A stretch of DNA of 64,000 nucleotides from Acidobacteriota bacterium. Its GTDB lineage: Bacteria; Acidobacteriota; Terriglobia; Terriglobales; Acidobacteriaceae. Position numbers and translations under genes: made by a program. Location of the stretch: NCBI GenBank assembly GCA_021793405.1, contig JAJYSV010000003.1, positions 1 to 64,000 on the forward strand, read 5' to 3'. Shown piece by piece: positions 1 through 64,000 of this stretch; positions within the stretch are counted from its first letter, which is position 1; every line of letters begins with the position of its first letter. Below the pieces are notes generated by a model. The model did no database searches. It had not been told where the DNA came from and saw only the letters and a list, made by a program, of their open reading frames with translations.

Positions 1-79
1 GGTGATGCAGCGTGAATCTACCAGAACTCTGGTCCTCAACCCCTCTGGAAAGACAAGCGATGCAGCCGCACCGCCCGGG

Positions 80-364
80 TTATTTGCGCCTTGACAAAGC
101 CTTCGTCCTTATCGAGGGCCACCCGCCCGAAGGCTCCGTTTTTGGGTGCGTTGCCAACACCGCATCCGTAGCGTGCCAAGCCGCGGCATCGTACTCGGCG
201 AGCAGAACTCCCCGCCCCGTAATGGCAGCCAGTTCCGCGGCGGATGGTTTCTTTGATGCTCTGGCTCCCAAGGACAGGAGAAGTAGTCCGGCAGCTACGA
301 GCATGATTGCAGCAGGCCGTTTCCGAACCGCGAAGTCTAAAGGCAGCACTTGAAATGAGGCCAT
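80..364 (-). CDS. small exported or membrane-anchored hypothetical protein, apparently frameshifted at its C-terminus
   Basis: I do not recognise a named function. The N-terminus has one hydrophobic segment (residues about 14-35) that could be a signal peptide or membrane anchor, followed by an Ala-rich stretch containing AEYDAAAWHATDAV. I chose the ATG at 364; a GTG at 382 that overlaps the immunity gene stop is an alternative. After the codons for HPK the frame runs into an unlikely Arg/Ser-rich tail ending at 80. In the -1 frame the same DNA reads NGAFGRVALDKDEGFVKAQ and continues to a stop at 36-38. The change of frame lies at a CCCAAAA run (140-146), so the gene is either frameshifted or contains a read error. 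It is the third gene of the Rhs/immunity group and may be co-transcribed with it. Confidence 0.45.
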   Translation of the reverse strand: MASFQVLPLDFAVRKRPAAIMLVAAGLLLLSLGARASKKPSAAELAAITGRGVLLAEYDAAAWHATDAVLATHPKTEPSGGWPSIRTKALSRRK

Positions 365-378
365 TACCAGGTGCGCCC

Positions 379-735
379 TCACATTGAGTGGTTCAGATAC
401 AGGATCTTTCCTGTGGCTTGATCAATCTGCACGATCAGCGTTCCTCCTGAGGTTGCGTGATGGAGAGTTCCCAGAACTATCCAACTCCCATCTTTCAGCT
501 CAGTCCGAAACGGCTTCTCCGCGTCGACAGCCTTATTCCCATAGACCGGGACGGCCACCGCATACGCTATCGCTATTGCCGTGTCTGCATCTGGAACAAA
601 GCCATTCTTCGGGGCGAACGACTGCGACGACTGTATTTCATGCCTCACATACGCGAATTCTTGACGATCATTCGAGCTTTGCGGCATCGCCATCATACCC
701 AGTGCCAACCATGCAATCACAGAGTACAGTTTCAT
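379..735 (-). CDS. NTF2-fold immunity protein (YbbC/YhhH type) for the adjacent Rhs toxin
   Basis: This 118-residue protein has an N-terminal hydrophobic segment (residues 1-18, possibly a signal peptide). Its C-terminal half matches the pattern of the NTF2-fold immunity family: a start like GFVPDADTAIAIAYAVAVPVYG, then KPFRTELKDGSWIVLGTL, then GGTLIVQIDQATGKIL. Members of this family protect producers from Rhs-delivered toxins. It starts 11 bases after the stop of the Rhs gene on the same strand, which is the expected toxin-then-immunity order. The family call rests on motif recognition. The cognate relationship is inferred from position. Confidence 0.72.
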   Translation of the reverse strand: MKLYSVIAWLALGMMAMPQSSNDRQEFAYVRHEIQSSQSFAPKNGFVPDADTAIAIAYAVAVPVYGNKAVDAEKPFRTELKDGSWIVLGTLHHATSGGTLIVQIDQATGKILYLNHSM

Positions 736-745
736 CGCTTCCCCC

Positions 746-2080
746 TCAATATTGCGCCGGCCTCAAGATAACCTGCTTGTTTGGGTCGTACATGCTCGGC
801 GAACTCGTTCTGCCGTAATCGAACTTCATAATGCTTCCATCTGGCCTTTCAACGTAGTTTGGAACTCCTTCGTGCGTCGCGTGATAAACGTCGGCATAGC
901 TGAAGCGGTAGGCATCATGTCCGGGAACAGACGGGTGCGTGTGATAAATGCCCGCGTTTGTCGAACCCGCAGGAATTCGCGAACCTTCCTTCCCCCCGGC
1001 ATCAACATCTACCCCGGTCGGGTCTCCCTGCGTAACGGCAAGCGTATAGGCATACTTGTGGGGACCAAATTGAACCACCCTGCCCCCATATTCCACGTGC
1101 TCTGCATCACTTGTTTTGTTGACCACATCGAGAGCCGCAGTCGCTGCACTATCTGCAGCCCTGAATCTTTGTGTTGATGTCGGAATGCTCTGCTGTTGGG
1201 CCTGATTCTGCTTGTTGTTCTCCTCGATGCATTTCGCGTCGCCGTCTCTGTTGTCCGAGCAAATCGGGACGTGCCCGTCCGGGTCGGCAGCGCGGAGCGG
1301 GTTGTTGTCAACGTAGGCGTACAGGTTCAGGCTCTGCGGATTGGTGTAATCGGCATACGGAACACCTTGCGGATTCTTGCTCCAGTCCGGCGTCAGGAAG
1401 CGTCCCATGCCGCTGATGTAGTATCTGGCCCCAAAGTAATCGTTATTCGATTCTGTGTCGCGTTCTTTGCCGGTGAAGTGCAGTTGGTTGACGTCGCTCC
1501 CTGTGCAGTTCTCTCCGTCGCCAAAGGGCAGGCTGGTGCATTGCTCTCCCACGGTCACCGTCGAAGCTCCTGTCACGCTCAACTCCATCCGTTTCGACCC
1601 CAGCCAGTCTGTTAGCGCAAAGTGGGTCCCCGCGCTGTCATAGGTGGCCAACTGCTTGCTCCCCGCATATACATTCGTCCACTGCCAGTTGCCGCTGCCG
1701 TCCAGCACCGACACCTGCTCGCCGTTCAGCCCCAGCAGGTATTCGTTCTCTATAGTGGTCGTCGGGTTCTGCGTGTTCCATCCGGTCACCACCACCTTCA
1801 TCACCCGGCGGCCTTCCCCATCGTACAGATAGCCGGTCAGCCCGTTCAGCGAGTTCAGCGTACCAGTCTGCCGCCCCTCCGCATCGTACTCGTACATGTT
1901 GCTCAGATCGTACAACACATCTCCGGCGGCATCGTAGCTCCACTGGTCCGCCCGGTTGTTGTTGCCGTTAAACGTCAACAGCGAGGGCTGCGGCACCGGC
2001 CCCCCGTAGGTCCCGCTCGGCACCTGGTTCCCCCGGTTGCCGCCCCCACGCACGCAAAAACAGCTTGTATGAGTCACCAC
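746..2080 (-). CDS. orphan Rhs-family C-terminal fragment with a DUF4329/JAB-like toxin domain
   Basis: Only the end of an Rhs protein is present. Residues about 45-265 carry YD repeats (YDAAGD, YEYDAEGRQTG, YLYDGEGRRVMKV) and the conserved core end (FTGKERDTESNNDYFGARYY, then YVDNNPLRAADPDG). The variable tip, residues about 300-444, looks like DUF4329, with HTHP at 380-383 and SYAD at 394-397. This resembles a JAB/JAMM metallopeptidase signature with longer spacing than usual. A complete Rhs protein would have more than a thousand residues upstream, but thrC begins only 149 bases away. The fragment therefore lacks a normal N-terminus and export signals, and its start codon is uncertain. It may be a silent tip cassette or a pseudogene. 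Confidence 0.7.
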   Translation of the reverse strand: MVTHTSCFCVRGGGNRGNQVPSGTYGGPVPQPSLLTFNGNNNRADQWSYDAAGDVLYDLSNMYEYDAEGRQTGTLNSLNGLTGYLYDGEGRRVMKVVVTGWNTQNPTTTIENEYLLGLNGEQVSVLDGSGNWQWTNVYAGSKQLATYDSAGTHFALTDWLGSKRMELSVTGASTVTVGEQCTSLPFGDGENCTGSDVNQLHFTGKERDTESNNDYFGARYYISGMGRFLTPDWSKNPQGVPYADYTNPQSLNLYAYVDNNPLRAADPDGHVPICSDNRDGDAKCIEENNKQNQAQQQSIPTSTQRFRAADSAATAALDVVNKTSDAEHVEYGGRVVQFGPHKYAYTLAVTQGDPTGVDVDAGGKEGSRIPAGSTNAGIYHTHPSVPGHDAYRFSYADVYHATHEGVPNYVERPDGSIMKFDYGRTSSPSMYDPNKQVILRPAQY

Positions 2081-2228
2081 AGGTGTCTATGCTTTGGGTG
2101 GATTTTCCACATCTTCCGCCGTGGCGGACGAGATATAGAGTACCCAGGTTCTTGCCTGGTTGTGGAAAGCGTGGGCGTGTGGGTGGGGGGAAATCTGCGG
2201 ACATGACCTGATACGCTAGACGTATCTC

Positions 2229-3698
2229 ATGAGCGAAACACAAACTATTTCTGTGCCTCGACCAGCGCCGCAGCTGCGCTGCATTGGATGTGGGGCGGTG
2301 ATTGCCGGGGCGGATGCGGCAGAGGATTTTCGCTGCCGCGCGTGCGGCAACTTGTTCGAAGTGGAGTATCCGGAGCTGCTGGTCCGGGATTCTTGGAGGG
2401 ACAGTAAACCTCCCACCCTAGCCGCAAACGACGCGGCGAGGATGGGGCACCCGGATTCAATTCATGGGGCGGAGTCGTGGAAGGAACTTTGGCGGGGTCG
2501 CCGGCTCTCGCGCGAGCGGCTGAATCGCAGCGGCGTGTGGCGTTTTCGCGAGCTGCTGCCGTTTATGGCAGACGACGAAAACGTGGTAACGCTGGAGGAA
2601 GGGAACACGCCTCTGTACGCGTTGCCGCGCTCGGCGGAAAGCCTTGGGATCGAGCGGCTGTTCGCAAAGCATCAGGGAATGAATCCCACGGGCTCGTTTA
2701 AAGATACGGGAATGACGGCGGCGCTGTCGGTGGCGAAGGAGCGGGGATTTACGTGGGTGGCGTGCGCGTCGACGGGGAACACCTCGGCCTCGATGGCAGC
2801 GTATGCGGCGCGAGCCGGGATGCGGTCTCTGGTGCTGATACCAGAGGGGAAGGTCGCGTGGGGCAAGCTGTCGCAGTCGCTGGATTATGGGGCGGTGACG
2901 TGCCAGTTGAAGACGGATTTTGACGGATGTGTTTCTGTGCTGGCGGAACTGGTGCGGCGGGCGCCGGTGTATCTGCTGAATTCTGTGAATCCGTACCGGC
3001 TGGAGGGCCAGAAGACCGCGGGCATCGAACTGGCGGAGGCCATGGACTGGCAGGTTCCGGATCATTTGATTGTTCCGGGAGGAAACCTAGCCAACAGCTC
3101 GGCGCTGGGCAAGGGATTTCTGGAGCTGCTGGCGCTGAGAATGATCGATCGACTGCCGCGCATCAGCGTGATCCAGGCGGAAGGCGCCAATCCTTTATTC
3201 CTGAGCTGGACGCAACACCAGGGGAACGAATTTGCTCCTGTGGAAGCGCATACGCGGGCGACGGCGATTCGCATTGGAAATCCTGCGTCCTGGCAGAAGG
3301 CAGTGGGGATTTTGCGCGCCACCGGCGGCTGGTGCGAGCAGGTGAGCGAGCAGGAGATTGCGCTGGCGAAGGCGGAGATTGGCGCGGAAGGCATCGGGTG
3401 CGAGCCAGCTTCGGCAGTGACGCTGGCGGGACTGAAAAAGCTGAGGGCTCAGGGGCACATTGGGAAGCAGGAGACGGTGGTGCTGCTGCTGACGGGGCAC
3501 ACGCTGAAGGACCCGGAGTACACGATCGACTTGCACCGCGGGAAATTGTTGACCGCGCAGGAAACAGCCGCGATGCCGGCGACACAGCGGGCGGAATTGG
3601 AAGCGATGGCTTCCGCGCCGCAGGTGCTGGAACCTTCCGTTGATGCGGTGATGCGCGTTTTAGACGAGGCGGTGCAGAGTCGGATGGTGCGGGGATGA
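2229..3698 (+). CDS. thrC: threonine synthase
   Basis: ThrC converts O-phospho-L-homoserine and water to L-threonine and phosphate, using PLP. The 489-residue protein begins with a zinc-ribbon-like segment (CIGCG at about 16-20 and CRACG at about 36-40). The fold-type II PLP domain follows. The PLP lysine lies in NPTGSFKDTGM (Lys about 158), and there is a nucleotide-phosphate loop region ACASTGNTSASMAAYAA. The ATG at 2229 has only a weak ribosome-binding site. The stop overlaps the thrB start by 4 bases, so translational coupling is likely. Residues about 61-75, PPTLAANDAARMGHP, are encoded by a palindromic repeat that also occurs in non-coding parts of this window, so this linker appears to have been acquired by repeat insertion. 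Confidence 0.93.
   Translation: MSETQTISVPRPAPQLRCIGCGAVIAGADAAEDFRCRACGNLFEVEYPELLVRDSWRDSKPPTLAANDAARMGHPDSIHGAESWKELWRGRRLSRERLNRSGVWRFRELLPFMADDENVVTLEEGNTPLYALPRSAESLGIERLFAKHQGMNPTGSFKDTGMTAALSVAKERGFTWVACASTGNTSASMAAYAARAGMRSLVLIPEGKVAWGKLSQSLDYGAVTCQLKTDFDGCVSVLAELVRRAPVYLLNSVNPYRLEGQKTAGIELAEAMDWQVPDHLIVPGGNLANSSALGKGFLELLALRMIDRLPRISVIQAEGANPLFLSWTQHQGNEFAPVEAHTRATAIRIGNPASWQKAVGILRATGGWCEQVSEQEIALAKAEIGAEGIGCEPASAVTLAGLKKLRAQGHIGKQETVVLLLTGHTLKDPEYTIDLHRGKLLTAQETAAMPATQRAELEAMASAPQVLEPSVDAVMRVLDEAVQSRMVRG
2411..2452. repeat. GGGGCACCC-type palindromic repeat inside thrC
   Basis: The left arm TCCCACCCTAGCCGC and the right arm GCGGCGAGGATGGGGCACCC form an imperfect hairpin. The same left-arm and right-arm words occur in the intergenic copy at 46449-46479. 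Here the repeat lies in frame inside the coding sequence, between the zinc ribbon and the PLP domain. Confidence 0.7.
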
Positions 3699-4678
3699 AA
3701 AAATCTGTGCAGAGCGTCCATCTTCGTCTGCCAGCGACTTCGGCCAATCTGGGGCCGGCGTTCGACACGGGAGCGCTGGCGTTGAACCTACACCTGGACG
3801 TGCAGGCCGAGGCCGCCGATGTCTTCGGTATTACCGCGCAGGGGCGGGATACCAAGGCAGTTGGCAAGGTGGAAGGCAACCTGATTCTGGAGACCTACCG
3901 GCGATGCATGACGGAACAGGGGCGGCGGGTGCAACCGCTGCATTTGAGGGTGAACAACGGAATCCCGCTGGGAATGGGCTGCGGGTCCTCGGCGGCGGCG
4001 CGGCTGGCTGGGATCGCGCTGGCGGTAGAATTTGGCGAATTGGGCTGGGGCGACAACGAGATTCTGGCGGTGTCGACGTTTCTGGAGGGACATCCTGACA
4101 ACGCGACCGCCTGCTGGCTGGGCGGGATGACTGTCTCCGCAGTGACAGCAGGAACAGCGTCGGCGGACAGCGGCGGGATCCAGGGGCTTCCAATCGTCCA
4201 CGTGGCGCGATTGGACATCCCGGACCACTGGGACGCCGTGGTCGTGCTGCCCCGGGACCCGGTGCGCACGGAAGAATCGCGGAAGTTGTTGCCCGACTTT
4301 TACAGTCGCCGCGATGTTGTTGCCAACCTGCAACATAGCTCCTTGCTGGTGGCGGCGTTCGCCACCGGAAGCAATGATTTGCTGCGCGCGGCCATGCATG
4401 ACTGCATGCATCAGCCGTACCGCGTCGCCATTTGCCCGCTGCTAGGCACGTTGTTGCCTGTGGCCGGAGCTGCAGGAATCCTGGGAGTGGCGCTGAGCGG
4501 CGCGGGGCCTGGAATCCTGATGATTGTCGAACGGGATCTGGATCGGGCTGCGTTGGAACGCCTTCTAAGAAAAACCTTAAGCGATAGATCCAGTTGCGAG
4601 GTGATCGAATGCGGCTTTGAGAGCCACGGAGCCAAGTCTGCGGTTCGCCGGGATACGCCACTGGGCGCGCGGGCCTGA
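3695..4678 (+). CDS. thrB: homoserine kinase (GHMP family)
   Basis: This enzyme phosphorylates L-homoserine with ATP, giving the substrate of the upstream ThrC. The 327-residue protein has the GHMP pattern: LRLPATSANLGPAFD near the N-terminus, the glycine-rich ATP loop IPLGMGCGSSAAARLAG at about 90-106, and a C-terminal motif GVALSGAGPGILMI near residue 270. Its ATG overlaps the thrC stop (ATGA), so thrC-thrB is an operon in the order substrate-user then substrate-maker. A strong hairpin with a T-rich tail follows about 120 bases downstream. Confidence 0.93.
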   Translation: MKKSVQSVHLRLPATSANLGPAFDTGALALNLHLDVQAEAADVFGITAQGRDTKAVGKVEGNLILETYRRCMTEQGRRVQPLHLRVNNGIPLGMGCGSSAAARLAGIALAVEFGELGWGDNEILAVSTFLEGHPDNATACWLGGMTVSAVTAGTASADSGGIQGLPIVHVARLDIPDHWDAVVVLPRDPVRTEESRKLLPDFYSRRDVVANLQHSSLLVAAFATGSNDLLRAAMHDCMHQPYRVAICPLLGTLLPVAGAAGILGVALSGAGPGILMIVERDLDRAALERLLRKTLSDRSSCEVIECGFESHGAKSAVRRDTPLGARA

Positions 4679-4794
4679 GCCAAATGGAAAAGGCATTCGG
4701 TAACTAAAAAAATGTTACTCAAGTTTTGTTGCCAAGACACTCGATCACCGCTAACCTCTTTTTCAAGGGGCAGTTCTGGGGGAGGGCTGCTCTC

Positions 4795-4835
4795 GCGCCC
4801 GTTGATCTTTCACAAGATCCGGGCGCTTTTCTTTT
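4795..4835 (+). terminator. probable intrinsic terminator of thrC-thrB
   Basis: GCGCCCG plus GATCTT pair with AAGATC plus CGGGCGC around a short loop, with a two-base bulge. TTTTCTTTT follows immediately, which is the form of a rho-independent terminator. Confidence 0.75.
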
Positions 4836-4928
4836 ATCCAGAATTTGCCGCATGACAACCTTCTCCATTCGCACACACTCTTTTCGTATCTTGCTGTATT
4901 TTCCTGAGTTTCTGCGACCAAATCAGTC

Positions 4929-4957
4929 TTGGCAGCATCCTGTATTCTGAATATGCA
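4929..4957 (+). promoter_or_regulatory. candidate sigma-70 type promoter for trxA
   Basis: TTGGCA at 4929-4934 and TATGCA at 4952-4957 are separated by 17 bases, and the trxA start lies about 75 bases downstream. This is a motif match only. Confidence 0.3.
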
Positions 4958-5033
4958 GAGTCGTGGAGTGTGCTGCCAGGCAGTGTGGAATACTGTCGTG
5001 GTGCGGTTCGGGACAACCCAAGGAGGAAGTGGA

Positions 5034-5366
5034 ATGGCAGGTCAGGCGGTATTGGAAGTGAAGGATGCAACATTCGAAAAGGAAGTATTGCAGGCTACCC
5101 AGCTGGTGCTGGTGGATTTTTGGGCGGCCTGGTGCGGACCTTGCCGGGCGCTAGGACCGGTAGTGGACGAGGTTGCGACCCAATATCTGGGCAAACTGAA
5201 AGTAATGAAGATGGACGTGGATAGCAATTCCGCGACACCCATGCGCTACGGTATCCGCGGCATTCCGGCCCTGCTGTTGTTCAAGGGCGGCAAGGTGGCT
5301 GAACAGATAGTAGGGTATGTCCCCAAAGAGACGATCGACAAGGCGATTCAGAAGCTGGTCGTCTAA
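5034..5366 (+). CDS. trxA: thioredoxin
   Basis: This 110-residue protein is a single thioredoxin fold that reduces protein disulfides in the cytoplasm. It contains the canonical active site WCGPC (in FWAAWCGPCRALGPV, residues about 29-43) and the cis-proline segment GIRGIPALLLF near residue 75. The reading frame extends upstream, but the ATG at 5034 is the right start: it has AAGGAGG 7-8 bases before it and gives the normal family length. The gene stands alone, followed by a strong bidirectional terminator shared with lon. Confidence 0.95.
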   Translation: MAGQAVLEVKDATFEKEVLQATQLVLVDFWAAWCGPCRALGPVVDEVATQYLGKLKVMKMDVDSNSATPMRYGIRGIPALLLFKGGKVAEQIVGYVPKETIDKAIQKLVV

Positions 5367-5389
5367 GAGAAGATTTTCAAGGTAGAGGA

Positions 5390-5419
5390 AAAATGCCCGG
5401 CTAGGTTGCCGGGCATTTT
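5390..5419. terminator. bidirectional terminator between trxA and lon
   Basis: AAAATGCCCGGC (5390-5401) and GCCGGGCATTTT (5408-5419) form a perfect 12-base-pair stem with a 6-base loop. A T-rich tail follows on the plus strand and an A-rich stretch precedes it, so it can work for both convergent genes. Confidence 0.88.
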
Positions 5420-5436
5420 ATTTTGGTATGTGCGGC

Positions 5437-7854
5437 TTATTGGCGCGCGGTGTTTTCGATTGGATTCGCTGGTGCGCTAACGCCAGCGATCAGGCCGGGA
5501 GCATCCGGGGCAATTTCCGGCAGCGGGCCTTCCAGAGCGATTTTCAACACCTCATCCATCTGATCGACAAAATGCATTTTCATGCTGGATTTTAAATTGT
5601 CCGGGACTTCGGCGAGATCGTTCTTGTTTTCGATCGGCAGAATGACTTCAAACACGCCGGCCCGATGGGCGGCGAGCAGCTTTTCTTTCAGGCCGCCGAT
5701 GGGCAGGACCTTGCCGCGCAGAGTGATTTCGCCGGTCATGGCGACATCGCGGCGCACCGGGATGCGTGTGAGGGCGCTGGCGAGTGCCGTCGCAAGGGTG
5801 ATGCCGGCCGAGGGGCCGTCCTTGGGAATAGCACCCTCCGGAACGTGGACGTGGATGTCGAGACTGCGGTAGAAGTCGCGTCCGAGGCCGAGATGGTGCG
5901 CGCGGCTGCGGATGTAGGAGAGGGCGGCCTGCGCCGACTCCTGCATGACTTCTCCGAGTTGTCCGGTGAGTGTCAACTTGCCTTTGCCGTCGAGCACCTG
6001 GACTTCCGTGGAGAGGATGCTGCCGCCGACTTCAGTCCATGCCAGTCCGGTGACCAGGCCAACTTCGTTCGATTCGTGGACCTGGGAGTGGCGGACCTTG
6101 GGAAGCCCCAAGAATTCCTGCAAATTCTCCGGCGTGATTTCTTCCTTGTGCTTCGGGCCATTTTTTACGATGCGGCGGGCGACTTTGCGGCAGACGTTGC
6201 CGATCTCGCGTTCGAGATTGCGAACGCCCGCTTCCCGCGTGTAGGAACGGATGATTTCCCGCAGCGCTTCATCGTGGAAGACCAGATTTTTCTCGTCGAG
6301 GCCGGTCTGTTCCCGCTGCTTGCGCAGCAGATACTGCTTGGCGATCTCGACCTTCTCGTCCTCGGTGTAGCCGTGGAGGCGGAGGATTTCCATGCGATCC
6401 TGCAAGGCGGCGGGAATGGTGTGCAGAACGTTGGCTGTGGCGACGAACAGCACTTGCGACAGGTCGTATTCCACGTCGAGATAGTGATCCTGGAAGGTGG
6501 AATTTTGTTCCGGGTCCAGGACTTCGAGCAACGCGGAAGCGGGATCACCGCGAAAATCGGACGCCATCTTGTCGATTTCATCGAGCATGAAGACGGGGTT
6601 CTTGGTGCCGGCCTTCTTCATGGATTGCAGAATCTGCCCGGGCATCGCGCCGATGTAGGTGCGGCGGTGGCCGCGAATTTCGGCTTCATCGCGTACGCCG
6701 CCGAGCGACATGCGAACAAATTTTCGTCCGGTGGCTTTGGCAATCGACATTCCAAGCGAGGTCTTGCCGACGCCCGGAGGTCCGACGAAGCAGAGGATCG
6801 AGCCTTTTGGATTCTTGACCAACTGACGAACGGCTAGAAATTCGAGGATGCGTTCCTTGATCTTTTCCAGGCCGTAGTGGTCGGTGTTGAGAATTTTCTC
6901 GGCGTGGTCGATGGAGCGGATTTCCTTCGATTTTTTCTTCCACGGGACCGAAAGCATCCAGTCCAGATAATTTCTGGAGACGGTGGATTCGGCGGACATG
7001 GGGGGCATGGCTTCGAGTTTTTTCAGCTCCAGCGTGGCTTTTTCAAACACATCCTTGGGCATGCCGGCGGCTTCAATCTTTTTCTTCAGCTCATCAAATT
7101 CGCTTTTTTCGCCGCGGCCCAACTCCTTCTGGATGGCCTTGATTTTCTCGTTGAGGTAATACTCTTTCTGAGCGCGCTCCATCTGCCGTTTGACGCGCGA
7201 CTGGACGTTGCGGTCCATGTTCAACTTTTCAATTTCAATTTCCAGGATGCCGACCAGATGATGGAGACGCTCGCCGGGATCGAAGATGTCGAGCAGCATC
7301 TGTTTTTCTTCAATGGGCAATTGCAGATTGGCGGCAATGGTGTCGGCAAGTTTGCCCGGCTCTTCCATGCGGACCGCGGCAGCCACTGTTTCCAGATTGA
7401 GTGCCTGCTGCAATTTGACGTACTGATCAAATAAGCCCGACACGCGCTGCATGATCTGCTCGATGGCCTTGGTCACTTCCGTGGTTACAGTACTGACACG
7501 CAGGGTGGCGACGAAAAAACCGTCGGTGTCGACGATCTCAGTGGCCTTGGCGCGCTCGATGCCTTCCACCAGCACCTTGATGTTGCCGTCGGGCATCTTC
7601 ACGCTTTGCACGATGTTGCCAATGGTGCCCGTGGTGAAGATATCTTTCTGGGTGGGTTCATCCTGCCCCGCGTCGTGCTGGGTGGCCAGGAAGATTTTGC
7701 GGTCGCCGGTGAGCGCCTCTTCCAGGGCGCGCACGCTGGATTCACGGCCAACGACAAACGGGGTCATCATGTAGGGAAAGATGACCATATCGCGGATCGG
7801 CATCATGGGGAGCTTGCGCTGCTCGAAATTCTCGCGTGTTTCTTTCACAGGCAC
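5437..7854 (-). CDS. lon: ATP-dependent endopeptidase La (Lon protease)
   Basis: Lon degrades misfolded and regulatory proteins in the cytoplasm. The 805-residue length is normal. The N-terminal substrate-binding domain starts around [19 protein letters not shown]. The AAA+ module has Walker [10 protein letters not shown] near residue 355 and Walker [11 protein letters not shown]. The C-terminal protease domain has the catalytic Ser in [12 protein letters not shown] (about 680) and the Lys in [14 protein letters not shown] (about 720). The C-terminus has a short Pro/Ala-rich tail. I looked for a CIRCE heat-shock operator upstream and did not find one. Confidence 0.96.
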
Positions 7855-7975
7855 CTCTGGGGTTGAGTCACTGTCCCTATTCTAATGGGTCACGCATTTC
7901 GCCGCGAATTTTCATGTAGGGTGAATTCGCGCAGCCGATTGATGCCATACAACTTTTTATGCAATTCCTGCTTGC

Positions 7976-8377
7976 CTATGCGACCAGTTGCGTGCAATGG
8001 GAACAGCGCTTCGCCGCCGCTGGAATATCGCTGAGGCACTCCGGGCATCTCTTCGTGGCCGGCGGCGCAACGGGCACGGGTTTATGGAACCGCGCCATCA
8101 GCCGTGTGACCGGCATTACGACTCCGAAATAGATCACGGTAGCAACAATCAGGAAAGAGATGACGGCGTTCATGAAGTTACCGTACGTCACCTCTCCGCC
8201 GTTCACATGGGCCACCAGATGAGAAAAATTCGGTTGGCCGACGGTGGCCGAGATCAAAGGATTGATGATGTCTTTCACCAGGGAATTCACAATTCCGGTG
8301 AAGGCTGCACCAATCACGACAGCAACAGCCAGATCGACGACGTTACCGCGCAGAATAAAATCGCGAAAGCCTTTCAT
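7976..8377 (-). CDS. mscL: large-conductance mechanosensitive channel with C-terminal zinc-ribbon tail
   Basis: MscL opens under membrane tension to release solutes during osmotic downshock. The N-terminus MKGFRDFILRGNVVDLAVAV and the first transmembrane helix are typical, and a second helix (VISFLIVATVIYFGVV) follows the periplasmic loop. The ATG at 8377 has an AAGG ribosome-binding site; the upstream in-frame extension is not MscL-like. Instead of the usual plain C-terminal helix, the last 25 residues hold CPEC and CSHC, a four-cysteine zinc-ribbon-like module. At 133 residues the protein is close to family length. Confidence 0.93.
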   Translation of the reverse strand: MKGFRDFILRGNVVDLAVAVVIGAAFTGIVNSLVKDIINPLISATVGQPNFSHLVAHVNGGEVTYGNFMNAVISFLIVATVIYFGVVMPVTRLMARFHKPVPVAPPATKRCPECLSDIPAAAKRCSHCTQLVA

Positions 8378-8628
8378 CTCGTAACACCTTCTTTCAGAAA
8401 TGGTGAACACACACGCCACGGGCTTACAGCGCAGATAAGCCGTACGGGAGAATTGCCAGCATCCTACCATTGCGGGGCGAAATGGTGCAAAAAGAATCGA
8501 GCGACACGGACAAATGCGAAGGGGCAAGATCGGTGGAAACGGCTGGCGTATGCTCATTCTCTGCGATATTCTCCAGAAGTTCTGGATCGATCCCAGACGC
8601 AGAATCCAGAATGCTGGAATGAGGATGT

Positions 8629-9324
8629 ATGAACAAAGTGTGGCCCACGGCGGCGGCGGCGATCGAAGATATTTTCGATGGCGCCACAATTATGCTGGGC
8701 GGCTTTGGATTGTGCGGAATTCCTGAGAACCTGATTGACGCGCTGGTGCGCAAGGGAGTGAAGAGTCTCCACACCATCAGCAACAATATGGGGGTGGATG
8801 GCTTCGGCATGGGACGCATGCTGGAGGCGGATATGATCGCGTCGCACACCGGCAGTTATGTCGGCGAAAACAAATTGCTGGAAGAACGTGTGTTGGCCGG
8901 CAAGCTGGACTTGAGATTGATTCCGCAGGGAACGCTGGCGGAACGGATCCGCGCGGGAGGGGCGGGTATTCCCGCGTTTTATACGCCTGCCGGCGTGGGA
9001 ACGGTGGTGGCCGAGGGGAAAGAATCCCGGGAGTTCGACGGAAAAATGTATTTGATGGAGCGTGCCTTGCGGGCCGACTTCGCGCTGGTGAAAGCGTGGA
9101 AGGGCGACCGCATGGGCAACCTGATCTATCGCAAGACGGCGCGCAATTTCAATCCCATGATGGCGACGGCCGCGCGCATCACGATTGCGGAAGTCGAGGA
9201 GTTGGTCGATCCGGGGACGATGGAACCGGACCAGGTGATGACGCCCGGCATTTATGTGCAGAGGCTTGTTGTCGGGGAAAAGCACGAGAAGCGCATCGAG
9301 CGGCGGACGGTGCGAAGCGAATAG
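8629..9324 (+). CDS. scoA: 3-oxoacid CoA-transferase subunit A
   Basis: With subunit B this enzyme moves CoA between a donor such as succinyl-CoA and a 3-oxoacid such as acetoacetate. The 231-residue protein shows the subunit A pattern: GATIMLGGFGLCGIPENLIDAL near the N-terminus, then TISNNMG and GLIPQGTLAE-like segments (here LRLIPQGTLAERIRAGGAGI), ending in GIYVQRLV. Subunit B lies 326 bases downstream on the same strand, with a small opposite-strand membrane gene between them. The start at 8629 follows a GAGGAT ribosome-binding site. Confidence 0.93.
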   Translation: MNKVWPTAAAAIEDIFDGATIMLGGFGLCGIPENLIDALVRKGVKSLHTISNNMGVDGFGMGRMLEADMIASHTGSYVGENKLLEERVLAGKLDLRLIPQGTLAERIRAGGAGIPAFYTPAGVGTVVAEGKESREFDGKMYLMERALRADFALVKAWKGDRMGNLIYRKTARNFNPMMATAARITIAEVEELVDPGTMEPDQVMTPGIYVQRLVVGEKHEKRIERRTVRSE

Positions 9325-9329
9325 CGGCG

Positions 9330-9617
9330 TCATCGAGTGATGAAGGGATAGAGCGCGAGAAACAGAATCATGGTGAGTATCAGCACGTCCATGTAGAGAC
9401 TGAGGAGGACGGCGCCGTGATACCAGCTCCACCGCACGCGAATGCAGCGAAAGGTTTCCACCATGCCCGCGGCGGCGCCGAGGATGGGCAAAATCATGGC
9501 AGGGCTGGCCTGGTCATATGGAAACTTCGCCAGCGGAAACGAAACCACCAGGCTGACGAGGGCCAGCAGGTTGCCGCGCAGTAGTGAGGGAGCACGCACA
9601 TTGAAAATGGAAATCAT
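9330..9617 (-). CDS. small integral membrane protein of unknown function
   Basis: This 95-residue protein has no family that I recognise. About three hydrophobic segments are visible: [29 protein letters not shown], and the long stretch [18 protein letters not shown] near the C-terminus. The hydrophobic pattern and an ATG at 9617 make it look like a real gene rather than a shadow frame. It sits head-to-tail against scoA, ending 5 bases past its stop, and divergent from scoB, so it splits the two CoA-transferase subunit genes. Confidence 0.6.
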
Positions 9618-9650
9618 TCAGGTAAAGGGCAAAAGAAATCTAGACCCGCA

Positions 9651-10424
9651 ATGACTACTTTATCGAATTCAAATGCCGGTGAAGAAAAGCTGGATCCTGC
9701 TAAAGCAGATGCGAGCGCGCGTCCGGCGACGCGCGCAAGAGAAACGCAAGCGCCGATGGACAAGCGCGGAGAGAACGTCGCTCGGATCGTGAAGCGTGTG
9801 GCTCAGGAGCTGCGCGATGGCTACTATGTGAACCTTGGCATTGGCATGCCGACGCTGGTGGCGAATTATGTGCCGGCCGGAATGGAAGTGGTGTTGCAGT
9901 CGGAAAACGGAATGCTGGGAGTGGGTCCGTATCCTCTGGCTGGCCAGGAAGACCCGGACCTGATCAATGCGGGCAAGGAGACCGTCAGCGAACTGCCGGG
10001 GACGGCGTATTTTTCCAGTGCGGATTCATTTGCGATGATTCGAGGCGGGCACGTGGACCTGAGCGTGCTGGGTGCGATGGAAGTGGATGAGAAAGGCAAT
10101 CTCGCCAACTGGATGATTCCTGGAAAGATGGTGAAGGGCATGGGCGGGGCGATGGATTTGGTGGCCAGCGCGCGTCGCGTCATTGTCGCCATGGAACATA
10201 CCACCCGGGATGGGCGGCCAAAGATTCTTGTGCGCTGCACGCTGCCGCTGACGGGCGTGGGCGTGGTGGACACCATCGTGACGGAGATGGCCTATATACG
10301 TGTCACCCCGCGAGGGCTCGTGCTGGAAGAGATTGCGCCGGGGATCACTACGGAACAAGTGCAGGCGGCGACAGAAGCGAAGCTGATCCTGAGCGATGCA
10401 GTGCGAACGATGATGATGGAGTGA
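9651..10424 (+). CDS. scoB: 3-oxoacid CoA-transferase subunit B
   Basis: This is the catalytic partner of the subunit encoded at 8629-9324. The catalytic glutamate lies in [13 protein letters not shown], and the CoA-enzyme segment [14 protein letters not shown] and the later [16 protein letters not shown] are typical of subunit B. The 257-residue reading frame has an N-terminal extension of about 35 low-complexity residues before [15 protein letters not shown], where most homologues begin. The true start may therefore be the ATG near 9756. It lies only 33 bases from the divergent membrane gene start at 9617, so its promoter would overlap that gene. Confidence 0.92.
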
Positions 10425-10473
10425 TGCCTTGTCGCGCAGAAAAAAAGATCTTCCGTTTCTCGGCTATCCACAA

Positions 10474-10498
10474 GGTCCTTCGCTCCGCTAAGGATGAC
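10474..10498. repeat. short palindromic intergenic repeat (CCTTCGCTCCGCTAAGGATGACA type)
   Basis: GTCCTT and AAGGATGAC frame a short CGCTCCGCT centre. Similar short hairpin units are widespread in acidobacterial intergenic DNA as far as I know. It lies between the convergent genes scoB and mtnA. Confidence 0.5.
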
Positions 10499-10510
10499 AA
10501 TTTCTTCCAT

Positions 10511-10541
10511 CCCACTCAAGCCAAAAGTTGGCTTGAATGGG
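10511..10541. repeat. palindromic intergenic repeat (CCCACTCAAGCC type)
   Basis: CCCACTCAAGCCAA and TTGGCTTGAATGGG pair around AAG with one mismatch. GCCGCCC follows, a degraded form of the GGGGCACCC tail seen in the other repeats of this window. It may act as a barrier or terminator between scoB and mtnA. Confidence 0.6.
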
Positions 10542-10578
10542 CCGCCCTCCCGAGGATGCTTATTTCCGTCCTGCAGAT

Positions 10579-11655
10579 TTATCCCACCGAAACCGACGCA
10601 TGCCGCGCTTGTTCCTCGATACCGAGGCGCAATGCCTGGTCATAGGGCGGTTGCAGGACGCCGAGTTCGGTGATGATTGCCGTGACGTACTTCGCCGGCG
10701 TGACGTCGAAGGCGGGGTTGGAAATCTGCGCGTTCGATGGCGTAATTTGTTTGCCGTTGAAGTGGGTGACTTCTTTGGCGGCGCGTTCCTCGATGGGGAT
10801 CAGTTCGCCGGTCGCGGTTTCCATATCAATCGTGGACCAGGGAGCGGCGACGTAAAACGGGATGCCGTGTTCCCTGGCGAGGACGGCGACTCCATAGGTG
10901 CCGATTTTGTTGGCAACATCGCCGTTCGCTGCAATGCGATCCGCGCCAACGATGACGGCGTGAATTTTTCCAGCGCGCATCTGGCTGGCGGCCATGTTGT
11001 CGCACAGGACCGTTGTGGGGATGTTATCGTGCAGCAGTTCCCACGCAGTCAAGCGCGCGCCCTGCAGGAAGGGCCGGGTTTCATCCGCGTAGACATGCAA
11101 TTTGTGTCCACGTTCGACGGCAGCGCGAATCACGCCAAGGGCAGTGCCGTAACCGCAGGTGGCGAGCGCGCCCGCATTGCAGTGGGTCAATACGCCACCG
11201 GAGCGAGGCATGAGCGCGGCGCCATGCTCTCCCATGGCGCGGCAGGCGGCGATGTCTTCGTCATACATGCGGCGCGCTTCGGCGACGGCTGCCTGCTGAA
11301 TTTGCGGGATCGTCGCGCAGGGTTCCTGCGACAAGGCGCGCACCAGCTGGCGGATGCGTTCAATGCCCCAAAAAAGATTGACCGCGGTGGGCCGGGTGGC
11401 GGCGAGGGTGTCGCAGATGATTTGCAAGTCGGCGTCCAACTGGTTCAAATCGGCGGCCTGGCTGCGCAGCAGGCCGAGGGCCACGCCCATGGCCGCGCTG
11501 ACCCCGATGGCGGGCGCGCCACGGACGATCATGGTGCGGATGACATCGGCAACGGCGCGGTAGTCTTCGGCGAATACATAGGTTTCTTCCAGCGGCAGCT
11601 TCGTCTGGTCGAGGAAGCGCACGCCGGCATCGGTCCACTCAAGGGTCGGAATCAT
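10579..11655 (-). CDS. mtnA: methylthioribose-1-phosphate isomerase (eIF-2B alpha family)
   Basis: MtnA isomerises 5-methylthioribose-1-phosphate to the ribulose form in the methionine salvage pathway. At 358 residues it is of normal length. It has [18 protein letters not shown] near residue 45, the catalytic-cysteine region [19 protein letters not shown] near 160, and [19 protein letters not shown] near 245, all typical of this isomerase. No other salvage-pathway genes lie nearby in this window. Confidence 0.93.
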
Positions 11656-11723
11656 AGCTGACTTGATTTTATCGTTAGGACATCTTCGGCGTTACTGGAA
11701 CGCGGAGATATTTCCATCTCACC

Positions 11724-11818
11724 CTAGTATCTCGCTGCATAATTCGGCGAACGATATGGGGTCCGAACCTGTTGGAAAATCAACGGACACCCCATACGCG
11801 AATTTACGCAGCGACTAG
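11724..11818. mobile_element. MITE-like palindromic element, copy 1
   Basis: The element begins CTAGTATCTCGCTGC and ends CGCAGCGACTAG. The inner arms ATGGGGTCCG and CGGACACCCCAT also pair, so the whole unit can fold into one long hairpin with an 18-base loop. CTAG flanks both ends and could be a 4-base target duplication. The right terminal repeat has lost GATA relative to copy 2. Outside CTAG the flanks read CACCCTAG and CTAGGTGG, the two arms of the GGGGCACCC-type repeat, which suggests insertion into such a repeat. It encodes no protein. Confidence 0.7.
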
Positions 11819-11905
11819 GTGGTAATTTCAGCATCCCCGACCACCCGTCCAGAATGGCGCTTGCGCGACCCATTTCTTCGAAGGAGTAGAGCGTGCGGTG
11901 AAGCT

Positions 11906-13132
11906 TCACGGCGACGGAAGTGGCTCAATTTCGCCGCATTGATCCGCCTTGAAAATAATCGCGGTCTGCCCGTCAGTTTTCCACCATCGGACCCATTTGA
12001 GGTAAGTGTCGGGAGGTAGCGGCTTCATTAATTTGGTACTCGCCCCGCTCCGGTGCGTAAGCGCTTCCAGGCCGTACTCGGCTGTTCCGCTCACGCGCCA
12101 CTTGCGTGAAGGCAGAAGACTGATCAGCACCGGTACGGCCGCTCGCGAACCCGTCAGATACAGCGCCCGCACTGCATCCTGTTGTGTATCGATGGATGGA
12201 TCCTTCAACTCGGCAACCAGCGCTGGGACTGCGGCGGCGCCACCAGCCTTGCCAGCGGATCCAATTGCCAAATCTCGGCTGGAGCTGTTGGGTGCATTAG
12301 CGCGCGCCACGTTGAGAAGTAAAGAAATGTCGCCAGGATCTCCGATCTCGCCCAGATAGCGAATGGCAGCCTGGTAAGAGCCGACAACGTTCGTGGGCGT
12401 AGTCTTCTTCACGAATTTCCTCAAAGCCTGATGAGCCGATGGCGTGCCAAGGTTGCGTAGCCCTTCCACGCCGTAATACTGCAGCGCCAGCGTACCAAGC
12501 ATTTTGAGGATCGTCGGCTCCATAAATCGCGGCGCCAGGTACGCGATGATTTTCGCCGCTTCCAGTTTCGTATGCGCATCAGTTGAGGTCAGGTCGCGCG
12601 CGTATTGCGTGAATTCGGGCTTGAGATCATCGGGCTGCGACGGCTCGATCACGACTTCAAGTTGATCCTGAAAGTCCTGATGAATTCTACTGAGTAGCAG
12701 AGTGGCTGTGTCCTCGTCTACAGGGCCGTAATTGAGCCTGTATGTCACATTCAGCGGATAACTACCCGGCTGCCTCAGGTCGTAGCGGGCATTGAGCAGA
12801 ATTCGATCAGTTCGCTTATTGCCCGGTTCCAGAATTACGTCGCCGCTGACGCAACTGCCACCAGCACCGGCCGGGCCGCAGCCATTAGCTTCCCGGTCCC
12901 TCGCTCCCTTCAGATTGAATTGGTAGCCGCTGCAAAAGCTCAGTGGATCGGCCGTGGCAATCATCAGGGGCTCGCGTCCCACGTTCTTTACCGTGAAAAG
13001 AAGGAACACCGGCTCGCCAGCAAGATACGATCTCTTGGAGAGCGAAAAGCTGCCGTCAAGCTGGGCTGCCGCGCCGATCGGTAGAAGAGCAAGTACTATT
13101 CCGACGCAGAGAGCTATACATTTCTTGCGCAC
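11906..13132 (-). CDS. exported HEAT-like repeat protein of unknown function
   Basis: I do not recognise a specific family. The 408-residue protein starts with a clear signal peptide (MRKKCIALCVGIVLALLPIG, cleavage around AAAQ). Residues about 25-165 form a beta-rich domain with three cysteines (SFCSGYQF, NGCGPAG, GSCVSG). The C-terminal part from about 180 has helical repeats with the spacing of HEAT/PBS-lyase units (AVPALVAELKDPSIDTQQDAVRALYL, AVPVLISLLPS). The gene stands alone and is bounded on each side by one copy of the MITE-like element, in the same orientation. Confidence 0.7.
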   Translation of the reverse strand: MRKKCIALCVGIVLALLPIGAAAQLDGSFSLSKRSYLAGEPVFLLFTVKNVGREPLMIATADPLSFCSGYQFNLKGARDREANGCGPAGAGGSCVSGDVILEPGNKRTDRILLNARYDLRQPGSYPLNVTYRLNYGPVDEDTATLLLSRIHQDFQDQLEVVIEPSQPDDLKPEFTQYARDLTSTDAHTKLEAAKIIAYLAPRFMEPTILKMLGTLALQYYGVEGLRNLGTPSAHQALRKFVKKTTPTNVVGSYQAAIRYLGEIGDPGDISLLLNVARANAPNSSSRDLAIGSAGKAGGAAAVPALVAELKDPSIDTQQDAVRALYLTGSRAAVPVLISLLPSRKWRVSGTAEYGLEALTHRSGASTKLMKPLPPDTYLKWVRWWKTDGQTAIIFKADQCGEIEPLPSP

Positions 13133-13169
13133 GGCTCACTCTCTCCTCGCAGAAACGCTTTACACAATA

Positions 13170-13267
13170 CTAGTATCTCGCTGCATAATTCAGCGAACGA
13201 TATGGAGTCCGAACTTGCTGGAAAACCAACGGACACCTCATACGCGAATTACGCAGCGAGATACTAG
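13170..13267. mobile_element. MITE-like palindromic element, copy 2
   Basis: This copy is better preserved than copy 1. It runs from CTAGTATCTCGCTGC to GCAGCGAGATACTAG, giving terminal inverted repeats of about 22 bases with one mismatch. Excluding the flanking CTAG, the core spans 13174-13263. It has the same orientation as copy 1 and differs from it at scattered positions and by the 4-base GATA indel. Confidence 0.75.
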
Positions 13268-13288
13268 CTACGCTAGGATGGGGCACCC
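13264..13288. repeat. partial GGGGCACCC-type repeat abutting the MITE
   Basis: CTAGCTACGCTAGG followed by ATGGGGCACCC is the right part of the palindromic repeat seen whole at 46449-46479. It shares the CTAG at 13264-13267 with the end of MITE copy 2, as expected if the MITE inserted at a CTAG inside the repeat. Confidence 0.55.
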
Positions 13289-13292
13289 AGCG

Positions 13293-13559
13293 TCAGGAGA
13301 AATCCAGTTCCAGTTGGTCGATGTAGCACCAGCCCCAGTTCTCGCCTGGCTCGAACGAGCGCATGATGGGATGCTTCGTTTTATGAAAATGTTTGGTCGC
13401 GTGCTTGTTCTTGGATGAGTCGCAGCAGCCGACGTGGCCGCACTCCAGGCAGAGGCGCAGATGGACCCAGCGGTCGCCCATCTTGAGGCATTCTTCGCAG
13501 CCTTGCGGAGTGCGCGGGGTGACATTTTTGATTTGATCGAGATGCGTGCATTGCTCCAT
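13293..13559 (-). CDS. UBP-type zinc finger protein
   Basis: This 88-residue protein consists almost entirely of a ubiquitin-hydrolase-type (ZnF-UBP) zinc finger. It has CTHLDQ near the start, CEECL, the WVHLRLCLECGHVGCCDSS core, then HATKHFHKTKHP and GWCYIDQ. In eukaryotes the domain binds the ubiquitin C-terminus. In bacteria the family is common but its role is unknown. It lies between MITE copy 2 and pyrE on the same strand as pyrE, 60 bases downstream. Confidence 0.85.
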   Translation of the reverse strand: MEQCTHLDQIKNVTPRTPQGCEECLKMGDRWVHLRLCLECGHVGCCDSSKNKHATKHFHKTKHPIMRSFEPGENWGWCYIDQLELDFS

Positions 13560-13619
13560 GGCGTTTCCCCCTCTAACAGCATATGGACAGATACAGCGGC
13601 AGTGGGCGGCGACGCGGAA

Positions 13620-14222
13620 TTATTTTGCTGCGAGATGCGCGGCGCGCACATCGGCGGCGGTGAATAAGGACAGGAAGGGCGCACCCGCGGCAGCGGCTTC
13701 GACGGCGGCGCGGCCATTCATCTCCTGCCGGTCGACCAGGCAGAGCACGCCGACAACCTGAAATTTGGCATCGCGCGCGGCTTCGATCGCCTGGATGGTA
13801 GAGGCTCCCGTGGTGCAAACGTCATCGACGATGACGACCCGCGCGCCGGGCTCGCAGAAGCCTTCGATGCGGCGGCCGGCGCCGTGGGTCTTTTCCGTTT
13901 TGCGGACCAGGAAGCCATGGATCAGCGATGCTTCTGGATGCTGGAGATGATCCCATGCGCTGGCCGAGGCGATGTTCGAGACCAGCGGGTCAGCTCCCAT
14001 GGTGAGGCCGCCGACGGCTTGCGGATTCAGGTTGTGCCGGCGGATCAAATCGTAGAGAGCGAGACCGGCGAGGCGTCCGCCTTCCGCGTGCAGTGTGGTG
14101 GTGCGGCAGTCGATGTAGTAGTCGCTATGCGCGCCGGAGGAAAGGGTGAAGCTTCCCAGGCGAAAGGAAAGGGTAGCAATCAGATGCAGGAGGGCGGAGC
14201 GTGTGGCTTGCGGTGTGGACAT
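13620..14222 (-). CDS. pyrE: orotate phosphoribosyltransferase
   Basis: PyrE joins orotate and PRPP to make orotidine 5'-monophosphate in pyrimidine synthesis. The PRPP-binding motif RVVIVDDVCTTGASTIQA lies near residues 125-142, and the N-terminal FTLSSGAHSDYYIDCR is typical. I chose MSTPQATRS at 14222 as the start because it gives 200 residues, close to the family length. The in-frame extension to 14315 is Pro/Thr-rich and runs into repeat DNA. No other pyr gene is adjacent. Confidence 0.93.
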   Translation of the reverse strand: MSTPQATRSALLHLIATLSFRLGSFTLSSGAHSDYYIDCRTTTLHAEGGRLAGLALYDLIRRHNLNPQAVGGLTMGADPLVSNIASASAWDHLQHPEASLIHGFLVRKTEKTHGAGRRIEGFCEPGARVVIVDDVCTTGASTIQAIEAARDAKFQVVGVLCLVDRQEMNGRAAVEAAAAGAPFLSLFTAADVRAAHLAAK

Positions 14223-14310
14223 AGAGGCTGGCTTCCATTGTAAGGGAATTGGCCTTTGTGTCTGGATCGCTTGGCTAGGATTGCGGGGTGTTGTATCGGG
14301 CCGTCTGAAT

Positions 14311-14342
14311 CCCAAGTCTCAGAATCGAGACCTGGGGCACCC
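14311..14342. repeat. GGGGCACCC-type palindromic repeat (AAGTCTC variant)
   Basis: CCCAAGTCTC and GAGACCTGGGG pair around AGAATC, and CACCC follows. It sits between the sugar porter gene stop and the pyrE start, so it is not inside either gene. Confidence 0.6.
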
Positions 14343-14366
14343 ATATTCTTTCACGTGCGTGCGGGC

Positions 14367-15695
14367 TCAGTCGATGCCCATTTTGTGTTGCAGCTGTTCG
14401 AGGCTTACGCCTTTGGTCTCCGGATAGATGAACAGCACGACAAAGAATTGCAGCGCCATCATGGCGGCAAAGAAATAGAACGGAACGGCCGCGTGGTGGA
14501 CGGCGAGGATGGGAAACACAAACGCAAGCAGGGCGGTGGTGAGCCAGTTTGCCGTGGTGCCGAGGCTCTGGCCCTTGGAGCGTACCTTAGTGGGGAAGAC
14601 TTCGCCAAGATAGACCCAGACGACCGCGCCCTGGGAAAATGCGAAGGCGATGATATAGAGGATCAGCAGCGGGAGAAGCGCCGTTTGGTGGCTTTGCGTC
14701 TGGAAGATGACGCCGATAATGCCCAGGCAGATGGTCATGCCGACCGCGCCGACGAGCAGCAGGGTCTTGCGACCAATTTTGTCAATGACGGTCATGGCAA
14801 CCAGCGTGGTGAGCATGTTTGCCAGGCCGACATAGATGGATTGCTGGTCGCTGGAGAGGTTGCTGAAACCGGCCTTGGTAAAGATGAAGTTGAGATAATA
14901 CAGGACCGCGTTAATTCCGGAGAGCTGGTTGAAGATGCCCAGGGTGACGGCGAGAAAAATGGGCAACGCATATTTCCGCTTGAACAGAGGCTCGTTTCGC
15001 GTGGTCTCGTCCGTGTGAATGGAGTCGATGATCTCCTTCAACTGCGCTTCCGCGTTGGGTGAGCCAATCCGCTGCAGGACGTTGCGCGCTTCCTCGACAT
15101 GGCCGCGCATGGCGAGCCAGCGCGGACTGCGGCTAATGGTGAACAACAATCCCAGAAGAAGCAGGGTTGGAATAGCCGCCACGCCGAGTTTCCAGTGCCA
15201 ATTCGCATCGCCGGGAACCAGGGCCGCGATCGCGAAGTCGGATGTGTAGCCGAGCAGAATGCCGGTGACGATGTTGATCTGGAATGTGCCGACGAGGCGG
15301 CCGCGCCACTCCGCGGGGGCGATCTCCGCAATGTACATGGGGCCGAGGACGGAGAAACCGCCAATGCCCATTCCGCCGATGAAGCGGAAGACGAGCAGAG
15401 CATTCCAATTCCACGCCACCGCGCTGCCCACGGCGCAGATCAAATAGAGCACGGCCATGAGGCGCAAACCATCGCGCCGTCCGAGGCGCTGGGCGGGAAT
15501 GCCGGACAGCATGGCTCCCAGAATGGTGCCGATGAGGCTGGCGGTGATGGTGACGCCGAGCTGGGCGCTGCTGAGAGCGAAGAACTGCGTGAGGTCGCGC
15601 GTGGTGCCGGCAATGGCGGAGATGTCAAAGCCGAAGAGCAGGCCGCCGAGGGCGCCCACCAGAGTGCTGCGTATGAGATATGCGTTCAGTTTCAT
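14367..15695 (-). CDS. MFS sugar porter family transporter
   Basis: This 442-residue inner-membrane protein has the pattern of the sugar porter family of the major facilitator superfamily, which takes up hexoses or pentoses, usually with protons. The N-terminus LVGALGGLLFGFDISAIAG is typical, followed by the loop RLGRRDGLRLMAVL, the segment GPMYIAEIAPAEWRGRLVGT, a second RKT loop after TVIDKIG, and a C-terminal PETKGVSLEQL. The substrate cannot be read from the sequence. The mannoside-active enzymes elsewhere in the window make a sugar plausible. Confidence 0.9.
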   Translation of the reverse strand: MKLNAYLIRSTLVGALGGLLFGFDISAIAGTTRDLTQFFALSSAQLGVTITASLIGTILGAMLSGIPAQRLGRRDGLRLMAVLYLICAVGSAVAWNWNALLVFRFIGGMGIGGFSVLGPMYIAEIAPAEWRGRLVGTFQINIVTGILLGYTSDFAIAALVPGDANWHWKLGVAAIPTLLLLGLLFTISRSPRWLAMRGHVEEARNVLQRIGSPNAEAQLKEIIDSIHTDETTRNEPLFKRKYALPIFLAVTLGIFNQLSGINAVLYYLNFIFTKAGFSNLSSDQQSIYVGLANMLTTLVAMTVIDKIGRKTLLLVGAVGMTICLGIIGVIFQTQSHQTALLPLLILYIIAFAFSQGAVVWVYLGEVFPTKVRSKGQSLGTTANWLTTALLAFVFPILAVHHAAVPFYFFAAMMALQFFVVLFIYPETKGVSLEQLQHKMGID

Positions 15696-15810
15696 CAGGA
15701 TCGTGTCCGGAAATTGGCTACCGGAGATGGTGGCTTGGGTTCGCTCCTGAAACCATACACGAGGACGCAGGCTAAGTCACGCCGGCGGGAGGCGATCGTA
15801 TACCGACGGT

Positions 15811-17844
15811 TCAAGGGGTGGCGGAGTTGGGAGTTTGCGCTGACGTTTCCGGCGGGTCGAAGAGGAAATCTTTGCTGCGGAGTTCGCGGATGGTATCGCG
15901 GACCTTGGCGGCTTTTTCAAATTCGAAGCGCTGCGCGGCTTCGCGCATGGTGACTTCCAGCTTAGCGATGTAGGTGTCCAGGTCTTCTTCGGAGTGGAAG
16001 CTTTCCGGCATGGCCTCGGCCTCTTCCGTGATGTCGGAATACTCCGCTTTCAGAATGCCCGCGAGCGCCATATCCACGGGGCGGATGATGGAGGTGGGCG
16101 TGATGCCGTTCTCCTCGTTATAGGCGGTCTGGATGGCGCGGCGGCGATCGGTTTCTCCCATGGCCTGCACCATGGAGTCGGTCATTTTATCGGCGTAGAG
16201 AATGGCACGGCCGTGGACATGGCGCGCGGCGCGGCCGATGGTCTGGATAAGCGAGCCGGCGGAGCGGAGGAAGCCTTCTTTGTCGGCATCGAGAATGGCG
16301 ACCAGCGATACCTCTGGCAGGTCGAGGCCTTCGCGCAACAGGTTGATGCCGATGAGCACATCGAATTCGCCTTTGCGCAGGCCGCGCAGCAGGCGGACGC
16401 GCTCCAGCGTTTCGATTTCGGAGTGCATGTAGCGGCAACGCACGCCCACCTCCGTGTAGTAGCTGGCGAGGTCTTCGGCCATGCGCTTGGTGAGGGTGGT
16501 GACCAGCACGCGCTCGCCGTTTTTCACGCGCTCGCGAATCTCGGCGAGGAGATCGTCGATCTGGCCGCGCACGGGGCGGACTTCGACCTGCGGATCGACA
16601 AGGCCGGTGGGGCGGATGATCTGCTCGACGACGACGCCGCCGGACTGAGTGAGTTCATACGGGCCGGGCGTGGCGGAGACGTAGGTCACCTGATTGGTGC
16701 GGCCTTCAAATTCTTCAAACCGCAGCGGACGATTGTCCATCGCGGAGGGAAGACGATATCCGTATTCGACGAGGCTTAGCTTGCGCGACCGGTCGCCATG
16801 CCACATGCCGTGGAGTTGCGGCACGGTTGCGTGCGATTCATCGACAAACAACAGGTAATCTTTCGGGAAATAGTCGAGCAGGGTGGGCGGCGGTTCGCCG
16901 GGCAGACGGCCAGAGAAGTGCCGCGAATAATTTTCAATGCCATGGCAGTAGCCCATGGACTTGATCATTTCCAGGTCGAAGCGGGTGCGCTGGTGTATGC
17001 GCTGCGCCTCAACCATGCGGCCCTGGGTTTCGATTTCTTTTTCCCAGACGGCCAGTTCGGCGAGAATGCCGTCGATGGCGGTTTTCTTGCGCTCCGGCTG
17101 CACGACGTAGTGGCTCTTGGGATAGATGGGCAGGCGAGAATATTTTTGCTTCACGGTGCCGAAGAGCGGATCGATCTGCGAGAGGGATTCAATTTCGTCG
17201 CCGAACAGCTCTATGCGATAGGCACTTTCGTCGTAGGTAGGGAAGACTTCGATGACGTCGCCGCGGACGCGAAAGGTGCCGCGCCGGAAATCGACATCGT
17301 TGCGCTCGTAGAGAATTTCTACCAGACGGCGGGTGATGTCCTCGCGGCGAATTTTCTGGCCGCGCTCAAGCAGCATCAACATACCGTAGTAGGCTTCGGG
17401 CGAGCCCAGTCCGTAGATGCAGCTTACCGAGGAGACGATGATGACGTCGCGGCGTTCGAAGAGCGAGCGGGTGGCGGAGAGGCGCAGCTGATCGAGCTGC
17501 TCGTTGATGGTAGCTTCTTTTTCAATGTAGAGATCGCTGGCCGGGATGTAGGCTTCCGGCTGGTAATAGTCGTAATAGGAGACGAAGTATTCGACGGCAT
17601 TGTTGGGGAAGAACTGTTTGAACTCATGATAGAGCTGAGCGGCCAGGGTTTTATTGTGGGCGAGGATCAGCGCGGGGCGATTCAACTGCTCAATGACCTT
17701 GGCGACGGTGAAGGTTTTGCCGGAGCCGGTGACGCCGAGCAGCACCTGATGTTTTTCGCCGCCTATAATGCCACGGACCAACTCATCAATGGCGCGGGCC
17801 TGATCGCCGCGCGGCTGGTAGTCACTGACAAGCTCAAAGTCCAT
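15811..17844 (-). CDS. uvrB: excinuclease ABC subunit B
   Basis: UvrB is the damage-verifying helicase-like subunit of nucleotide excision repair. The 677-residue protein has Walker [15 protein letters not shown] near residue 40, the beta-hairpin region [12 protein letters not shown], motif [14 protein letters not shown], helicase motifs [20 protein letters not shown] and [15 protein letters not shown], and a C-terminal UVR domain ([20 protein letters not shown]). The length is normal. It lies 49 bases downstream of the carboxypeptidase gene on the same strand. Confidence 0.96.
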
Positions 17845-17893
17845 ATCTCTCCATTTTAATGGAGCGGTGGTCCGAGAGCTTTTTCAGCCACGC

Positions 17894-19462
17894 TCAATGG
17901 ATTGCATACATGGCCATGACATCTTTCTGCAACAATTCTCGACTCGACGGACGGGTGTAGAACATGTGGCCGCCGGGATATTCATGAACTGCAACACGCG
18001 TGGGATCGCCCATGACCGGCATTTGATCGACGGCAAGCAGGGAACCCATGAAGGGGCAGGAGAGATCGTTCCAGCCGTGGGCGATAATGACGCGCAGCTT
18101 GGGATCGGCTGCGACGGCCTGCCGCAACTCGGTGACGGAGCCCGCTCGCAGGGCGCTGTCGCGGTCCCACAGAGTGTTTACCTGATGAGAGAGCGCGTTG
18201 TACTGCGCATCGGTCTTCCAGCCGACGGTGTTGGTCACGAAGTTCACCATGGCTTCGGTGGTAGGAGCGACGATGGCCGCCAGGATGGGATCGTTCGCCT
18301 TCTGTTCCGGCGCGTAGGGGAATGGATCGAACGCGGTCACGTTCGAGTCATAAATGGAACCGATCTTACCTTGCTCGCGATAGACCTCGCGCAGATAGGC
18401 CTCGGTTTCCAGCCGGCCGCCGGAGTTCTTGACGAATTGCGGATCGAGCCCAGTCATCTGCGTGACGTGCTGGATCATCGCCTGCGTGGCCTCGGGATTG
18501 GAGCGGCCTTCTATCAGCGCGGTGGCATAGGGGCCTTCAGTGTAGGCGATGACATCTTTCATGGCGTCGGGCGTCAGCTTGTTCTCGCGTTCCAGGTGGG
18601 CGGCCGTGATGGGAGGCAGGGTGACCATCCAGGGAATGGGAGAAAGATTGCCGTGCGATTCCAGGGTCGGGTTGAGGTAAGGCGAAATCAGCACGACGCC
18701 GTTCATGGCCACGCCGAGTTGCGACTGCAGATAGTAGGTAATGCGGGGACCGCGGAAGCCGCCGTAGCTTTCGCCAACCAGATATTTTCTGGAAGTGATC
18801 CGGCCATTTTTTACAAGCCAGTCGTAGATGATGCGCGATAGGTAGTGAATGTCGGGGACTGTGCTGTAGAAATCCTTCTTGGCTTCCGCCTCAGGAACCA
18901 GAGGGCGGCTGAAGCCGGTGCCGATGGGATCAATGAACACCAGATCGGTAAAACCGAGCCACGTGCCGGGATTGTCGGTGAGTGTGGGGGCTTCGGATGG
19001 ACTGTCGCCCTGATTGCCGACATTTAAATGCTTGGGGCCGATGGCGCCGAAGTTCAGATACACAGAGGAAGCGCCGGGGCCGCCGTTCAACGCAAATGTG
19101 ACCGGGCGATTGGGTTCATCGACGACGTAGGAGGTGTAGACGACTTCTCCGGTGGTCTTGCCCTCTGCATCGCGGACCGGCAACTTGCCCACCGTGACGG
19201 TGTAATGCAGCGTTTTGCCATTCAGCATCATACTTTGGGCTATGTGCGCGTCGGCAGGCAGCGGAGGCAGAGCCTGCTTGTCCGCGGCGGCGTCTTTGTC
19301 GGCAGCCGGCGTCGTCTTCTTGTCGTTTTCTGTTTGGATTTTGTCCGGAGTTGATTTGTCGGATTGCGCGCGTGCCGGCAGACACGGCGAAAGCATGAAG
19401 CCGAGGGCGAGGAACGCAATGGTGGCGCGCCCTCGGGCAGGAAGCAGCGAAAGAATGTCCAT
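17894..19462 (-). CDS. exported S10 family serine carboxypeptidase-like peptidase
   Basis: This 522-residue protein starts with a signal peptide (TIAFLALGFMLSPCLPARAQ) and then a Lys/Thr/Asp-rich linker. The alpha/beta-hydrolase domain carries S10 marks: FALNGGPGASSVYLNFGAIG for the oxyanion hole, DPIGTGFSRPL, and the nucleophile in YLVGESYGGFRGP near residue 230. The catalytic His is probably in YPGGHMFYTR at the C-terminus, and an Asp lies in the preceding region. It probably acts outside the inner membrane on peptide C-termini. The exact substrate is unknown. Confidence 0.88.
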   Translation of the reverse strand: MDILSLLPARGRATIAFLALGFMLSPCLPARAQSDKSTPDKIQTENDKKTTPAADKDAAADKQALPPLPADAHIAQSMMLNGKTLHYTVTVGKLPVRDAEGKTTGEVVYTSYVVDEPNRPVTFALNGGPGASSVYLNFGAIGPKHLNVGNQGDSPSEAPTLTDNPGTWLGFTDLVFIDPIGTGFSRPLVPEAEAKKDFYSTVPDIHYLSRIIYDWLVKNGRITSRKYLVGESYGGFRGPRITYYLQSQLGVAMNGVVLISPYLNPTLESHGNLSPIPWMVTLPPITAAHLERENKLTPDAMKDVIAYTEGPYATALIEGRSNPEATQAMIQHVTQMTGLDPQFVKNSGGRLETEAYLREVYREQGKIGSIYDSNVTAFDPFPYAPEQKANDPILAAIVAPTTEAMVNFVTNTVGWKTDAQYNALSHQVNTLWDRDSALRAGSVTELRQAVAADPKLRVIIAHGWNDLSCPFMGSLLAVDQMPVMGDPTRVAVHEYPGGHMFYTRPSSRELLQKDVMAMYAIH

Positions 19463-19569
19463 GTGAATATCATAATCTGGGCGCTGCGAGGTGCTATGGA
19501 CCTTGGCTTCACTGCGTTGGAATCACTGCGGGATTGCTGGATTGATCCGGGAGTGCGGGAGGATGGGCA

Positions 19570-19609
19570 AGCCGGTTTCCACGGCGGAAGAACATCGAGA
19601 AAACCGGCT
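19570..19609. other. inverted repeat between GH38 and S10 genes
   Basis: AGCCGGTTT (19570-19578) and AAACCGGCT (19601-19609) are perfect inverted repeats separated by 22 bases. There is no clear T-run on the minus strand, so a terminator role for the upstream mannosidase gene is only a possibility. Confidence 0.35.
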
Positions 19610-19622
19610 GCTGGATGCGTCT

Positions 19623-22600
19623 TTATTGTGCTGGCGTTGCTATCCCATCCTTGGCGACGATGCGCACGGTGACGATTTCATGTGGGTGCACGGTGAACTG
19701 AAAGCCGTGGGTTCCACTCAGCGACAGCGGCGTCTGATTTCGTTCGACGGCATCCGTCTGGAATGCCTTTTGCAGATCGAACAGCGGCGTTTCTGCGGTG
19801 ACGGTGCGCGCGGCGCCGCCGAGATCGATGAATCGCAGGATGGTGCCATTGCCATCTTCCGCGGGCTTCCAGGTGTCAAGCACCAGGGCTGGATCGTTGA
19901 CTTTGAGGAAGCTCGCCTGATTCCCGTTCAACGGGCCGGGCGTATCGAGCGCCTTATCCTGGTGCGTGATTTCATCCTCTTCGAGCGGCGTCATCTCCTC
20001 CCAACCCATCTGGCTTAGCTGGGCGGCGTCGGTTGCGGGCGCGCTGGTGATGACGTAGCGGAAATGGAAATGCCCACCCTGGCCAGCGCGGTAGTTGGTA
20101 TCCCAGTAATTGTTCATGACGTAGGAGAAGATATTTCCCGGCCGCTGGCCGAAATGATCGGGCCAGTCGCCACGGTTGATATCGCCGAGAGTGACCAGGG
20201 AGGCATCCAGCGGCATGATGGTGGCGGATACGCCGTTTTGTTGCGCGGAAACCCAGTGTTGCACAGAGAACCACTCGTGGCCGGCGCCGGGATACATGTC
20301 CTTCGCAGGATCGACGACGCCGTTCTGAATCTCATACTGAAACTGGGGCGCGTCCATGGAAAGCGGGAACGCAAAATACACGCCCTCCTTGGTATCGACG
20401 TTCTTTTTGTGGAGATCTTCGGTGATCTCGATTTTCTTCTGGTGATCGAAGATCTGAATTTCTGTCGCGATGCCCGGGGTGTTCGTGTCGGAGCTTTCCA
20501 TGCGCGCCACCATGCCATAGGGCGTGCGCGTTACGGAAACAAGATGACCATTGGCGGCGGGATGAATCTGGAGGTCTGGCTTTCGATAGGCCGGGCTGTA
20601 TTGCAGGATGGTGTTGGGCGCTTTGTCGCCGCCTGTCACATAAAGATACTGGCCGAAGCGGTAGGGACTTTGCTGATTCACCAATTCGCGCTGCAACTGC
20701 TTGTCATAAATGCTGCGCACCGCGCCGGTTGTAGGATCGAGCGTCACGCGATAATAGGGACTTTCGAGCGTGGTGGTCTGGAGCGTTGCCGCGGGTGCTG
20801 AGGCCTGTTTTGCAGTGCGCACCCGATAGACCTTGTAGCCGACGGCGGGAATGTCCTCGGCAACGAAGCAGACGTGATGGAAATCTTTGCCGCCACCAAC
20901 GATTTCCATCGGCACCACCTGGCCGGTCGCTTTGTCGACGATCTCCTGATTGTTGGCCAGATCGAGCGAAACCAGCCCGGTGCGAGGCCAGTTCAAGGGG
21001 TTGAAGACGATCAGACTGCCACGGCCGGCAGAGATCGAATTGGCGATGCTGGCCATGCTGTTGCGCAGCACGAAGCGGCTGAGTTCCTGTGCGTTGGTCG
21101 CGTACAGGTCCTTCACCGCCAACTGCCGCACGGCTTCCATGCTCGTTGGAGCGGAGATGCTGTTGTAAGAATCCCAGGTGTGTTCATCCATCAACACCAT
21201 GTTGGTCCACATTTTGTCCAGGTCGGCCTTGTCCGCGGCCAGCTTGGGATTGACCAGCGAAGTGAGCGTCGACAGCTTTTCCGCTGATGGCCCACGACTC
21301 TCGTTCGCGCGCTCCATCGCTGCGTAACGGGCGTCGGAAGCAATGCCATCCTCCCAATACGGACCGCCGTCGCCGCTGATGGTTGGGATGTCGCCGCCAA
21401 ATTGGTGTGCGATATTTTCAATAGCCTCGTGAAAACCGGAGTATTGCAGATGCGGATAGGCGTAGACGCTGTTCCACTTCTGCGCCAGTTCTGCCTGTTG
21501 CGGGAATAAGTCGGTGTTCTCTACCTGGGTGCCGAACAGGATGGTCGCGCTGGCGCGATAGCTGGGGTGTTCATACATTTGCAGAAACAGCGGCAGCGTG
21601 TCGTGCCCCGCAGAGAGCAGTGGGGGCAGGCCGAACATGAACTGCATTTGCATGTAGTGGCGGGAATACCACAGCATGACTTTCTGGCCGTCGGGACCCT
21701 GCCACCAGAACGGTGAGTTTTCGTTCAGGCGGCCCTGGAGCAGGACAGGGCCGCGATAGTTATCGCTGCCGGAAAACAGTTCGTGAATGCCCGACGAGGC
21801 AAGGATCGACGCATACGACCACGTGAACGAGGGGACGTCGGTGATGTTGGCGTAGTTGAAAGGCGTTCCATGCTCGCGGCTGAAGTTGGCGCTGGTGTAT
21901 AGGGAGCGGATCAGCGTTTCCGCCGTGGGAAAACCAGTCAGCAGACTGGCATATTGCGCGGGAACAAATAGCTGCTGCTTCTGGATGGCAGCGATGACGC
22001 GATGTTGCTCCGCGGGCGTGCGTGTCTTTAAAAACTGTTCCAGCGGCCATGCTCCGTCCAGACTGAAGCGGAAGTCCGGATGCTGCGCCGTCAGGTCCAT
22101 TGCTTCGTCGATGACCCGGCTCTGGATGGCCGCCACTTTGGCCTGGAAGTCCGAATACCCGACATCGAGATGGATGTGCGGCACCACGAACAATGTCCAT
22201 TTTTTTTGTGGGTCGATGAATTCATCCTCGTGCTGCGTGTGACCGGCGTCGTTCCATCGAAGCTGCGCCCGGGTATGGGCAGGAAATTCCGGAACGGAGA
22301 AGGCAAGCTTTTCGTCGCCGAAATTCTGGCTGCCTGCAATCGTCTGACGATAGTGCTTGCCGGCGATCGTCAGTTCCACGCTGCCGCCGGGCTTGACCCC
22401 TTCGCGGTAGTGGAGGATGACATCGACTGTCTCTTCCAGTCGACCTTGCTGCTGCAGGAAAAAGATGGTGGGAAGAATCTGCGCGGAAGAATTGGCGGAG
22501 GAAACATCTTTCGCATCGCGATCCAGCTCGATTGCGTCGTAGGTCAACCCGGCATTGGGAGCCAGGGAGGCATCAGGCAAAGCTTTGTCGGCTTTCTCCA

Positions 22601-23141
22601 CGGCCTCTAGCGTGATGGTGTTGGACCCGGAGTGCAGATAGCTGCCAGGAAGGTCGAACACGACATCCGCATGCGAGGTGGAGGCGTTAAAGGCGTCGAC
22701 CTGATCGCCGCCGCTGTAGTCGAGCTTCGGTTGCAGATAGAACGTGCCCTGTTTCCCGTTAATGGCGACGCGCAGAGCGGGCACGCTGGGGTTTTCAATC
22801 AACAGCGCGATATGCAGCCGATATGCGGCTGCGGGAGCATGGTCGAGAAAAAAATGAATGGCCCACGGAGCGGCCGGTGGGGGCGCATTTTGTTCCGTAG
22901 AGGCTGAAATGGTTGCCACGGGCTGCTGGGCGTGCCAGTCCTTCGCGGGAGTGCTTTTGCCGACGATGAAGTCGACGGCTGTGTGCGGCGCTCCTCCAGC
23001 AAACTCCACGGAAGAGTGATCGAATTTTCCAATGGTGAACACCGCATTGGAATTGTCGGTCTGGGCTATCGCCGCGCGGGTCGAACAACCTGGCAGGGTA
23101 AGAAGGATGAATCCGTACAGAGCTGCTGTTTTCAATTTCAC
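19623..23141 (-). CDS. GH38 alpha-mannosidase-like lipoprotein
   Basis: This is a very large protein of about 1172 residues. I chose the GTG at 23141 because it gives a lipoprotein signal (LKTAALYGFILLTLPGC, lipobox LPGC); the frame extends upstream to 23336 without signal features. The N-terminal 300 residues look like beta-sandwich or carbohydrate-binding domains. From about 315 the GH38 catalytic domain begins with FVVPHIHLDVGYSD, and the nucleophile region is probably NITDVPSFTWSY. The C-terminal beta domains (SPYYRVTLDPTTGAVRSIYD) match the usual mannosidase tail. The likely role is removal of alpha-mannose from glycans outside the cytoplasm. It lies downstream of the nuo operon, 134 bases past nuoN. 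Confidence 0.85.
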   Translation of the reverse strand: MKLKTAALYGFILLTLPGCSTRAAIAQTDNSNAVFTIGKFDHSSVEFAGGAPHTAVDFIVGKSTPAKDWHAQQPVATISASTEQNAPPPAAPWAIHFFLDHAPAAAYRLHIALLIENPSVPALRVAINGKQGTFYLQPKLDYSGGDQVDAFNASTSHADVVFDLPGSYLHSGSNTITLEAVEKADKALPDASLAPNAGLTYDAIELDRDAKDVSSANSSAQILPTIFFLQQQGRLEETVDVILHYREGVKPGGSVELTIAGKHYRQTIAGSQNFGDEKLAFSVPEFPAHTRAQLRWNDAGHTQHEDEFIDPQKKWTLFVVPHIHLDVGYSDFQAKVAAIQSRVIDEAMDLTAQHPDFRFSLDGAWPLEQFLKTRTPAEQHRVIAAIQKQQLFVPAQYASLLTGFPTAETLIRSLYTSANFSREHGTPFNYANITDVPSFTWSYASILASSGIHELFSGSDNYRGPVLLQGRLNENSPFWWQGPDGQKVMLWYSRHYMQMQFMFGLPPLLSAGHDTLPLFLQMYEHPSYRASATILFGTQVENTDLFPQQAELAQKWNSVYAYPHLQYSGFHEAIENIAHQFGGDIPTISGDGGPYWEDGIASDARYAAMERANESRGPSAEKLSTLTSLVNPKLAADKADLDKMWTNMVLMDEHTWDSYNSISAPTSMEAVRQLAVKDLYATNAQELSRFVLRNSMASIANSISAGRGSLIVFNPLNWPRTGLVSLDLANNQEIVDKATGQVVPMEIVGGGKDFHHVCFVAEDIPAVGYKVYRVRTAKQASAPAATLQTTTLESPYYRVTLDPTTGAVRSIYDKQLQRELVNQQSPYRFGQYLYVTGGDKAPNTILQYSPAYRKPDLQIHPAANGHLVSVTRTPYGMVARMESSDTNTPGIATEIQIFDHQKKIEITEDLHKKNVDTKEGVYFAFPLSMDAPQFQYEIQNGVVDPAKDMYPGAGHEWFSVQHWVSAQQNGVSATIMPLDASLVTLGDINRGDWPDHFGQRPGNIFSYVMNNYWDTNYRAGQGGHFHFRYVITSAPATDAAQLSQMGWEEMTPLEEDEITHQDKALDTPGPLNGNQASFLKVNDPALVLDTWKPAEDGNGTILRFIDLGGAARTVTAETPLFDLQKAFQTDAVERNQTPLSLSGTHGFQFTVHPHEIVTVRIVAKDGIATPAQ

Positions 23142-23275
23142 GGTCGCCTCGTTATTGTTTCGCTGGCCTGTTCCGCGCCGGGCAACGAAAAGAAAATTCG
23201 TTGCACAGCGTGGATGTGTTGCCGGGATCTTCGCTCGGTGCGTTCCTGGCACAGACGAGCGATGCCGGAAGCGAA

Positions 23276-24799
23276 TTAGATACCGGAGGCGCGAATCGCT
23301 GCGTGGATACATCCCAGCAGCAGATGGGGAGCGCACCCGAGGATCACGATTCCGGCTGCGAGCAGAATGATACCAGCCTGGCTAAGGAACGGCGTCCTGA
23401 TTGTAGCCGCTTGGGAGGATCCATTGGCAACTTCAGCGGCAGGATTGGCGACGTAGATTCGTTTGAGCACTTGCAGGTAATAGTAGAGCGACACCGCGCT
23501 CATGGCGATGGCAAGGACGATCAACCATAGCAGGCCAGGTCCGGAGTCGAGCACGGAGACGAAGAGGTAGAACTTGCCGAAGAATCCGGCCAGCGGCGGA
23601 ATTCCCGCAAGTGAAAGAAGAAAGACAAACATGCAGGCGGAGAGGATGGGGGATCGGCGGCTGAGCCCATCAAAGTCGGAAAGTCGATCGCCGCCGGTTC
23701 GCTGCTCGACGATGGCGACAACGCCAAAGGCGCCGAGGGTGGCGAGTGCGTAGGTGACGACATAGTAGAGAAGCGCGGCGAGGCTCTGCTGCGTGTGAGA
23801 AACAAGCGCGAGCAGCATGTAGCCTGCGTGGGCAATCGCGGAGTAGGCCAGGAGTCGTCGCACGTGACTTTGCACGATGGCGACAAGATTGCCCAGCATC
23901 ATGGAAAACACGGCAACGATGGCCAGGACGGCGACCGAGCCGGGAACGAAATGCAGCCAGCGCGCGCTGCCCTCCGCGCCGGCAAAGCCAATGACTATTA
24001 CCTGAAAGAAGATGAAAAAGCTGGCGACCTTGGAGGCGGAGGCGATGAACGCGGCGCTGGGCGCGGGTGCCCCCTGATAGACGTCCGGTGCCCAGAAATG
24101 GAAGGGGAAGGCGGCGACTTTAAAGCCGAACCCAATGGCCGTGGTGACGATGGCGATGGCGAGCAGCGGGTTGAGATGTGGGTTGCTCGCATAGGCGGCG
24201 CGGACTGCGTCGGCGATGGCGGGCAGGCTGATCGAATTCGAGAAGCCATAGAGCAGGCTGAATCCAAACAGCAGGAAGGCCGCCGACATTCCGCCGAAAA
24301 GAAAATACTTCAGAGCGGCTTCGGAGGACTGTGCGCGACTTTTGTCGAACGCGGTGAGAATGTAGAGCGACAGGCTCAACAGTTCGAGCGAAATAAAAAT
24401 GACCAGCAGGTTCTGCGAGGCCACCAGGAACATCATGCCTGCAGTTGCGATCAGGATCAGCAGAACAAACTCGCCAATGTGCTCCGTAAAGGTGGAACCG
24501 ACGGAGATCAGAAGGGTGAAGATGGTAAGAGCGAGCAGCGCAACCTGCACTAGATGCGTGAGCGGATTTGCCAGCAGCATTCCGTTGAGCAGGTTTGCCT
24601 GTTCGGGTGACTGCAGCAGCCGGAGGATCGCGCCCGCACAGCCGAGCGAACCGATGATGGCCGCGATGGTGAAGCGAAGACGAGGGCTGCTGGTGCGCAG
24701 GAACAGAAGATCGCTTGCCAGGGCGATGAGCGCCGCGACGACCACGATGACTTCTGGCAGCGCGAACCGGAACAATTGCGCATAGTTGGTCGCGATCAT
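23276..24799 (-). CDS. nuoN: NADH-quinone oxidoreductase-like subunit N
   Basis: NuoN is one of the antiporter-like proton-pumping subunits of the complex I membrane arm. The 507-residue protein has the expected run of hydrophobic helices. Marks include the helix with LELLSLSLYILTAF near residue 138, the lysine-bearing segment EAALKYFLFGGMSAAFLLFG, and HAGYMLLALVS further on. It is the last gene of the nuo operon. Its start overlaps the nuoM stop by 4 bases (ATGA). Confidence 0.93.
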   Translation of the reverse strand: MIATNYAQLFRFALPEVIVVVAALIALASDLLFLRTSSPRLRFTIAAIIGSLGCAGAILRLLQSPEQANLLNGMLLANPLTHLVQVALLALTIFTLLISVGSTFTEHIGEFVLLILIATAGMMFLVASQNLLVIFISLELLSLSLYILTAFDKSRAQSSEAALKYFLFGGMSAAFLLFGFSLLYGFSNSISLPAIADAVRAAYASNPHLNPLLAIAIVTTAIGFGFKVAAFPFHFWAPDVYQGAPAPSAAFIASASKVASFFIFFQVIVIGFAGAEGSARWLHFVPGSVAVLAIVAVFSMMLGNLVAIVQSHVRRLLAYSAIAHAGYMLLALVSHTQQSLAALLYYVVTYALATLGAFGVVAIVEQRTGGDRLSDFDGLSRRSPILSACMFVFLLSLAGIPPLAGFFGKFYLFVSVLDSGPGLLWLIVLAIAMSAVSLYYYLQVLKRIYVANPAAEVANGSSQAATIRTPFLSQAGIILLAAGIVILGCAPHLLLGCIHAAIRASGI

Positions 24800-26307
24800 C
24801 GCCAGCCCCCTTGGTGGAGGCCGGCAAACAGCGGCGAATTCAGCGCGGGGATGATTATGTTGAGAAGCAGCTGGGGATAGAGGCCGACGGCCACGCTGGC
24901 TGAAATCAGAATCACAGCACCGAGGCGCTCTGGAATCGAGATAGGAGGCAGCGGCGGATGCGGCGGAATGGCTTCATGGCCAGCTTCCGCAAAGAAAGCT
25001 TTCTGCATGGCGCGCCAGATGTAGGCAACCCCGGCCACGAGCCCGAGGCCAACGAAAACCGTAAGGATGGGGAATGCGTGCCACACGCCGATCACTATCA
25101 TCAACTCCGCGACAAAGCCGCTGAATCCAGGCAAGCCCATGCTGGCCATTCCGGCAACGACAAAGGTGATGGCGGCAAAGGGAATGGCCTTATTCAGGTT
25201 CATTGGGCCGAGGGTTGCGAGGTCGCGGGTGTGGGTGCGGTCATAGACCATGCGTCCAACCACGGCGAACAGCAGGCCTGCGAGAATGCCATGGGAGAAC
25301 ATCTGCACCACCGCGCCGGAGAGTCCGATCTGGTTCAACGTCATAAGGCCGAGCAGGATGAAGCCCATGTGGCTGACGCTGGAATAGCCAATCACGAATT
25401 TGAAATCTTTCTGCACCAGCGCGACCAGCGCACCGTAGACGATGCCGATGACCGCGAGCAGGGCGAAGACATCGCGCCAGGAACCGAGGCCGAGAACGTG
25501 GAAACCCCATGGAGCGAGGCCGAGAGGGAACAGCGTCATGGCAACGCGAAGGCATCCGTAGGCGCCTAATTTCATGACCACGCCGGCGAGGAGCATGGAG
25601 GCGGCTGTGGGCGCGGCGACATGGCCGGTCGGGGCCCAGGTGTGAAAGGGCCAGAGGCCGGCGAGAATCGCGAAGCCGACGAATACCAGCGGGAAAGCCC
25701 ACATTTGAAAGTGAGCGGGAAATGGGTAGCCGGCGAGATCGCCCAGCGCCATGCTTTTTGCGCCAGCCACAACATACGCCGCTATCAGCCCAATCAGCAC
25801 CATGGCGCTGCCGACGAAGGAGTAGAGAACGAGCTTCATGGCGCCGTACTCGCGGCGCGTCGAACCCCAGATGGCAATCAGGAAATACTTGGGGATGATG
25901 ACGATTTCGTAAAACACGAACAGAAGAAATAGATCGTAGCTGAGGAAGACGCCATATACCGCGCCGATGAGCAGCAGGTAGAAGGCAAAAAATTCCTTGG
26001 CGCGATGTTCGATGTTCCAGGAAAAAAGAATGCCGGTGACGGCGATGATGCCCGTCAACAACAGCAGAACCAAGCTGATTCCGTCGGCGGCGAGATGATA
26101 TCGAATGCCGAGGGAGGGAACCCAGGATACGTCGGTGACGGTCAGCATTTCACCGGTGCGGTGCTGCAGGAAGGACACGAGCGTGATCGCAAACGTGACT
26201 ATTGCCGTCAGCAGTGCGAGGATACGCGCCAACGCCGCGCTGCCCTTGGGCAGCAGGAGCAACAGTAGCGCTCCGAGAAACGAGATGTAGATCGTCCAAG
26301 CCAACAT
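24796..26307 (-). CDS. nuoM: NADH-quinone oxidoreductase-like subunit M, copy next to nuoN
   Basis: This antiporter-like complex I subunit has about 503 residues. The start is the ATG at 26307; a TTG at 26313 is an alternative. Family features include FYEIVIIPKYFLIAIWG with the conserved Glu, the tract PFHTWAPTGHVAAPTAASMLLAGVV, and SVSHMGFILLGL. It differs substantially from the other nuoM immediately upstream (26335-27891), so the two are diverged paralogues rather than a recent duplication. It overlaps nuoN by 4 bases. Confidence 0.92.
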   Translation of the reverse strand: MLAWTIYISFLGALLLLLLPKGSAALARILALLTAIVTFAITLVSFLQHRTGEMLTVTDVSWVPSLGIRYHLAADGISLVLLLLTGIIAVTGILFSWNIEHRAKEFFAFYLLLIGAVYGVFLSYDLFLLFVFYEIVIIPKYFLIAIWGSTRREYGAMKLVLYSFVGSAMVLIGLIAAYVVAGAKSMALGDLAGYPFPAHFQMWAFPLVFVGFAILAGLWPFHTWAPTGHVAAPTAASMLLAGVVMKLGAYGCLRVAMTLFPLGLAPWGFHVLGLGSWRDVFALLAVIGIVYGALVALVQKDFKFVIGYSSVSHMGFILLGLMTLNQIGLSGAVVQMFSHGILAGLLFAVVGRMVYDRTHTRDLATLGPMNLNKAIPFAAITFVVAGMASMGLPGFSGFVAELMIVIGVWHAFPILTVFVGLGLVAGVAYIWRAMQKAFFAEAGHEAIPPHPPLPPISIPERLGAVILISASVAVGLYPQLLLNIIIPALNSPLFAGLHQGGWR

Positions 26308-26334
26308 AATCAAAATGCCACGTTCACCGTGTCG

Positions 26335-27891
26335 TCAAAACTTAAGTTGTTGCACTATTTGGATTACCGTATTGTTGACAAATCCAAGTACAAGCTGGGG
26401 ATACAGGCCGACCACAAACATCAATGCAATTGCGGGCGCGAGCGACAGCCGTTCGACTGTTGTGAGATCGGGCAGGATGGCCCATTTTTCGTTCAGCGGA
26501 CCGGAGAACACGCGCTGCAAAATTCCAAGGATGAAAATTGCCGTGACCAGCAATCCGAGCACGGAGAGGGACGTGGCCCATGTGACCAGAGGGAACGAAC
26601 CTTTGAAGATCAAAAACTCTCCGACAAACCCATTCAACCCCGGCAGACCCAGCGACGAGAAAAGAGCAATGCCCATGAGCCCGGTAAAGACCGGGACGAC
26701 TTTGCGCAACCCGCCAAAATCGTTCAGGCCGCGGAGGCCGCCGGTTCTTTTTTCCAGTATGGCGACAAACCAGAACAGCGTTGCGGCGGTGAGGGCGTGA
26801 TTGAATATCTGCAAGAAGACGCCATTCATGGCCGCATATTTTTCCGCAGTCAGGTCCGCGTCTCCGCCCGTGAATTTCACCACCGCGAAGATCGCCAGCA
26901 GACAGTAGCCGAGGTGGTTGATGGAGGAGTAGGCAAAGATGCGCTTCAGGTCCTTCTGCGCCAGCGCGGCGTAGGCGGAAAGGACGATGGTCGCCACGGC
27001 GAGCCATAACAACGGCGTTAGCACCAGTTGCATTTGCGCGCCGAAGATGGGGAGCAGAATGCGAAGAAAGCCGTAGAGTCCCATCTTCGACATGGCGCCG
27101 GTCAACAGAATCGTCGTGCCGGTGGGAGCTTCGGTGTAGGCGGAAGGCAGCCAGGTGTGGAATGGAATCAGCGGCACTTTGACGGCGAAGCCGAGGAACG
27201 CTCCGGCAAAGAGAATGAGGGCGACGTGGCGCGGCGTGAACCGGTGCCAGGCTAGTTTGGCGATCACGGTGGGCATTAGGTGGCCGCTCTGCGCCAGTTG
27301 GGCGAGATCGATGAAGTCGAATTTTCCTGTCGCGAGAAAGATGGCGAGGAATGCCAGCAGCAAGGCAATGCTGCCGACCATGGTGTAGATCAGGAACTGC
27401 GTGGCTGCCGCAGTGCTGCGCGGGCCGCCCCAAAGCTTGATGAGAAAGAATGCGGGGATCAGGCTAAGTTCCCAAAAAACAAACCAATGGAAAAAGTTCA
27501 GGGCTGTGAAGGTGCCGAACAGGCAGGTCTGGAGCAGCAGCATCAGAGAAAAATACAGTCCCACGCGCTCCTGAATCTGCCATGACGCCAGCATCCCAAT
27601 GGGAACAACGATGGAGGTCAACAACAGCATCAGGAGTCCGAGGCCGTCGATGCCGACGTGATACTCCACCCCCAGCGCGGCAATCCACGCTACCTGCTGT
27701 TGGAATTGAAGCGCTCCCGAAGTAGAGTCGAAGCGGCACCATAGAAGAATGGTCAGCGCGAGCGCGAGAAAGCTGAAGCCCAGCGCCAGCCGGCGCGCAA
27801 GAGCTTTGTTTCGGCTGCCAAAACCAAGCACCGCAATCGCGCCTGCAACGGGCAGAGCGGTCAGCACGGTGAGCCACGGAAAAGCGCTCAT
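26335..27891 (-). CDS. nuoM: NADH-quinone oxidoreductase-like subunit M, second copy
   Basis: This 518-residue protein is the other NuoM-type pump subunit of the operon. It has FWELSLIPAFFLIKLWGGP with the conserved Glu, PLIPFHTWLPSAYTEAPTGT, and SSINHLGYCLLAIFAVVKF. I chose the ATG at 27891 because it overlaps the nuoL stop (27888) by 4 bases; the start at 27906 would lie deeper inside nuoL. Two NuoM subunits in one operon are known as the 2M form of complex I, which is thought to have an additional proton channel. Confidence 0.92.
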   Translation of the reverse strand: MSAFPWLTVLTALPVAGAIAVLGFGSRNKALARRLALGFSFLALALTILLWCRFDSTSGALQFQQQVAWIAALGVEYHVGIDGLGLLMLLLTSIVVPIGMLASWQIQERVGLYFSLMLLLQTCLFGTFTALNFFHWFVFWELSLIPAFFLIKLWGGPRSTAAATQFLIYTMVGSIALLLAFLAIFLATGKFDFIDLAQLAQSGHLMPTVIAKLAWHRFTPRHVALILFAGAFLGFAVKVPLIPFHTWLPSAYTEAPTGTTILLTGAMSKMGLYGFLRILLPIFGAQMQLVLTPLLWLAVATIVLSAYAALAQKDLKRIFAYSSINHLGYCLLAIFAVVKFTGGDADLTAEKYAAMNGVFLQIFNHALTAATLFWFVAILEKRTGGLRGLNDFGGLRKVVPVFTGLMGIALFSSLGLPGLNGFVGEFLIFKGSFPLVTWATSLSVLGLLVTAIFILGILQRVFSGPLNEKWAILPDLTTVERLSLAPAIALMFVVGLYPQLVLGFVNNTVIQIVQQLKF

Positions 27892-29975
27892 CGCGTGGCA
27901 CCCCACAGTAGAAAGATGGCCAGCGCGATGAGGGCTCCGCCAATCATCCGTAGATAACTTTGCACTCGGCCGCCCTGCAGCAGCGCCAGCACCTGGCCGC
28001 CGCGAGATACCGTTTCGCAGCCCTCGTCAAAGCCCGCATTCACGACGTTGGTGTCGAAGAAATTGTCGAGCCATGCAAATGCGAGCACGAGATGGGACAC
28101 CGTTTGCACCGCACCATTCCAAACCCAACGGTCGAGCCAGTCGCAGACGCGGGACCATCCGGTATTCAGTCGAACGATCGTCGCGCCGTAGAATGCATCC
28201 ACATAAAAATTGTGGCCGAGGATCGAGAACAGGCGCGGCTGAAGTTGCCCGACCGCATCCGGGGCATCGGCGTGCTCGATCGGTTTGCGGCCGTAGAACC
28301 ACCAGCCCAGGCCCAGGCCGAGGAATACCAGCAGCGACGAGGAGAGCATGACGGACAGCAAGGCCGGGTCCGCGAAGGCCGCGATGTGCAGAGTGGTCCG
28401 AGTGCCGCTGAGAAACGATTGGAACCATGGCCATGCCGGCGTGCCGACCAGTCCCAGGAACGTGGCGAACGCGGCCAGAATGACCAGCGGGACGGTCATG
28501 ACCGCAGGGCTTTCATGGGGAGTGGCGGAGGCGTGAGACGTATGGGCGGTCTCGGAACTGTTCTCGGGCAGGCGCGACTTGCCGCCGAACACGTAATAGA
28601 CCTGCCGCGTCATGTAGAACGCCGTCAGCAATGCGCCGAACGCGCCCAGATAGAAGGGTAGCTTCGATACGCTCCACGTATTCGCGGCGTCGAGGATCGC
28701 GTCCTTGCTCCAGAAGCCGGAGAAAAAGAGCGGAAATCCGCATAGTGCCAGCATTCCGGCGGCATAGGCCAGAAAGGTAATGGGCATGGATTTTCGCAGG
28801 CCGCCCATGCGGCGGATGTCCTGCTCGCCGCCGCAGCCGTGAATTACAGAGCCTGCGCCCAGGAAGAGGAGAGACTTGAAAAACGCATGGGTGATGAGGT
28901 GAAACATGCCCACGGCCACGCCGCCCACGCCGAGGCCCATCATCATGTAGCCGAGCTGCGAAATGGTGGAGTAGGCGAGGATGCGCTTGATGTCGTAGTG
29001 GGCGATGGCGATCAGCGCGCCGAAGACGGCGGTGATCGCGCCCACCCATGTGACCACAATCAGCGCGGTGGTGGGGACTAGAGGGCCGGCCAATCCCGCA
29101 TGGGCGCTCATCAAGGGATAGACGCGCGCGATGAGGAAGACTCCCGCCGCGACCATGGTGGCCGCGTGAATCAGCGCACTGACCGGGGTTGGGCCTTCCA
29201 TCGCATCGGGCAGCCAGACGTGCAGCGGAACCTGGCCGGATTTTCCAGCGGCGCCGCAAAAGATCAGCAGCGCGATGCCGGTGGAAGCGGCCATGCCGAC
29301 CGTTGTAACGTGTGCAACCAGAGCGGCGAGCGCGGAATGTTCGAGGCATCCGGCGCCGCTATCGTAGAACAGCAGCGTGCCCGTCTGAGCGTAGAGCCAC
29401 ATCATGCCGAGAAAGAATCCGAGGTCGCCAATGCGGGTGACGATAAAGGCTTTCTTCGCCGCCGCCGCCGCTTCCGGCTTGTGGTACCAGAAGCCGATGA
29501 GCAGGTAGGAGGTGAGGCCGACAATCTCCCAGCACATGAAGAACAGGAGCAGGCTGTTGGCGATGACGACGCCGAGCATGGCTCCGGCAAACAGGGAGAG
29601 GAAGCAGAAGAAACGCGTGAAGTTTTCGTCGTGCTCCATGTAGCCGACGCTGAAGATGAAGATCAGCAGGCCGACAAAGGACACCATCACCAGCATGATC
29701 GCGGTGAGCGGATCGAGCATCCAGCCCAGCTTCAACCACTCGCTGCCAAACTGAAACCAACGGAAATCGACGACTTGTCGTGTCTCCAGTCCCTGACTGC
29801 TGAGCGAGAGCACATGCGCAAATGCGCAGAGGGACAGCAGGAAGGAGATTGCCAGGGAGCCGATGGCGAGCGAAGCGGCGAACATGCGGTTGCGCTGTTT
29901 CGCCAATGCGGTGACACCCGCCGCCAGGATCGGCAATACGGGCACCAGCCAGAGGTTTTGGACAATCCAGGTCAT
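27888..29975 (-). CDS. nuoL: NADH-quinone oxidoreductase-like subunit L, elongated
   Basis: NuoL is the distal antiporter-like subunit with the long lateral helix. Here it has 695 residues, about 80 more than the E. coli protein as I know it. The core is typical: MCWEIVGLTSYLLIGFWYH, GKSGQVPLHVWLPDAMEGPT, and STISQLGYMMMGLGVGG. The extra length is in the C-terminal half, from a His/Ser/Thr-rich loop near residue 470 to the region after YVDAFYGATIVRLNTGWSRV that should contain the lateral helix. That fits a complex I with one additional M subunit to span. It is followed at once by the second nuoM. Confidence 0.94.
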   Translation of the reverse strand: MTWIVQNLWLVPVLPILAAGVTALAKQRNRMFAASLAIGSLAISFLLSLCAFAHVLSLSSQGLETRQVVDFRWFQFGSEWLKLGWMLDPLTAIMLVMVSFVGLLIFIFSVGYMEHDENFTRFFCFLSLFAGAMLGVVIANSLLLFFMCWEIVGLTSYLLIGFWYHKPEAAAAAKKAFIVTRIGDLGFFLGMMWLYAQTGTLLFYDSGAGCLEHSALAALVAHVTTVGMAASTGIALLIFCGAAGKSGQVPLHVWLPDAMEGPTPVSALIHAATMVAAGVFLIARVYPLMSAHAGLAGPLVPTTALIVVTWVGAITAVFGALIAIAHYDIKRILAYSTISQLGYMMMGLGVGGVAVGMFHLITHAFFKSLLFLGAGSVIHGCGGEQDIRRMGGLRKSMPITFLAYAAGMLALCGFPLFFSGFWSKDAILDAANTWSVSKLPFYLGAFGALLTAFYMTRQVYYVFGGKSRLPENSSETAHTSHASATPHESPAVMTVPLVILAAFATFLGLVGTPAWPWFQSFLSGTRTTLHIAAFADPALLSVMLSSSLLVFLGLGLGWWFYGRKPIEHADAPDAVGQLQPRLFSILGHNFYVDAFYGATIVRLNTGWSRVCDWLDRWVWNGAVQTVSHLVLAFAWLDNFFDTNVVNAGFDEGCETVSRGGQVLALLQGGRVQSYLRMIGGALIALAIFLLWGATR

Positions 29976-30087
29976 GCAGTCTCAATCCAAGGTTGAAAAG
30001 CAATTTCAAAGCCGCGATTGTTGTTCGCAGCGCAAGCCGGGCGATTTTCAAATCCAATGCAACATCAAAAATTCCTTTCCTACTCGA

Positions 30088-30399
30088 TCAACCTTTCATT
30101 GAATTCATCTGGTCTAGTTCCGTGGTCTTCGAATGCCTGTATGCGGCCAGAATGATACCCAGGCCAACCGCCGCCTCGGCGGCGGCAATGCCGATGGAAA
30201 AAATGGCGAACATAATTCCGGTGAGCGCTTGCGGGTTCGGCCCGTAGCGCCAAAAAGCAATAAAGTTCAAGTTGGCCGCGTTCAGCATTAGCTCAATTCC
30301 AATCAGGACGAGAATGGCGCTGCGGCGCGTCAACGCGCCCGCCAGGCCGACGGAAAAGATGAGGGCGGACAAGAGAAGATAGCCTGTCAGCGGACTCAT
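30088..30399 (-). CDS. nuoK: NADH-quinone oxidoreductase-like subunit K
   Basis: This 103-residue protein has three transmembrane helices. GIELMLNAANLNFIAFWRYG has the conserved Glu of helix 2, and AAEAAVGLGIILAAYRH carries the second Glu. The ATG at 30399 overlaps the nuoJ stop by 4 bases. The frame extending to 30573 lies inside nuoJ in another register and is not part of the protein. The gap of 112 bases to nuoL has no gene. Confidence 0.94.
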   Translation of the reverse strand: MSPLTGYLLLSALIFSVGLAGALTRRSAILVLIGIELMLNAANLNFIAFWRYGPNPQALTGIMFAIFSIGIAAAEAAVGLGIILAAYRHSKTTELDQMNSMKG

Positions 30400-30893
30400 G
30401 GCGTCCTCCGCTTTTCGTGCATGGCCAGAACCACGGCGCCGATCATGGCTGCGGTCAAGAGCAGGCCCATGATTTCCAATGGCAACACATAGCCGTGCAT
30501 GAGCGCGTCGCCGATGGGATGGACGGCGGCCTCGACTGGCGGCAGGACTTGCGATGCGAAGCCGCTCCGACAAATTGCCCAGGCCAGGACGGCGAACACC
30601 GCAGCGGCAACGACGCTGCCCGCCACCCAGAAGGAGGAGAAGATCGACTGCATCGCTGGGATCGCGCTCTGCGTCATCATGATGACGAACACGGCGAGGA
30701 TGGCAACGGCACCCACGTAGACCAGGATTTGCGTAAATCCGACGAATTGCGCGCCAAGTAGCAGGTAGAGCGCCGCCAGTCCGGCAAAGCCCAACGTGAG
30801 GGCCAGGACGCAGTGGATGAGGTTGCGCATCGCCATTGCCGCCACGGTTCCGGCAAGGGTGAGTGCGGCAAGGATGAGGAAGGTGACTGTCAT
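30396..30893 (-). CDS. nuoJ: NADH-quinone oxidoreductase-like subunit J
   Basis: This 165-residue complex I membrane subunit has about five hydrophobic segments. The signature LGAQFVGFTQILVYVGAVAI (residues about 46-65) contains the pi-bulge region of helix 3. It is coupled to nuoK by an ATGA overlap. Upstream, a 101-base gap separates it from nuoH and contains an 8-base inverted repeat. Confidence 0.94.
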   Translation of the reverse strand: MTVTFLILAALTLAGTVAAMAMRNLIHCVLALTLGFAGLAALYLLLGAQFVGFTQILVYVGAVAILAVFVIMMTQSAIPAMQSIFSSFWVAGSVVAAAVFAVLAWAICRSGFASQVLPPVEAAVHPIGDALMHGYVLPLEIMGLLLTAAMIGAVVLAMHEKRRTP

Positions 30894-30953
30894 GTTACGT
30901 TCGGCGAGTTCTCCAATGCATTTCCAACGATTTCAGTGACCGAGATTCAGGCT

Positions 30954-30981
30954 GTCACATCCAGACACGGCGCGATGTGAC
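30954..30981. promoter_or_regulatory. inverted repeat in the nuoH-nuoJ gap
   Basis: GTCACATC (30954-30961) and GATGTGAC (30974-30981) are perfect inverted repeats with a 12-base spacer. This is the only sizeable gap inside the operon besides nuoK-nuoL. It could be an internal operator, a processing hairpin or chance. Confidence 0.35.
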
Positions 30982-30994
30982 CGTCATCACGAAT

Positions 30995-32182
30995 TCACTC
31001 GGCAAAACGATAGTGACGCACTGCAAACTTCTTTCCCTGCTTCAGACTGCGACTTAACAGGATAGCTGGAGCAACCAGCAACGCGATGCAGACCAGCCAA
31101 CGCACAATTCCAGAAGGCATGAAATGCCAGACACCCGCGACGAACAGGTTGAACAGCGTCATCGGCAGCATGAATTGCCACGCAAAGCTCATTAACTGGT
31201 CCATGCGCAGACGCGGCAGCGTGCCGCGAATCCAGATGAAGATCACAATCAACAGCAACAGCTTCGCAAAAAACCACAGATACGACGGAATCCATGTGAG
31301 GAACGAAAACGGCGCGGCCCATCCGCCAAGGAACAGCGTGATGGCGAGGCCGCTGGTAGCAAACATGCCAAGATATTCGCCGAGAAAGAACAAGGCGAAT
31401 TTGAAGCCGGAATATTCAATGTAATAGCCCGCGATAATTTCCGATTCGCCTTCCGGCAGATCGAAGGGCGAGCGGTTGGACTCCGCGGTAGCGGCAATCA
31501 TGAAGAGGATGAATCCGGCAAATCCCCAGGGCGTGAAGACGAACCAGTGCGGCCAGATCCCTGTATAGCTGGCCTGCATGTCGACAATGGAGACGGTCGA
31601 AAGTGAGCCAGCCGCCATGATGACCACGACGGAGGCCAGCACCAGCGGTACCTCATAGCTGATCATTTGCGCAATAGCGCGCATGCCGCCCAGGAGGGAA
31701 TATTTATTGCGGCTGGACCAGCCGGCCATGAAGACGGCCAGTTCGACCAGCGAGCCGACGGCAAAAAAATACAGTATGCCGGCATTCAGATTGACCAGCA
31801 CCATGTTGCGGCCGACCGGCAATACAGCATAGGCGAGAAATGCCGCCGTGACCAGCAAAACGGGCGCCAGAAAATGCACCATCTGGTCGGCGGTGCGGGG
31901 AACAAGATCTTCCTTTGTGAGGGATTTCACGCCATCGGCAAGCGGCTGAAAGAAACCGGCAGGGCCGACACGATTGGGACCGTAGCGATTCTGGATTCGT
32001 CCCAGACCTTTGCGCTCCAGCACGGTGGTAATGGCGAACAAGAGAGCAAACACCAGAACGATGGCGATGACGGAAAGAATGGCGGAGGTGAGCGATTGGA
32101 ATTCAGCGGGCAGATAGCTGACGAAACGATGCTGCGAAGTCACGAAGAACTGGTCGGCTTGCTGGATGGGGGACATGGTCAT
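30995..32182 (-). CDS. nuoH: NADH-quinone oxidoreductase-like subunit H
   Basis: NuoH lines the quinone pocket where the two arms of complex I meet. The 395-residue protein has the conserved cytoplasmic loops: ERKGLGRIQNRYGPNRVGPAGF after the first helix, and AESNRSPFDLPEGESEIIAGY in the middle. It overlaps the preceding gene, nuoI, by 4 bases. In most bacteria nuoH precedes nuoI. Here the order is reversed. Confidence 0.95.
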   Translation of the reverse strand: MTMSPIQQADQFFVTSQHRFVSYLPAEFQSLTSAILSVIAIVLVFALLFAITTVLERKGLGRIQNRYGPNRVGPAGFFQPLADGVKSLTKEDLVPRTADQMVHFLAPVLLVTAAFLAYAVLPVGRNMVLVNLNAGILYFFAVGSLVELAVFMAGWSSRNKYSLLGGMRAIAQMISYEVPLVLASVVVIMAAGSLSTVSIVDMQASYTGIWPHWFVFTPWGFAGFILFMIAATAESNRSPFDLPEGESEIIAGYYIEYSGFKFALFFLGEYLGMFATSGLAITLFLGGWAAPFSFLTWIPSYLWFFAKLLLLIVIFIWIRGTLPRLRMDQLMSFAWQFMLPMTLFNLFVAGVWHFMPSGIVRWLVCIALLVAPAILLSRSLKQGKKFAVRHYRFAE

Positions 32183-32895
32183 TTTTCGGTCGCCGTCGGG
32201 ACAGGTTGATTGGCGGCATTTGGACCGGCGCCGTTTGCGTTGGCGGGAGGCGTCGGCGTGGCAGGCTTGGCTTCCGCAGTCGCTTTTGTCTTGGCTGCTA
32301 TCTTGGCCCGCTCCGCAGCCAACTGCGCATCCACGGCCGCCGCTTCCGTGGGGTGAATCTTGTGGTAATGTTCATTGGACTTGGCGAGATGCTTCTTGTC
32401 CCACAGCAGACCGCTGAAGCGGTCGGTGCTGCTGAGTTCAAAGTCGGTGTCCATCTTGATGGCATCGAAGGGGCAGACCTCAACGCAGATCTGACAGCTC
32501 ATGCAGACGGAAACGTCGATGTTGAAAACCTTGGGGTAGAACTGCAGCTTGCCGACGGCATCCGGCTTCTTGTCTGTACTTTTCTCAATGATGATGCATT
32601 TTGGCGGACATTCTTTTTCGCAGATGAAGCAGGAGACGCAGCGTAGTCCCTGTTGCCAGTCGTCGCCGTCATAGACGAGGAAGGGAAAATTCCGGTACGC
32701 CTCAATCTGCGGCAACCGCTGTTCCGGATACTGGACCGTCGTCAGTCGTTTTTTGCTGACGTAGCTGCCCAGAAAATTTCGGGCAGTTTCCGCCAGACCT
32801 TTCAGAATGCCTTCACCAAACACAGAGTCAACCTCGACTTCAAAGTTCCAAACAGTGCAACCAAGCAAAACCTGACAACAGGTGGACCATTTCAA
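32179..32895 (-). CDS. nuoI: NADH-quinone oxidoreductase-like subunit I (two [4Fe-4S] ferredoxin-type subunit)
   Basis: This protein carries the two iron-sulfur clusters that pass electrons towards NuoB. The eight ligands are visible in CVSCFICEKECPPKC (near residue 78) and CMSCQICVEVCPFDAI (near 112). At 238 residues it is longer than the family norm. The last 60 residues form a charged then Ala/Pro/Thr/Asn-rich tail that looks disordered. With no NuoEFG in the operon, NuoI could be the docking surface for a soluble donor such as ferredoxin. That is inference. Confidence 0.94.
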   Translation of the reverse strand: MKWSTCCQVLLGCTVWNFEVEVDSVFGEGILKGLAETARNFLGSYVSKKRLTTVQYPEQRLPQIEAYRNFPFLVYDGDDWQQGLRCVSCFICEKECPPKCIIIEKSTDKKPDAVGKLQFYPKVFNIDVSVCMSCQICVEVCPFDAIKMDTDFELSSTDRFSGLLWDKKHLAKSNEHYHKIHPTEAAAVDAQLAAERAKIAAKTKATAEAKPATPTPPANANGAGPNAANQPVPTATEK

Positions 32896-32901
32896 GCGCG
32901 T

Positions 32902-34071
32902 TCATCGATCCACTTCGCCCATCACAATATCAATGCTTCCTAAAATCACCACGACGTCGGCGACGTTGTGGCCGATACACAAATCCTCCAGCACGGTCAG
33001 ATTCATCATGCAGGAAGAGCGCACGCGATAGCGATACGGATTCGCGGTTCCATCGCTGATGAGATAAAAGCCCAGCTCCCCTTTGGGGGCTTCAATGCGT
33101 CCGTAGGCCTCCCCCGGTTTCGGCTTGAATCCGCGAATCTTTGTCTTGGGATCGACGATCGGGCCTTCCGGAATGTCTCTCAGCGCCTGGTTCAGAATTT
33201 TGAGCGACTCGCGCATTTCCAGCAGGCGGATCATGTAGCGATCGTAGGTGTCGCCATGTTCGCCCAGCGGAACCTTGAAAGCAAAGCGGTCGTAGATGCC
33301 GTATTTGTCGACCTTGCGGACATCGTAATTGACGCCGGAGGCCCGCAGGACGGGGCCAGTGACGCCGGCATTGACGGCGAATTCCTTCGAGAGCACGCCT
33401 ACGCCCTGGGTGCGGGCCATCAGGATTTCGTTCGTGGCCAGCAGCCGCTCAAATTCTTCCAGAAAACGCGGCAGGGTCGCAGCGAATTTCTTCGCCTGGT
33501 CCAGCCAGCCCGCGGGTAAATCCACGCGGCAGCCGCCGAAGCGCATGTAGTTGCACATCATGCGCGCGCCGGTGAGCGATTCAAACAGATCGAGAATGGT
33601 TTCCCGCTCACGAAATGCGTACATCAACGGCGTCCCGCTGGCGCCCATGTCCTGGGTGAGAAATCCGATCAAGGCCGCATGGTTCAGAAATCGGGTCATC
33701 TCCGCGGTAATGATGCGGATGTACTCGGCGCGTTCCGGGACCTGGATGCCGGCGAGTTTTTCGACCGCCAGCGCATAGGCCCAGTTGTTGGTGAGCGAGC
33801 AGATATAGTCCAGGCGGTCGGTGTAGGGCATGGAGCCGAGGTAGGTTTCGTGCTCGGCGATTTTTTCGTGATTGCGATGCAGGTATCCGAACACCGGCTT
33901 CAGCCTGACGACACGCTCGCCGTCCAGCACCACGTCCATGCGAAAAACGCCATGGGTAGAGGGATGCTGCGGGCCCATCGAGACTTCCAGCAACTGGCCT
34001 TCGCCGGAATCTGAACCGGAATTGGCGGGCGATTGCGGAAGGATGCGGACGGGCTCGGTCGCGGTGCTCAT
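32902..34071 (-). CDS. nuoD: NADH-quinone oxidoreductase-like subunit D (49 kDa)
   Basis: This quinone-binding hydrophilic subunit is related to [NiFe]-hydrogenase large subunits. The 389-residue protein has [14 protein letters not shown] near residue 32, [32 protein letters not shown], and a C-terminal [10 protein letters not shown] chose the ATG at 34071, which overlaps the nuoC stop by 4 bases. The in-frame extension to 34530 lies inside nuoC and is Arg-rich shadow sequence. Confidence 0.95.
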
Positions 34072-34700
34072 AGCGGCCCCATGACGGTGCGGTGTTGTCG
34101 CGCTCGTTCGAGAACTTCGTCGTGCGCCGTGGGTTCGTATTCGAAATCGTCCGGCTCGACGTAGTCTCGGCGCATGGGGTGATCCTCGAAGCCGTCCCAC
34201 ATCAAGATGCGGCGCAGATCGGGATGGCCGTCGAAGATAACGCCGTAGAGGTCGAAGATTTCGCGCTCCTGAAATTCCGCGCTGCGCCAGACGGGAGTGA
34301 GAGATGGCAGGTGGACCCGTTCGGCGCGATCTTCCGTGCGCATGCGGAGAATGACGGGCCCATGTTTTTTCTCCATCGAGAAGAGGTGATAGACGACTTC
34401 CAGATGGCCGATGGTCTGGGTCTTCCTGATTTCCTCGACCTCCTGTTCCACGCCGTCGACAAGCTTTTTGACTTTGACTTTTTCTGAAATTTCTTTGCCG
34501 GGCCAATCGACGCCGGTGACGTTGGAGCAATAGTCGAGGCGGAGAGGTTCGGCGTCCCGCAAAAATGTGGCAATGGCAACCGCATGAGCAGGATCGATCC
34601 GCAGGGAATGCTGGCCCGACGGGCTGGGGTTCGAGACAATTTCCAGTTGACAGCCGGGGATGCTCGCTTCCACCTCGGATTTAATGTTTTCCGGCGTCAT
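34068..34700 (-). CDS. nuoC: NADH-quinone oxidoreductase-like subunit C (30 kDa)
   Basis: This 210-residue structural subunit of the peripheral arm contains the family segment [20 protein letters not shown], followed by [19 protein letters not shown] and the end DPMRRDY-like sequence ([11 protein letters not shown]). It is separate from nuoD, not fused. The start overlaps the end of nuoB by 20 bases. Confidence 0.94.
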
Positions 34701-35322
34701 CCGTCCCTCCCAACGAGATATTCACTAAAGGAGGTTGCCATACCTCGGGATTCTGCGACGGTTCCAGGTCATGCGCGCCGAATTCCGGCACCACAAATTC
34801 GCTGGGTGCATCGGCTTGCAAATGGCGGGGCCTGTCCGCTCCCGTCAAGGATTGCTTGTCAATGATCTTTTGCAACGCCATCAGCGCGTCAATCAATGCT
34901 TCCGGCCGCGGCGGGCAGCCGGGAATGTAGACATCGACCGGAATGTAACGATCGATCCCTTTCAGCACGTTGTAGCCCTGCTTGAACGGGCCGCCGGAGA
35001 TGGCGCAGGCGCCCATGGAGATGACATACTTCGGTTCCGCCATCTGGTTGTAGAGGCGGACCACCTGAGGGGCCATTTTTTTCGTGACCGTGCCGGCGAC
35101 AATCATCAGGTCGGCCTGACGCGGGGAGGGACGGAACACCTCGGCGCCGAAGCGCGCCATATCGTAGCGGGCCATGCTGGCGGCGATCATTTCAATGGCG
35201 CAGCAGGCGAGGCCGAAATTCAGCGGCCACAGGGAGTTTTTGCGGCCCCAGTTGTACAGTTCCTGCAGGGTAGTCGCAACAATCCCTTGCTTGCGCAACT
35301 CTGATTTCAGATTTTCATCCAT
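34681..35322 (-). CDS. nuoB: NADH-quinone oxidoreductase-like subunit B (20 kDa, N2 cluster)
   Basis: NuoB carries the terminal cluster N2 that reduces quinone. The ligand motifs are [10 protein letters not shown] near residue 40 (tandem Cys), [11 protein letters not shown], and [16 protein letters not shown]. At 213 residues it is slightly long, with a C-terminal extension. I prefer the ATG at 35322 to the TTG at 35331. Confidence 0.95.
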
Positions 35323-35379
35323 GCAAAACAACCTTCAGCGCTCTATCTAGAGAGACTGCTCCACAGCCTGAAACGTTTT

Positions 35380-35751
35380 TCAACTCCACACCAACACTTT
35401 TTTCTGCCAAGCCCAGACCAGGCCTTCCACCAGTAGAAGAAGAAACACGAGCATGGCAATGCCCGCTCCCAGGGGCAGCCCGGTAAATGCCACGGCAAAG
35501 GGCAGAAGAAACACTGCCTCGACATCAAACACAAGAAAAATGATCGCGTACAGGTAATAGCCGGGATGGAATTGCACCCAGGCATCGCCCTTCGATTCCA
35601 GACCGCACTCGTAAATCGCATTTTTGCTTGGGCCGGGTTTGCGCGGGGAAAACTTCCACGCCCATACCCACGCCAGCGCCAGCGGTCCCACCGCAAAGGC
35701 GACGGCTGCCAGCAGCAACACAACGACAGGAAGATAGGGGACGTTTGTCAT
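35380..35751 (-). CDS. nuoA: NADH-quinone oxidoreductase-like subunit A
   Basis: This is the first gene of the complex I operon. The protein has three helices and about 123 residues if started at the ATG at 35751; an in-frame start at 35787 would add 12 residues. The signature YECGLESKGDAWVQFHPGYY with the loop cysteine is present, followed by FLVFDVEAVFLLPFAVAF. It is divergent from nifJ across about 150 bases that must hold both promoters. Confidence 0.93.
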   Translation of the reverse strand: MTNVPYLPVVVLLLAAVAFAVGPLALAWVWAWKFSPRKPGPSKNAIYECGLESKGDAWVQFHPGYYLYAIIFLVFDVEAVFLLPFAVAFTGLPLGAGIAMLVFLLLLVEGLVWAWQKKVLVWS

Positions 35752-35835
35752 ACCAGCCGAACACTCTAACGTAACAGATTCAAGCATTGGTGCGAATCAA
35801 TAAGTCAGATTTTACGCTGCATTTTTGCGGAGCCT

Positions 35836-35851
35836 TGTGACGTGGCGCACA
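35836..35851. promoter_or_regulatory. CRP/FNR-like palindrome between nuoA and nifJ
   Basis: TGTGA-CGTGGC-GCACA matches the CRP-type arrangement TGTGA-N6-TCACA at nine of ten positions. It sits in the divergent region between nuoA and nifJ, where one regulator could control both. This is a motif match only. Confidence 0.35.
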
Positions 35852-35901
35852 TCAGAAGATCCGCGCGGTGTTGCAGAATTGTGGAGGACGAAGGGAAGGC
35901 A

Positions 35902-38900
35902 ATGAGAGAACAGAAGACAGTGATTCTCGATGGAAATGAAGCTGCGGCAGCGGTTGCGTACCGGCTTGCGGAAGTGATCGCCATCTACCCAATTACGCCC
36001 TCCTCCACAATGGGCGAGTGGGCCGATCAGTGGAAGGAAGAAGGGCGCAAGAATATCTGGGGCTCGATCCCGATTGTTGCAGAATTGCAAAGCGAAGGCG
36101 GAGCCGCCGGGGCGATGCATGGCGCGCTGCAGGCGGGGGCTTTCAGCACCACCTTCACCGCCTCGCAAGGGCTGCTGCTGATGATCCCCAATATGTATAA
36201 GATCGCGGGCGAACTGACGTCGAACGTCATCCATGTCACGGCCCGCACCCTGGCCACGCACGCGCTTTCGATCTTTGGCGATCACTCGGACGTGATGGCC
36301 TGCCGCTCCACCGGCTATGCGATGCTTTCCTCGAATTCCGTGCAGGAAGCCGGCGATATGGCTCTGATCGCCCACCTGGCCACGCTGGAAGCGCGCATTC
36401 CATTCCTCCATTTCTTTGACGGTTTTCGCACGTCGCACGAGATCAACAAAGCGACGGCCATTTCCGATGAGACGATTCTGGCGCTGCTGGAAGAAAAATA
36501 TATTTCCGCGCATCGGGAGCGCGCGCTCAGTTCCGACCGGCCGATTCTCCGCGGAACGGCGCAGAATCCAGACGTATTTTTTCAGGCTCGCGAGGCTTGC
36601 AATCCGTTTTATCTGGCCTGTCCGACCATTGTGCAGGATGTGATGGACCGCTTTGCCGCGCAGACTGGCCGCGGCTATCATCTGTTCGATTATGTCGGTG
36701 CTCCGGACGCGGATCGCGTCATTATTTTGATGGGATCGGGCGCAGGCGCGGTGGAAGAGACCATCGACCACCTGAACCAGCAAGGTGAAAAACTCGGCCT
36801 GCTGAAAGTGCATCTCTACCGGCCATTTGCCGCCGAGGCGTTTCTTGCTGCGCTGCCGAAAACGGTGCGGTCGATCGCCGTGCTGGATCGAGCCAAGGAG
36901 CCGGGCGCGCTCGGAGAACCACTGTACCAGGATGTGGTGACCGCCTTCAGCGAAGCCTTCTCCAGCGGCGTCGCGCCATTCGCCCAGCAGCCTCGCATCA
37001 TCGGCGGACGCTACGGTCTTTCTTCCAAAGAATTCACCCCGGCTATGGTGAAGGGAGTCTTTGACGAGTTGAAGCGGCCGCGCCTGAAGAACCATTTCAC
37101 GGTTGGGATCCAGGATGATGTGACCCACACCAGCCTGGAATACGATCCCGATTTCTCGACCGAAGATCCACGCACCGTGCGCGCCCTGTTCTATGGACTT
37201 GGTTCCGATGGAACGGTGGGGGCGAATAAAAATTCGATCAAAATTATTGGCCAGGAGACACCGAATTACGCGCAGGGATATTTTGTCTACGACTCGAAGA
37301 AGTCCGGGTCGGTGACGACCTCGCATCTGCGCTTCGGCCCAGACCCGATTCGCTCGACGTATCTGATCAGCAAGGCAAACTTTGTTGCGTGCCATCAATT
37401 CTCGTTTCTGGAACGCATGGATGTACTGGAAGCAGCCGCTCCAGGAGCGGTGTTTCTGCTGAATGCTCCGTATGGGCCGGAGGAGATTTGGAACCACCTT
37501 CCGAAGACGACGCAGGAGACGATTCTCAAAAAGAAGCTGAAGTTCTACGTAATTGACGGCTATACCGTGGCGCGGGAGGCCCACATGGGCAACCGCATCA
37601 ACACCATTATGCAGACCTGCTTTTTCGCCATCAGCGGCGTGCTTCCCAGCGACGAGGCGATTCACCAGATCAAGAAGGCGATCCAGAAGACCTACGGCAA
37701 ACGCGGCGACGCGGTGGTGCAGCAGAACTATGCCGCGGTCGATGCCGCCATCGCCCATCTGCATCCGGTTACGCTTCCGGAGAAGGTGACCGCGTCGTTC
37801 GACATTCTTCCCATCATCCCGGCAGCGGCGCCGGCCTTTGTGCATGACGTTCTGGGTGCGATTGCATCCGGTCATGGCGATGGATTGCCGGTCAGCGCAC
37901 TGCCACCCGGCGGCACATTCCCCACCGGCACCGCGCAGTGGGAGAAGCGCAATATCGCGCAGATGATTCCCGTCTGGGACCAGGAGCTTTGCATTCAGTG
38001 CGGCAAGTGCGTACTGGTATGCCCCCATGCCGTAATCCGCGCCAAAGTCTACGACCAGAATATGCTGAGCCAAGCGCCTTCCACATTCAAGAGCGCCAAA
38101 CCAAAATGGCGCGGTATGGAGCAGGAGCTGTATACGTTGCAGGTAGCGCCGGAAGACTGCACCGGCTGCACGCTCTGCGTTGAAATCTGCCCGGTCAAGA
38201 GCAAGAGCGAAGCCAAGCACAAGGCCATCAACATGGAGATGCAGGCGCCGCTGCGCGAAAGCGAAGTGAAGAACTGGAACTTCTTCGAATCGCTGCCTTC
38301 GGTGGATCGCAGCCGCCTCGCCCATACCCAGGTCAAGGACATTCAACTGCTCGATCCGCTGTTTGAGTTTTCTGGAGCGTGCGCCGGCTGCGGCGAGACG
38401 CCGTACATCAAGTTGCTGACGCAACTCTTTGGTGATCGGCTCTACATCGCGAATGCAACCGGATGCTCTTCCATCTACGGCGGCAACCTGCCGACGACAC
38501 CCTACACGGTGAACAAGAGCGGGCGCGGTCCGACCTGGTCCAACTCCTTGTTTGAAGACAATGCCGAGTTCGGCCTGGGCATGCGGCTGGCGTTGGATCA
38601 GCAGAAGGCCCATGTGGAGCTGCTGCTGCAACGGCTGGTGCCCATCATTGGAGAGGTGCTGGTGACGGCGGTTTTGACGGCGAAGCAATCGACGGAACCG
38701 GAGATCGAGGCGCAGCGGGAGCGGGTCAGGCTAGTTCGGGAAAAGCTGACCGTGGCTGACTTACGAAACACGCACAGCCTTTCCGAGGAAGAGCTGCTCG
38801 AAAGCGAATCGATGCGCGATTTCATCGATTCCTCCGACGTGCGCAGCCTGCTGGCCATTGCCGACTCGCTGGTGCGCAAGAGCGTGTGGATGATCGGTGG

Positions 38901-39603
38901 CGACGGCTGGGCGTACGATATCGGCTTTGGCGGGCTCGACCATGTGCTGGGCTCCGGCCAGAACGTCAAGGTGCTGGTGCTCGACACCGAGACCTACTCG
39001 AATACCGGCGGTCAGATGTCGAAGGCCACGCCGCGCGGCGCGGTGGCCAAGTTCGCAGCCGGAGGCAAAACGAACGCTAAGAAAGACCTTGCGATGGAAG
39101 CCGTCGCCTATGGCTCGGTCTATGTGGCCCGGGTAGCGATGGGCGGCAGCGACGCGCAAACCGTCAAGGCGTTCCAGGAAGCTGAAGCCTACAACGGCCC
39201 GGCGCTCATTCTGGCTTACAGCCACTGCATTGCCCATGGGTACGATCTTGCCTACGGGATGGAGCAGCAAAAAAATGCGGTCCTCTCCGGCTACTGGCCG
39301 TTGATGCGGTACAACCCATCGCTGCGCGAGGAAGGGAAGAACCCCTTCCAGCTCGACTCTAGAGCGCCGTCCATGCCGCTGAAGGAATACAGCTACCACG
39401 AGGCGCGGTATACCATGCTGGCGCGCAGCCATCCAGAGGTGGCGAAGAAACTTCTGCTGGAAGCGCAAGACGATGTTGAACGGGAATGGCGCGTCTATTC
39501 CGGTCGCGCCGCCATGCCTGGACGCGGCGCCAGTCCGAACATTGCCCCACAGGAAACAGAGGGCGAAGTGGTGGCGCTGGGAAAAGGCAAGGACAGAAAA
39601 TGA
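35902..39603 (+). CDS. nifJ: pyruvate:ferredoxin (flavodoxin) oxidoreductase
   Basis: This single-chain PFOR converts pyruvate and CoA to acetyl-CoA and CO2 while reducing ferredoxin. It has about 1233 residues, the usual length for the fused form. I chose the ATG at 35902, preceded by GGGAAGG. Domain I has EVIAIYPITPSSTMGEWAD near residue 30. The gamma domain contains FGPDPIRSTYLI. Two [4Fe-4S] motifs, CIQCGKCVLVCPHAVI and CTGCTLCVEICPVKSK, lie near 698 and 753. The TPP domain has CAGCGETPYIKLLTQLFGDR, GCSSIYGGNLPTTPY, and GDGWAYDIGFGGLDH. Its stop overlaps the next gene by 4 bases, and it is divergent from the nuo operon. Confidence 0.96.
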   Translation: MREQKTVILDGNEAAAAVAYRLAEVIAIYPITPSSTMGEWADQWKEEGRKNIWGSIPIVAELQSEGGAAGAMHGALQAGAFSTTFTASQGLLLMIPNMYKIAGELTSNVIHVTARTLATHALSIFGDHSDVMACRSTGYAMLSSNSVQEAGDMALIAHLATLEARIPFLHFFDGFRTSHEINKATAISDETILALLEEKYISAHRERALSSDRPILRGTAQNPDVFFQAREACNPFYLACPTIVQDVMDRFAAQTGRGYHLFDYVGAPDADRVIILMGSGAGAVEETIDHLNQQGEKLGLLKVHLYRPFAAEAFLAALPKTVRSIAVLDRAKEPGALGEPLYQDVVTAFSEAFSSGVAPFAQQPRIIGGRYGLSSKEFTPAMVKGVFDELKRPRLKNHFTVGIQDDVTHTSLEYDPDFSTEDPRTVRALFYGLGSDGTVGANKNSIKIIGQETPNYAQGYFVYDSKKSGSVTTSHLRFGPDPIRSTYLISKANFVACHQFSFLERMDVLEAAAPGAVFLLNAPYGPEEIWNHLPKTTQETILKKKLKFYVIDGYTVAREAHMGNRINTIMQTCFFAISGVLPSDEAIHQIKKAIQKTYGKRGDAVVQQNYAAVDAAIAHLHPVTLPEKVTASFDILPIIPAAAPAFVHDVLGAIASGHGDGLPVSALPPGGTFPTGTAQWEKRNIAQMIPVWDQELCIQCGKCVLVCPHAVIRAKVYDQNMLSQAPSTFKSAKPKWRGMEQELYTLQVAPEDCTGCTLCVEICPVKSKSEAKHKAINMEMQAPLRESEVKNWNFFESLPSVDRSRLAHTQVKDIQLLDPLFEFSGACAGCGETPYIKLLTQLFGDRLYIANATGCSSIYGGNLPTTPYTVNKSGRGPTWSNSLFEDNAEFGLGMRLALDQQKAHVELLLQRLVPIIGEVLVTAVLTAKQSTEPEIEAQRERVRLVREKLTVADLRNTHSLSEEELLESESMRDFIDSSDVRSLLAIADSLVRKSVWMIGGDGWAYDIGFGGLDHVLGSGQNVKVLVLDTETYSNTGGQMSKATPRGAVAKFAAGGKTNAKKDLAMEAVAYGSVYVARVAMGGSDAQTVKAFQEAEAYNGPALILAYSHCIAHGYDLAYGMEQQKNAVLSGYWPLMRYNPSLREEGKNPFQLDSRAPSMPLKEYSYHEARYTMLARSHPEVAKKLLLEAQDDVEREWRVYSGRAAMPGRGASPNIAPQETEGEVVALGKGKDRK

Positions 39604-40610
39604 TGGATCTAAGCACCAATTACCTCGGACTGAAACTGAAGAACCCGCTGGTGGTTTCGTCCTCGCCGCTAACCGAATCTGTGGAGAACATTCTGCGCCT
39701 GGAAGACGCCGGGGCCGCCGCCGTGGTGCTGCCCTCGATTTTCGAGGAGCAGCTGACTCTGGAAAGCAACGCGTTGGACCGCGATATCTCTCGCGGGACG
39801 GAATCCTTTGCTGAATCGCTCAGCTACTTTCCGGCCTATGAAGATTATCGCCAGGGACAGGATTCCTACCTCGGCCTGCTTCGGCGCGCCAAGAGCCGGT
39901 GCAGTTTTCCCATTATCGCCAGTCTGAATGGGGCTACGGCCGGGGGATGGGTACGCTTTGCCAAGGAAATAGAACAGGCTGGCGCGGACGCTCTCGAACT
40001 GAATACCTATTCGCTGGCGACAGATTTTTCGATAGCCAGCGGGACGGTCGAGCAAGGAATTGTGGAGCTGGTGCGCCAGGTGAAACAACACACGCAACTG
40101 CCCATCGCGGTGAAACTTTCTTCGCAATATACCAGCATTCCGCATTTAGCTCGTCAAATCGATGGGACCGGAGCCGACGCGCTGGTGCTCTTTAACCGCT
40201 TTTATCAGCCCGATTTCGACATCGAAAACCTGGATGTCACTCCCCGGCTTACGTTGAGCCGACCAGAAGAATTGCTGCTGCGACTGCATTGGATTGCGAT
40301 TCTCTACGGCAACGTGCGGGCGGCGCTGGCGGTTACCGGCGGAGTCCATAGCGCGGAGGACGTTCTGAAGGCCATCATGGCTGGCGCGCAGGTTGCGATG
40401 ACCGTTTCCGAGCTGCTCGCGCGGGGTATCGTGCAACTGACAAGCATGCAGGTCGACATGGTGGACTGGATGGAAGAACACGAGTATCAATCGATCGACC
40501 AGATGCGCGGCAGTCTGAGCCGCCGCTCGGTCCCCGATCCTTCCCCGTTGGAACGCGGCAACTACATCAAGACCCTGAGTAGTTACACGTTGCGCCCGGT
40601 GGGTTTTTAG
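39600..40610 (+). CDS. dihydroorotate dehydrogenase-like flavoprotein coupled to PFOR
   Basis: This 336-residue TIM-barrel protein resembles the dihydroorotate dehydrogenase-like family often found next to nifJ, not a genuine PyrD. It begins MDLSTNYLGLKLKNPLVVSS and has FMN-barrel segments such as FPIIASLNGATAGGWV, LPIAVKLSSQYTSI, and ALAVTGGVHSAEDVLKAI. The ATG at 39600 overlaps the nifJ stop (ATGA), so the two are translated together. Its substrate is unknown. The coupling points to a role in redox metabolism linked to PFOR rather than pyrimidine synthesis. Confidence 0.85.
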   Translation: MMDLSTNYLGLKLKNPLVVSSSPLTESVENILRLEDAGAAAVVLPSIFEEQLTLESNALDRDISRGTESFAESLSYFPAYEDYRQGQDSYLGLLRRAKSRCSFPIIASLNGATAGGWVRFAKEIEQAGADALELNTYSLATDFSIASGTVEQGIVELVRQVKQHTQLPIAVKLSSQYTSIPHLARQIDGTGADALVLFNRFYQPDFDIENLDVTPRLTLSRPEELLLRLHWIAILYGNVRAALAVTGGVHSAEDVLKAIMAGAQVAMTVSELLARGIVQLTSMQVDMVDWMEEHEYQSIDQMRGSLSRRSVPDPSPLERGNYIKTLSSYTLRPVGF

Positions 40611-40961
40611 AATGGGGGCTGCCGTAGGGGTAAGGGGGATTGGGGCCGGTTGGCGCGGGTACAGGAGAAGATCGATCTGTCGAACAGCCGAGTCGATTTC
40701 ACGCGGCCCGGCATCTTACCAATTGTGTATGTTCCAGATACGGCAGATTTATAAAGCCAGGTTCAATGTGTCTCATGGACGGCACTGGACTACAATACAA
40801 CGAGGCGGAGCGGTAGAGAGATTTCCCGGAAACGTCCCAGGTCTCGCAGCCGCGGCACGAACCCCCGATCGAGTGATTTGACATGAGACTCCGGCGGCCT
40901 GAAAATTTCGTGGACTTACCGATGAAAATATCCCCCAACATGGAAGGAATTCATTTTTACC
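40611..40961. other. intergenic region upstream of korA
   Basis: About 350 bases hold no credible gene. A short frame of 89 residues on the plus strand is Arg/Gly-rich and looks like noise. The region should carry the korAB promoter, but I could not pick a convincing -35/-10 pair. AAGGA ahead of 40962 is the korA ribosome-binding site. Confidence 0.5.
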
Positions 40962-42815
40962 ATGACCACCAGTGATCTCTTGGTGCAGAGCCAGCCAACG
41001 TCGGGCTCTGCCAGTGGCATCCTGCAGATTGTCAACGATTTCTCCATCCAGATTGCCACCGTCAACGGTTCCGGTTCGCAATCCGCCAACAACGTCCTTC
41101 TCCGCAGCATTTTCCGGATGGGTGTTCCTGTGGGAGGGAAGAATCTTTTTCCCTCCAATATCGCGGGACTTCCCACCTGGTACACGATCCGGGTCAGCAA
41201 ACACGGTTGGGTGGCGCGGAAGACGGACATCGATGTCCTGATCGCCATGAACGCAGAAACCGCCCAGCAGGACGTGCTCTCGCTCGGCGCAGGCGGGGCG
41301 GTCATCTACGATCAATCGCTCAAGCTCGACCATCTGCGCGAGGATCTGACCTACTATCCAGTTCCCTTCGACCAGTTAGCTGCGTCCACGGGCGCGGACG
41401 CCAAGATTCGCAAGCTGGTCAAAAACATGGTGTACGTCGGAGTGGCGGCGCAACTGCTTTCGATCGACATGGATTGGGTAGAGAAGACGGTCCGCAGACA
41501 GTTTGCCAAGAAAGTGAAAGCGGCCGAGCTGAACCTGAAGGCGGTCCGCGCCGGTTTCGATTATGCAGCCAGTTCGCTCACCAAGCAGGACCCCTACATT
41601 GTGGAACCGATGAATGCCACACAAGGCAAGATCATCATCGACGGAAATGAAGCTGCCGCCATGGGTGCCATGTTTGCCGGGGTCACGGTGGTGACATGGT
41701 ATCCGATCACGCCGTCGTCTTCCGTTGTTGAGGACCTGATCGACTACATGAAGGAATATCGAGTCGAGCCGGACGGCAAGGCGAGCTTCGCGATTGTGCA
41801 GGCGGAGGACGAGTTGGCCGCCATTGGCATGGTGATGGGCGCGGGGTGGGCGGGCGCGCGTTCGATGACGGCGACCTCCGGCCCTGGAATTTCACTGATG
41901 GCGGAGTTTTCTGGACTTGGCTACTACGCCGAAATTCCTGGCGTTATTTTCGATGTTCAGAGGACCGGCCCCTCCACAGGATTGCCGACCCGCACCTCGC
42001 AAGCCGATCTGACTTTTATCGCGGGGCTATCCCATGGCGATACCAAACACGTCATGCTGCTTCCAGGATCGGTGAAAGAGTGTTTCGAGTTTGCGACCGA
42101 GGCATTCAATCTTGCCGAACAACTGCAGACGCCGGTATTCGTTCTCTCGGACCTGGATCTGGGAATGAACAACTGGATGTCCGAGCCGTTTGAATATCCA
42201 GAAAAGCCGATGACGCGCGGCAAAGTTCTCGATGCCAAACAACTGGAAGAGTTAGGCGGGTTCGCGCGCTACAAAGATGTGGACGGCGATGGGATTCCGT
42301 ATCGCACCCTGCCAGGCACGGACCATCCGAGCGCCGCTTACTTTACGCGCGGCACGGGTCACAACGAAAAGGCACAGTACTCGGAGCGCGCCGACGATTA
42401 CGAAAACAACATGTTGCGGCTGGCGCGGAAGTTTGAGACCGCAAAAACGCTGGTTCCAAAACCCATCGTGCAGGGCAAGGGCCGTCAAAAAGTTGGAATC
42501 ATTGCATTTGGCACCAGCCATTGGGCGGTGATCGAGAGCCGCGATCAGCTGGCGCGCGAATCGAAACTCGAGACCGATTATCTTCGCATTCGAGCGTACC
42601 CATTTACCCAGGAGATCCATGACTTTGTCGCCCAGCACGAGCGGATCTATGTTGTCGAGCAGAACCGAGACGGGCAGATGTTGAACCTGCTGAAAATAGA
42701 CCTTGACCCAGTGCAGGTTATAAAGCTGCGTAGCGTCCTGCACTTCAACGGACTTCCCATCGACGCACGTTCGATCACCACTGTTATCGCCGGCCAAGAA
42801 GGAGCAGACAAGTAA
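40962..42815 (+). CDS. korA: 2-oxoacid:ferredoxin oxidoreductase, fused gamma-alpha subunit (first set)
   Basis: With its beta subunit it oxidatively decarboxylates a 2-oxoacid, probably 2-oxoglutarate, to the acyl-CoA while reducing ferredoxin. The 617-residue protein has an N-terminal gamma domain (VNDFSIQIATVNGSGSQSA, then RMGVPVGGKNLFPSNI) and an alpha domain from about 225 (IIDGNEAAAMGAMFAGVTVV, then TWYPITPSSSVVEDLIDYM, and TATSGPGISLMAEFSGLGYY). Substrate preference is inferred from the fused KorA form and is not proven. It lies 2 bases before korB. Confidence 0.9.
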   Translation: MTTSDLLVQSQPTSGSASGILQIVNDFSIQIATVNGSGSQSANNVLLRSIFRMGVPVGGKNLFPSNIAGLPTWYTIRVSKHGWVARKTDIDVLIAMNAETAQQDVLSLGAGGAVIYDQSLKLDHLREDLTYYPVPFDQLAASTGADAKIRKLVKNMVYVGVAAQLLSIDMDWVEKTVRRQFAKKVKAAELNLKAVRAGFDYAASSLTKQDPYIVEPMNATQGKIIIDGNEAAAMGAMFAGVTVVTWYPITPSSSVVEDLIDYMKEYRVEPDGKASFAIVQAEDELAAIGMVMGAGWAGARSMTATSGPGISLMAEFSGLGYYAEIPGVIFDVQRTGPSTGLPTRTSQADLTFIAGLSHGDTKHVMLLPGSVKECFEFATEAFNLAEQLQTPVFVLSDLDLGMNNWMSEPFEYPEKPMTRGKVLDAKQLEELGGFARYKDVDGDGIPYRTLPGTDHPSAAYFTRGTGHNEKAQYSERADDYENNMLRLARKFETAKTLVPKPIVQGKGRQKVGIIAFGTSHWAVIESRDQLARESKLETDYLRIRAYPFTQEIHDFVAQHERIYVVEQNRDGQMLNLLKIDLDPVQVIKLRSVLHFNGLPIDARSITTVIAGQEGADK

Positions 42816-42817
42816 CT

Positions 42818-43861
42818 ATGTCGACCATCCCCGTCACCCCCCAGCCCAAGACGAACCGCATTGGACTCCAGATTCTGGATTATCGCGGCGGCAAGACCAC
42901 ACTTTGCGCCGGTTGCGGACATAATGCAATTTCCGAGCGCATTACAGAAGCCTTTTATGAGATGGGAATCCAGCCGGAGCGCGTGATGAAGATGAGCGGC
43001 ATCGGCTGCTCCTCCAAATCGCCGGCCTATTTCATGAACCGTTCCTTCAGCTTCAATTCCATCCATGGACGCATGCCGTCGGTGGCCACCGGAGCGCTGC
43101 TCGCCAACAAGACCATGCGGTCCATCGGAATCAGTGGAGACGGCGACACCGCGTCCATCGGCATGGGGCAGTTCGTTCATCTGCTGCGCCGCAATATCCC
43201 GATGATTTACATCATTGAGGACAATGGCGTGTATGGACTGACCAAGGGCCAGTTTTCCGCGACCGCCGACGTTGGATCGACACTGAAGACTGGCGTCGTC
43301 AACGATCTGCCGGCCATCGACACCTGCGCGCTTGCCATCCAGCTGGGAGCGACGTTTGTCGGACGTTCTTTTTCCGGCGACAAGAAGCAGCTCTCCGCCA
43401 TGCTGAAGGCGGCCATCGCGCATCAGGGAACGGTGATGCTGGATGTCATTTCTCCCTGCGTCACGTTCAACGATCACGAGGGCTCGACCAAGAGCTACAA
43501 GTACATGCAAGGGCACGAGGAACCTGTTGCCGAAGTGGGCTTCGTGTCTCACTTCGACGACATCGCCGTGGAGTACGATCACGACACCACCGTGGATGTC
43601 CAACTGCACGACGGGTCCCACCTGCGCCTGCGCAAGCTGCATGAGGACTACGATCCCACCGACAAACCGAATGCCCTGAAGATGCTGATGGAAGCGCACG
43701 AAAAAGAGGAAGTCCTGACCGGCGTGTTCTACGTGAATACGCAGAAGCAAGACTTCACCTCGATGTTGAACATGGTGGATGAGCCGCTGGCCACACTCTC
43801 TCCGGAGCGTGTCCGCCCGAGCCGTGCAGTCCTGGCGGAAATCATGGAAGCCCACAGCTAG
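42818..43861 (+). CDS. korB: 2-oxoacid:ferredoxin oxidoreductase, TPP-binding beta subunit (first set)
   Basis: This TPP and [4Fe-4S] subunit partners the upstream korA. The 347-residue protein has LCAGCGHNAISERITEAF near residue 30, SGIGCSSKSPAYFMN, and the TPP-binding run ISGDGDTASIGMGQFVHLLR followed by EDNGVYGLTKGQFS. A later cysteine in VISPCVTFNDHEG is usual for the beta chain. It is about 50 residues longer than the second-set beta subunit (60566-61465) because of a C-terminal extension. AAGGAG lies 13 bases ahead of the start. Confidence 0.91.
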   Translation: MSTIPVTPQPKTNRIGLQILDYRGGKTTLCAGCGHNAISERITEAFYEMGIQPERVMKMSGIGCSSKSPAYFMNRSFSFNSIHGRMPSVATGALLANKTMRSIGISGDGDTASIGMGQFVHLLRRNIPMIYIIEDNGVYGLTKGQFSATADVGSTLKTGVVNDLPAIDTCALAIQLGATFVGRSFSGDKKQLSAMLKAAIAHQGTVMLDVISPCVTFNDHEGSTKSYKYMQGHEEPVAEVGFVSHFDDIAVEYDHDTTVDVQLHDGSHLRLRKLHEDYDPTDKPNALKMLMEAHEKEEVLTGVFYVNTQKQDFTSMLNMVDEPLATLSPERVRPSRAVLAEIMEAHS

Positions 43862-43895
43862 AGCAGTGCTCCTGATGCTGCGGAGTCGTTTTAAC

Positions 43896-43921
43896 TGGCC
43901 GTTCCTTGATAGGAACGGCCA
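43896..43921. terminator. hairpin after korB
   Basis: TGGCCGTTCCT (43896-43906) and AGGAACGGCCA (43911-43921) form a perfect 11-base-pair stem with a 4-base loop, 35 bases after korB. No U-tract follows, so it may be an atypical terminator or an mRNA-stabilising hairpin. Confidence 0.55.
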
Positions 43922-44153
43922 TGTCAGTTTCCGGCTCGTTTCCTGCACCCAGAAAAGACATGGGTCTGACGAGACTATGCGTGGCGTGTGCCGCCTTTTC
44001 TTTTTCATCATGTTCAGTCTCGCCGGCAAGTTACTATGCTTGCAGCGCGCCGGAACTCATTTTCTGCAATTTCTCCTGGGAAAACGTCGCCTGGTCCCGG
44101 TGCGCAATCGAGCTAGACACAGAATGGATATGCCAGTGAATACAGGATCGGTT

Positions 44154-46397
44154 ATGAGCGCAGCGCAGAGAAAACATCGCTGCACCTGGATTGTTGCCGG
44201 AGCCGTATTGGTTCTGGCGACCGCACTCAACGCGCAAGTCGCAAACTATGTCGATCCGTTTCTGGGGATTGACGGCGGAGGGAATACGATTCCCGGGCCT
44301 TCGCTGCCGTTCGGCATGATCAAGCCCGGTCCGGACGTGGGAGCGAATTATGCCAATGCCGGTTGGGAGGCAACCGGGGACATCCACGGGTTCAGCCAGA
44401 CGCATGTGAGCGGGACGGGCGGCGGCCCGAAGTACGGCAACATTCTAGTGCAGCCCACGGTTGGGGCGCCTACTGTAGAAGACAACGGTTCGGCTCGCGC
44501 CGATGAGCGGGGAGTGATCGGCTACTATCGCGTGACCTTGCAGCGGTACGCCATTGACGCGGAGATTACTGCTTCACGGCGGGCGGCACTGTATCGGTTC
44601 ACGTACCCCGCCGCGCAGCAGGCCAACATTCTGATCGATGCCGGCCACTATCTGACTCGCATCAGCAAGTCCGGAGAGGGCCAGATCCTGACGGCATCGG
44701 AGATCACGGTGGTATCGCCGACGGAAGTGAGCGGATCGAGCAGCGTGAAAGGGGGCTGGAACAAGCAGCCGGTGCCCTACACGGTCTACTTTTACGCCAT
44801 CAGCGACACGCCCGCGACAAGCTGGGGAACGTGGCGGGATGGGCACATGTATCTCGGCACAAAAACCGAGGGTCCGGAAGCGGGCAGCAAGACAGGCGCA
44901 TGGCTGAGCTTCGCGACGCGGCAAGGGCAGCGCGTCCATTTGAAGATCGGCATCTCCTTTGTCAGCGTGGAACAGGCGAAGCGCAATGTGACCAGCGAAA
45001 TTCCGGATTTCGATTTTGCGCGGGTGCGCGCGGCTGCGGTTGCAGCGTGGAACCAGGCGCTGGGGACGGTCGAGTTGAAAGGTGCGACGCCACAGCAGGA
45101 GCAGATGTTCTACACCGCTCTCTACCACACCATGTTGATGCCAACGGACCGGACGGGTGAAAACCCGTTGTGGCAATCGAGCGATCCATCCTACGACGAT
45201 TTCTACGCAATCTGGGACACATTTCGCAGCTCTGGACCCTTGCTGACGCTGATCGCGCAGCAACGCGAGATCGAGATCGTACGGTCGCTGGTGGATATCT
45301 ACCGGCATGAAGGATGGTATCCGGATGCGAGGAGCGGAAACTACACCGGCCGCACGCAGGGCGGAAGCAATGCCGATATGTTGATCGGCGATGCGTACGT
45401 GAAGCATCTGCCGGGGATCGATTGGAACGAAGCGTACCAGGGTCTGCTGAAGGATGCCGAGGTTTCTCCGGGGGACGGGCTGAAGGAAGGACGCAGCGAT
45501 CTGGAAGATTGGAAGAAGCTGGGCTATGTCACCATCGAAGGGACGGACCGGCCCGGGTCGAAGCAGATGGAGTATGCAGCGAACGATTTTGAAATTTCTT
45601 TGGTGGCGCGGGGTTTGGGCCACCAAGCCGACTACGAAAAATATCTGAAGCGATCCGGCAACTGGAAAAATTTGTGGGATCCGGATTTTGAAGCAGGAGG
45701 CTTCACGGGATTTATTCGGCCCAGGCATCGCGATGGTGGTTGGGAACAGGATTTTACGGCGATGAAGAGCGGGAGCTGGGGCGGCGACTCGTTTTATGAA
45801 GGGAACTCCTGGACATATTCGCTGTTTGTTCCGCAAGACGTGGCCGGATTGATACAAAAGTGCGGAGGCAATCAGAAATTTGTCGACCGTCTGGACGCAT
45901 TCTTCGATGTGCCGGGACGGTACGATGTTGGGAATGAGCCGGGATTCCTGTCTCCGTATCTCTACATCTGGGCCGGAAGGCAGGACAAGACGTCGGAACG
46001 CGTGCGCGAGATCATCGCGAAGAGTTATCACACGGGTCGCAAGGGTCTGCCGGGGAATGACGACTCCGGCGCCATGTCATCGTGGTATGCCTTCGGCGTG
46101 ATGGGGATTTTTCCGAATGCGGGGCAGGATGTGTATCTGATCGGCAGCCCTGCGATTCCGGAAGTGACCATGCATCTGGCCAACGGCAAGACATTCTCGA
46201 TCGTCGCGAAGAATGTGTCCACCGAAAACAAATATGTCGTTGCGGCCGCGTTGAACGGCGTGCCGCTCCATCGAGCCTGGTTCCGCAACGAGGATATTCT
46301 GCGGGGCGGGCGGCTGGTGTTGACCATGGCCGCGAATCCGAAGCTATGGGCAACCGGCGAAGTGCCGCCGTCCAGCTCCACGATGCCCGCACAGTGA
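44154..46397 (+). CDS. exported GH92 family alpha-mannosidase
   Basis: GH92 enzymes are calcium-dependent exo-alpha-mannosidases. I chose the ATG at 44154 because it gives 747 residues with a clean signal peptide (CTWIVAGAVLVLATALNAQ); the open frame reaches back to 43779 through korB without protein-like sequence. Typical motifs are VDPFLGIDGGGNTIPGPSLP at the N-terminus, GFSQTHVSGTGG, QMFYTALYHTMLMPT with SYDDFYAIWDTFRS, and the C-terminal GLPGNDDSGAMSSWYAFGVM. It stands alone and converges on the next gene. Confidence 0.93.
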   Translation: MSAAQRKHRCTWIVAGAVLVLATALNAQVANYVDPFLGIDGGGNTIPGPSLPFGMIKPGPDVGANYANAGWEATGDIHGFSQTHVSGTGGGPKYGNILVQPTVGAPTVEDNGSARADERGVIGYYRVTLQRYAIDAEITASRRAALYRFTYPAAQQANILIDAGHYLTRISKSGEGQILTASEITVVSPTEVSGSSSVKGGWNKQPVPYTVYFYAISDTPATSWGTWRDGHMYLGTKTEGPEAGSKTGAWLSFATRQGQRVHLKIGISFVSVEQAKRNVTSEIPDFDFARVRAAAVAAWNQALGTVELKGATPQQEQMFYTALYHTMLMPTDRTGENPLWQSSDPSYDDFYAIWDTFRSSGPLLTLIAQQREIEIVRSLVDIYRHEGWYPDARSGNYTGRTQGGSNADMLIGDAYVKHLPGIDWNEAYQGLLKDAEVSPGDGLKEGRSDLEDWKKLGYVTIEGTDRPGSKQMEYAANDFEISLVARGLGHQADYEKYLKRSGNWKNLWDPDFEAGGFTGFIRPRHRDGGWEQDFTAMKSGSWGGDSFYEGNSWTYSLFVPQDVAGLIQKCGGNQKFVDRLDAFFDVPGRYDVGNEPGFLSPYLYIWAGRQDKTSERVREIIAKSYHTGRKGLPGNDDSGAMSSWYAFGVMGIFPNAGQDVYLIGSPAIPEVTMHLANGKTFSIVAKNVSTENKYVVAAALNGVPLHRAWFRNEDILRGGRLVLTMAANPKLWATGEVPPSSSTMPAQ

Positions 46398-46448
46398 CGT
46401 GCGACGACAGCGCAGTTTCACCGTGATTGTAATGCGGACATTTCGCTA

Positions 46449-46479
46449 TCCCACCCTAGCAACGCTAGGTGGGGCACCC
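46449..46479. repeat. GGGGCACCC-type palindromic repeat, best-preserved copy
   Basis: CCCACCCTAGC and GCTAGGTGGGG pair around AAC, and CACCC follows. It lies between two convergent genes (GH92 and the gene at 46506-48722). It serves as the reference for the copies at 2411-2452 and 13264-13288. Confidence 0.7.
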
Positions 46480-46505
46480 ACGACATTCCGCTCTCGGTGG
46501 ACGTG

Positions 46506-48722
46506 CTAGTGCGCGAAATCGACTTCGACCGGGACGGGCTCGGCGGAGTTGGGAAAGCGTATTCGCAGCGTGTCTCGATCCATTTCGTAATCCTCGGGGC
46601 TGAGCCGTTTGCCTGCAACCAGCACCCGCGTGGGTTTGCGTTGTGTGCGTATGCGCACAACGGCGTTTGAGCCCGCAATGCCGTCTGAAAGAAAAGTGAA
46701 TGCATCCGCACTGGCATGTTCCTCGCGGATCCTGCACGCGGCAGCGACCACGGTGGGGTTGGCACTGGCAGGTGCAGCATCCAGGTCCACCAACAAAAAG
46801 CGGCTGTTTGGAGTGAGCGTCACAGCAGTAAGGATGGGCAGATCGGCGTTGAAGAGGTCGATGAAATGACCATGCAAAACGTGGGGTTGCGCGTTCGGGA
46901 TGGATTCATCGAGGCCCGCCGCGACGATGTAGGGACCGCGCTGCAACACCAGTGCGTTGGTTTCATTCCACGGCAGATGGATCGCGGATGCAGCCTGACG
47001 CGCCAGTTTGCGAATCGCGGCATCCCCATCTTGCTGATACGTCAATGCGGCGGGTGACAGTCGCGCGGAAACGACCACACCGCTTCCAACTTTGTACATT
47101 CCGACGGCGTCTTTGGGGATACCCAGTTGGGCGAAAAGATGCTGGCGCGGAGTTGCATAGGAATTGGGCGACGTGTTCCACCATTCGCGGACCGCGTCGT
47201 ATGGATCGTCATCGTTGTCCACGACGACCAGCGCGCCGCCGGCTCGCACCCACTTTGCCAGGGCAATGTGGAATTGCGGCGTGGGCGGCTTTTGACCTTC
47301 ATAGGTGAGGAGCAGCAGTTTGTATCCGGCCAGGAATCCGGGCGCGGTGGCGCTTTCAATCTGTACAGGCTCGACCGGCAGGCCGCGTTGCAGCAGAGGG
47401 AGGGCCAGGCCAAAGAACGAACCCAAATTGGCGTCGGAAGGATTGGGCGCGGCGCGCTCAAACATCATAGTGTCGGATACCAGCACGCCAACGTTCCGCG
47501 TCCCGGAAACTTCCCAGCGAACATTCGCCTGTTTCATATCGCCGAGCGCACTGATGACAGTTTGCAGTTCCGTGGCGTAGGGCGGGGGAATTCCAACTTT
47601 CTGGACACTGGTCTGCGGCGGTTGGCTGCTGGGGCCCGCATCCGTGGGATGCTTGCCAGTGAAGATGCGATCCGGCCACGGCATAATTTCAAAGCGCCAG
47701 ACTTCAGAGTTCAGAAGGGAAGCGGTGAGCGTGCTCTCCCAGTTAGTTCGATAATCCTTCCAGGTATGTTGCGGATTGTCCTCGACTGGATCGTTCAAGT
47801 ACCAGACGCGGCGTCCGGAGGCGCGGACCAGGTTCTGCATCGCTCCGTATTCGAGGAACGCGGTTGAGAATGTGCGTTCTTTCAGGCGTCCCTCATACAC
47901 ATTCAACGCGCGCGCGGTGCCGGTCCAAACCTGGGCAATGTAACCGTCCGCACCCACGTCGATCAGCGATGACTCCGGGCTGACGATGTCCCAGTGTGCG
48001 TAGTTGACCAGCGAATGGGTCGCGACGTAGCAGGGAATGGTTTCACCGTGCGCGCGGCCGTATTGTTTTACGGAGTCGAAGATCTGGCCGAGCGTTCGGC
48101 GATACAGGTAATACTTCAGCTTCGAAGCGCGATACTGCGCATCGGGAGAAGAGTCGGGCGCCTGCCAATCCTCGTCGTAATAGGATTTCCATTCGCGCTT
48201 GAAATTCTCCGACCAGCCCGTGGCGGCCCAGTATTCCGGCTCTTCCAGATAAATGGCGCCCGCGCCTGCGTCCAGCGCCTGCTGTACGCGGGAAGAGAGA
48301 AAGCGTCCGTAGGCCGCGTTCGGCGAGATGTACGGCGTAATCCGGGCCATATCGCCATGCAGTCTCAGCTGCCCGCTCTTGAGTTGTTGCGCTTCGTCCC
48401 AATGACGCTGACCGTCGAAATTGCCATTCAGATAATCCTGATACGAGCCCCACGCCACGCCGGTCATCACCTGAACCAGGTAGCCGTGTTGACGCCATGA
48501 ATCCAAGCGCGCCGGCATGGAAGGATCGATGCCGTAGACCATGGCCACATCGGCATTCAGATTGACGCGCGGAGACCATGGGCGATTGGACTGGAAGCTT
48601 AAGCACTGCTGGTTGCGTCTCGCGTTTCCATCCTTGTCCGCCGCGACATCCTGGGCGCAGAGCGGGCGAATGAGCAGCAGGGATGTGATCGCCAGCACCA
48701 ATGCAGCATGAGTTTTTATCAT
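46506..48722 (-). CDS. exported protein of unknown function, glycoside-hydrolase-like architecture
   Basis: I do not recognise a specific family. The protein has 738 residues with a signal peptide (AALVLAITSLLLIRPLCAQ). The ATG at 48722 is preferred over a TTG at 48737. Residues about 40-340 look like a TIM barrel of a glycosidase: AMVYGIDPSMPARLDSW, then GAGAIYLEEPEYWAATGW with paired acidic residues. Residues about 420-530 resemble the GATase-like domain seen after such barrels (LAGYKLLLLTYEGQKPP, WVRAGGALVVVDNDDD). A small beta domain closes the protein. Position near GH92 is compatible with glycan breakdown. The substrate is unknown. Confidence 0.6.
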   Translation of the reverse strand: MIKTHAALVLAITSLLLIRPLCAQDVAADKDGNARRNQQCLSFQSNRPWSPRVNLNADVAMVYGIDPSMPARLDSWRQHGYLVQVMTGVAWGSYQDYLNGNFDGQRHWDEAQQLKSGQLRLHGDMARITPYISPNAAYGRFLSSRVQQALDAGAGAIYLEEPEYWAATGWSENFKREWKSYYDEDWQAPDSSPDAQYRASKLKYYLYRRTLGQIFDSVKQYGRAHGETIPCYVATHSLVNYAHWDIVSPESSLIDVGADGYIAQVWTGTARALNVYEGRLKERTFSTAFLEYGAMQNLVRASGRRVWYLNDPVEDNPQHTWKDYRTNWESTLTASLLNSEVWRFEIMPWPDRIFTGKHPTDAGPSSQPPQTSVQKVGIPPPYATELQTVISALGDMKQANVRWEVSGTRNVGVLVSDTMMFERAAPNPSDANLGSFFGLALPLLQRGLPVEPVQIESATAPGFLAGYKLLLLTYEGQKPPTPQFHIALAKWVRAGGALVVVDNDDDPYDAVREWWNTSPNSYATPRQHLFAQLGIPKDAVGMYKVGSGVVVSARLSPAALTYQQDGDAAIRKLARQAASAIHLPWNETNALVLQRGPYIVAAGLDESIPNAQPHVLHGHFIDLFNADLPILTAVTLTPNSRFLLVDLDAAPASANPTVVAAACRIREEHASADAFTFLSDGIAGSNAVVRIRTQRKPTRVLVAGKRLSPEDYEMDRDTLRIRFPNSAEPVPVEVDFAH

Positions 48723-49041
48723 TCCAGATTTCTCCAAAGAAAAGATGGGTCCGATACGCGACGCGGTTTCGTGGGCGCTTCAAATTATCCATGATTGACG
48801 AAGAAAATGCAGTGACGATCCGGAATGCGCTCTCGCTGACGGCCTCTCTGGTGGAAACGGCAGCTGACTGGCCTTTGCAGCGTAGTGACGCCGCTCACAG
48901 ACCTGTTTGCAGCTCCTGACGTACAAAGAAACCAGCGAGGGGCGGAAGTCCCATCGCAACAGTCCGCGTAGCGCAGGAATAGCGACGCGGCAGAGTGAAC
49001 GGCACGAAGGAACATTGCCTTGGAGCACAGCAGGAGGAAGT
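48723..49041. other. divergent region upstream of hoxE
   Basis: About 320 bases lie between two divergent genes. No protein-coding sequence is convincing. It should contain the hox promoter, but I see no clear -35/-10 pair. AGGAGGAAG just before 49042 is the hoxE ribosome-binding site. Confidence 0.5.
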
Positions 49042-49542
49042 ATGGCTGTCTACCAAATCCCGCCGCTGCCGTCGGAAGACAAGCGATGGCGGATTGTCAA
49101 CGGAACCATGCGCCGCCACGGCTATTCGCGGAATGCTCTGATTGAAACTCTGCATACCGTTCAGTCCTCGTTCGGCTTTCTGGACAGGGATTCCATCCAA
49201 TTCGTAGCCCAGTCGCTGCGGGTGCCGTTGAGCCAGGCCTATGGCGTGGTCACGTTCTACCACTTCTTCAGCATGAAGCCGCCGGGCCGGCACACCTGCA
49301 CCATTTGCACTGGAACGGCGTGCTACATCAAGGGTGCGGAAAAGGTGGTTGCGGCGGCGGAAAAACATCTACACATCAAGACCGGAGAGACGACTCCGGA
49401 CGGCAATATTTCGCTAATGACGGTGCGTTGCGTGGGCGCCTGTAGCTGCGCTCCGGTAGCCCTGATGGACGGCGATCAGGTGGGTCAGATTCAGGCCGCG
49501 CAGGTCATCAAACAGCTCCAAGGGTGGGCGCCACATGAATAG
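49042..49542 (+). CDS. hoxE: bidirectional [NiFe]-hydrogenase diaphorase subunit HoxE (NuoE-like)
   Basis: HoxE is a thioredoxin-fold [2Fe-2S] protein of the NAD-linked hydrogenase. At 166 residues it is standard. The helical N-terminus (MRRHGYSRNALIETLHTVQ) resembles NuoE, and the cluster ligands are in CTICTGTACY (near residue 91) and CVGACSCAPVAL (near 133). The ATG at 49042 has a strong AGGAGG. It is first in hoxEFUYH-hoxW and overlaps hoxF by 8 bases. Confidence 0.93.
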   Translation: MAVYQIPPLPSEDKRWRIVNGTMRRHGYSRNALIETLHTVQSSFGFLDRDSIQFVAQSLRVPLSQAYGVVTFYHFFSMKPPGRHTCTICTGTACYIKGAEKVVAAAEKHLHIKTGETTPDGNISLMTVRCVGACSCAPVALMDGDQVGQIQAAQVIKQLQGWAPHE

Positions 49543-51193
49543 CGAAGAACTACAGCAGATTGCTGAAGCCGTCAGATTGGAGCATGAAAAGTACGACTAC
49601 GAAATCAACGTGTGCATGGGCGCTGGTTGTCTTGCCCAGCATAGTGACAAGTTCAAGGATGCGCTCGCAAAAGAAGTGGAATCTTCCGGAAAACGGTGTC
49701 ATGTGAGGAGCGCTGGCTGCCTGGGGTTGTGCGCGGCGGGTCCGCTGGCGCTGGTGGACCCCATCGAAGTGCGCTATGGGCATCTGCGGGAGTCGGATGC
49801 GAAGGAAGTGATTGCAAGCCTGGGAGGGAAGCCGGTCGAGCGCCTCGAGATGCATCTTGAGAATTATTTCCAAGGCCAACAGCACGTCGTACTGGAGAAC
49901 TGCGGCCGCATCGATCCGGAGAAGATCGAAGAATACATCAGCCGGGGCGGATACGAGGCGCTGCTCAAGGCGCTTACCGAGATGGACCCGCAGGGCGTCA
50001 TCGATCAGATTGCCAAGAGCGGACTGCGCGGGCGCGGCGGCGGCGGGTATCCGACTGGCTTGAAATGGGGCACGGTGGCCAAGGCCGTCGGCTCGCCGAA
50101 GTATGTCATTTGCAATGGCGACGAGGGAGATCCGGGAGCGTTCATGGATCGCAGCGTGCTGGAAGGCGATCCGCAGCGTGTGATTGAAGGCATGGTCATC
50201 GCAGCCTATGCGGTGGGGGCGACCAAGGGTTATATTTACGTTCGCGCCGAATATCCGCTGGCAGTGAGTCGCTTCTCGGCCTCGCTGCGCGAGGCGCGGC
50301 GGCATGGATTTCTCGGAGCCAATATCTGCGGAACTCCACTTCTTTTCGACATCGAGATTCGACTCGGCGCAGGCGCGTTTGTCTGCGGCGAGGAGACAGC
50401 GCTGATCGCATCGATTGAAGGCAAGCGCGGAACACCGCGAACCCGGCCTCCATATCCAGCGGTTTCTGGATTGTGGAATTGTCCGACATTGATCAACAAC
50501 GTGGAGACCTTTGCGAATGTGGCGCCCATCCTTCGCAACGGCGCGGAGTGGTTTGCAGGCATGGGCACGGCGCACAGCAAGGGAACAAAAGTCTTCGCGC
50601 TCACGGGCAAGATTACCAACACGGGCCTGGTCGAGATTCCCATGGGGATGCCATTGCGCGAGATCATTTTCTCCATCGGCGGAGGCGTGCCGGATGGGCA
50701 CAAGTTTAAAGCGGTGCAGACCGGCGGCCCTTCGGGCGGCTGCCTGCCGGAAGAACATCTCGATCTGAACATCAGCTATGACGCGCTGATTGGGGCCGGC
50801 TCGATGATGGGGTCGGGCGGCATGATCGTCATGGACGATACCTCGTGCATGGTGAACGTGGCCCGCTTTTTCGTGGAGTTCTGCATGACGGAGTCCTGCG
50901 GAAAATGCATCCCTTGTCGCGCAGGCACAGCGCAGATGTTTGGGTTGCTGAGCAAGATTTGCAACGGAGAGGCAAGCCATCAGGATCTGGATTTGCTGAT
51001 CGATCTGTGCGATGTGGTGAAGAACACCAGTCTCTGCGGACTAGGCCAGACGGCCCCGAACCCGGTGTTGAGCACGTTGCGCTACTTCCGCGACGAGTAT
51101 CTGGAGCACATCGACCATCATCGCTGTCCCGCAGGCGTGTGTGCCTGCAATGCCAGAACGCCGAAAGCGGAACTGGCTGAGGTGACAGTATGA
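49535..51193 (+). CDS. hoxF: bidirectional [NiFe]-hydrogenase diaphorase subunit HoxF (NuoF-like, FMN/NAD site)
   Basis: HoxF oxidises NADH or reduces NAD+ at FMN. The 552-residue protein has an N-terminal thioredoxin-like [2Fe-2S] domain with Cys27, Cys32, Cys62 and Cys66 (CMGAGC, then CLGLC). The FMN/NAD domain follows: [18 protein letters not shown] near residue 165, [20 protein letters not shown], and [18 protein letters not shown]. The [4Fe-4S] ligands are [16 protein letters not shown], with a fourth Cys in [14 protein letters not shown]. The C-terminus adds [13 protein letters not shown]. Its stop overlaps hoxU. Confidence 0.95.
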
Positions 51194-51903
51194 GCGCATC
51201 GGTGGATGTAAAAACACTCGTCATCGATGGCGTGGATGTCAGCGCGCGGCAGGACCAGACGGTGCTGGATGTGGCGCGGGAGAACAACATTTTTATCCCC
51301 ACGCTTTGCCACCTGGAAGGTCTGTCGGAAGTGGGTGCATGCCGGCTGTGCCTGGTGGAGATCAAGGGCTCTCCCAAGCTGTTTCCGGCCTGCGTGCTGA
51401 AGGTGGAAGAAGGCATGGAGGTCATAACCCATTCCGAACGGCTGCTGCATTATCGCCAGACCATTCTGGAGCTGTTGTTCGCGGAGCGCAATCATGTTTG
51501 CGCGGTCTGCGTGGCCAACGGAAATTGCGAACTGCAGACGATTGCGCAGTCGCAGAGACTGACCCATGTGCGGCTACCGTATCGCAATCCGAAACTGCCC
51601 GTCGACCTGTCGCACGAGCGATTTGCCGCCGATCATAACCGCTGCATTCTGTGTACCCGCTGCGTGCGCGTCTGCGCGGAAATTGAAGGCGCGCACGTGT
51701 GGGACGTGATGGGGCGCGGGATTGACTCAATGGTGATCACCGATTTGAACGATCCGTGGGGTTCTTCCAGCTGCACCCGATGCGGGAAGTGCGTGCAGGT
51801 GTGCCCGACCGGAGCGTTATTCGATAAGAGCAAAGTGGGAGTCAGTCATCCGAAGAGTCCAGAATTTCTGCCGTACTTGAACCTGATGCGAGAAGAACAA
51901 TGA
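51190..51903 (+). CDS. hoxU: bidirectional [NiFe]-hydrogenase diaphorase subunit HoxU (NuoG N-terminal-like)
   Basis: HoxU carries the iron-sulfur chain between the FMN of HoxF and the hydrogenase module. The 237-residue protein has a plant-type [2Fe-2S] domain ([20 protein letters not shown] and the later FPACVLK), then a His/Cys-ligated cluster ([15 protein letters not shown]), and two [4Fe-4S] motifs, [11 protein letters not shown] and [12 protein letters not shown]. The length is that of HoxU, not of full NuoG. Both ends overlap neighbours by 4 bases. Confidence 0.95.
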
Positions 51904-52433
51904 GCAAAACGAGACTAGCAACGGCGTGGTTGGATGGCTGCTCGGGCTGTCACATGTCCTTTCTGGACATGGACGAACGGTTGATCGAGCTGAGCGGCGC
52001 ATTCGATCTGGTGTACAGCCCGCTGGTCGATTTCAAAACATTTCCCGAAGCGGTGGACATCACTCTAGTGGAAGGCGCAGTCAGCACCACCGACGACGTG
52101 GAGAAGATTCATCTGATCCGCGCGCGTACCCGTCTGCTGGTGGCGATGGGCGACTGCGCGGTCACCGGCAACGTGCCCGCAATGCGGAACGCCTTCGGTC
52201 CGGATGCGGTGCTGCGCCGCGCGTACTTTGAGAACGCGGATCTGCAGCAGCAGACGCCGTTGGTGGTGGTTCCGAAGCTGCTCGATAAGGTGCGTCCAGT
52301 GCATGAGTATGTCAGCGTCGATCTGTATCTGCCGGGATGCCCGCCCTCGGCGGCCACGTTTCACGCTGTATTGACCGAGCTGCTCGCGAACAGAATGCCG
52401 GACGTAGCCAGCCTGACCCGGTTTGGGGCCTGA
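51900..52433 (+). CDS. hoxY: [NiFe]-hydrogenase small subunit HoxY
   Basis: HoxY holds the proximal [4Fe-4S] cluster next to the NiFe site. At 177 residues it is the short group 3 form, with no twin-arginine signal, so it is cytoplasmic. Ligands are seen in [17 protein letters not shown] (near residue 12), [15 protein letters not shown], and [11 protein letters not shown]. The start overlaps the hoxU stop by 4 bases and hoxH follows after 9 bases. Confidence 0.94.
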
Positions 52434-52442
52434 GGAGAAACC

Positions 52443-53870
52443 ATGTCGCGAACCATTGTGATCGATCCGGTGACCCGCCTCGAAGGTCATGCCAAAATTA
52501 CGCTGAAGACCAACGGCGCCGGCGGAGTGGAAGAAGCGTATTTTCATGTGACCCAGGTGCGCGGCTTCGAGAAGTTCTGCGAGGGGCGACCGTTTTACGA
52601 GATGCCTTCGCTGATGGCGCGCATCTGCGGCATCTGCCCGGTGAGTCATCTGATTGCGTCCGCCAAGGCGTGCGAGGCGATTCTGGCGGTTGAGATTCCG
52701 CCCGCAGCGGCGAAGCTGCGCCAGCTGCTGAACCTGGCGCAGATGATACAGTCGCACGCGCTGAGTTTTTTCTATCTTTCTTCCCCCGACCTACTGCTGG
52801 GCATGGATGCGGACAAGGCCGATCGCCACATCTTCGGCGTGGTGAAAGCGATGCCGGAGGTGGGACGGGCCGGCGTGCAGTTGCGCCGATTCGGCCAGCG
52901 GATCATTGAAATTCTGGCCGGGAAGCGCATTCATCCTGGATGGGTGGTGCCGGGAGGCGTAACTGAGCCGCTGACGGTGGCCAAGCGCGACGAAATTCTG
53001 GCGATGGTGCCGGAGTCATGCGCCAGCATCCTGCTGGCGCTCGATGCCTACAAGCTGGTCACGGACAAGTTTCAGGAAGAAGCGGCTGTCTTCGCGAATT
53101 TCCCCAGCATGTTTCTTGGCCTGATGCCGCCGGACGGCGGCCTGGAGTTCACCGACGGCACATTGCGGCTGATCGATGCCACGGGAAATATCGTTCTGGA
53201 CGGGATGGAAGCTTCCAGCTTTGACGAAGAATTTGGCGAGGCAGTGGAGCCGTTTACTTTCATGAAGTTTCCTTATTACCGAAAAATGGGCTATCCGGAT
53301 GGCTGCTATCGCGTAGGCCCGCTGGCGCGCCTGAACCTGGTCGACTATACCGGCACGCCGCGCGCCGACGTCGAGCTGCGCGAGTTCAAAGCGCTGGCCG
53401 AGGGTCCTGTGCTGGGATCGTTCTATTACCACTATGCGCGGCTGATTGAGATTGTGCACGGCATTGAGACCATCGAGCGCATTCTGGCCGAGCCGGACAT
53501 TCTCGACGCACATGTGCGCGCCACGGCGGGCGTTAACAGGCTGGAAGGGTCTGGCGTGGCTGAGGCTCCGCGAGGCACGCTGATGCACCACTACAAAGTG
53601 GATGAAAATGGCCAGATGCTTTGGGCCAACCTGGTGATTGCCACCGGTCAAAATAACATGGCAATGAATCGCGGCATTCTGCAGGCAGCCCAGCATTACG
53701 TTGACGGCAATCGGCTGACCGACGGGATGCTGAATCGCGTGGAGGCGGTGATCCGCACCTTCGATCCATGCCTGAGTTGCTCAACCCACGCCTTCGGGGA
53801 GATGCCGATGGTGGTGGAACTGGTAGACCCGGATGGAAAGCATCTGGATGAAAGGAGACGCGACGCATGA
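52443..53870 (+). CDS. hoxH: [NiFe]-hydrogenase large subunit HoxH
   Basis: HoxH is the catalytic subunit. The L1 motif RICGICPVSH has Cys62 and Cys65, and L2 is DPCLSCSTH at 441-449 with Cys443 and Cys446. All four Ni ligands are present. A 26-residue C-terminal extension (AFGEMPMVVELVDPDGKHLD and on) follows His449, as expected for a precursor cleaved by a hydrogenase-specific protease. The 475-residue length and the DPVTRLEGHAK start fit group 3d NAD-coupled enzymes. The protease gene overlaps its stop. Confidence 0.95.
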   Translation: MSRTIVIDPVTRLEGHAKITLKTNGAGGVEEAYFHVTQVRGFEKFCEGRPFYEMPSLMARICGICPVSHLIASAKACEAILAVEIPPAAAKLRQLLNLAQMIQSHALSFFYLSSPDLLLGMDADKADRHIFGVVKAMPEVGRAGVQLRRFGQRIIEILAGKRIHPGWVVPGGVTEPLTVAKRDEILAMVPESCASILLALDAYKLVTDKFQEEAAVFANFPSMFLGLMPPDGGLEFTDGTLRLIDATGNIVLDGMEASSFDEEFGEAVEPFTFMKFPYYRKMGYPDGCYRVGPLARLNLVDYTGTPRADVELREFKALAEGPVLGSFYYHYARLIEIVHGIETIERILAEPDILDAHVRATAGVNRLEGSGVAEAPRGTLMHHYKVDENGQMLWANLVIATGQNNMAMNRGILQAAQHYVDGNRLTDGMLNRVEAVIRTFDPCLSCSTHAFGEMPMVVELVDPDGKHLDERRRDA

Positions 53871-54385
53871 CACCCGCTCTGATTTTGGCGTGCGGCAACC
53901 CCCTGCGAGGCGATGATGGCCTTGGCGGTTGGATGGCTGCGCAGGTTCAGGAGAAATTCACCCGCTCCCAGGTAGAAGTGGTGGCGTCGCAGCAGTTCAC
54001 GCCGGAGTTGGCTGAGCCCATCAGCACAGCCGACACGGTGATCTTCCTCGACTGCTCGGCAAAAGAAGAGCCTGGGAAGGTTTCCTTGCAGGCGATGGCG
54101 CCCGCCGAGAAGCTTCCTCGACTGATCAGCCACCACATGCATCCTGCCACCCTGCTGCGGCTTTCTCAGGAACTGTATGGAAGAATTCCGCGGCATGCCT
54201 ATCTCATCACGGTCGGCGGAAAGTCGTTCAAGATGGGATCGCAGCTGAGCGACGCTGTCCGCGATGCGGGACCCGCGGTTCTGACGCTGGTCGATGAGAT
54301 CGTGCAAGGAGCGAATACGCTGCGATGGAACCTGCCAGGCTCGGAACAATTGCTGGTGGACGAGTCCGAACTCACGACCGTTTGA
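53867..54385 (+). CDS. hoxW: [NiFe]-hydrogenase maturation protease (HoxW/HyaD family)
   Basis: This 172-residue enzyme removes the C-terminal extension of HoxH after nickel insertion. The family start ILACGNPLRGDDGLGGWMA carries the metal-binding acidic residue in GDDGLG. FLDCSAKEE contains the second acidic residue, and HHMHPATLL the metal-binding histidines. The ATG at 53867 overlaps the hoxH stop. General hyp maturation genes are not in this window and must lie elsewhere. Confidence 0.9.
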   Translation: MTPALILACGNPLRGDDGLGGWMAAQVQEKFTRSQVEVVASQQFTPELAEPISTADTVIFLDCSAKEEPGKVSLQAMAPAEKLPRLISHHMHPATLLRLSQELYGRIPRHAYLITVGGKSFKMGSQLSDAVRDAGPAVLTLVDEIVQGANTLRWNLPGSEQLLVDESELTTV

Positions 54386-54401
54386 TAGACTGAGCAGGCG
54401 G

Positions 54402-54476
54402 GCGGGAGTAGCTCAATGGTAGAGTAGCGGCTTCCCAAGCCGTTGGTTGCGGGTTCGATCCCCGTCTCCCGCTCCA
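54402..54476 (+). tRNA. tRNA-Gly (anticodon CCC)
   Basis: The cloverleaf closes fully. Acceptor GCGGGAG pairs with CTCCCGC, the D arm is GCTC/GAGT, the anticodon stem GCGGC pairs with GCCGT around the loop TTCCCAA, and the T arm GCGGG-TTCGATC-CCCGT has the conserved TTCGA. The anticodon is CCC, which reads GGG. CCA is encoded at 54474-54476 after discriminator T. The gene lies 16 bases after hoxW. Confidence 0.95.
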
Positions 54477-54557
54477 GCAGAATCCCTGTCTTCGCAGCCC
54501 GAAAATTCTTCCTTCTTCGTTCCCGTATTATGGGCTATGACAAAAGGGGAGATATCC

Positions 54558-55691
54558 ATGCGCACGCTAGCTGTTTGTTTACTTGCGGGAACGCTTTGGT
54601 GCGGCGGTGCTCAGGCTCAGGATGTAACTGCCAACGCATGGGTTCTGGGGCCATTTGAACGTCCCGCGCACAGCGGACCCGTCCTCGTGCCCAACCCCGC
54701 ATCTGTTTTTATGGATCCGATTCGCAACGAAACGGTGCATTGGGAAGCGTTGCATACCTTCAATCCGGCGGCGATCGTACGGGATGGAAAAATCGACGTG
54801 CTGTATCGCGCGGAAGATAATACGGGCGCGATGGAAATCGGCGGGCACACATCCCGATTAGGCCTGGCAGTCAGCACCGATGGGATTCACTTCAGAAGGA
54901 AACCCGCGCCCGTTTTCTTTCCTGCTCGCGACTCGCAGATGCAACGAGAATGGCCCGGTGGAACCGAGGATCCGCGCATTGTCGAAACTGCGGATGGAAT
55001 GTATGTGCTCACGTACACGCAGTGGAATGGAAAGATCTGGCGGGTGGGCATCGCGACATCGCACGACTTGAATCACTGGACAAAATATGGGCCGATCTTT
55101 GCCGATGTGCCGGGCGGAAAATACGACCATCTGGCGTATAAATCCGCGGGTATCGTAACGCGGCTGTCCGGCGGAAAGTTAGTCGCCGCAAAAATCCACA
55201 ACAAATACTGGATGTATTGGGGGGAAGTAACAATCCGGTTAGCGACGTCAGACGATCTCATCCATTGGACGCCGGTGGAAGACGCGCACGGAAATTCTGT
55301 TGTGGTTCTTGCGCGCCGTCCCGGCCATTTCGATAGCGCCTTCCCTGAAATGGGACCACCACCGCTGCTCACCAAGAACGGAATTCTGGTGATCTACAAC
55401 GGGAAGAATGATGCGGCCGATGGAGATCCATCGCTGGGGCCGGGTGCTTACTCGGATGGGCAGGCTCTTTTCAGTACGGACGATCCGACAATACTGGTTG
55501 CCCAGACGGATCAGCCTTTCTTCAAGCCGGAAATGCCGTTTGAAAAGACCGGGCAGTACGCGGCTGGCACGACCTTTGCCGAGGGATTGGTTTTCTATAA
55601 AGGAAAATGGTTCTTGTACTATGGGTGCGCCGACTCCATGGTAGGAGTCGCCATTTCAACGGACAAGAACCCTGGACTGCATTCACAGTAG
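54558..55691 (+). CDS. exported GH130-like beta-mannoside phosphorylase/hydrolase
   Basis: GH130 enzymes cleave beta-mannosides by phosphorolysis or hydrolysis. The ATG at 54558 has AGGGGAG upstream and gives 377 residues with a signal peptide (LAVCLLAGTLWCGGAQAQ). The five-bladed propeller pattern is visible: HTFNPAAIVRDGKIDVLYRA, WPGGTEDPRIVETADGMYVL with the catalytic-type Glu-Asp pair, and the last blade GKWFLYYGCADSMVGVAIST. The signal peptide suggests an extracytoplasmic hydrolase rather than a cytoplasmic phosphorylase. It may be read through from the tRNA region. Confidence 0.87.
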   Translation: MRTLAVCLLAGTLWCGGAQAQDVTANAWVLGPFERPAHSGPVLVPNPASVFMDPIRNETVHWEALHTFNPAAIVRDGKIDVLYRAEDNTGAMEIGGHTSRLGLAVSTDGIHFRRKPAPVFFPARDSQMQREWPGGTEDPRIVETADGMYVLTYTQWNGKIWRVGIATSHDLNHWTKYGPIFADVPGGKYDHLAYKSAGIVTRLSGGKLVAAKIHNKYWMYWGEVTIRLATSDDLIHWTPVEDAHGNSVVVLARRPGHFDSAFPEMGPPPLLTKNGILVIYNGKNDAADGDPSLGPGAYSDGQALFSTDDPTILVAQTDQPFFKPEMPFEKTGQYAAGTTFAEGLVFYKGKWFLYYGCADSMVGVAISTDKNPGLHSQ

Positions 55692-55756
55692 AAGCCATCC
55701 CAGCGGTGATATGCTAGCCGTTCGCCGGTCTGTCGATCCCGATCTTCGGACATGGT

Positions 55757-58132
55757 CTACTGGATTTCAAGCCGCGCAAAGACAGGGATTTTGACCGCGT
55801 CCAAGACCAGCCAAAAGACGATAGCTGCCGCAAGTTCACATGCCAATACCGAGACGGGCAACGGCGCCATTGCGATTCCACGAGCGGCCAGCGTCGAAAT
55901 AATGAGGACGTCGGCTATCGAGGAAAGTATGAGCCATAGAGTCGGGCGCAATCCCCAGAGATGGCGGCGCGCGCGTATGGCGTAAATTGTGGCCTGGCTG
56001 CCATAGACGATTGCGACAACAGACATCGTCCTCAACGCTTCGATGTCGAGTCGGAGCTCGAACTTGCCCACGATTACAATTCCCGTGCAAAAGACCAGGA
56101 AGAATGCGCCCAAAATGACGGCCGCGCTTGTAATCCTGCCGATGTTCCAGGAGTTCGGCATCTCCGAGGGCCGCACTCGATCGGTTGTCAACGACATGGA
56201 CAGAAAGTCGCCGGTGATCATGACGATGACCATCAACATTGGAGTCAGTACGGCATGGCCCGTGATGAGCAGGCCGACCGCCAGCAGAAGCACCTGCACG
56301 ATTTTTTTGCTAACGGAGTTGAGGGTGTAGGAGAGAATGCGCTGGAACGTAATCCTGCCTTCTTTTACAGCGGCGACAATCCCGCCGAGTCCGGCTTCCG
56401 TGAGGACAACGCCCGCGGCGGATTTTGCGACGTCGGTCGCCGTCGATACAGCAATGCCGATCTGTGCCTGACGGAGCGCGGGTGCATCGTTGGCTCCATC
56501 CCCGCACATCCCCACTGTATGCCCGTTCTTCTGAAACGCTTTGACGAGGTTGAATTTTCCTTCAGGAAGAATGCCGGCGAAGACCGCAAAATCCTCCGGT
56601 TTGACTGCCTCGGGGATCGGTCCTGGCGGGCAAACGGCGCCGTGCAGTCCAACCGCGTGAGCAACGATTGCCGCAGTCGCCGGCGCGTCGCCGGTGACCA
56701 TGACGGTGCGCACGCCGAGGGCCTTCAACTCGGTAATGAGCGCAGTGGAGTCGGCGCGAGGCGGATCGCTGAGCGCGATGAAGCCAATCATCCGCATGGA
56801 GGCCGGAGCACCGGCGGCCACCGCCAGAACTCTGAAGCCTTGTTTTTCGAGTTCGTCGGCAATGGGAGAGGCAGCGGGATCAGATGCTGTAAGCCCGGCA
56901 ACGGCTGTATAGGCTCCCTTGACGATGCGCTCCTGGCCTCCGTTGGCCACTGTCGCTATTGCTTCCGAGGTCTTCTTAGCGGGGTCGAACGGCACAAACT
57001 TGTTCAGCTTCGGCAGGTCGGATACAGGCTTGTGCGACGCGGCGGACCGGATGGCTGCATCAACGGAATCCTGACCGCCGTCCGAGCTTGCTAGCGCAGC
57101 CAGTCCGAGAACGTGCCCCTCGTCGAAGCCCGTCATGGGCCGCACGCTGGTGACCGAGAGTTCGTTGCGGGTCAGCGTTCCCGTCTTGTCCGAGCACAAA
57201 ATGTTGATGGTTGCGGCTTCATCGACAGCAGTGAGTCGAGTTGGAAGTACGCCCAGCTTTGCGAGAGAGCGAGCTCCGAGCGCCGCCGCCAGCGTGAAGG
57301 TTGCCGGCAATGCCACCGGGATCGACGCCAGAACCGAGGTGAGCAACAAGGGAATGATCTCGCTCCACGGCATCGCATGGAAATAGGCATACGCTCCAAT
57401 GAGAAGGATAACGCCGCCATTGAAGAAGGAGAGGTTGCGCACGATCCGCAGCACAGCTTTCTGCTGGGAGCTGACAACGTGCGCGGTGCGGACAAGTTCC
57501 GCGGTACGGCCGAATTTGGTGTGAATGCCGGTAGCTGTCACGACTGCCGTTGCTTCGCCGCGCCGCACGAGTGCACCGGCATAGGTGTCCACCCCGGCGC
57601 CGGCTTCGATGGGCAGAGATTCGCCGGTGAGCATCGATTGGTCAAGCAGAACAGACCCATCGATAAGGTGCACATCGGCTGCAACCACGCCGCCGAGCGA
57701 CAACTTCACGACATCGCCACGCACCAGCTCCGCGGCCGGGATTGTCTTCCAGGCTCCATCGCGACGGACAGAAGCATTCAGGGCGAGACGCGATTTCAAG
57801 GCAGCGAGCGTAGCCTGAGCGCGACTCTCCTGGAAATAGGCCAGAGCTGCATTGAAGACGAGCAGGCCAGCAATGACCGCAGCCTCGAGGTCTTTATGAA
57901 GCACAATTTGCAGCACGATGGCAGCTTCGAGCAACCAGGGAACAGGCGCCCAGAACTTGGTCAACGCATTCCGAAGCGGATGCGCGGAGGTATCCGGCAT
58001 TGCATTTGGCCCGTCCTTTTCCAGACGGCTCTGTGCCTCAGCGCTGGCGAGTCCGTTCGACGAAATATTCTGTGCCGGCATGGCAGGTGGGCTGGTTGGC
58101 GCAACCGCGACAGGATGATCGGTGGTCATCAT
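55757..58132 (-). CDS. plasma-membrane type proton-pumping P-type ATPase (P3A)
   Basis: The 791-residue protein resembles plant and fungal H+-ATPases. It has the actuator motif DQSMLTGESLP near residue 168, the phosphorylation motif CSDKTGTLTRNEL near 312, the nucleotide-domain KGAYTAVAGL, and the hinge MCGDGANDAPALRQAQIG. Around ten transmembrane helices are expected. The N-terminus is Ala/Pro/Ser-rich, and there is no long C-terminal autoinhibitory tail like that of the plant enzymes. Proton export is the likely function, by family. It is convergent with the GH130 gene and divergent from korA2. Confidence 0.9.
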   Translation of the reverse strand: MMTTDHPVAVAPTSPPAMPAQNISSNGLASAEAQSRLEKDGPNAMPDTSAHPLRNALTKFWAPVPWLLEAAIVLQIVLHKDLEAAVIAGLLVFNAALAYFQESRAQATLAALKSRLALNASVRRDGAWKTIPAAELVRGDVVKLSLGGVVAADVHLIDGSVLLDQSMLTGESLPIEAGAGVDTYAGALVRRGEATAVVTATGIHTKFGRTAELVRTAHVVSSQQKAVLRIVRNLSFFNGGVILLIGAYAYFHAMPWSEIIPLLLTSVLASIPVALPATFTLAAALGARSLAKLGVLPTRLTAVDEAATINILCSDKTGTLTRNELSVTSVRPMTGFDEGHVLGLAALASSDGGQDSVDAAIRSAASHKPVSDLPKLNKFVPFDPAKKTSEAIATVANGGQERIVKGAYTAVAGLTASDPAASPIADELEKQGFRVLAVAAGAPASMRMIGFIALSDPPRADSTALITELKALGVRTVMVTGDAPATAAIVAHAVGLHGAVCPPGPIPEAVKPEDFAVFAGILPEGKFNLVKAFQKNGHTVGMCGDGANDAPALRQAQIGIAVSTATDVAKSAAGVVLTEAGLGGIVAAVKEGRITFQRILSYTLNSVSKKIVQVLLLAVGLLITGHAVLTPMLMVIVMITGDFLSMSLTTDRVRPSEMPNSWNIGRITSAAVILGAFFLVFCTGIVIVGKFELRLDIEALRTMSVVAIVYGSQATIYAIRARRHLWGLRPTLWLILSSIADVLIISTLAARGIAMAPLPVSVLACELAAAIVFWLVLDAVKIPVFARLEIQ

Positions 58133-58709
58133 TTCTCCATGGGGGGGGTGCTCTTTGCATTGCGTGTATTTCAGGACTCGTAACCCTCATTACTCCTTAA
58201 GCGAAGTGCTTGCGACTGTATCGAATTGCACACTTTTCAGAATGAATCCACATACCCGGATAGGTTGCGTACCGATTTCCCCGATGCACGGCTCCGCGCC
58301 AAATACGTGTTTCAGTTCCTGTTCTACAACCCTGTCAGAGCAGAAGGCAATGAGACGCGCGCCTGTTCGTCATTCGGCAGGCCTTCGCCAGCTAGCCGTT
58401 GTCTCGCGTCTACGTGTCAAGTCCCGGTTCCAGAGATTCTTTGGATGTCCGTACGGCGATAGGCTTGATTCGTCGTGAGCAGCACAATGCCGTGCAGCTG
58501 AATACAACTTGTTCTCAATGGGTTTCCAGCCTGTTGAAACGACTGTTGACCGTTTTATAGGGCAGAGGCTACGATGGCACACAGATTCGAAGAGATCGTT
58601 GCGATCCGCACTTTCGGGTAGTTCGGACCGACCGTAGAATCCTGGTATTCGAGATATTTTGTTCGCGCAGAAGGCTTGGAAACGATATGAGCCAGATTGG
58701 GAGATTTGC
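58133..58709. other. divergent intergenic region, ATPase gene to second korA
   Basis: About 577 bases contain no reading frame that looks like protein. A candidate promoter for korA (58546-58575) is the only signal I can name. The size suggests regulatory sequences for both divergent genes or the remains of a lost gene. Confidence 0.5.
58546..58575 (+). promoter_or_regulatory. candidate promoter of the second korAB pair
   Basis: TTGACC at 58546-58551 and TACGAT at 58570-58575 are separated by 18 bases, 135 bases ahead of the korA start. This is a motif match only. Confidence 0.33.
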
Positions 58710-60488
58710 ATGAGTGAGTCCTTTGTTGTAGGGATCGGAGGCGCCGCCGGTCAGGGTGTGGCCACCCCCGGCGACATTTTCGCCAAGATTTTCAGCCGCC
58801 GCGGGCTTCATCTGAATGCGTACAACGCTTATCAATCCATCATCCGCGGCGGCCATACCTTTCTGACGATTCGCACCGGGCCGCAGAAAATCTCCAATAC
58901 CGGCGATCATCTCGACCTGCTGATCCCGCTCAATCAGGACACGATGGACCGTCATCTTCGGCTGCTGACCGCCGGAGGCGCGTGCCTGTACAACGCGGAT
59001 CTGATTCAGCCTGGCACGCCTGCGGAGGGAGTGCAGCTCTGCCCCATGCCGGTGTCGAAAATGGCCGACATTACCCGCAATAAGGTCGGGCAAAACACTC
59101 TGGCCATTGGCGCCGCCGTCAACATGATGGGCATTGGATTTTCCGTACTGGAGGGCGTCCTCGCCGAGCAGTTCCGCAAGAAGGACAAGGCGGTGATTGA
59201 TGAAAATATCCATCTGGCGCGTACCGGGTATGAGTATGCCAGCAAAAACTTCCAGGCTTTGGCATGGCCGCTGCCGATGACAGACGCACGCTATGCGGTG
59301 CTCAGCGGCAACATCGCCATGGCGATGGGAGGCGCGGCGGCAGGAGTGAAATTCTACTCGGCGTATCCGATGAGTCCGGCGACCGGGGTGCTGCACTGGA
59401 TGGCTTCGCACGCACGTCAAGCGGAAATCATGGTGCGCCAGGTGGAGGATGAGATTGGCGTCGTGACCATGGCGATCGGCGCCGCGCACGCGGGTGTTCG
59501 CGCCATGTGCGCCACCTCCGGCGGCGGATTCGCGCTGATGAGCGAGGGCATGGGACTCTCGGCCCAGGCGGAGATTCCAATTGTTGTGATCGACTGCCAA
59601 CGTGCTGGCCCTTCGACTGGCGTGCCCACAAAAACCGAGCAGGGCGATCTTTGGCAGATGCTGGGCGCGGGCTTTGGCGACTATCCCAAGGTGATTGCCG
59701 CTCCGCTCGACATTGCCGATTGCTTCAAGTTGATCCCAGAGATGTTCAATCTCACCGATCGCTTCCAGTGTCCGGGAATCGTGCTCTGCGATCTACTGCT
59801 TTCTGAAGGCCGTCTGAGCGTCGATCCGAAGGAACTGGACTTCAATCCCGTCATTGATCGCGGCGAAATGATCACGTCGAATGGGACCGGCGACCACGAA
59901 CCGTACAAGCGATACAAAATCACTGAAAGCGGAGTATCCCCACGCGCCATTCCTGGACTGCCAGGTTACACCCACGTTGTCTCCAGCGACGAACACGATG
60001 AAGACGGAGTGCTGATCAGCGACGAGTACACCAACGCGGGCAAGCGCCGAGCGATGATGGAAAAACGTATGCGCAAGATGGACGGTATCGCCGCCTCGGT
60101 TCCGCCGCCCAAACTGCATGGTCCCGCTGATGCCGACGTGACCCTGATTGGGTGGGGGTCCACGCACGGCGTGATCCATGAGGCGTGCGAACTGCTGCGG
60201 GAAGCAGGTATCTCCGCGAATCATCTGGCCATACGCTGGCTAGTGCCGCTGCATGGAGACGCGATCCTCGATCTGCTGCGGGGCGCGCGCCACACGATCA
60301 TCGTGGAGAACAATTTCAGTGGCCAGTTCGCTCGCTATCTGCGCAGTGAAACGAGCTTTGTTCCTGACGGGAACATTCGCAAATACGACGGAGAGCCCTT
60401 TGCGCCGCACCACATTGTGGAAGCAGTCAAAGAGCAACTCGCAGGCAAGACGAAGCTCTCTGTGCCGGCGCACGAAATCATGGTGTAG
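58710..60488 (+). CDS. korA: 2-oxoacid:ferredoxin oxidoreductase, fused gamma-alpha subunit (second set)
   Basis: This is a second, diverged copy of the alpha-gamma subunit. The 592-residue protein starts at the ATG at 58710 with GGGAG nearby. The gamma domain comes first (VVGIGGAAGQGVATPGDIF, then AYQSIIRGGHTFLTIRTG). The alpha domain follows from about residue 195 (LSGNIAMAMGGAAAGVKFYS, AYPMSPATGVLHWMASHA, CATSGGGFALMSEGMGLSAQ). The C-terminal part includes VTLIGWGSTHGVIHEACELL. It probably acts on a different 2-oxoacid from the first set. The beta subunit lies 77 bases downstream. Confidence 0.9.
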   Translation: MSESFVVGIGGAAGQGVATPGDIFAKIFSRRGLHLNAYNAYQSIIRGGHTFLTIRTGPQKISNTGDHLDLLIPLNQDTMDRHLRLLTAGGACLYNADLIQPGTPAEGVQLCPMPVSKMADITRNKVGQNTLAIGAAVNMMGIGFSVLEGVLAEQFRKKDKAVIDENIHLARTGYEYASKNFQALAWPLPMTDARYAVLSGNIAMAMGGAAAGVKFYSAYPMSPATGVLHWMASHARQAEIMVRQVEDEIGVVTMAIGAAHAGVRAMCATSGGGFALMSEGMGLSAQAEIPIVVIDCQRAGPSTGVPTKTEQGDLWQMLGAGFGDYPKVIAAPLDIADCFKLIPEMFNLTDRFQCPGIVLCDLLLSEGRLSVDPKELDFNPVIDRGEMITSNGTGDHEPYKRYKITESGVSPRAIPGLPGYTHVVSSDEHDEDGVLISDEYTNAGKRRAMMEKRMRKMDGIAASVPPPKLHGPADADVTLIGWGSTHGVIHEACELLREAGISANHLAIRWLVPLHGDAILDLLRGARHTIIVENNFSGQFARYLRSETSFVPDGNIRKYDGEPFAPHHIVEAVKEQLAGKTKLSVPAHEIMV

Positions 60489-60565
60489 AGACAACGATAT
60501 AGAACGCTGTGTGGTAGCAGAACGGCACGAAAATTTATCGCTTCCGTATAAAGGAGAACCGAACA

Positions 60566-61465
60566 ATGGCGACCGAAACTGTAGTGGCTCCCAAAGCAAT
60601 TACGATGGCGGATTACAAAGGGAGGGTCGATCCCGATTGGTGTCCGGGTTGCGGCGATTTTGGCGTGCTCGCCGCCGTGCAAAAGGCGCTGGTCGAGCTG
60701 CAGATACCGAAGCATGAGGTGGCCACGATCAGCGGCATCGGATGCTCATCGAATTTTCCCGGCTTCATCGAGACCTATGGCATGCACACGTTGCATGGCC
60801 GGTCTCTGCCCGTAGCCACAGGGATGAAGCTCGCGAACCACGCCATGACCGTGCTGGTGACAGGCGGAGACGGAGATGGATTCGGCATCGGCTGCAACCA
60901 CTTCGTGCATACAATTCGCCGCAACGTCGACCTGACCTATATCGTGATGGACAACCAGATTTATGGGCTGACCACCGGCCAGACGTCGCCCACCAGCCGT
61001 ATTGGCATGAAGACGAAGAGCATGCCTTATGGGAATATTGAGACGCCGCTGAGTCCGGTTGCGCTGGCGCTGGCCGCTGGGGCTACGTTTGTTGCGCGCG
61101 GTTTCAGCGGCGACCAGAAGCACCTGACCGAGCTGATCAAGCTGGGTATCGAGCACAAGGGATTTTCGTTCATCGACGTTTTCAGCCCATGCGTCACCTA
61201 CAACCACGACAACACGTTCCAGTGGTTTCGTCCGCGGGTAAAGAAGCTCGAAGACAATCCGGAGTATGATTCGACCGACTGGGCGATGGCGATGGAGAAA
61301 TCTGTGATTTGGGGAGAGGAGATTCCGATCGGGAAATTCTTCGAGCGGACCGATCTGCCCACGCTGCACGGCGCAGAGCCCGTTCTAAATTCGGGGCCGC
61401 TTGTCCACCAGAACAACCGTATCCCAGCTGAGATTGCCCAGGGGTTCGTTCAGGAATTGATGTAG
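60566..61465 (+). CDS. korB: 2-oxoacid:ferredoxin oxidoreductase, TPP-binding beta subunit (second set)
   Basis: This 299-residue partner of the preceding korA has WCPGCGDFGVLAAVQKALVE near residue 24, ISGIGCSSNFPGFIETYG, and the TPP motif VTGGDGDGFGIGCNHFVHTI followed by MDNQIYGLTTGQTSPTS. VFSPCVTYNHDNTFQW near 210 has the last cluster cysteine. AAGGAG ends 9 bases before the ATG. Its length is the classical one; the first-set beta subunit is longer. Confidence 0.92.
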   Translation: MATETVVAPKAITMADYKGRVDPDWCPGCGDFGVLAAVQKALVELQIPKHEVATISGIGCSSNFPGFIETYGMHTLHGRSLPVATGMKLANHAMTVLVTGGDGDGFGIGCNHFVHTIRRNVDLTYIVMDNQIYGLTTGQTSPTSRIGMKTKSMPYGNIETPLSPVALALAAGATFVARGFSGDQKHLTELIKLGIEHKGFSFIDVFSPCVTYNHDNTFQWFRPRVKKLEDNPEYDSTDWAMAMEKSVIWGEEIPIGKFFERTDLPTLHGAEPVLNSGPLVHQNNRIPAEIAQGFVQELM

Positions 61466-61502
61466 CAATCAGTTCGCCAGGGGCGAGAAGAGAAAGCCAT
61501 CA

Positions 61503-62966
61503 CTACACGGCTGTTACATTGTTAGCCGCTTCGAGTCTGCGTACGACACGCTGCTGCCCCAGGCAGAGCATCACCGCAAAGAGGCTGGGCGCAACTGCCT
61601 GGCCGGTGAGTACAACCCGGGCTCCGTTGATCAGCGCACCCGCCTTGATCCCTTTTTCCGCCGCAAAGGCGCGCAGCAGCTCTTCCGTGGAGGCTTCCGT
61701 ATAGGTCTCCACCGCGGCATATCGGTGTCCGAGTTCGGCCAGCATGTGCCGAACAGAGCTGTCGGCCAAATATTTTTTTACCGCAGCGTCGTCCATGGAA
61801 AATTCGTCGCCAAAATACGCCAGAAATGCGGAAGAAAAATCCTTCAAACTGCGGGCACGCGGCTGCAATAAAGCTATAGTTGTAAGAATTTCCTCGCGGC
61901 CGCGCGAGGGCTGGTACTGTACCTGGCGCCACTCGTCTTCAATCAACGGAAGCAGGCGGGTGGGGTCGTAGGCGCGGATGTATTCGGTGTTGTACCAGGC
62001 AAGCTTTTCATTGTTGAAAACGGCGTTGGAATGGGCAATTCCGTCGAGCGAAAACATCTGGATCAGTTCGTCTGTCGAGAAGATCTCGCGGTCGGGACCG
62101 TCGGGCCGCTTGGCCGCGTCGCCCGGACTCCAGCCCAGCAGCGCGAGAAAATTTCGAAAGGCCTCCGGGACGATTCCCATCTCCTTATACGCCATGACGC
62201 TGGTGGCGCCGTGGCGTTTGGAGAGACGCGTTTTGTCCGGCCCTAGAATCAGCGGCAGGTGGGCGAAAACGGGTAGGGAAGCGCCCAGCGCCTGATACAG
62301 CAGGACTTGCTTGGGAGTGTTGGAGAGATGGTCCGCGCCGCGAATGATGTGCGTCATCCGCATGTCCAGATCATCGACCACCACGCTCAAGTGGTAGGTT
62401 GGGATGCCGTCGGAGCGCAGCAGAACGAAGTCTTCCAGTTCCGCGTTGGAAAATTCCATGGGTCCGAACACAGCATCTTCGAATGTAGTCGCGCCGTCGC
62501 GGGGAACCACAAAGCGGACAACGGCTCGCTCACCCTGCTCAAGCCGTCGCGCTGCTTCCGCCCGCGAAATGCCGCGGCAACGGCCATCGTAGCGAGGCAC
62601 GCTGCCGGCTTCTGTTGCGGAGGCGCGCCGCTGCTCCAACTCTTCGCGGGTGCAAAAGCAGTGGTAGGCGTGGCCAGTTTCGAGCAGCGCGGCGGCAGCC
62701 TTCGCGTAGAGATCCAAGCGCTGGGATTGATAGAAGGGACCTTCGTCCCAATCCATGCCCAGCCAGCGCAGGCCCTCCAGAATGCCGGTAACCATGTCGG
62801 CGGAGGAGCGTTCAAAATCGGTGTCCTCGATGCGAAGGACGAAGGCGCCGCCGGCATGACGTGCGAACAGCCAGCTAAACAGAGCCGTGCGAGCGCCGCC
62901 CACATGCAGAAATCCGGTCGGAGAAGGGGCGAACCGGACGCGAGTCGAGGAATAGGAAGGGTTCAT
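61503..62966 (-). CDS. gltX: glutamate--tRNA ligase
   Basis: This enzyme charges tRNA-Glu with glutamate. I chose the ATG at 62966, giving MNPSYSSTRVRFAPSPTG and 487 residues; the upstream start at 62999 is less likely. The HIGH-type motif is in PSPTGFLHVGGARTALFSWL, and the KMSKS-type motif is DKTRLSKRHGATSV near residue 245. A cysteine pair in YHCFCTREELEQRR matches the zinc-binding or former zinc-binding region. The C-terminal anticodon-binding domain is present. It converges with korB. Confidence 0.95.
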   Translation of the reverse strand: MNPSYSSTRVRFAPSPTGFLHVGGARTALFSWLFARHAGGAFVLRIEDTDFERSSADMVTGILEGLRWLGMDWDEGPFYQSQRLDLYAKAAAALLETGHAYHCFCTREELEQRRASATEAGSVPRYDGRCRGISRAEAARRLEQGERAVVRFVVPRDGATTFEDAVFGPMEFSNAELEDFVLLRSDGIPTYHLSVVVDDLDMRMTHIIRGADHLSNTPKQVLLYQALGASLPVFAHLPLILGPDKTRLSKRHGATSVMAYKEMGIVPEAFRNFLALLGWSPGDAAKRPDGPDREIFSTDELIQMFSLDGIAHSNAVFNNEKLAWYNTEYIRAYDPTRLLPLIEDEWRQVQYQPSRGREEILTTIALLQPRARSLKDFSSAFLAYFGDEFSMDDAAVKKYLADSSVRHMLAELGHRYAAVETYTEASTEELLRAFAAEKGIKAGALINGARVVLTGQAVAPSLFAVMLCLGQQRVVRRLEAANNVTAV

Positions 62967-63044
62967 AGGATGGAGGGCCAAGCTCTTATCGTAGAGCATT
63001 CGCAGGAATCATGACACAAAGACGAGTGATGCAGCGGTGACCAT

Positions 63045-63073
63045 AAAAAGGGCCCTGGCTTGCGCCAGGGCCC
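63045..63073 (-). terminator. intrinsic terminator of the outer-membrane protein gene
   Basis: On the minus strand, GGGCCCTGGC and GCCAGGGCCC form a perfect 10-base-pair stem with a 4-base loop, followed directly by TTTTT. It lies 30 bases after the stop of the gene at 63103-63663. Confidence 0.88.
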
Positions 63074-63102
63074 GGATGGGAGTGTAAACAGCGGGGAACA
63101 GC

Positions 63103-63663
63103 TTAGAAAATACGGTAGGACACACCAGCCGAATAGACCCAGGGGGTCAGCCCCGTAGGCGGAAAGTCCCAATGTTGATATTCAAAATCGACAGGACGCA
63201 CAGTGATGCGGTCGGTCAGGTTGTAATCGAGACCGCCGCCGCCTGCGAACGTGGTATAGGTAAAAATCCGGTTAGAGATGAAGTTGGGGTAATGGAAACG
63301 GCTTCCTCCAGCGAGGAACTTGACATACGGAAACCAGCGCCGCCCAATCTGGTAGGTGACACGCGGACCACCCAGGAAATTCTGTTCTTCGATACCAGCT
63401 CCGGAACTTGAATCTGTAAGGAAATTCAGGAAGCGCATTTCACCTTCGACGCCGACGCCGACGCTGCGCCAGATACGATAGTTGAAGTCCGCATATGCAC
63501 CGGGTCCAAATGCATGCCGTTGGCCGTAATCTGTCTGTCCGTAGGAGAAATATCCTCCGACAGTGATGGTAGCGAGTTTTGGCGTGACAGGTTGTATAGC
63601 CTGCGCGTGCAGGAAGATCGGGCAAAGTAAGAAGAGTAGCCCAGCAAAAAATTTTTTCCCCAC
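63103..63663 (-). CDS. outer-membrane beta-barrel protein
   Basis: This 186-residue protein has a signal peptide (KKFFAGLLFLLCPIFLHAQ) and then alternating polar and aromatic strands typical of a small eight-stranded OmpA/OmpX-like barrel (TITVGGYFSYGQTDYG, GVGVEGEMRFLNF, GPRVTYQIGRRWFPYVKFLA). It ends in YSAGVSYRIF, with a terminal Phe as expected for BAM-assembled barrels. The start is a GTG at 63663 with a very strong GGGGAGG 5-6 bases upstream. It ends in a strong terminator. The specific function is unknown. Confidence 0.85.
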   Translation of the reverse strand: MGKKFFAGLLFLLCPIFLHAQAIQPVTPKLATITVGGYFSYGQTDYGQRHAFGPGAYADFNYRIWRSVGVGVEGEMRFLNFLTDSSSGAGIEEQNFLGGPRVTYQIGRRWFPYVKFLAGGSRFHYPNFISNRIFTYTTFAGGGGLDYNLTDRITVRPVDFEYQHWDFPPTGLTPWVYSAGVSYRIF

Positions 63664-63749
63664 CGTAAATCCTCCCCAATGAGACTTATCTTAAATATCT
63701 GGAGGCAGATGCCTTTTTTGAATCTGCCTCTAGATTGTAATCGACTTGA

Positions 63750-63998
63750 CTACTTAGATGTACTGTCGCCCGGGGAGGCTGCTCCAGTCGATACCGGAAT
63801 TGGTGCTGCTTGGCCGTAGGGGCGCAACCGGAAGAATACAGGCGTCAGCTCAAACGGCATTTTATCGCTGGGACTGAGCACTGCGACAGGCCTCGAGTTG
63901 AGCTGTTCGACCGTATCGTTCCAGGAATCTACGCGGAGATGGCTTCCCAATGGCAGGGCCGCAATCTGCCGGACATTGCCCATATCCAGTTTCGGCGC
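63750..63998 (-). CDS. C-terminal end of a gene cut by the window edge
   Basis: The frame is open to the right edge of the window, so only the last 83 residues are visible. Readable pieces are APKLDMGNVRQIAALPLGSH, DTVEQLNSRPVAVLSPSD, and ELTPVFFRLRPYGQAAP, ending in a Ser/Gly/Pro-rich tail. An in-frame ATG at 63983 is unlikely to be the start. I do not recognise the family. Confidence 0.5.
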   Translation of the reverse strand, partial: APKLDMGNVRQIAALPLGSHLRVDSWNDTVEQLNSRPVAVLSPSDKMPFELTPVFFRLRPYGQAAPIPVSTGAASPGDSTSK

Positions 63999-64000
63999 TC

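Follow-up and report, generated by a model that had tools for sequence, protein, structure and literature searches.

Two closely similar hairpins bracket a single gene in a 64,000-nucleotide stretch of an Acidobacteriaceae genome (contig JAJYSV010000003.1, positions 1 to 64,000; hereafter, the window), raising the question of whether they settled there one by one or travelled together with the gene between them. An earlier note on this DNA had described them as resembling miniature inverted-repeat elements (MITEs) sitting at CTAG sites. We examined their anatomy, the DNA that they interrupt, the corresponding locus in related genomes, and the candidate sources of a transposase.

The hairpin pair and its passenger gene

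Each hairpin is ~95 bp long; the two are 93% identical over 81 nt and share the same orientation, i.e., they form direct repeats. Copy 1 occupies positions 11728..11814 of the forward strand (11724-11818 including CTAG) and has an intact outer arm, its inner right arm reading GCAGCGA-CTAG with GATA missing. Copy 2 (13174..13263, forward strand; 13170-13267 including CTAG) has both arms intact, and its termini form a perfect inverted repeat, CTAGTATCTCGCTGC / GCAGCGAGATACTAG, of 15 bp with CTAG included and 11 bp without it. Both copies fold far better than shuffled sequences, with z-scores of -5.1 for copy 1 and -7.9 for copy 2. Between the CTAGs, they measure 87-90 bp and contain no gene, as expected of a MITE in the sense of a short inverted-repeat element without coding capacity.

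The two copies differ by six transitions, one single-base indel, and one 4-base gap, the missing GATA. Since this amounts to about 7% of sites, neither hairpin was recently copied from its partner. A putative compensatory change between the hairpins was dropped, as the paired-looking G/A and C/T differences proved to be one position out of register. Both outer termini of the bracketed region are perfect and the sole damaged arm is internal, which is what would be expected if transposition had used the outer ends.

The bracketed gene (11906..13132, reverse strand) encodes a predicted exported protein of 408 aa; HEAT repeats were recognised in it (Pfam HEAT_2, E 2.2e-13), and its N-terminus resembles a signal peptide by eye. 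The identity of the hairpins, their folds, and the HEAT_2 match thus confirm the initial description of two same-orientation hairpins around an exported HEAT-like gene. The arrangement, with non-transposase DNA bracketed by two copies of a miniature element, is that of a composite unit. The GC content at third codon positions (GC3) of the HEAT gene is 0.62, compared with 0.71-0.79 in five neighbouring genes. No relative of the gene was found in the other searched genomes of the genus, and the relatives recovered from a few genomes of the class are distant (23-36% identical). Its absence from the searched genomes of the genus, together with the low GC3, suggests that the gene was probably acquired. 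In one genome, two of the distant relatives lie 5 kb apart (G108:C46:25052-31259; L057, L063), the second of them preceded by an inverted repeat with 37-nt arms.

CTAG abuts all four hairpin ends, at 11724..11727 and 11815..11818 for copy 1 and at 13170..13173 and 13264..13267 for copy 2, so the observation that each hairpin is flanked by this tetranucleotide was borne out. CTAG is rare in the window, with 38 occurrences against 235 expected from base composition; outside the unit, 33 occurrences were observed against 62 expected under a Markov model.

One repeat split at CTAG

The flanks of both hairpins had been read as arms of a dispersed GGGGCACCC-type repeat, with each hairpin nested separately in a repeat of its own. 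We built a profile of this repeat from 14 copies outside the locus and scored the flanks in different joins. On its own, the left flank of copy 1 (11681..11727, forward strand), which ends in CTAG, scores 17.6 bits over model positions 3-47, and the right flank of copy 2 (13264..13289, forward strand), which begins with CTAG, scores 19.6 bits and is identical at 26/26 positions to a repeat copy at L017 2526-2551. When the two are joined at CTAG by removal of 11728-13267, they yield a single ungapped match of 56.4 bits over model positions 3-72, compared with 18.2 bits when only copy 1 is removed and 28.7 bits when only copy 2 is removed. Among 300 controls joined at CTAG sites elsewhere, the highest score was 3.2 bits. 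The restored sequence also matches an intact paralogous repeat of a same-genus genome at 57/69 positions.

The inner flanks are not repeat DNA, and joining them produced no match to the GGGGCACCC profile. The proposed repeat arms were therefore recovered on the outer sides only: a single repeat accounts for both, one half lying to the left of copy 1 and the other to the right of copy 2, and the idea of separate nesting has to be given up. Because one repeat is split and rejoins without a gap, hairpin, gene, and hairpin fill the site as one unit of 1,540 bp, counted with one CTAG (11728..13267). Two separate hairpin insertions into two repeats are excluded by this rejoining, and the unit, having interrupted one copy of a dispersed repeat, has exact bounds.

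Intact paralogous repeats carry one CTAG at the position of the left copy (11724..11727), and the right copy (13264..13267) completes a target duplication that flanks the unit as a whole. The restored repeat demonstrates the duplication for this outer pair only; the inner hairpin ends also adjoin CTAG. The proposal of a duplicated CTAG target within a GGGGCACCC repeat is thus supported by the rejoining of the outer flanks at one CTAG. A general preference for the CTAG of these repeats does not follow: the locus records a single event, and the three other CTAG-flanked elements of the genome lie outside the repeats.

The palindromic nature of CTAG allows two readings of the duplication. If all four bases of CTAG were duplicated, the unit ends are TATCTCGCTGC ... 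GCAGCGAGATA; if TA within CTAG was duplicated, they are GTATCTCGCTGC, with one more base per inverted repeat. The first reading would suit IS5-type transposases, for which CTAG duplication is cited in PMC10379815. The second would suit IS630-type transposases, which duplicate TA (PMC2170065).

When the genome was searched with an intact GGGGCACCC repeat, more than twelve scattered copies emerged, the best spanning about 95 bp; in these copies, CTAG falls within the stem of a central palindrome. Nearly all of the 17 matches seen share a constant frame, CCCA...TGGGGCACCC, which encloses a stem that varies between copies and is mostly still paired (e.g., GGTCTC/GAGACC, ACATCTC/GAGATGT, and CCTAGC/GCTAGG). 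Copies of this frame type lie in the window at 2411-2452, 14311-14342, and 46452-46480, and elsewhere at L014, L015, L016, L082, L085, L089, L101, and L119. A subgroup of about 95 bp has the ends CATTTTCAC and GTGAAAATG (G000 copies L064, L066, L075, and others). The repeat that received the insert may thus be a miniature element in its own right. Half-matching copies were considered as further split sites; those examined are loop variants or degraded copies and hold no large insertions.

Related loci, further copies, and candidate helpers

The insert lies between mtnA and a UBP-type gene. In G062, which belongs to the same genus, the mtnA-UBP gap is about 130 bp long and lacks the unit, and in G016 it is 44 bp long and lacks it as well. 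Within the G062 interval, a diverged sequence weakly matches the left part of the repeat, scoring 9.2 bits with the repeat profile. Empty sites, which the earlier note had proposed to look for, are therefore represented by intact repeats at paralogous positions and by the orthologous intergenic regions; an exact allelic site with an intact repeat and no insert was not found in the relatives searched, the orthologous repeat of G062 being diverged. In G156, the gap is filled by about 1.1 kb of other genes (L014 376-1500), so this interval took in DNA more than once and apparently receives insertions repeatedly. By eye, the genes filling the gap in G156 are apparently heavy-metal transport-like, and similar genes stand beside the UBP-type gene in G172 (L018).

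Beyond the two bracketing copies, no hairpin was detected by DNA search in the 4.6 Mb genome itself or in 397 other genomes of the family, where weak matches were unrelated fragments, nor by a covariance model in 395 other genomes of the phylum. Plasmids yielded none, the 13 matches to the hairpin end pattern in genome contigs and viral contigs were all due to chance on inspection, and the core pattern was absent from viral contigs. The several dispersed copies typical of a MITE family are thus replaced here by a single pair. Copies lacking CTAG flanks, which were to count against the earlier interpretation, were not encountered, as these searches recovered no other copies. For the same reason, a hairpin on its own is only putatively mobile.

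An autonomous element with the hairpin ends was not found in the genome, the 137-contig assembly of which may be missing repeats, and 398 other genomes of the class yielded no inverted pair of these ends at insertion-sequence distance. The genome does contain two CTAG-flanked IS5-like elements with ends GCACTGTTAACGAA and GGCGCGTTCACACT and split transposase frames, and an IS630-family element at CTAG with ends GTGGCCTGTCGCA and an open frame of 356 codons. The TATCTCGCTGC ends are present in none of the three, so the hairpins share no ends that would mark them as derived from the genome's own IS5-like elements. These three compact elements lie at L109 1061-1878, L108 1470-2317, and L123 1382-2497. 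The hairpins are called MITEs for their anatomy and for the outer duplication rather than for their copy number or any known parent.

Probable composite transposition, its alternatives, and known systems

Since the outer flanks rejoin into an intact repeat and the inner flanks do not, the best reading is that the pair moved the gene between them, a possibility that the earlier note had raised. We consider it probable that the locus holds a non-autonomous, MITE-bounded composite unit that was inserted whole by a transposase acting in trans, and we infer that the hairpins are MITEs and that a single transposition event brought the unit. Two MITE-like hairpins in direct orientation would have bracketed one passenger gene, and a transposase supplied from elsewhere would have acted on the outermost inverted ends, TATCTCGCTGC ... 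GCAGCGAGATA. Between mtnA and the UBP-type gene, the 1,540-bp unit would then have entered one GGGGCACCC repeat at the CTAG of the repeat's stem, with duplication of CTAG or of TA within it. The putative helper, for which the earlier note had suggested the IS5 family, would be a DDE transposase of IS5 or IS630 type with a preference for CTAG, and the presence of other CTAG-flanked DDE elements in the genome favours this account.

The main rival is a two-step route, in which a single hairpin MITE first entered the CTAG of the repeat and homologous recombination between hairpins then added the gene together with a second hairpin, both borne on a circle, as proposed for MITESen1 units (PMC13367494). 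Such integration leaves copies in direct orientation and outer flanks identical to those of composite transposition, making the sequence of the locus compatible with both. However, a site with a single hairpin was found neither in this genome nor in the 397 family and 395 phylum genomes, and about 95 bp at 93% identity would be a short and imperfect substrate for recombination. We regard this route as unlikely.

Considerably less probable is a mobile insertion cassette, i.e., one element with hairpin-forming long ends in which the HEAT gene replaced the transposase gene. Cassettes of this kind have been described (PMC5444012), and intact outer ends around a passenger gene would fit one, but each hairpin has inverted ends of its own (one of the four damaged) and CTAG on both sides, features needless for a single element.

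An integron-like origin, with folded single-strand recombination sites around a one-gene cassette, recalls the same-orientation hairpins around one gene and their strong DNA folds. Nevertheless, the RYYYAAC / GTTRRRY core motifs of attC sites are absent from both copies on both strands, and the target is duplicated around termini made of long perfect inverted repeats, so we hold this origin to be very improbable. Equally doubtful is a broader conjecture in which the hairpins would be folded DNA recombination sites, with one-gene cassettes entering the CTAG of GGGGCACCC stems by a non-DDE mechanism and the repeats serving as a dispersed landing array. Finally, strong folds could suggest transcriptional or RNA features of the gene with an incidental flank match, but this is scarcely credible given that no Rfam family matches the hairpins at threshold, that no hairpin pair flanks those relatives of the gene that were examined, and that the split repeat contradicts it, the restored copy scoring far above the controls.

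Returning to the composite unit, its general plan is not new. Units with two MITEs, also in direct orientation and with a duplication around the whole, are documented (PMC4133298, PMC13367494, PMC3934969), and palindromic repeats are already known as insertion targets of IS elements (PMC1525189). The locus gives the impression of an unexceptional, if well-preserved, example of small transposon remnants that jointly moved a gene. The documented MITE-bounded gene units that we found mostly carry resistance genes on plasmids, whereas the present unit offers a clean example from a chromosome, with a gene for an exported repeat protein as its cargo. It suggests that single genes can be carried by very small hairpins of about 90 bp, and comparison of intact and split repeat copies could reveal such units missed by annotation.

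In the TIME-COMPs of Pseudomonas and Enterobacteriaceae, two Tn3-derived miniature elements bound a unit in either orientation (PMC4133298, PMC13367494). The present unit resembles them in that short non-autonomous inverted-repeat elements bracket passenger DNA, with a duplication around the whole and no transposase inside. However, TIME-COMPs have Tn3-type ends, elements of about 250 bp, and duplications of 5-6 bp, whereas the hairpins described here measure about 87-90 bp and the duplication is CTAG or TA, which does not suit a Tn3 origin; judged by this duplication, the unit is not a TIME-COMP proper. The blaPER-1 region of Acinetobacter johnsonii likewise has the same MITE at both ends and is thought to have been mobilised as a whole (PMC3934969), but there a 439-bp element brackets resistance genes on a plasmid, in contrast to the smaller hairpins around a chromosomal HEAT gene. 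A preference for TA in CTAG, the sequence at which the present unit sits, is indicated for an IS630-associated composite by the title of Tenzen and Ohtsubo 1991, listed in PMC2170065; the ends of the IS630-family element in this genome do not match those of the hairpins. The closest single element is MITEPsy1 of Pseudomonas syringae, with 100 nt, 18-nt terminal repeats, a CTAG/YTAA target, and a 4-nt duplication, the movement of which is attributed to an IS5-type helper (PMC3189936). MITEPsy1 has other end sequences, is multicopy, and has been shown to move, whereas the hairpins reported here are two in number and known from sequence alone.
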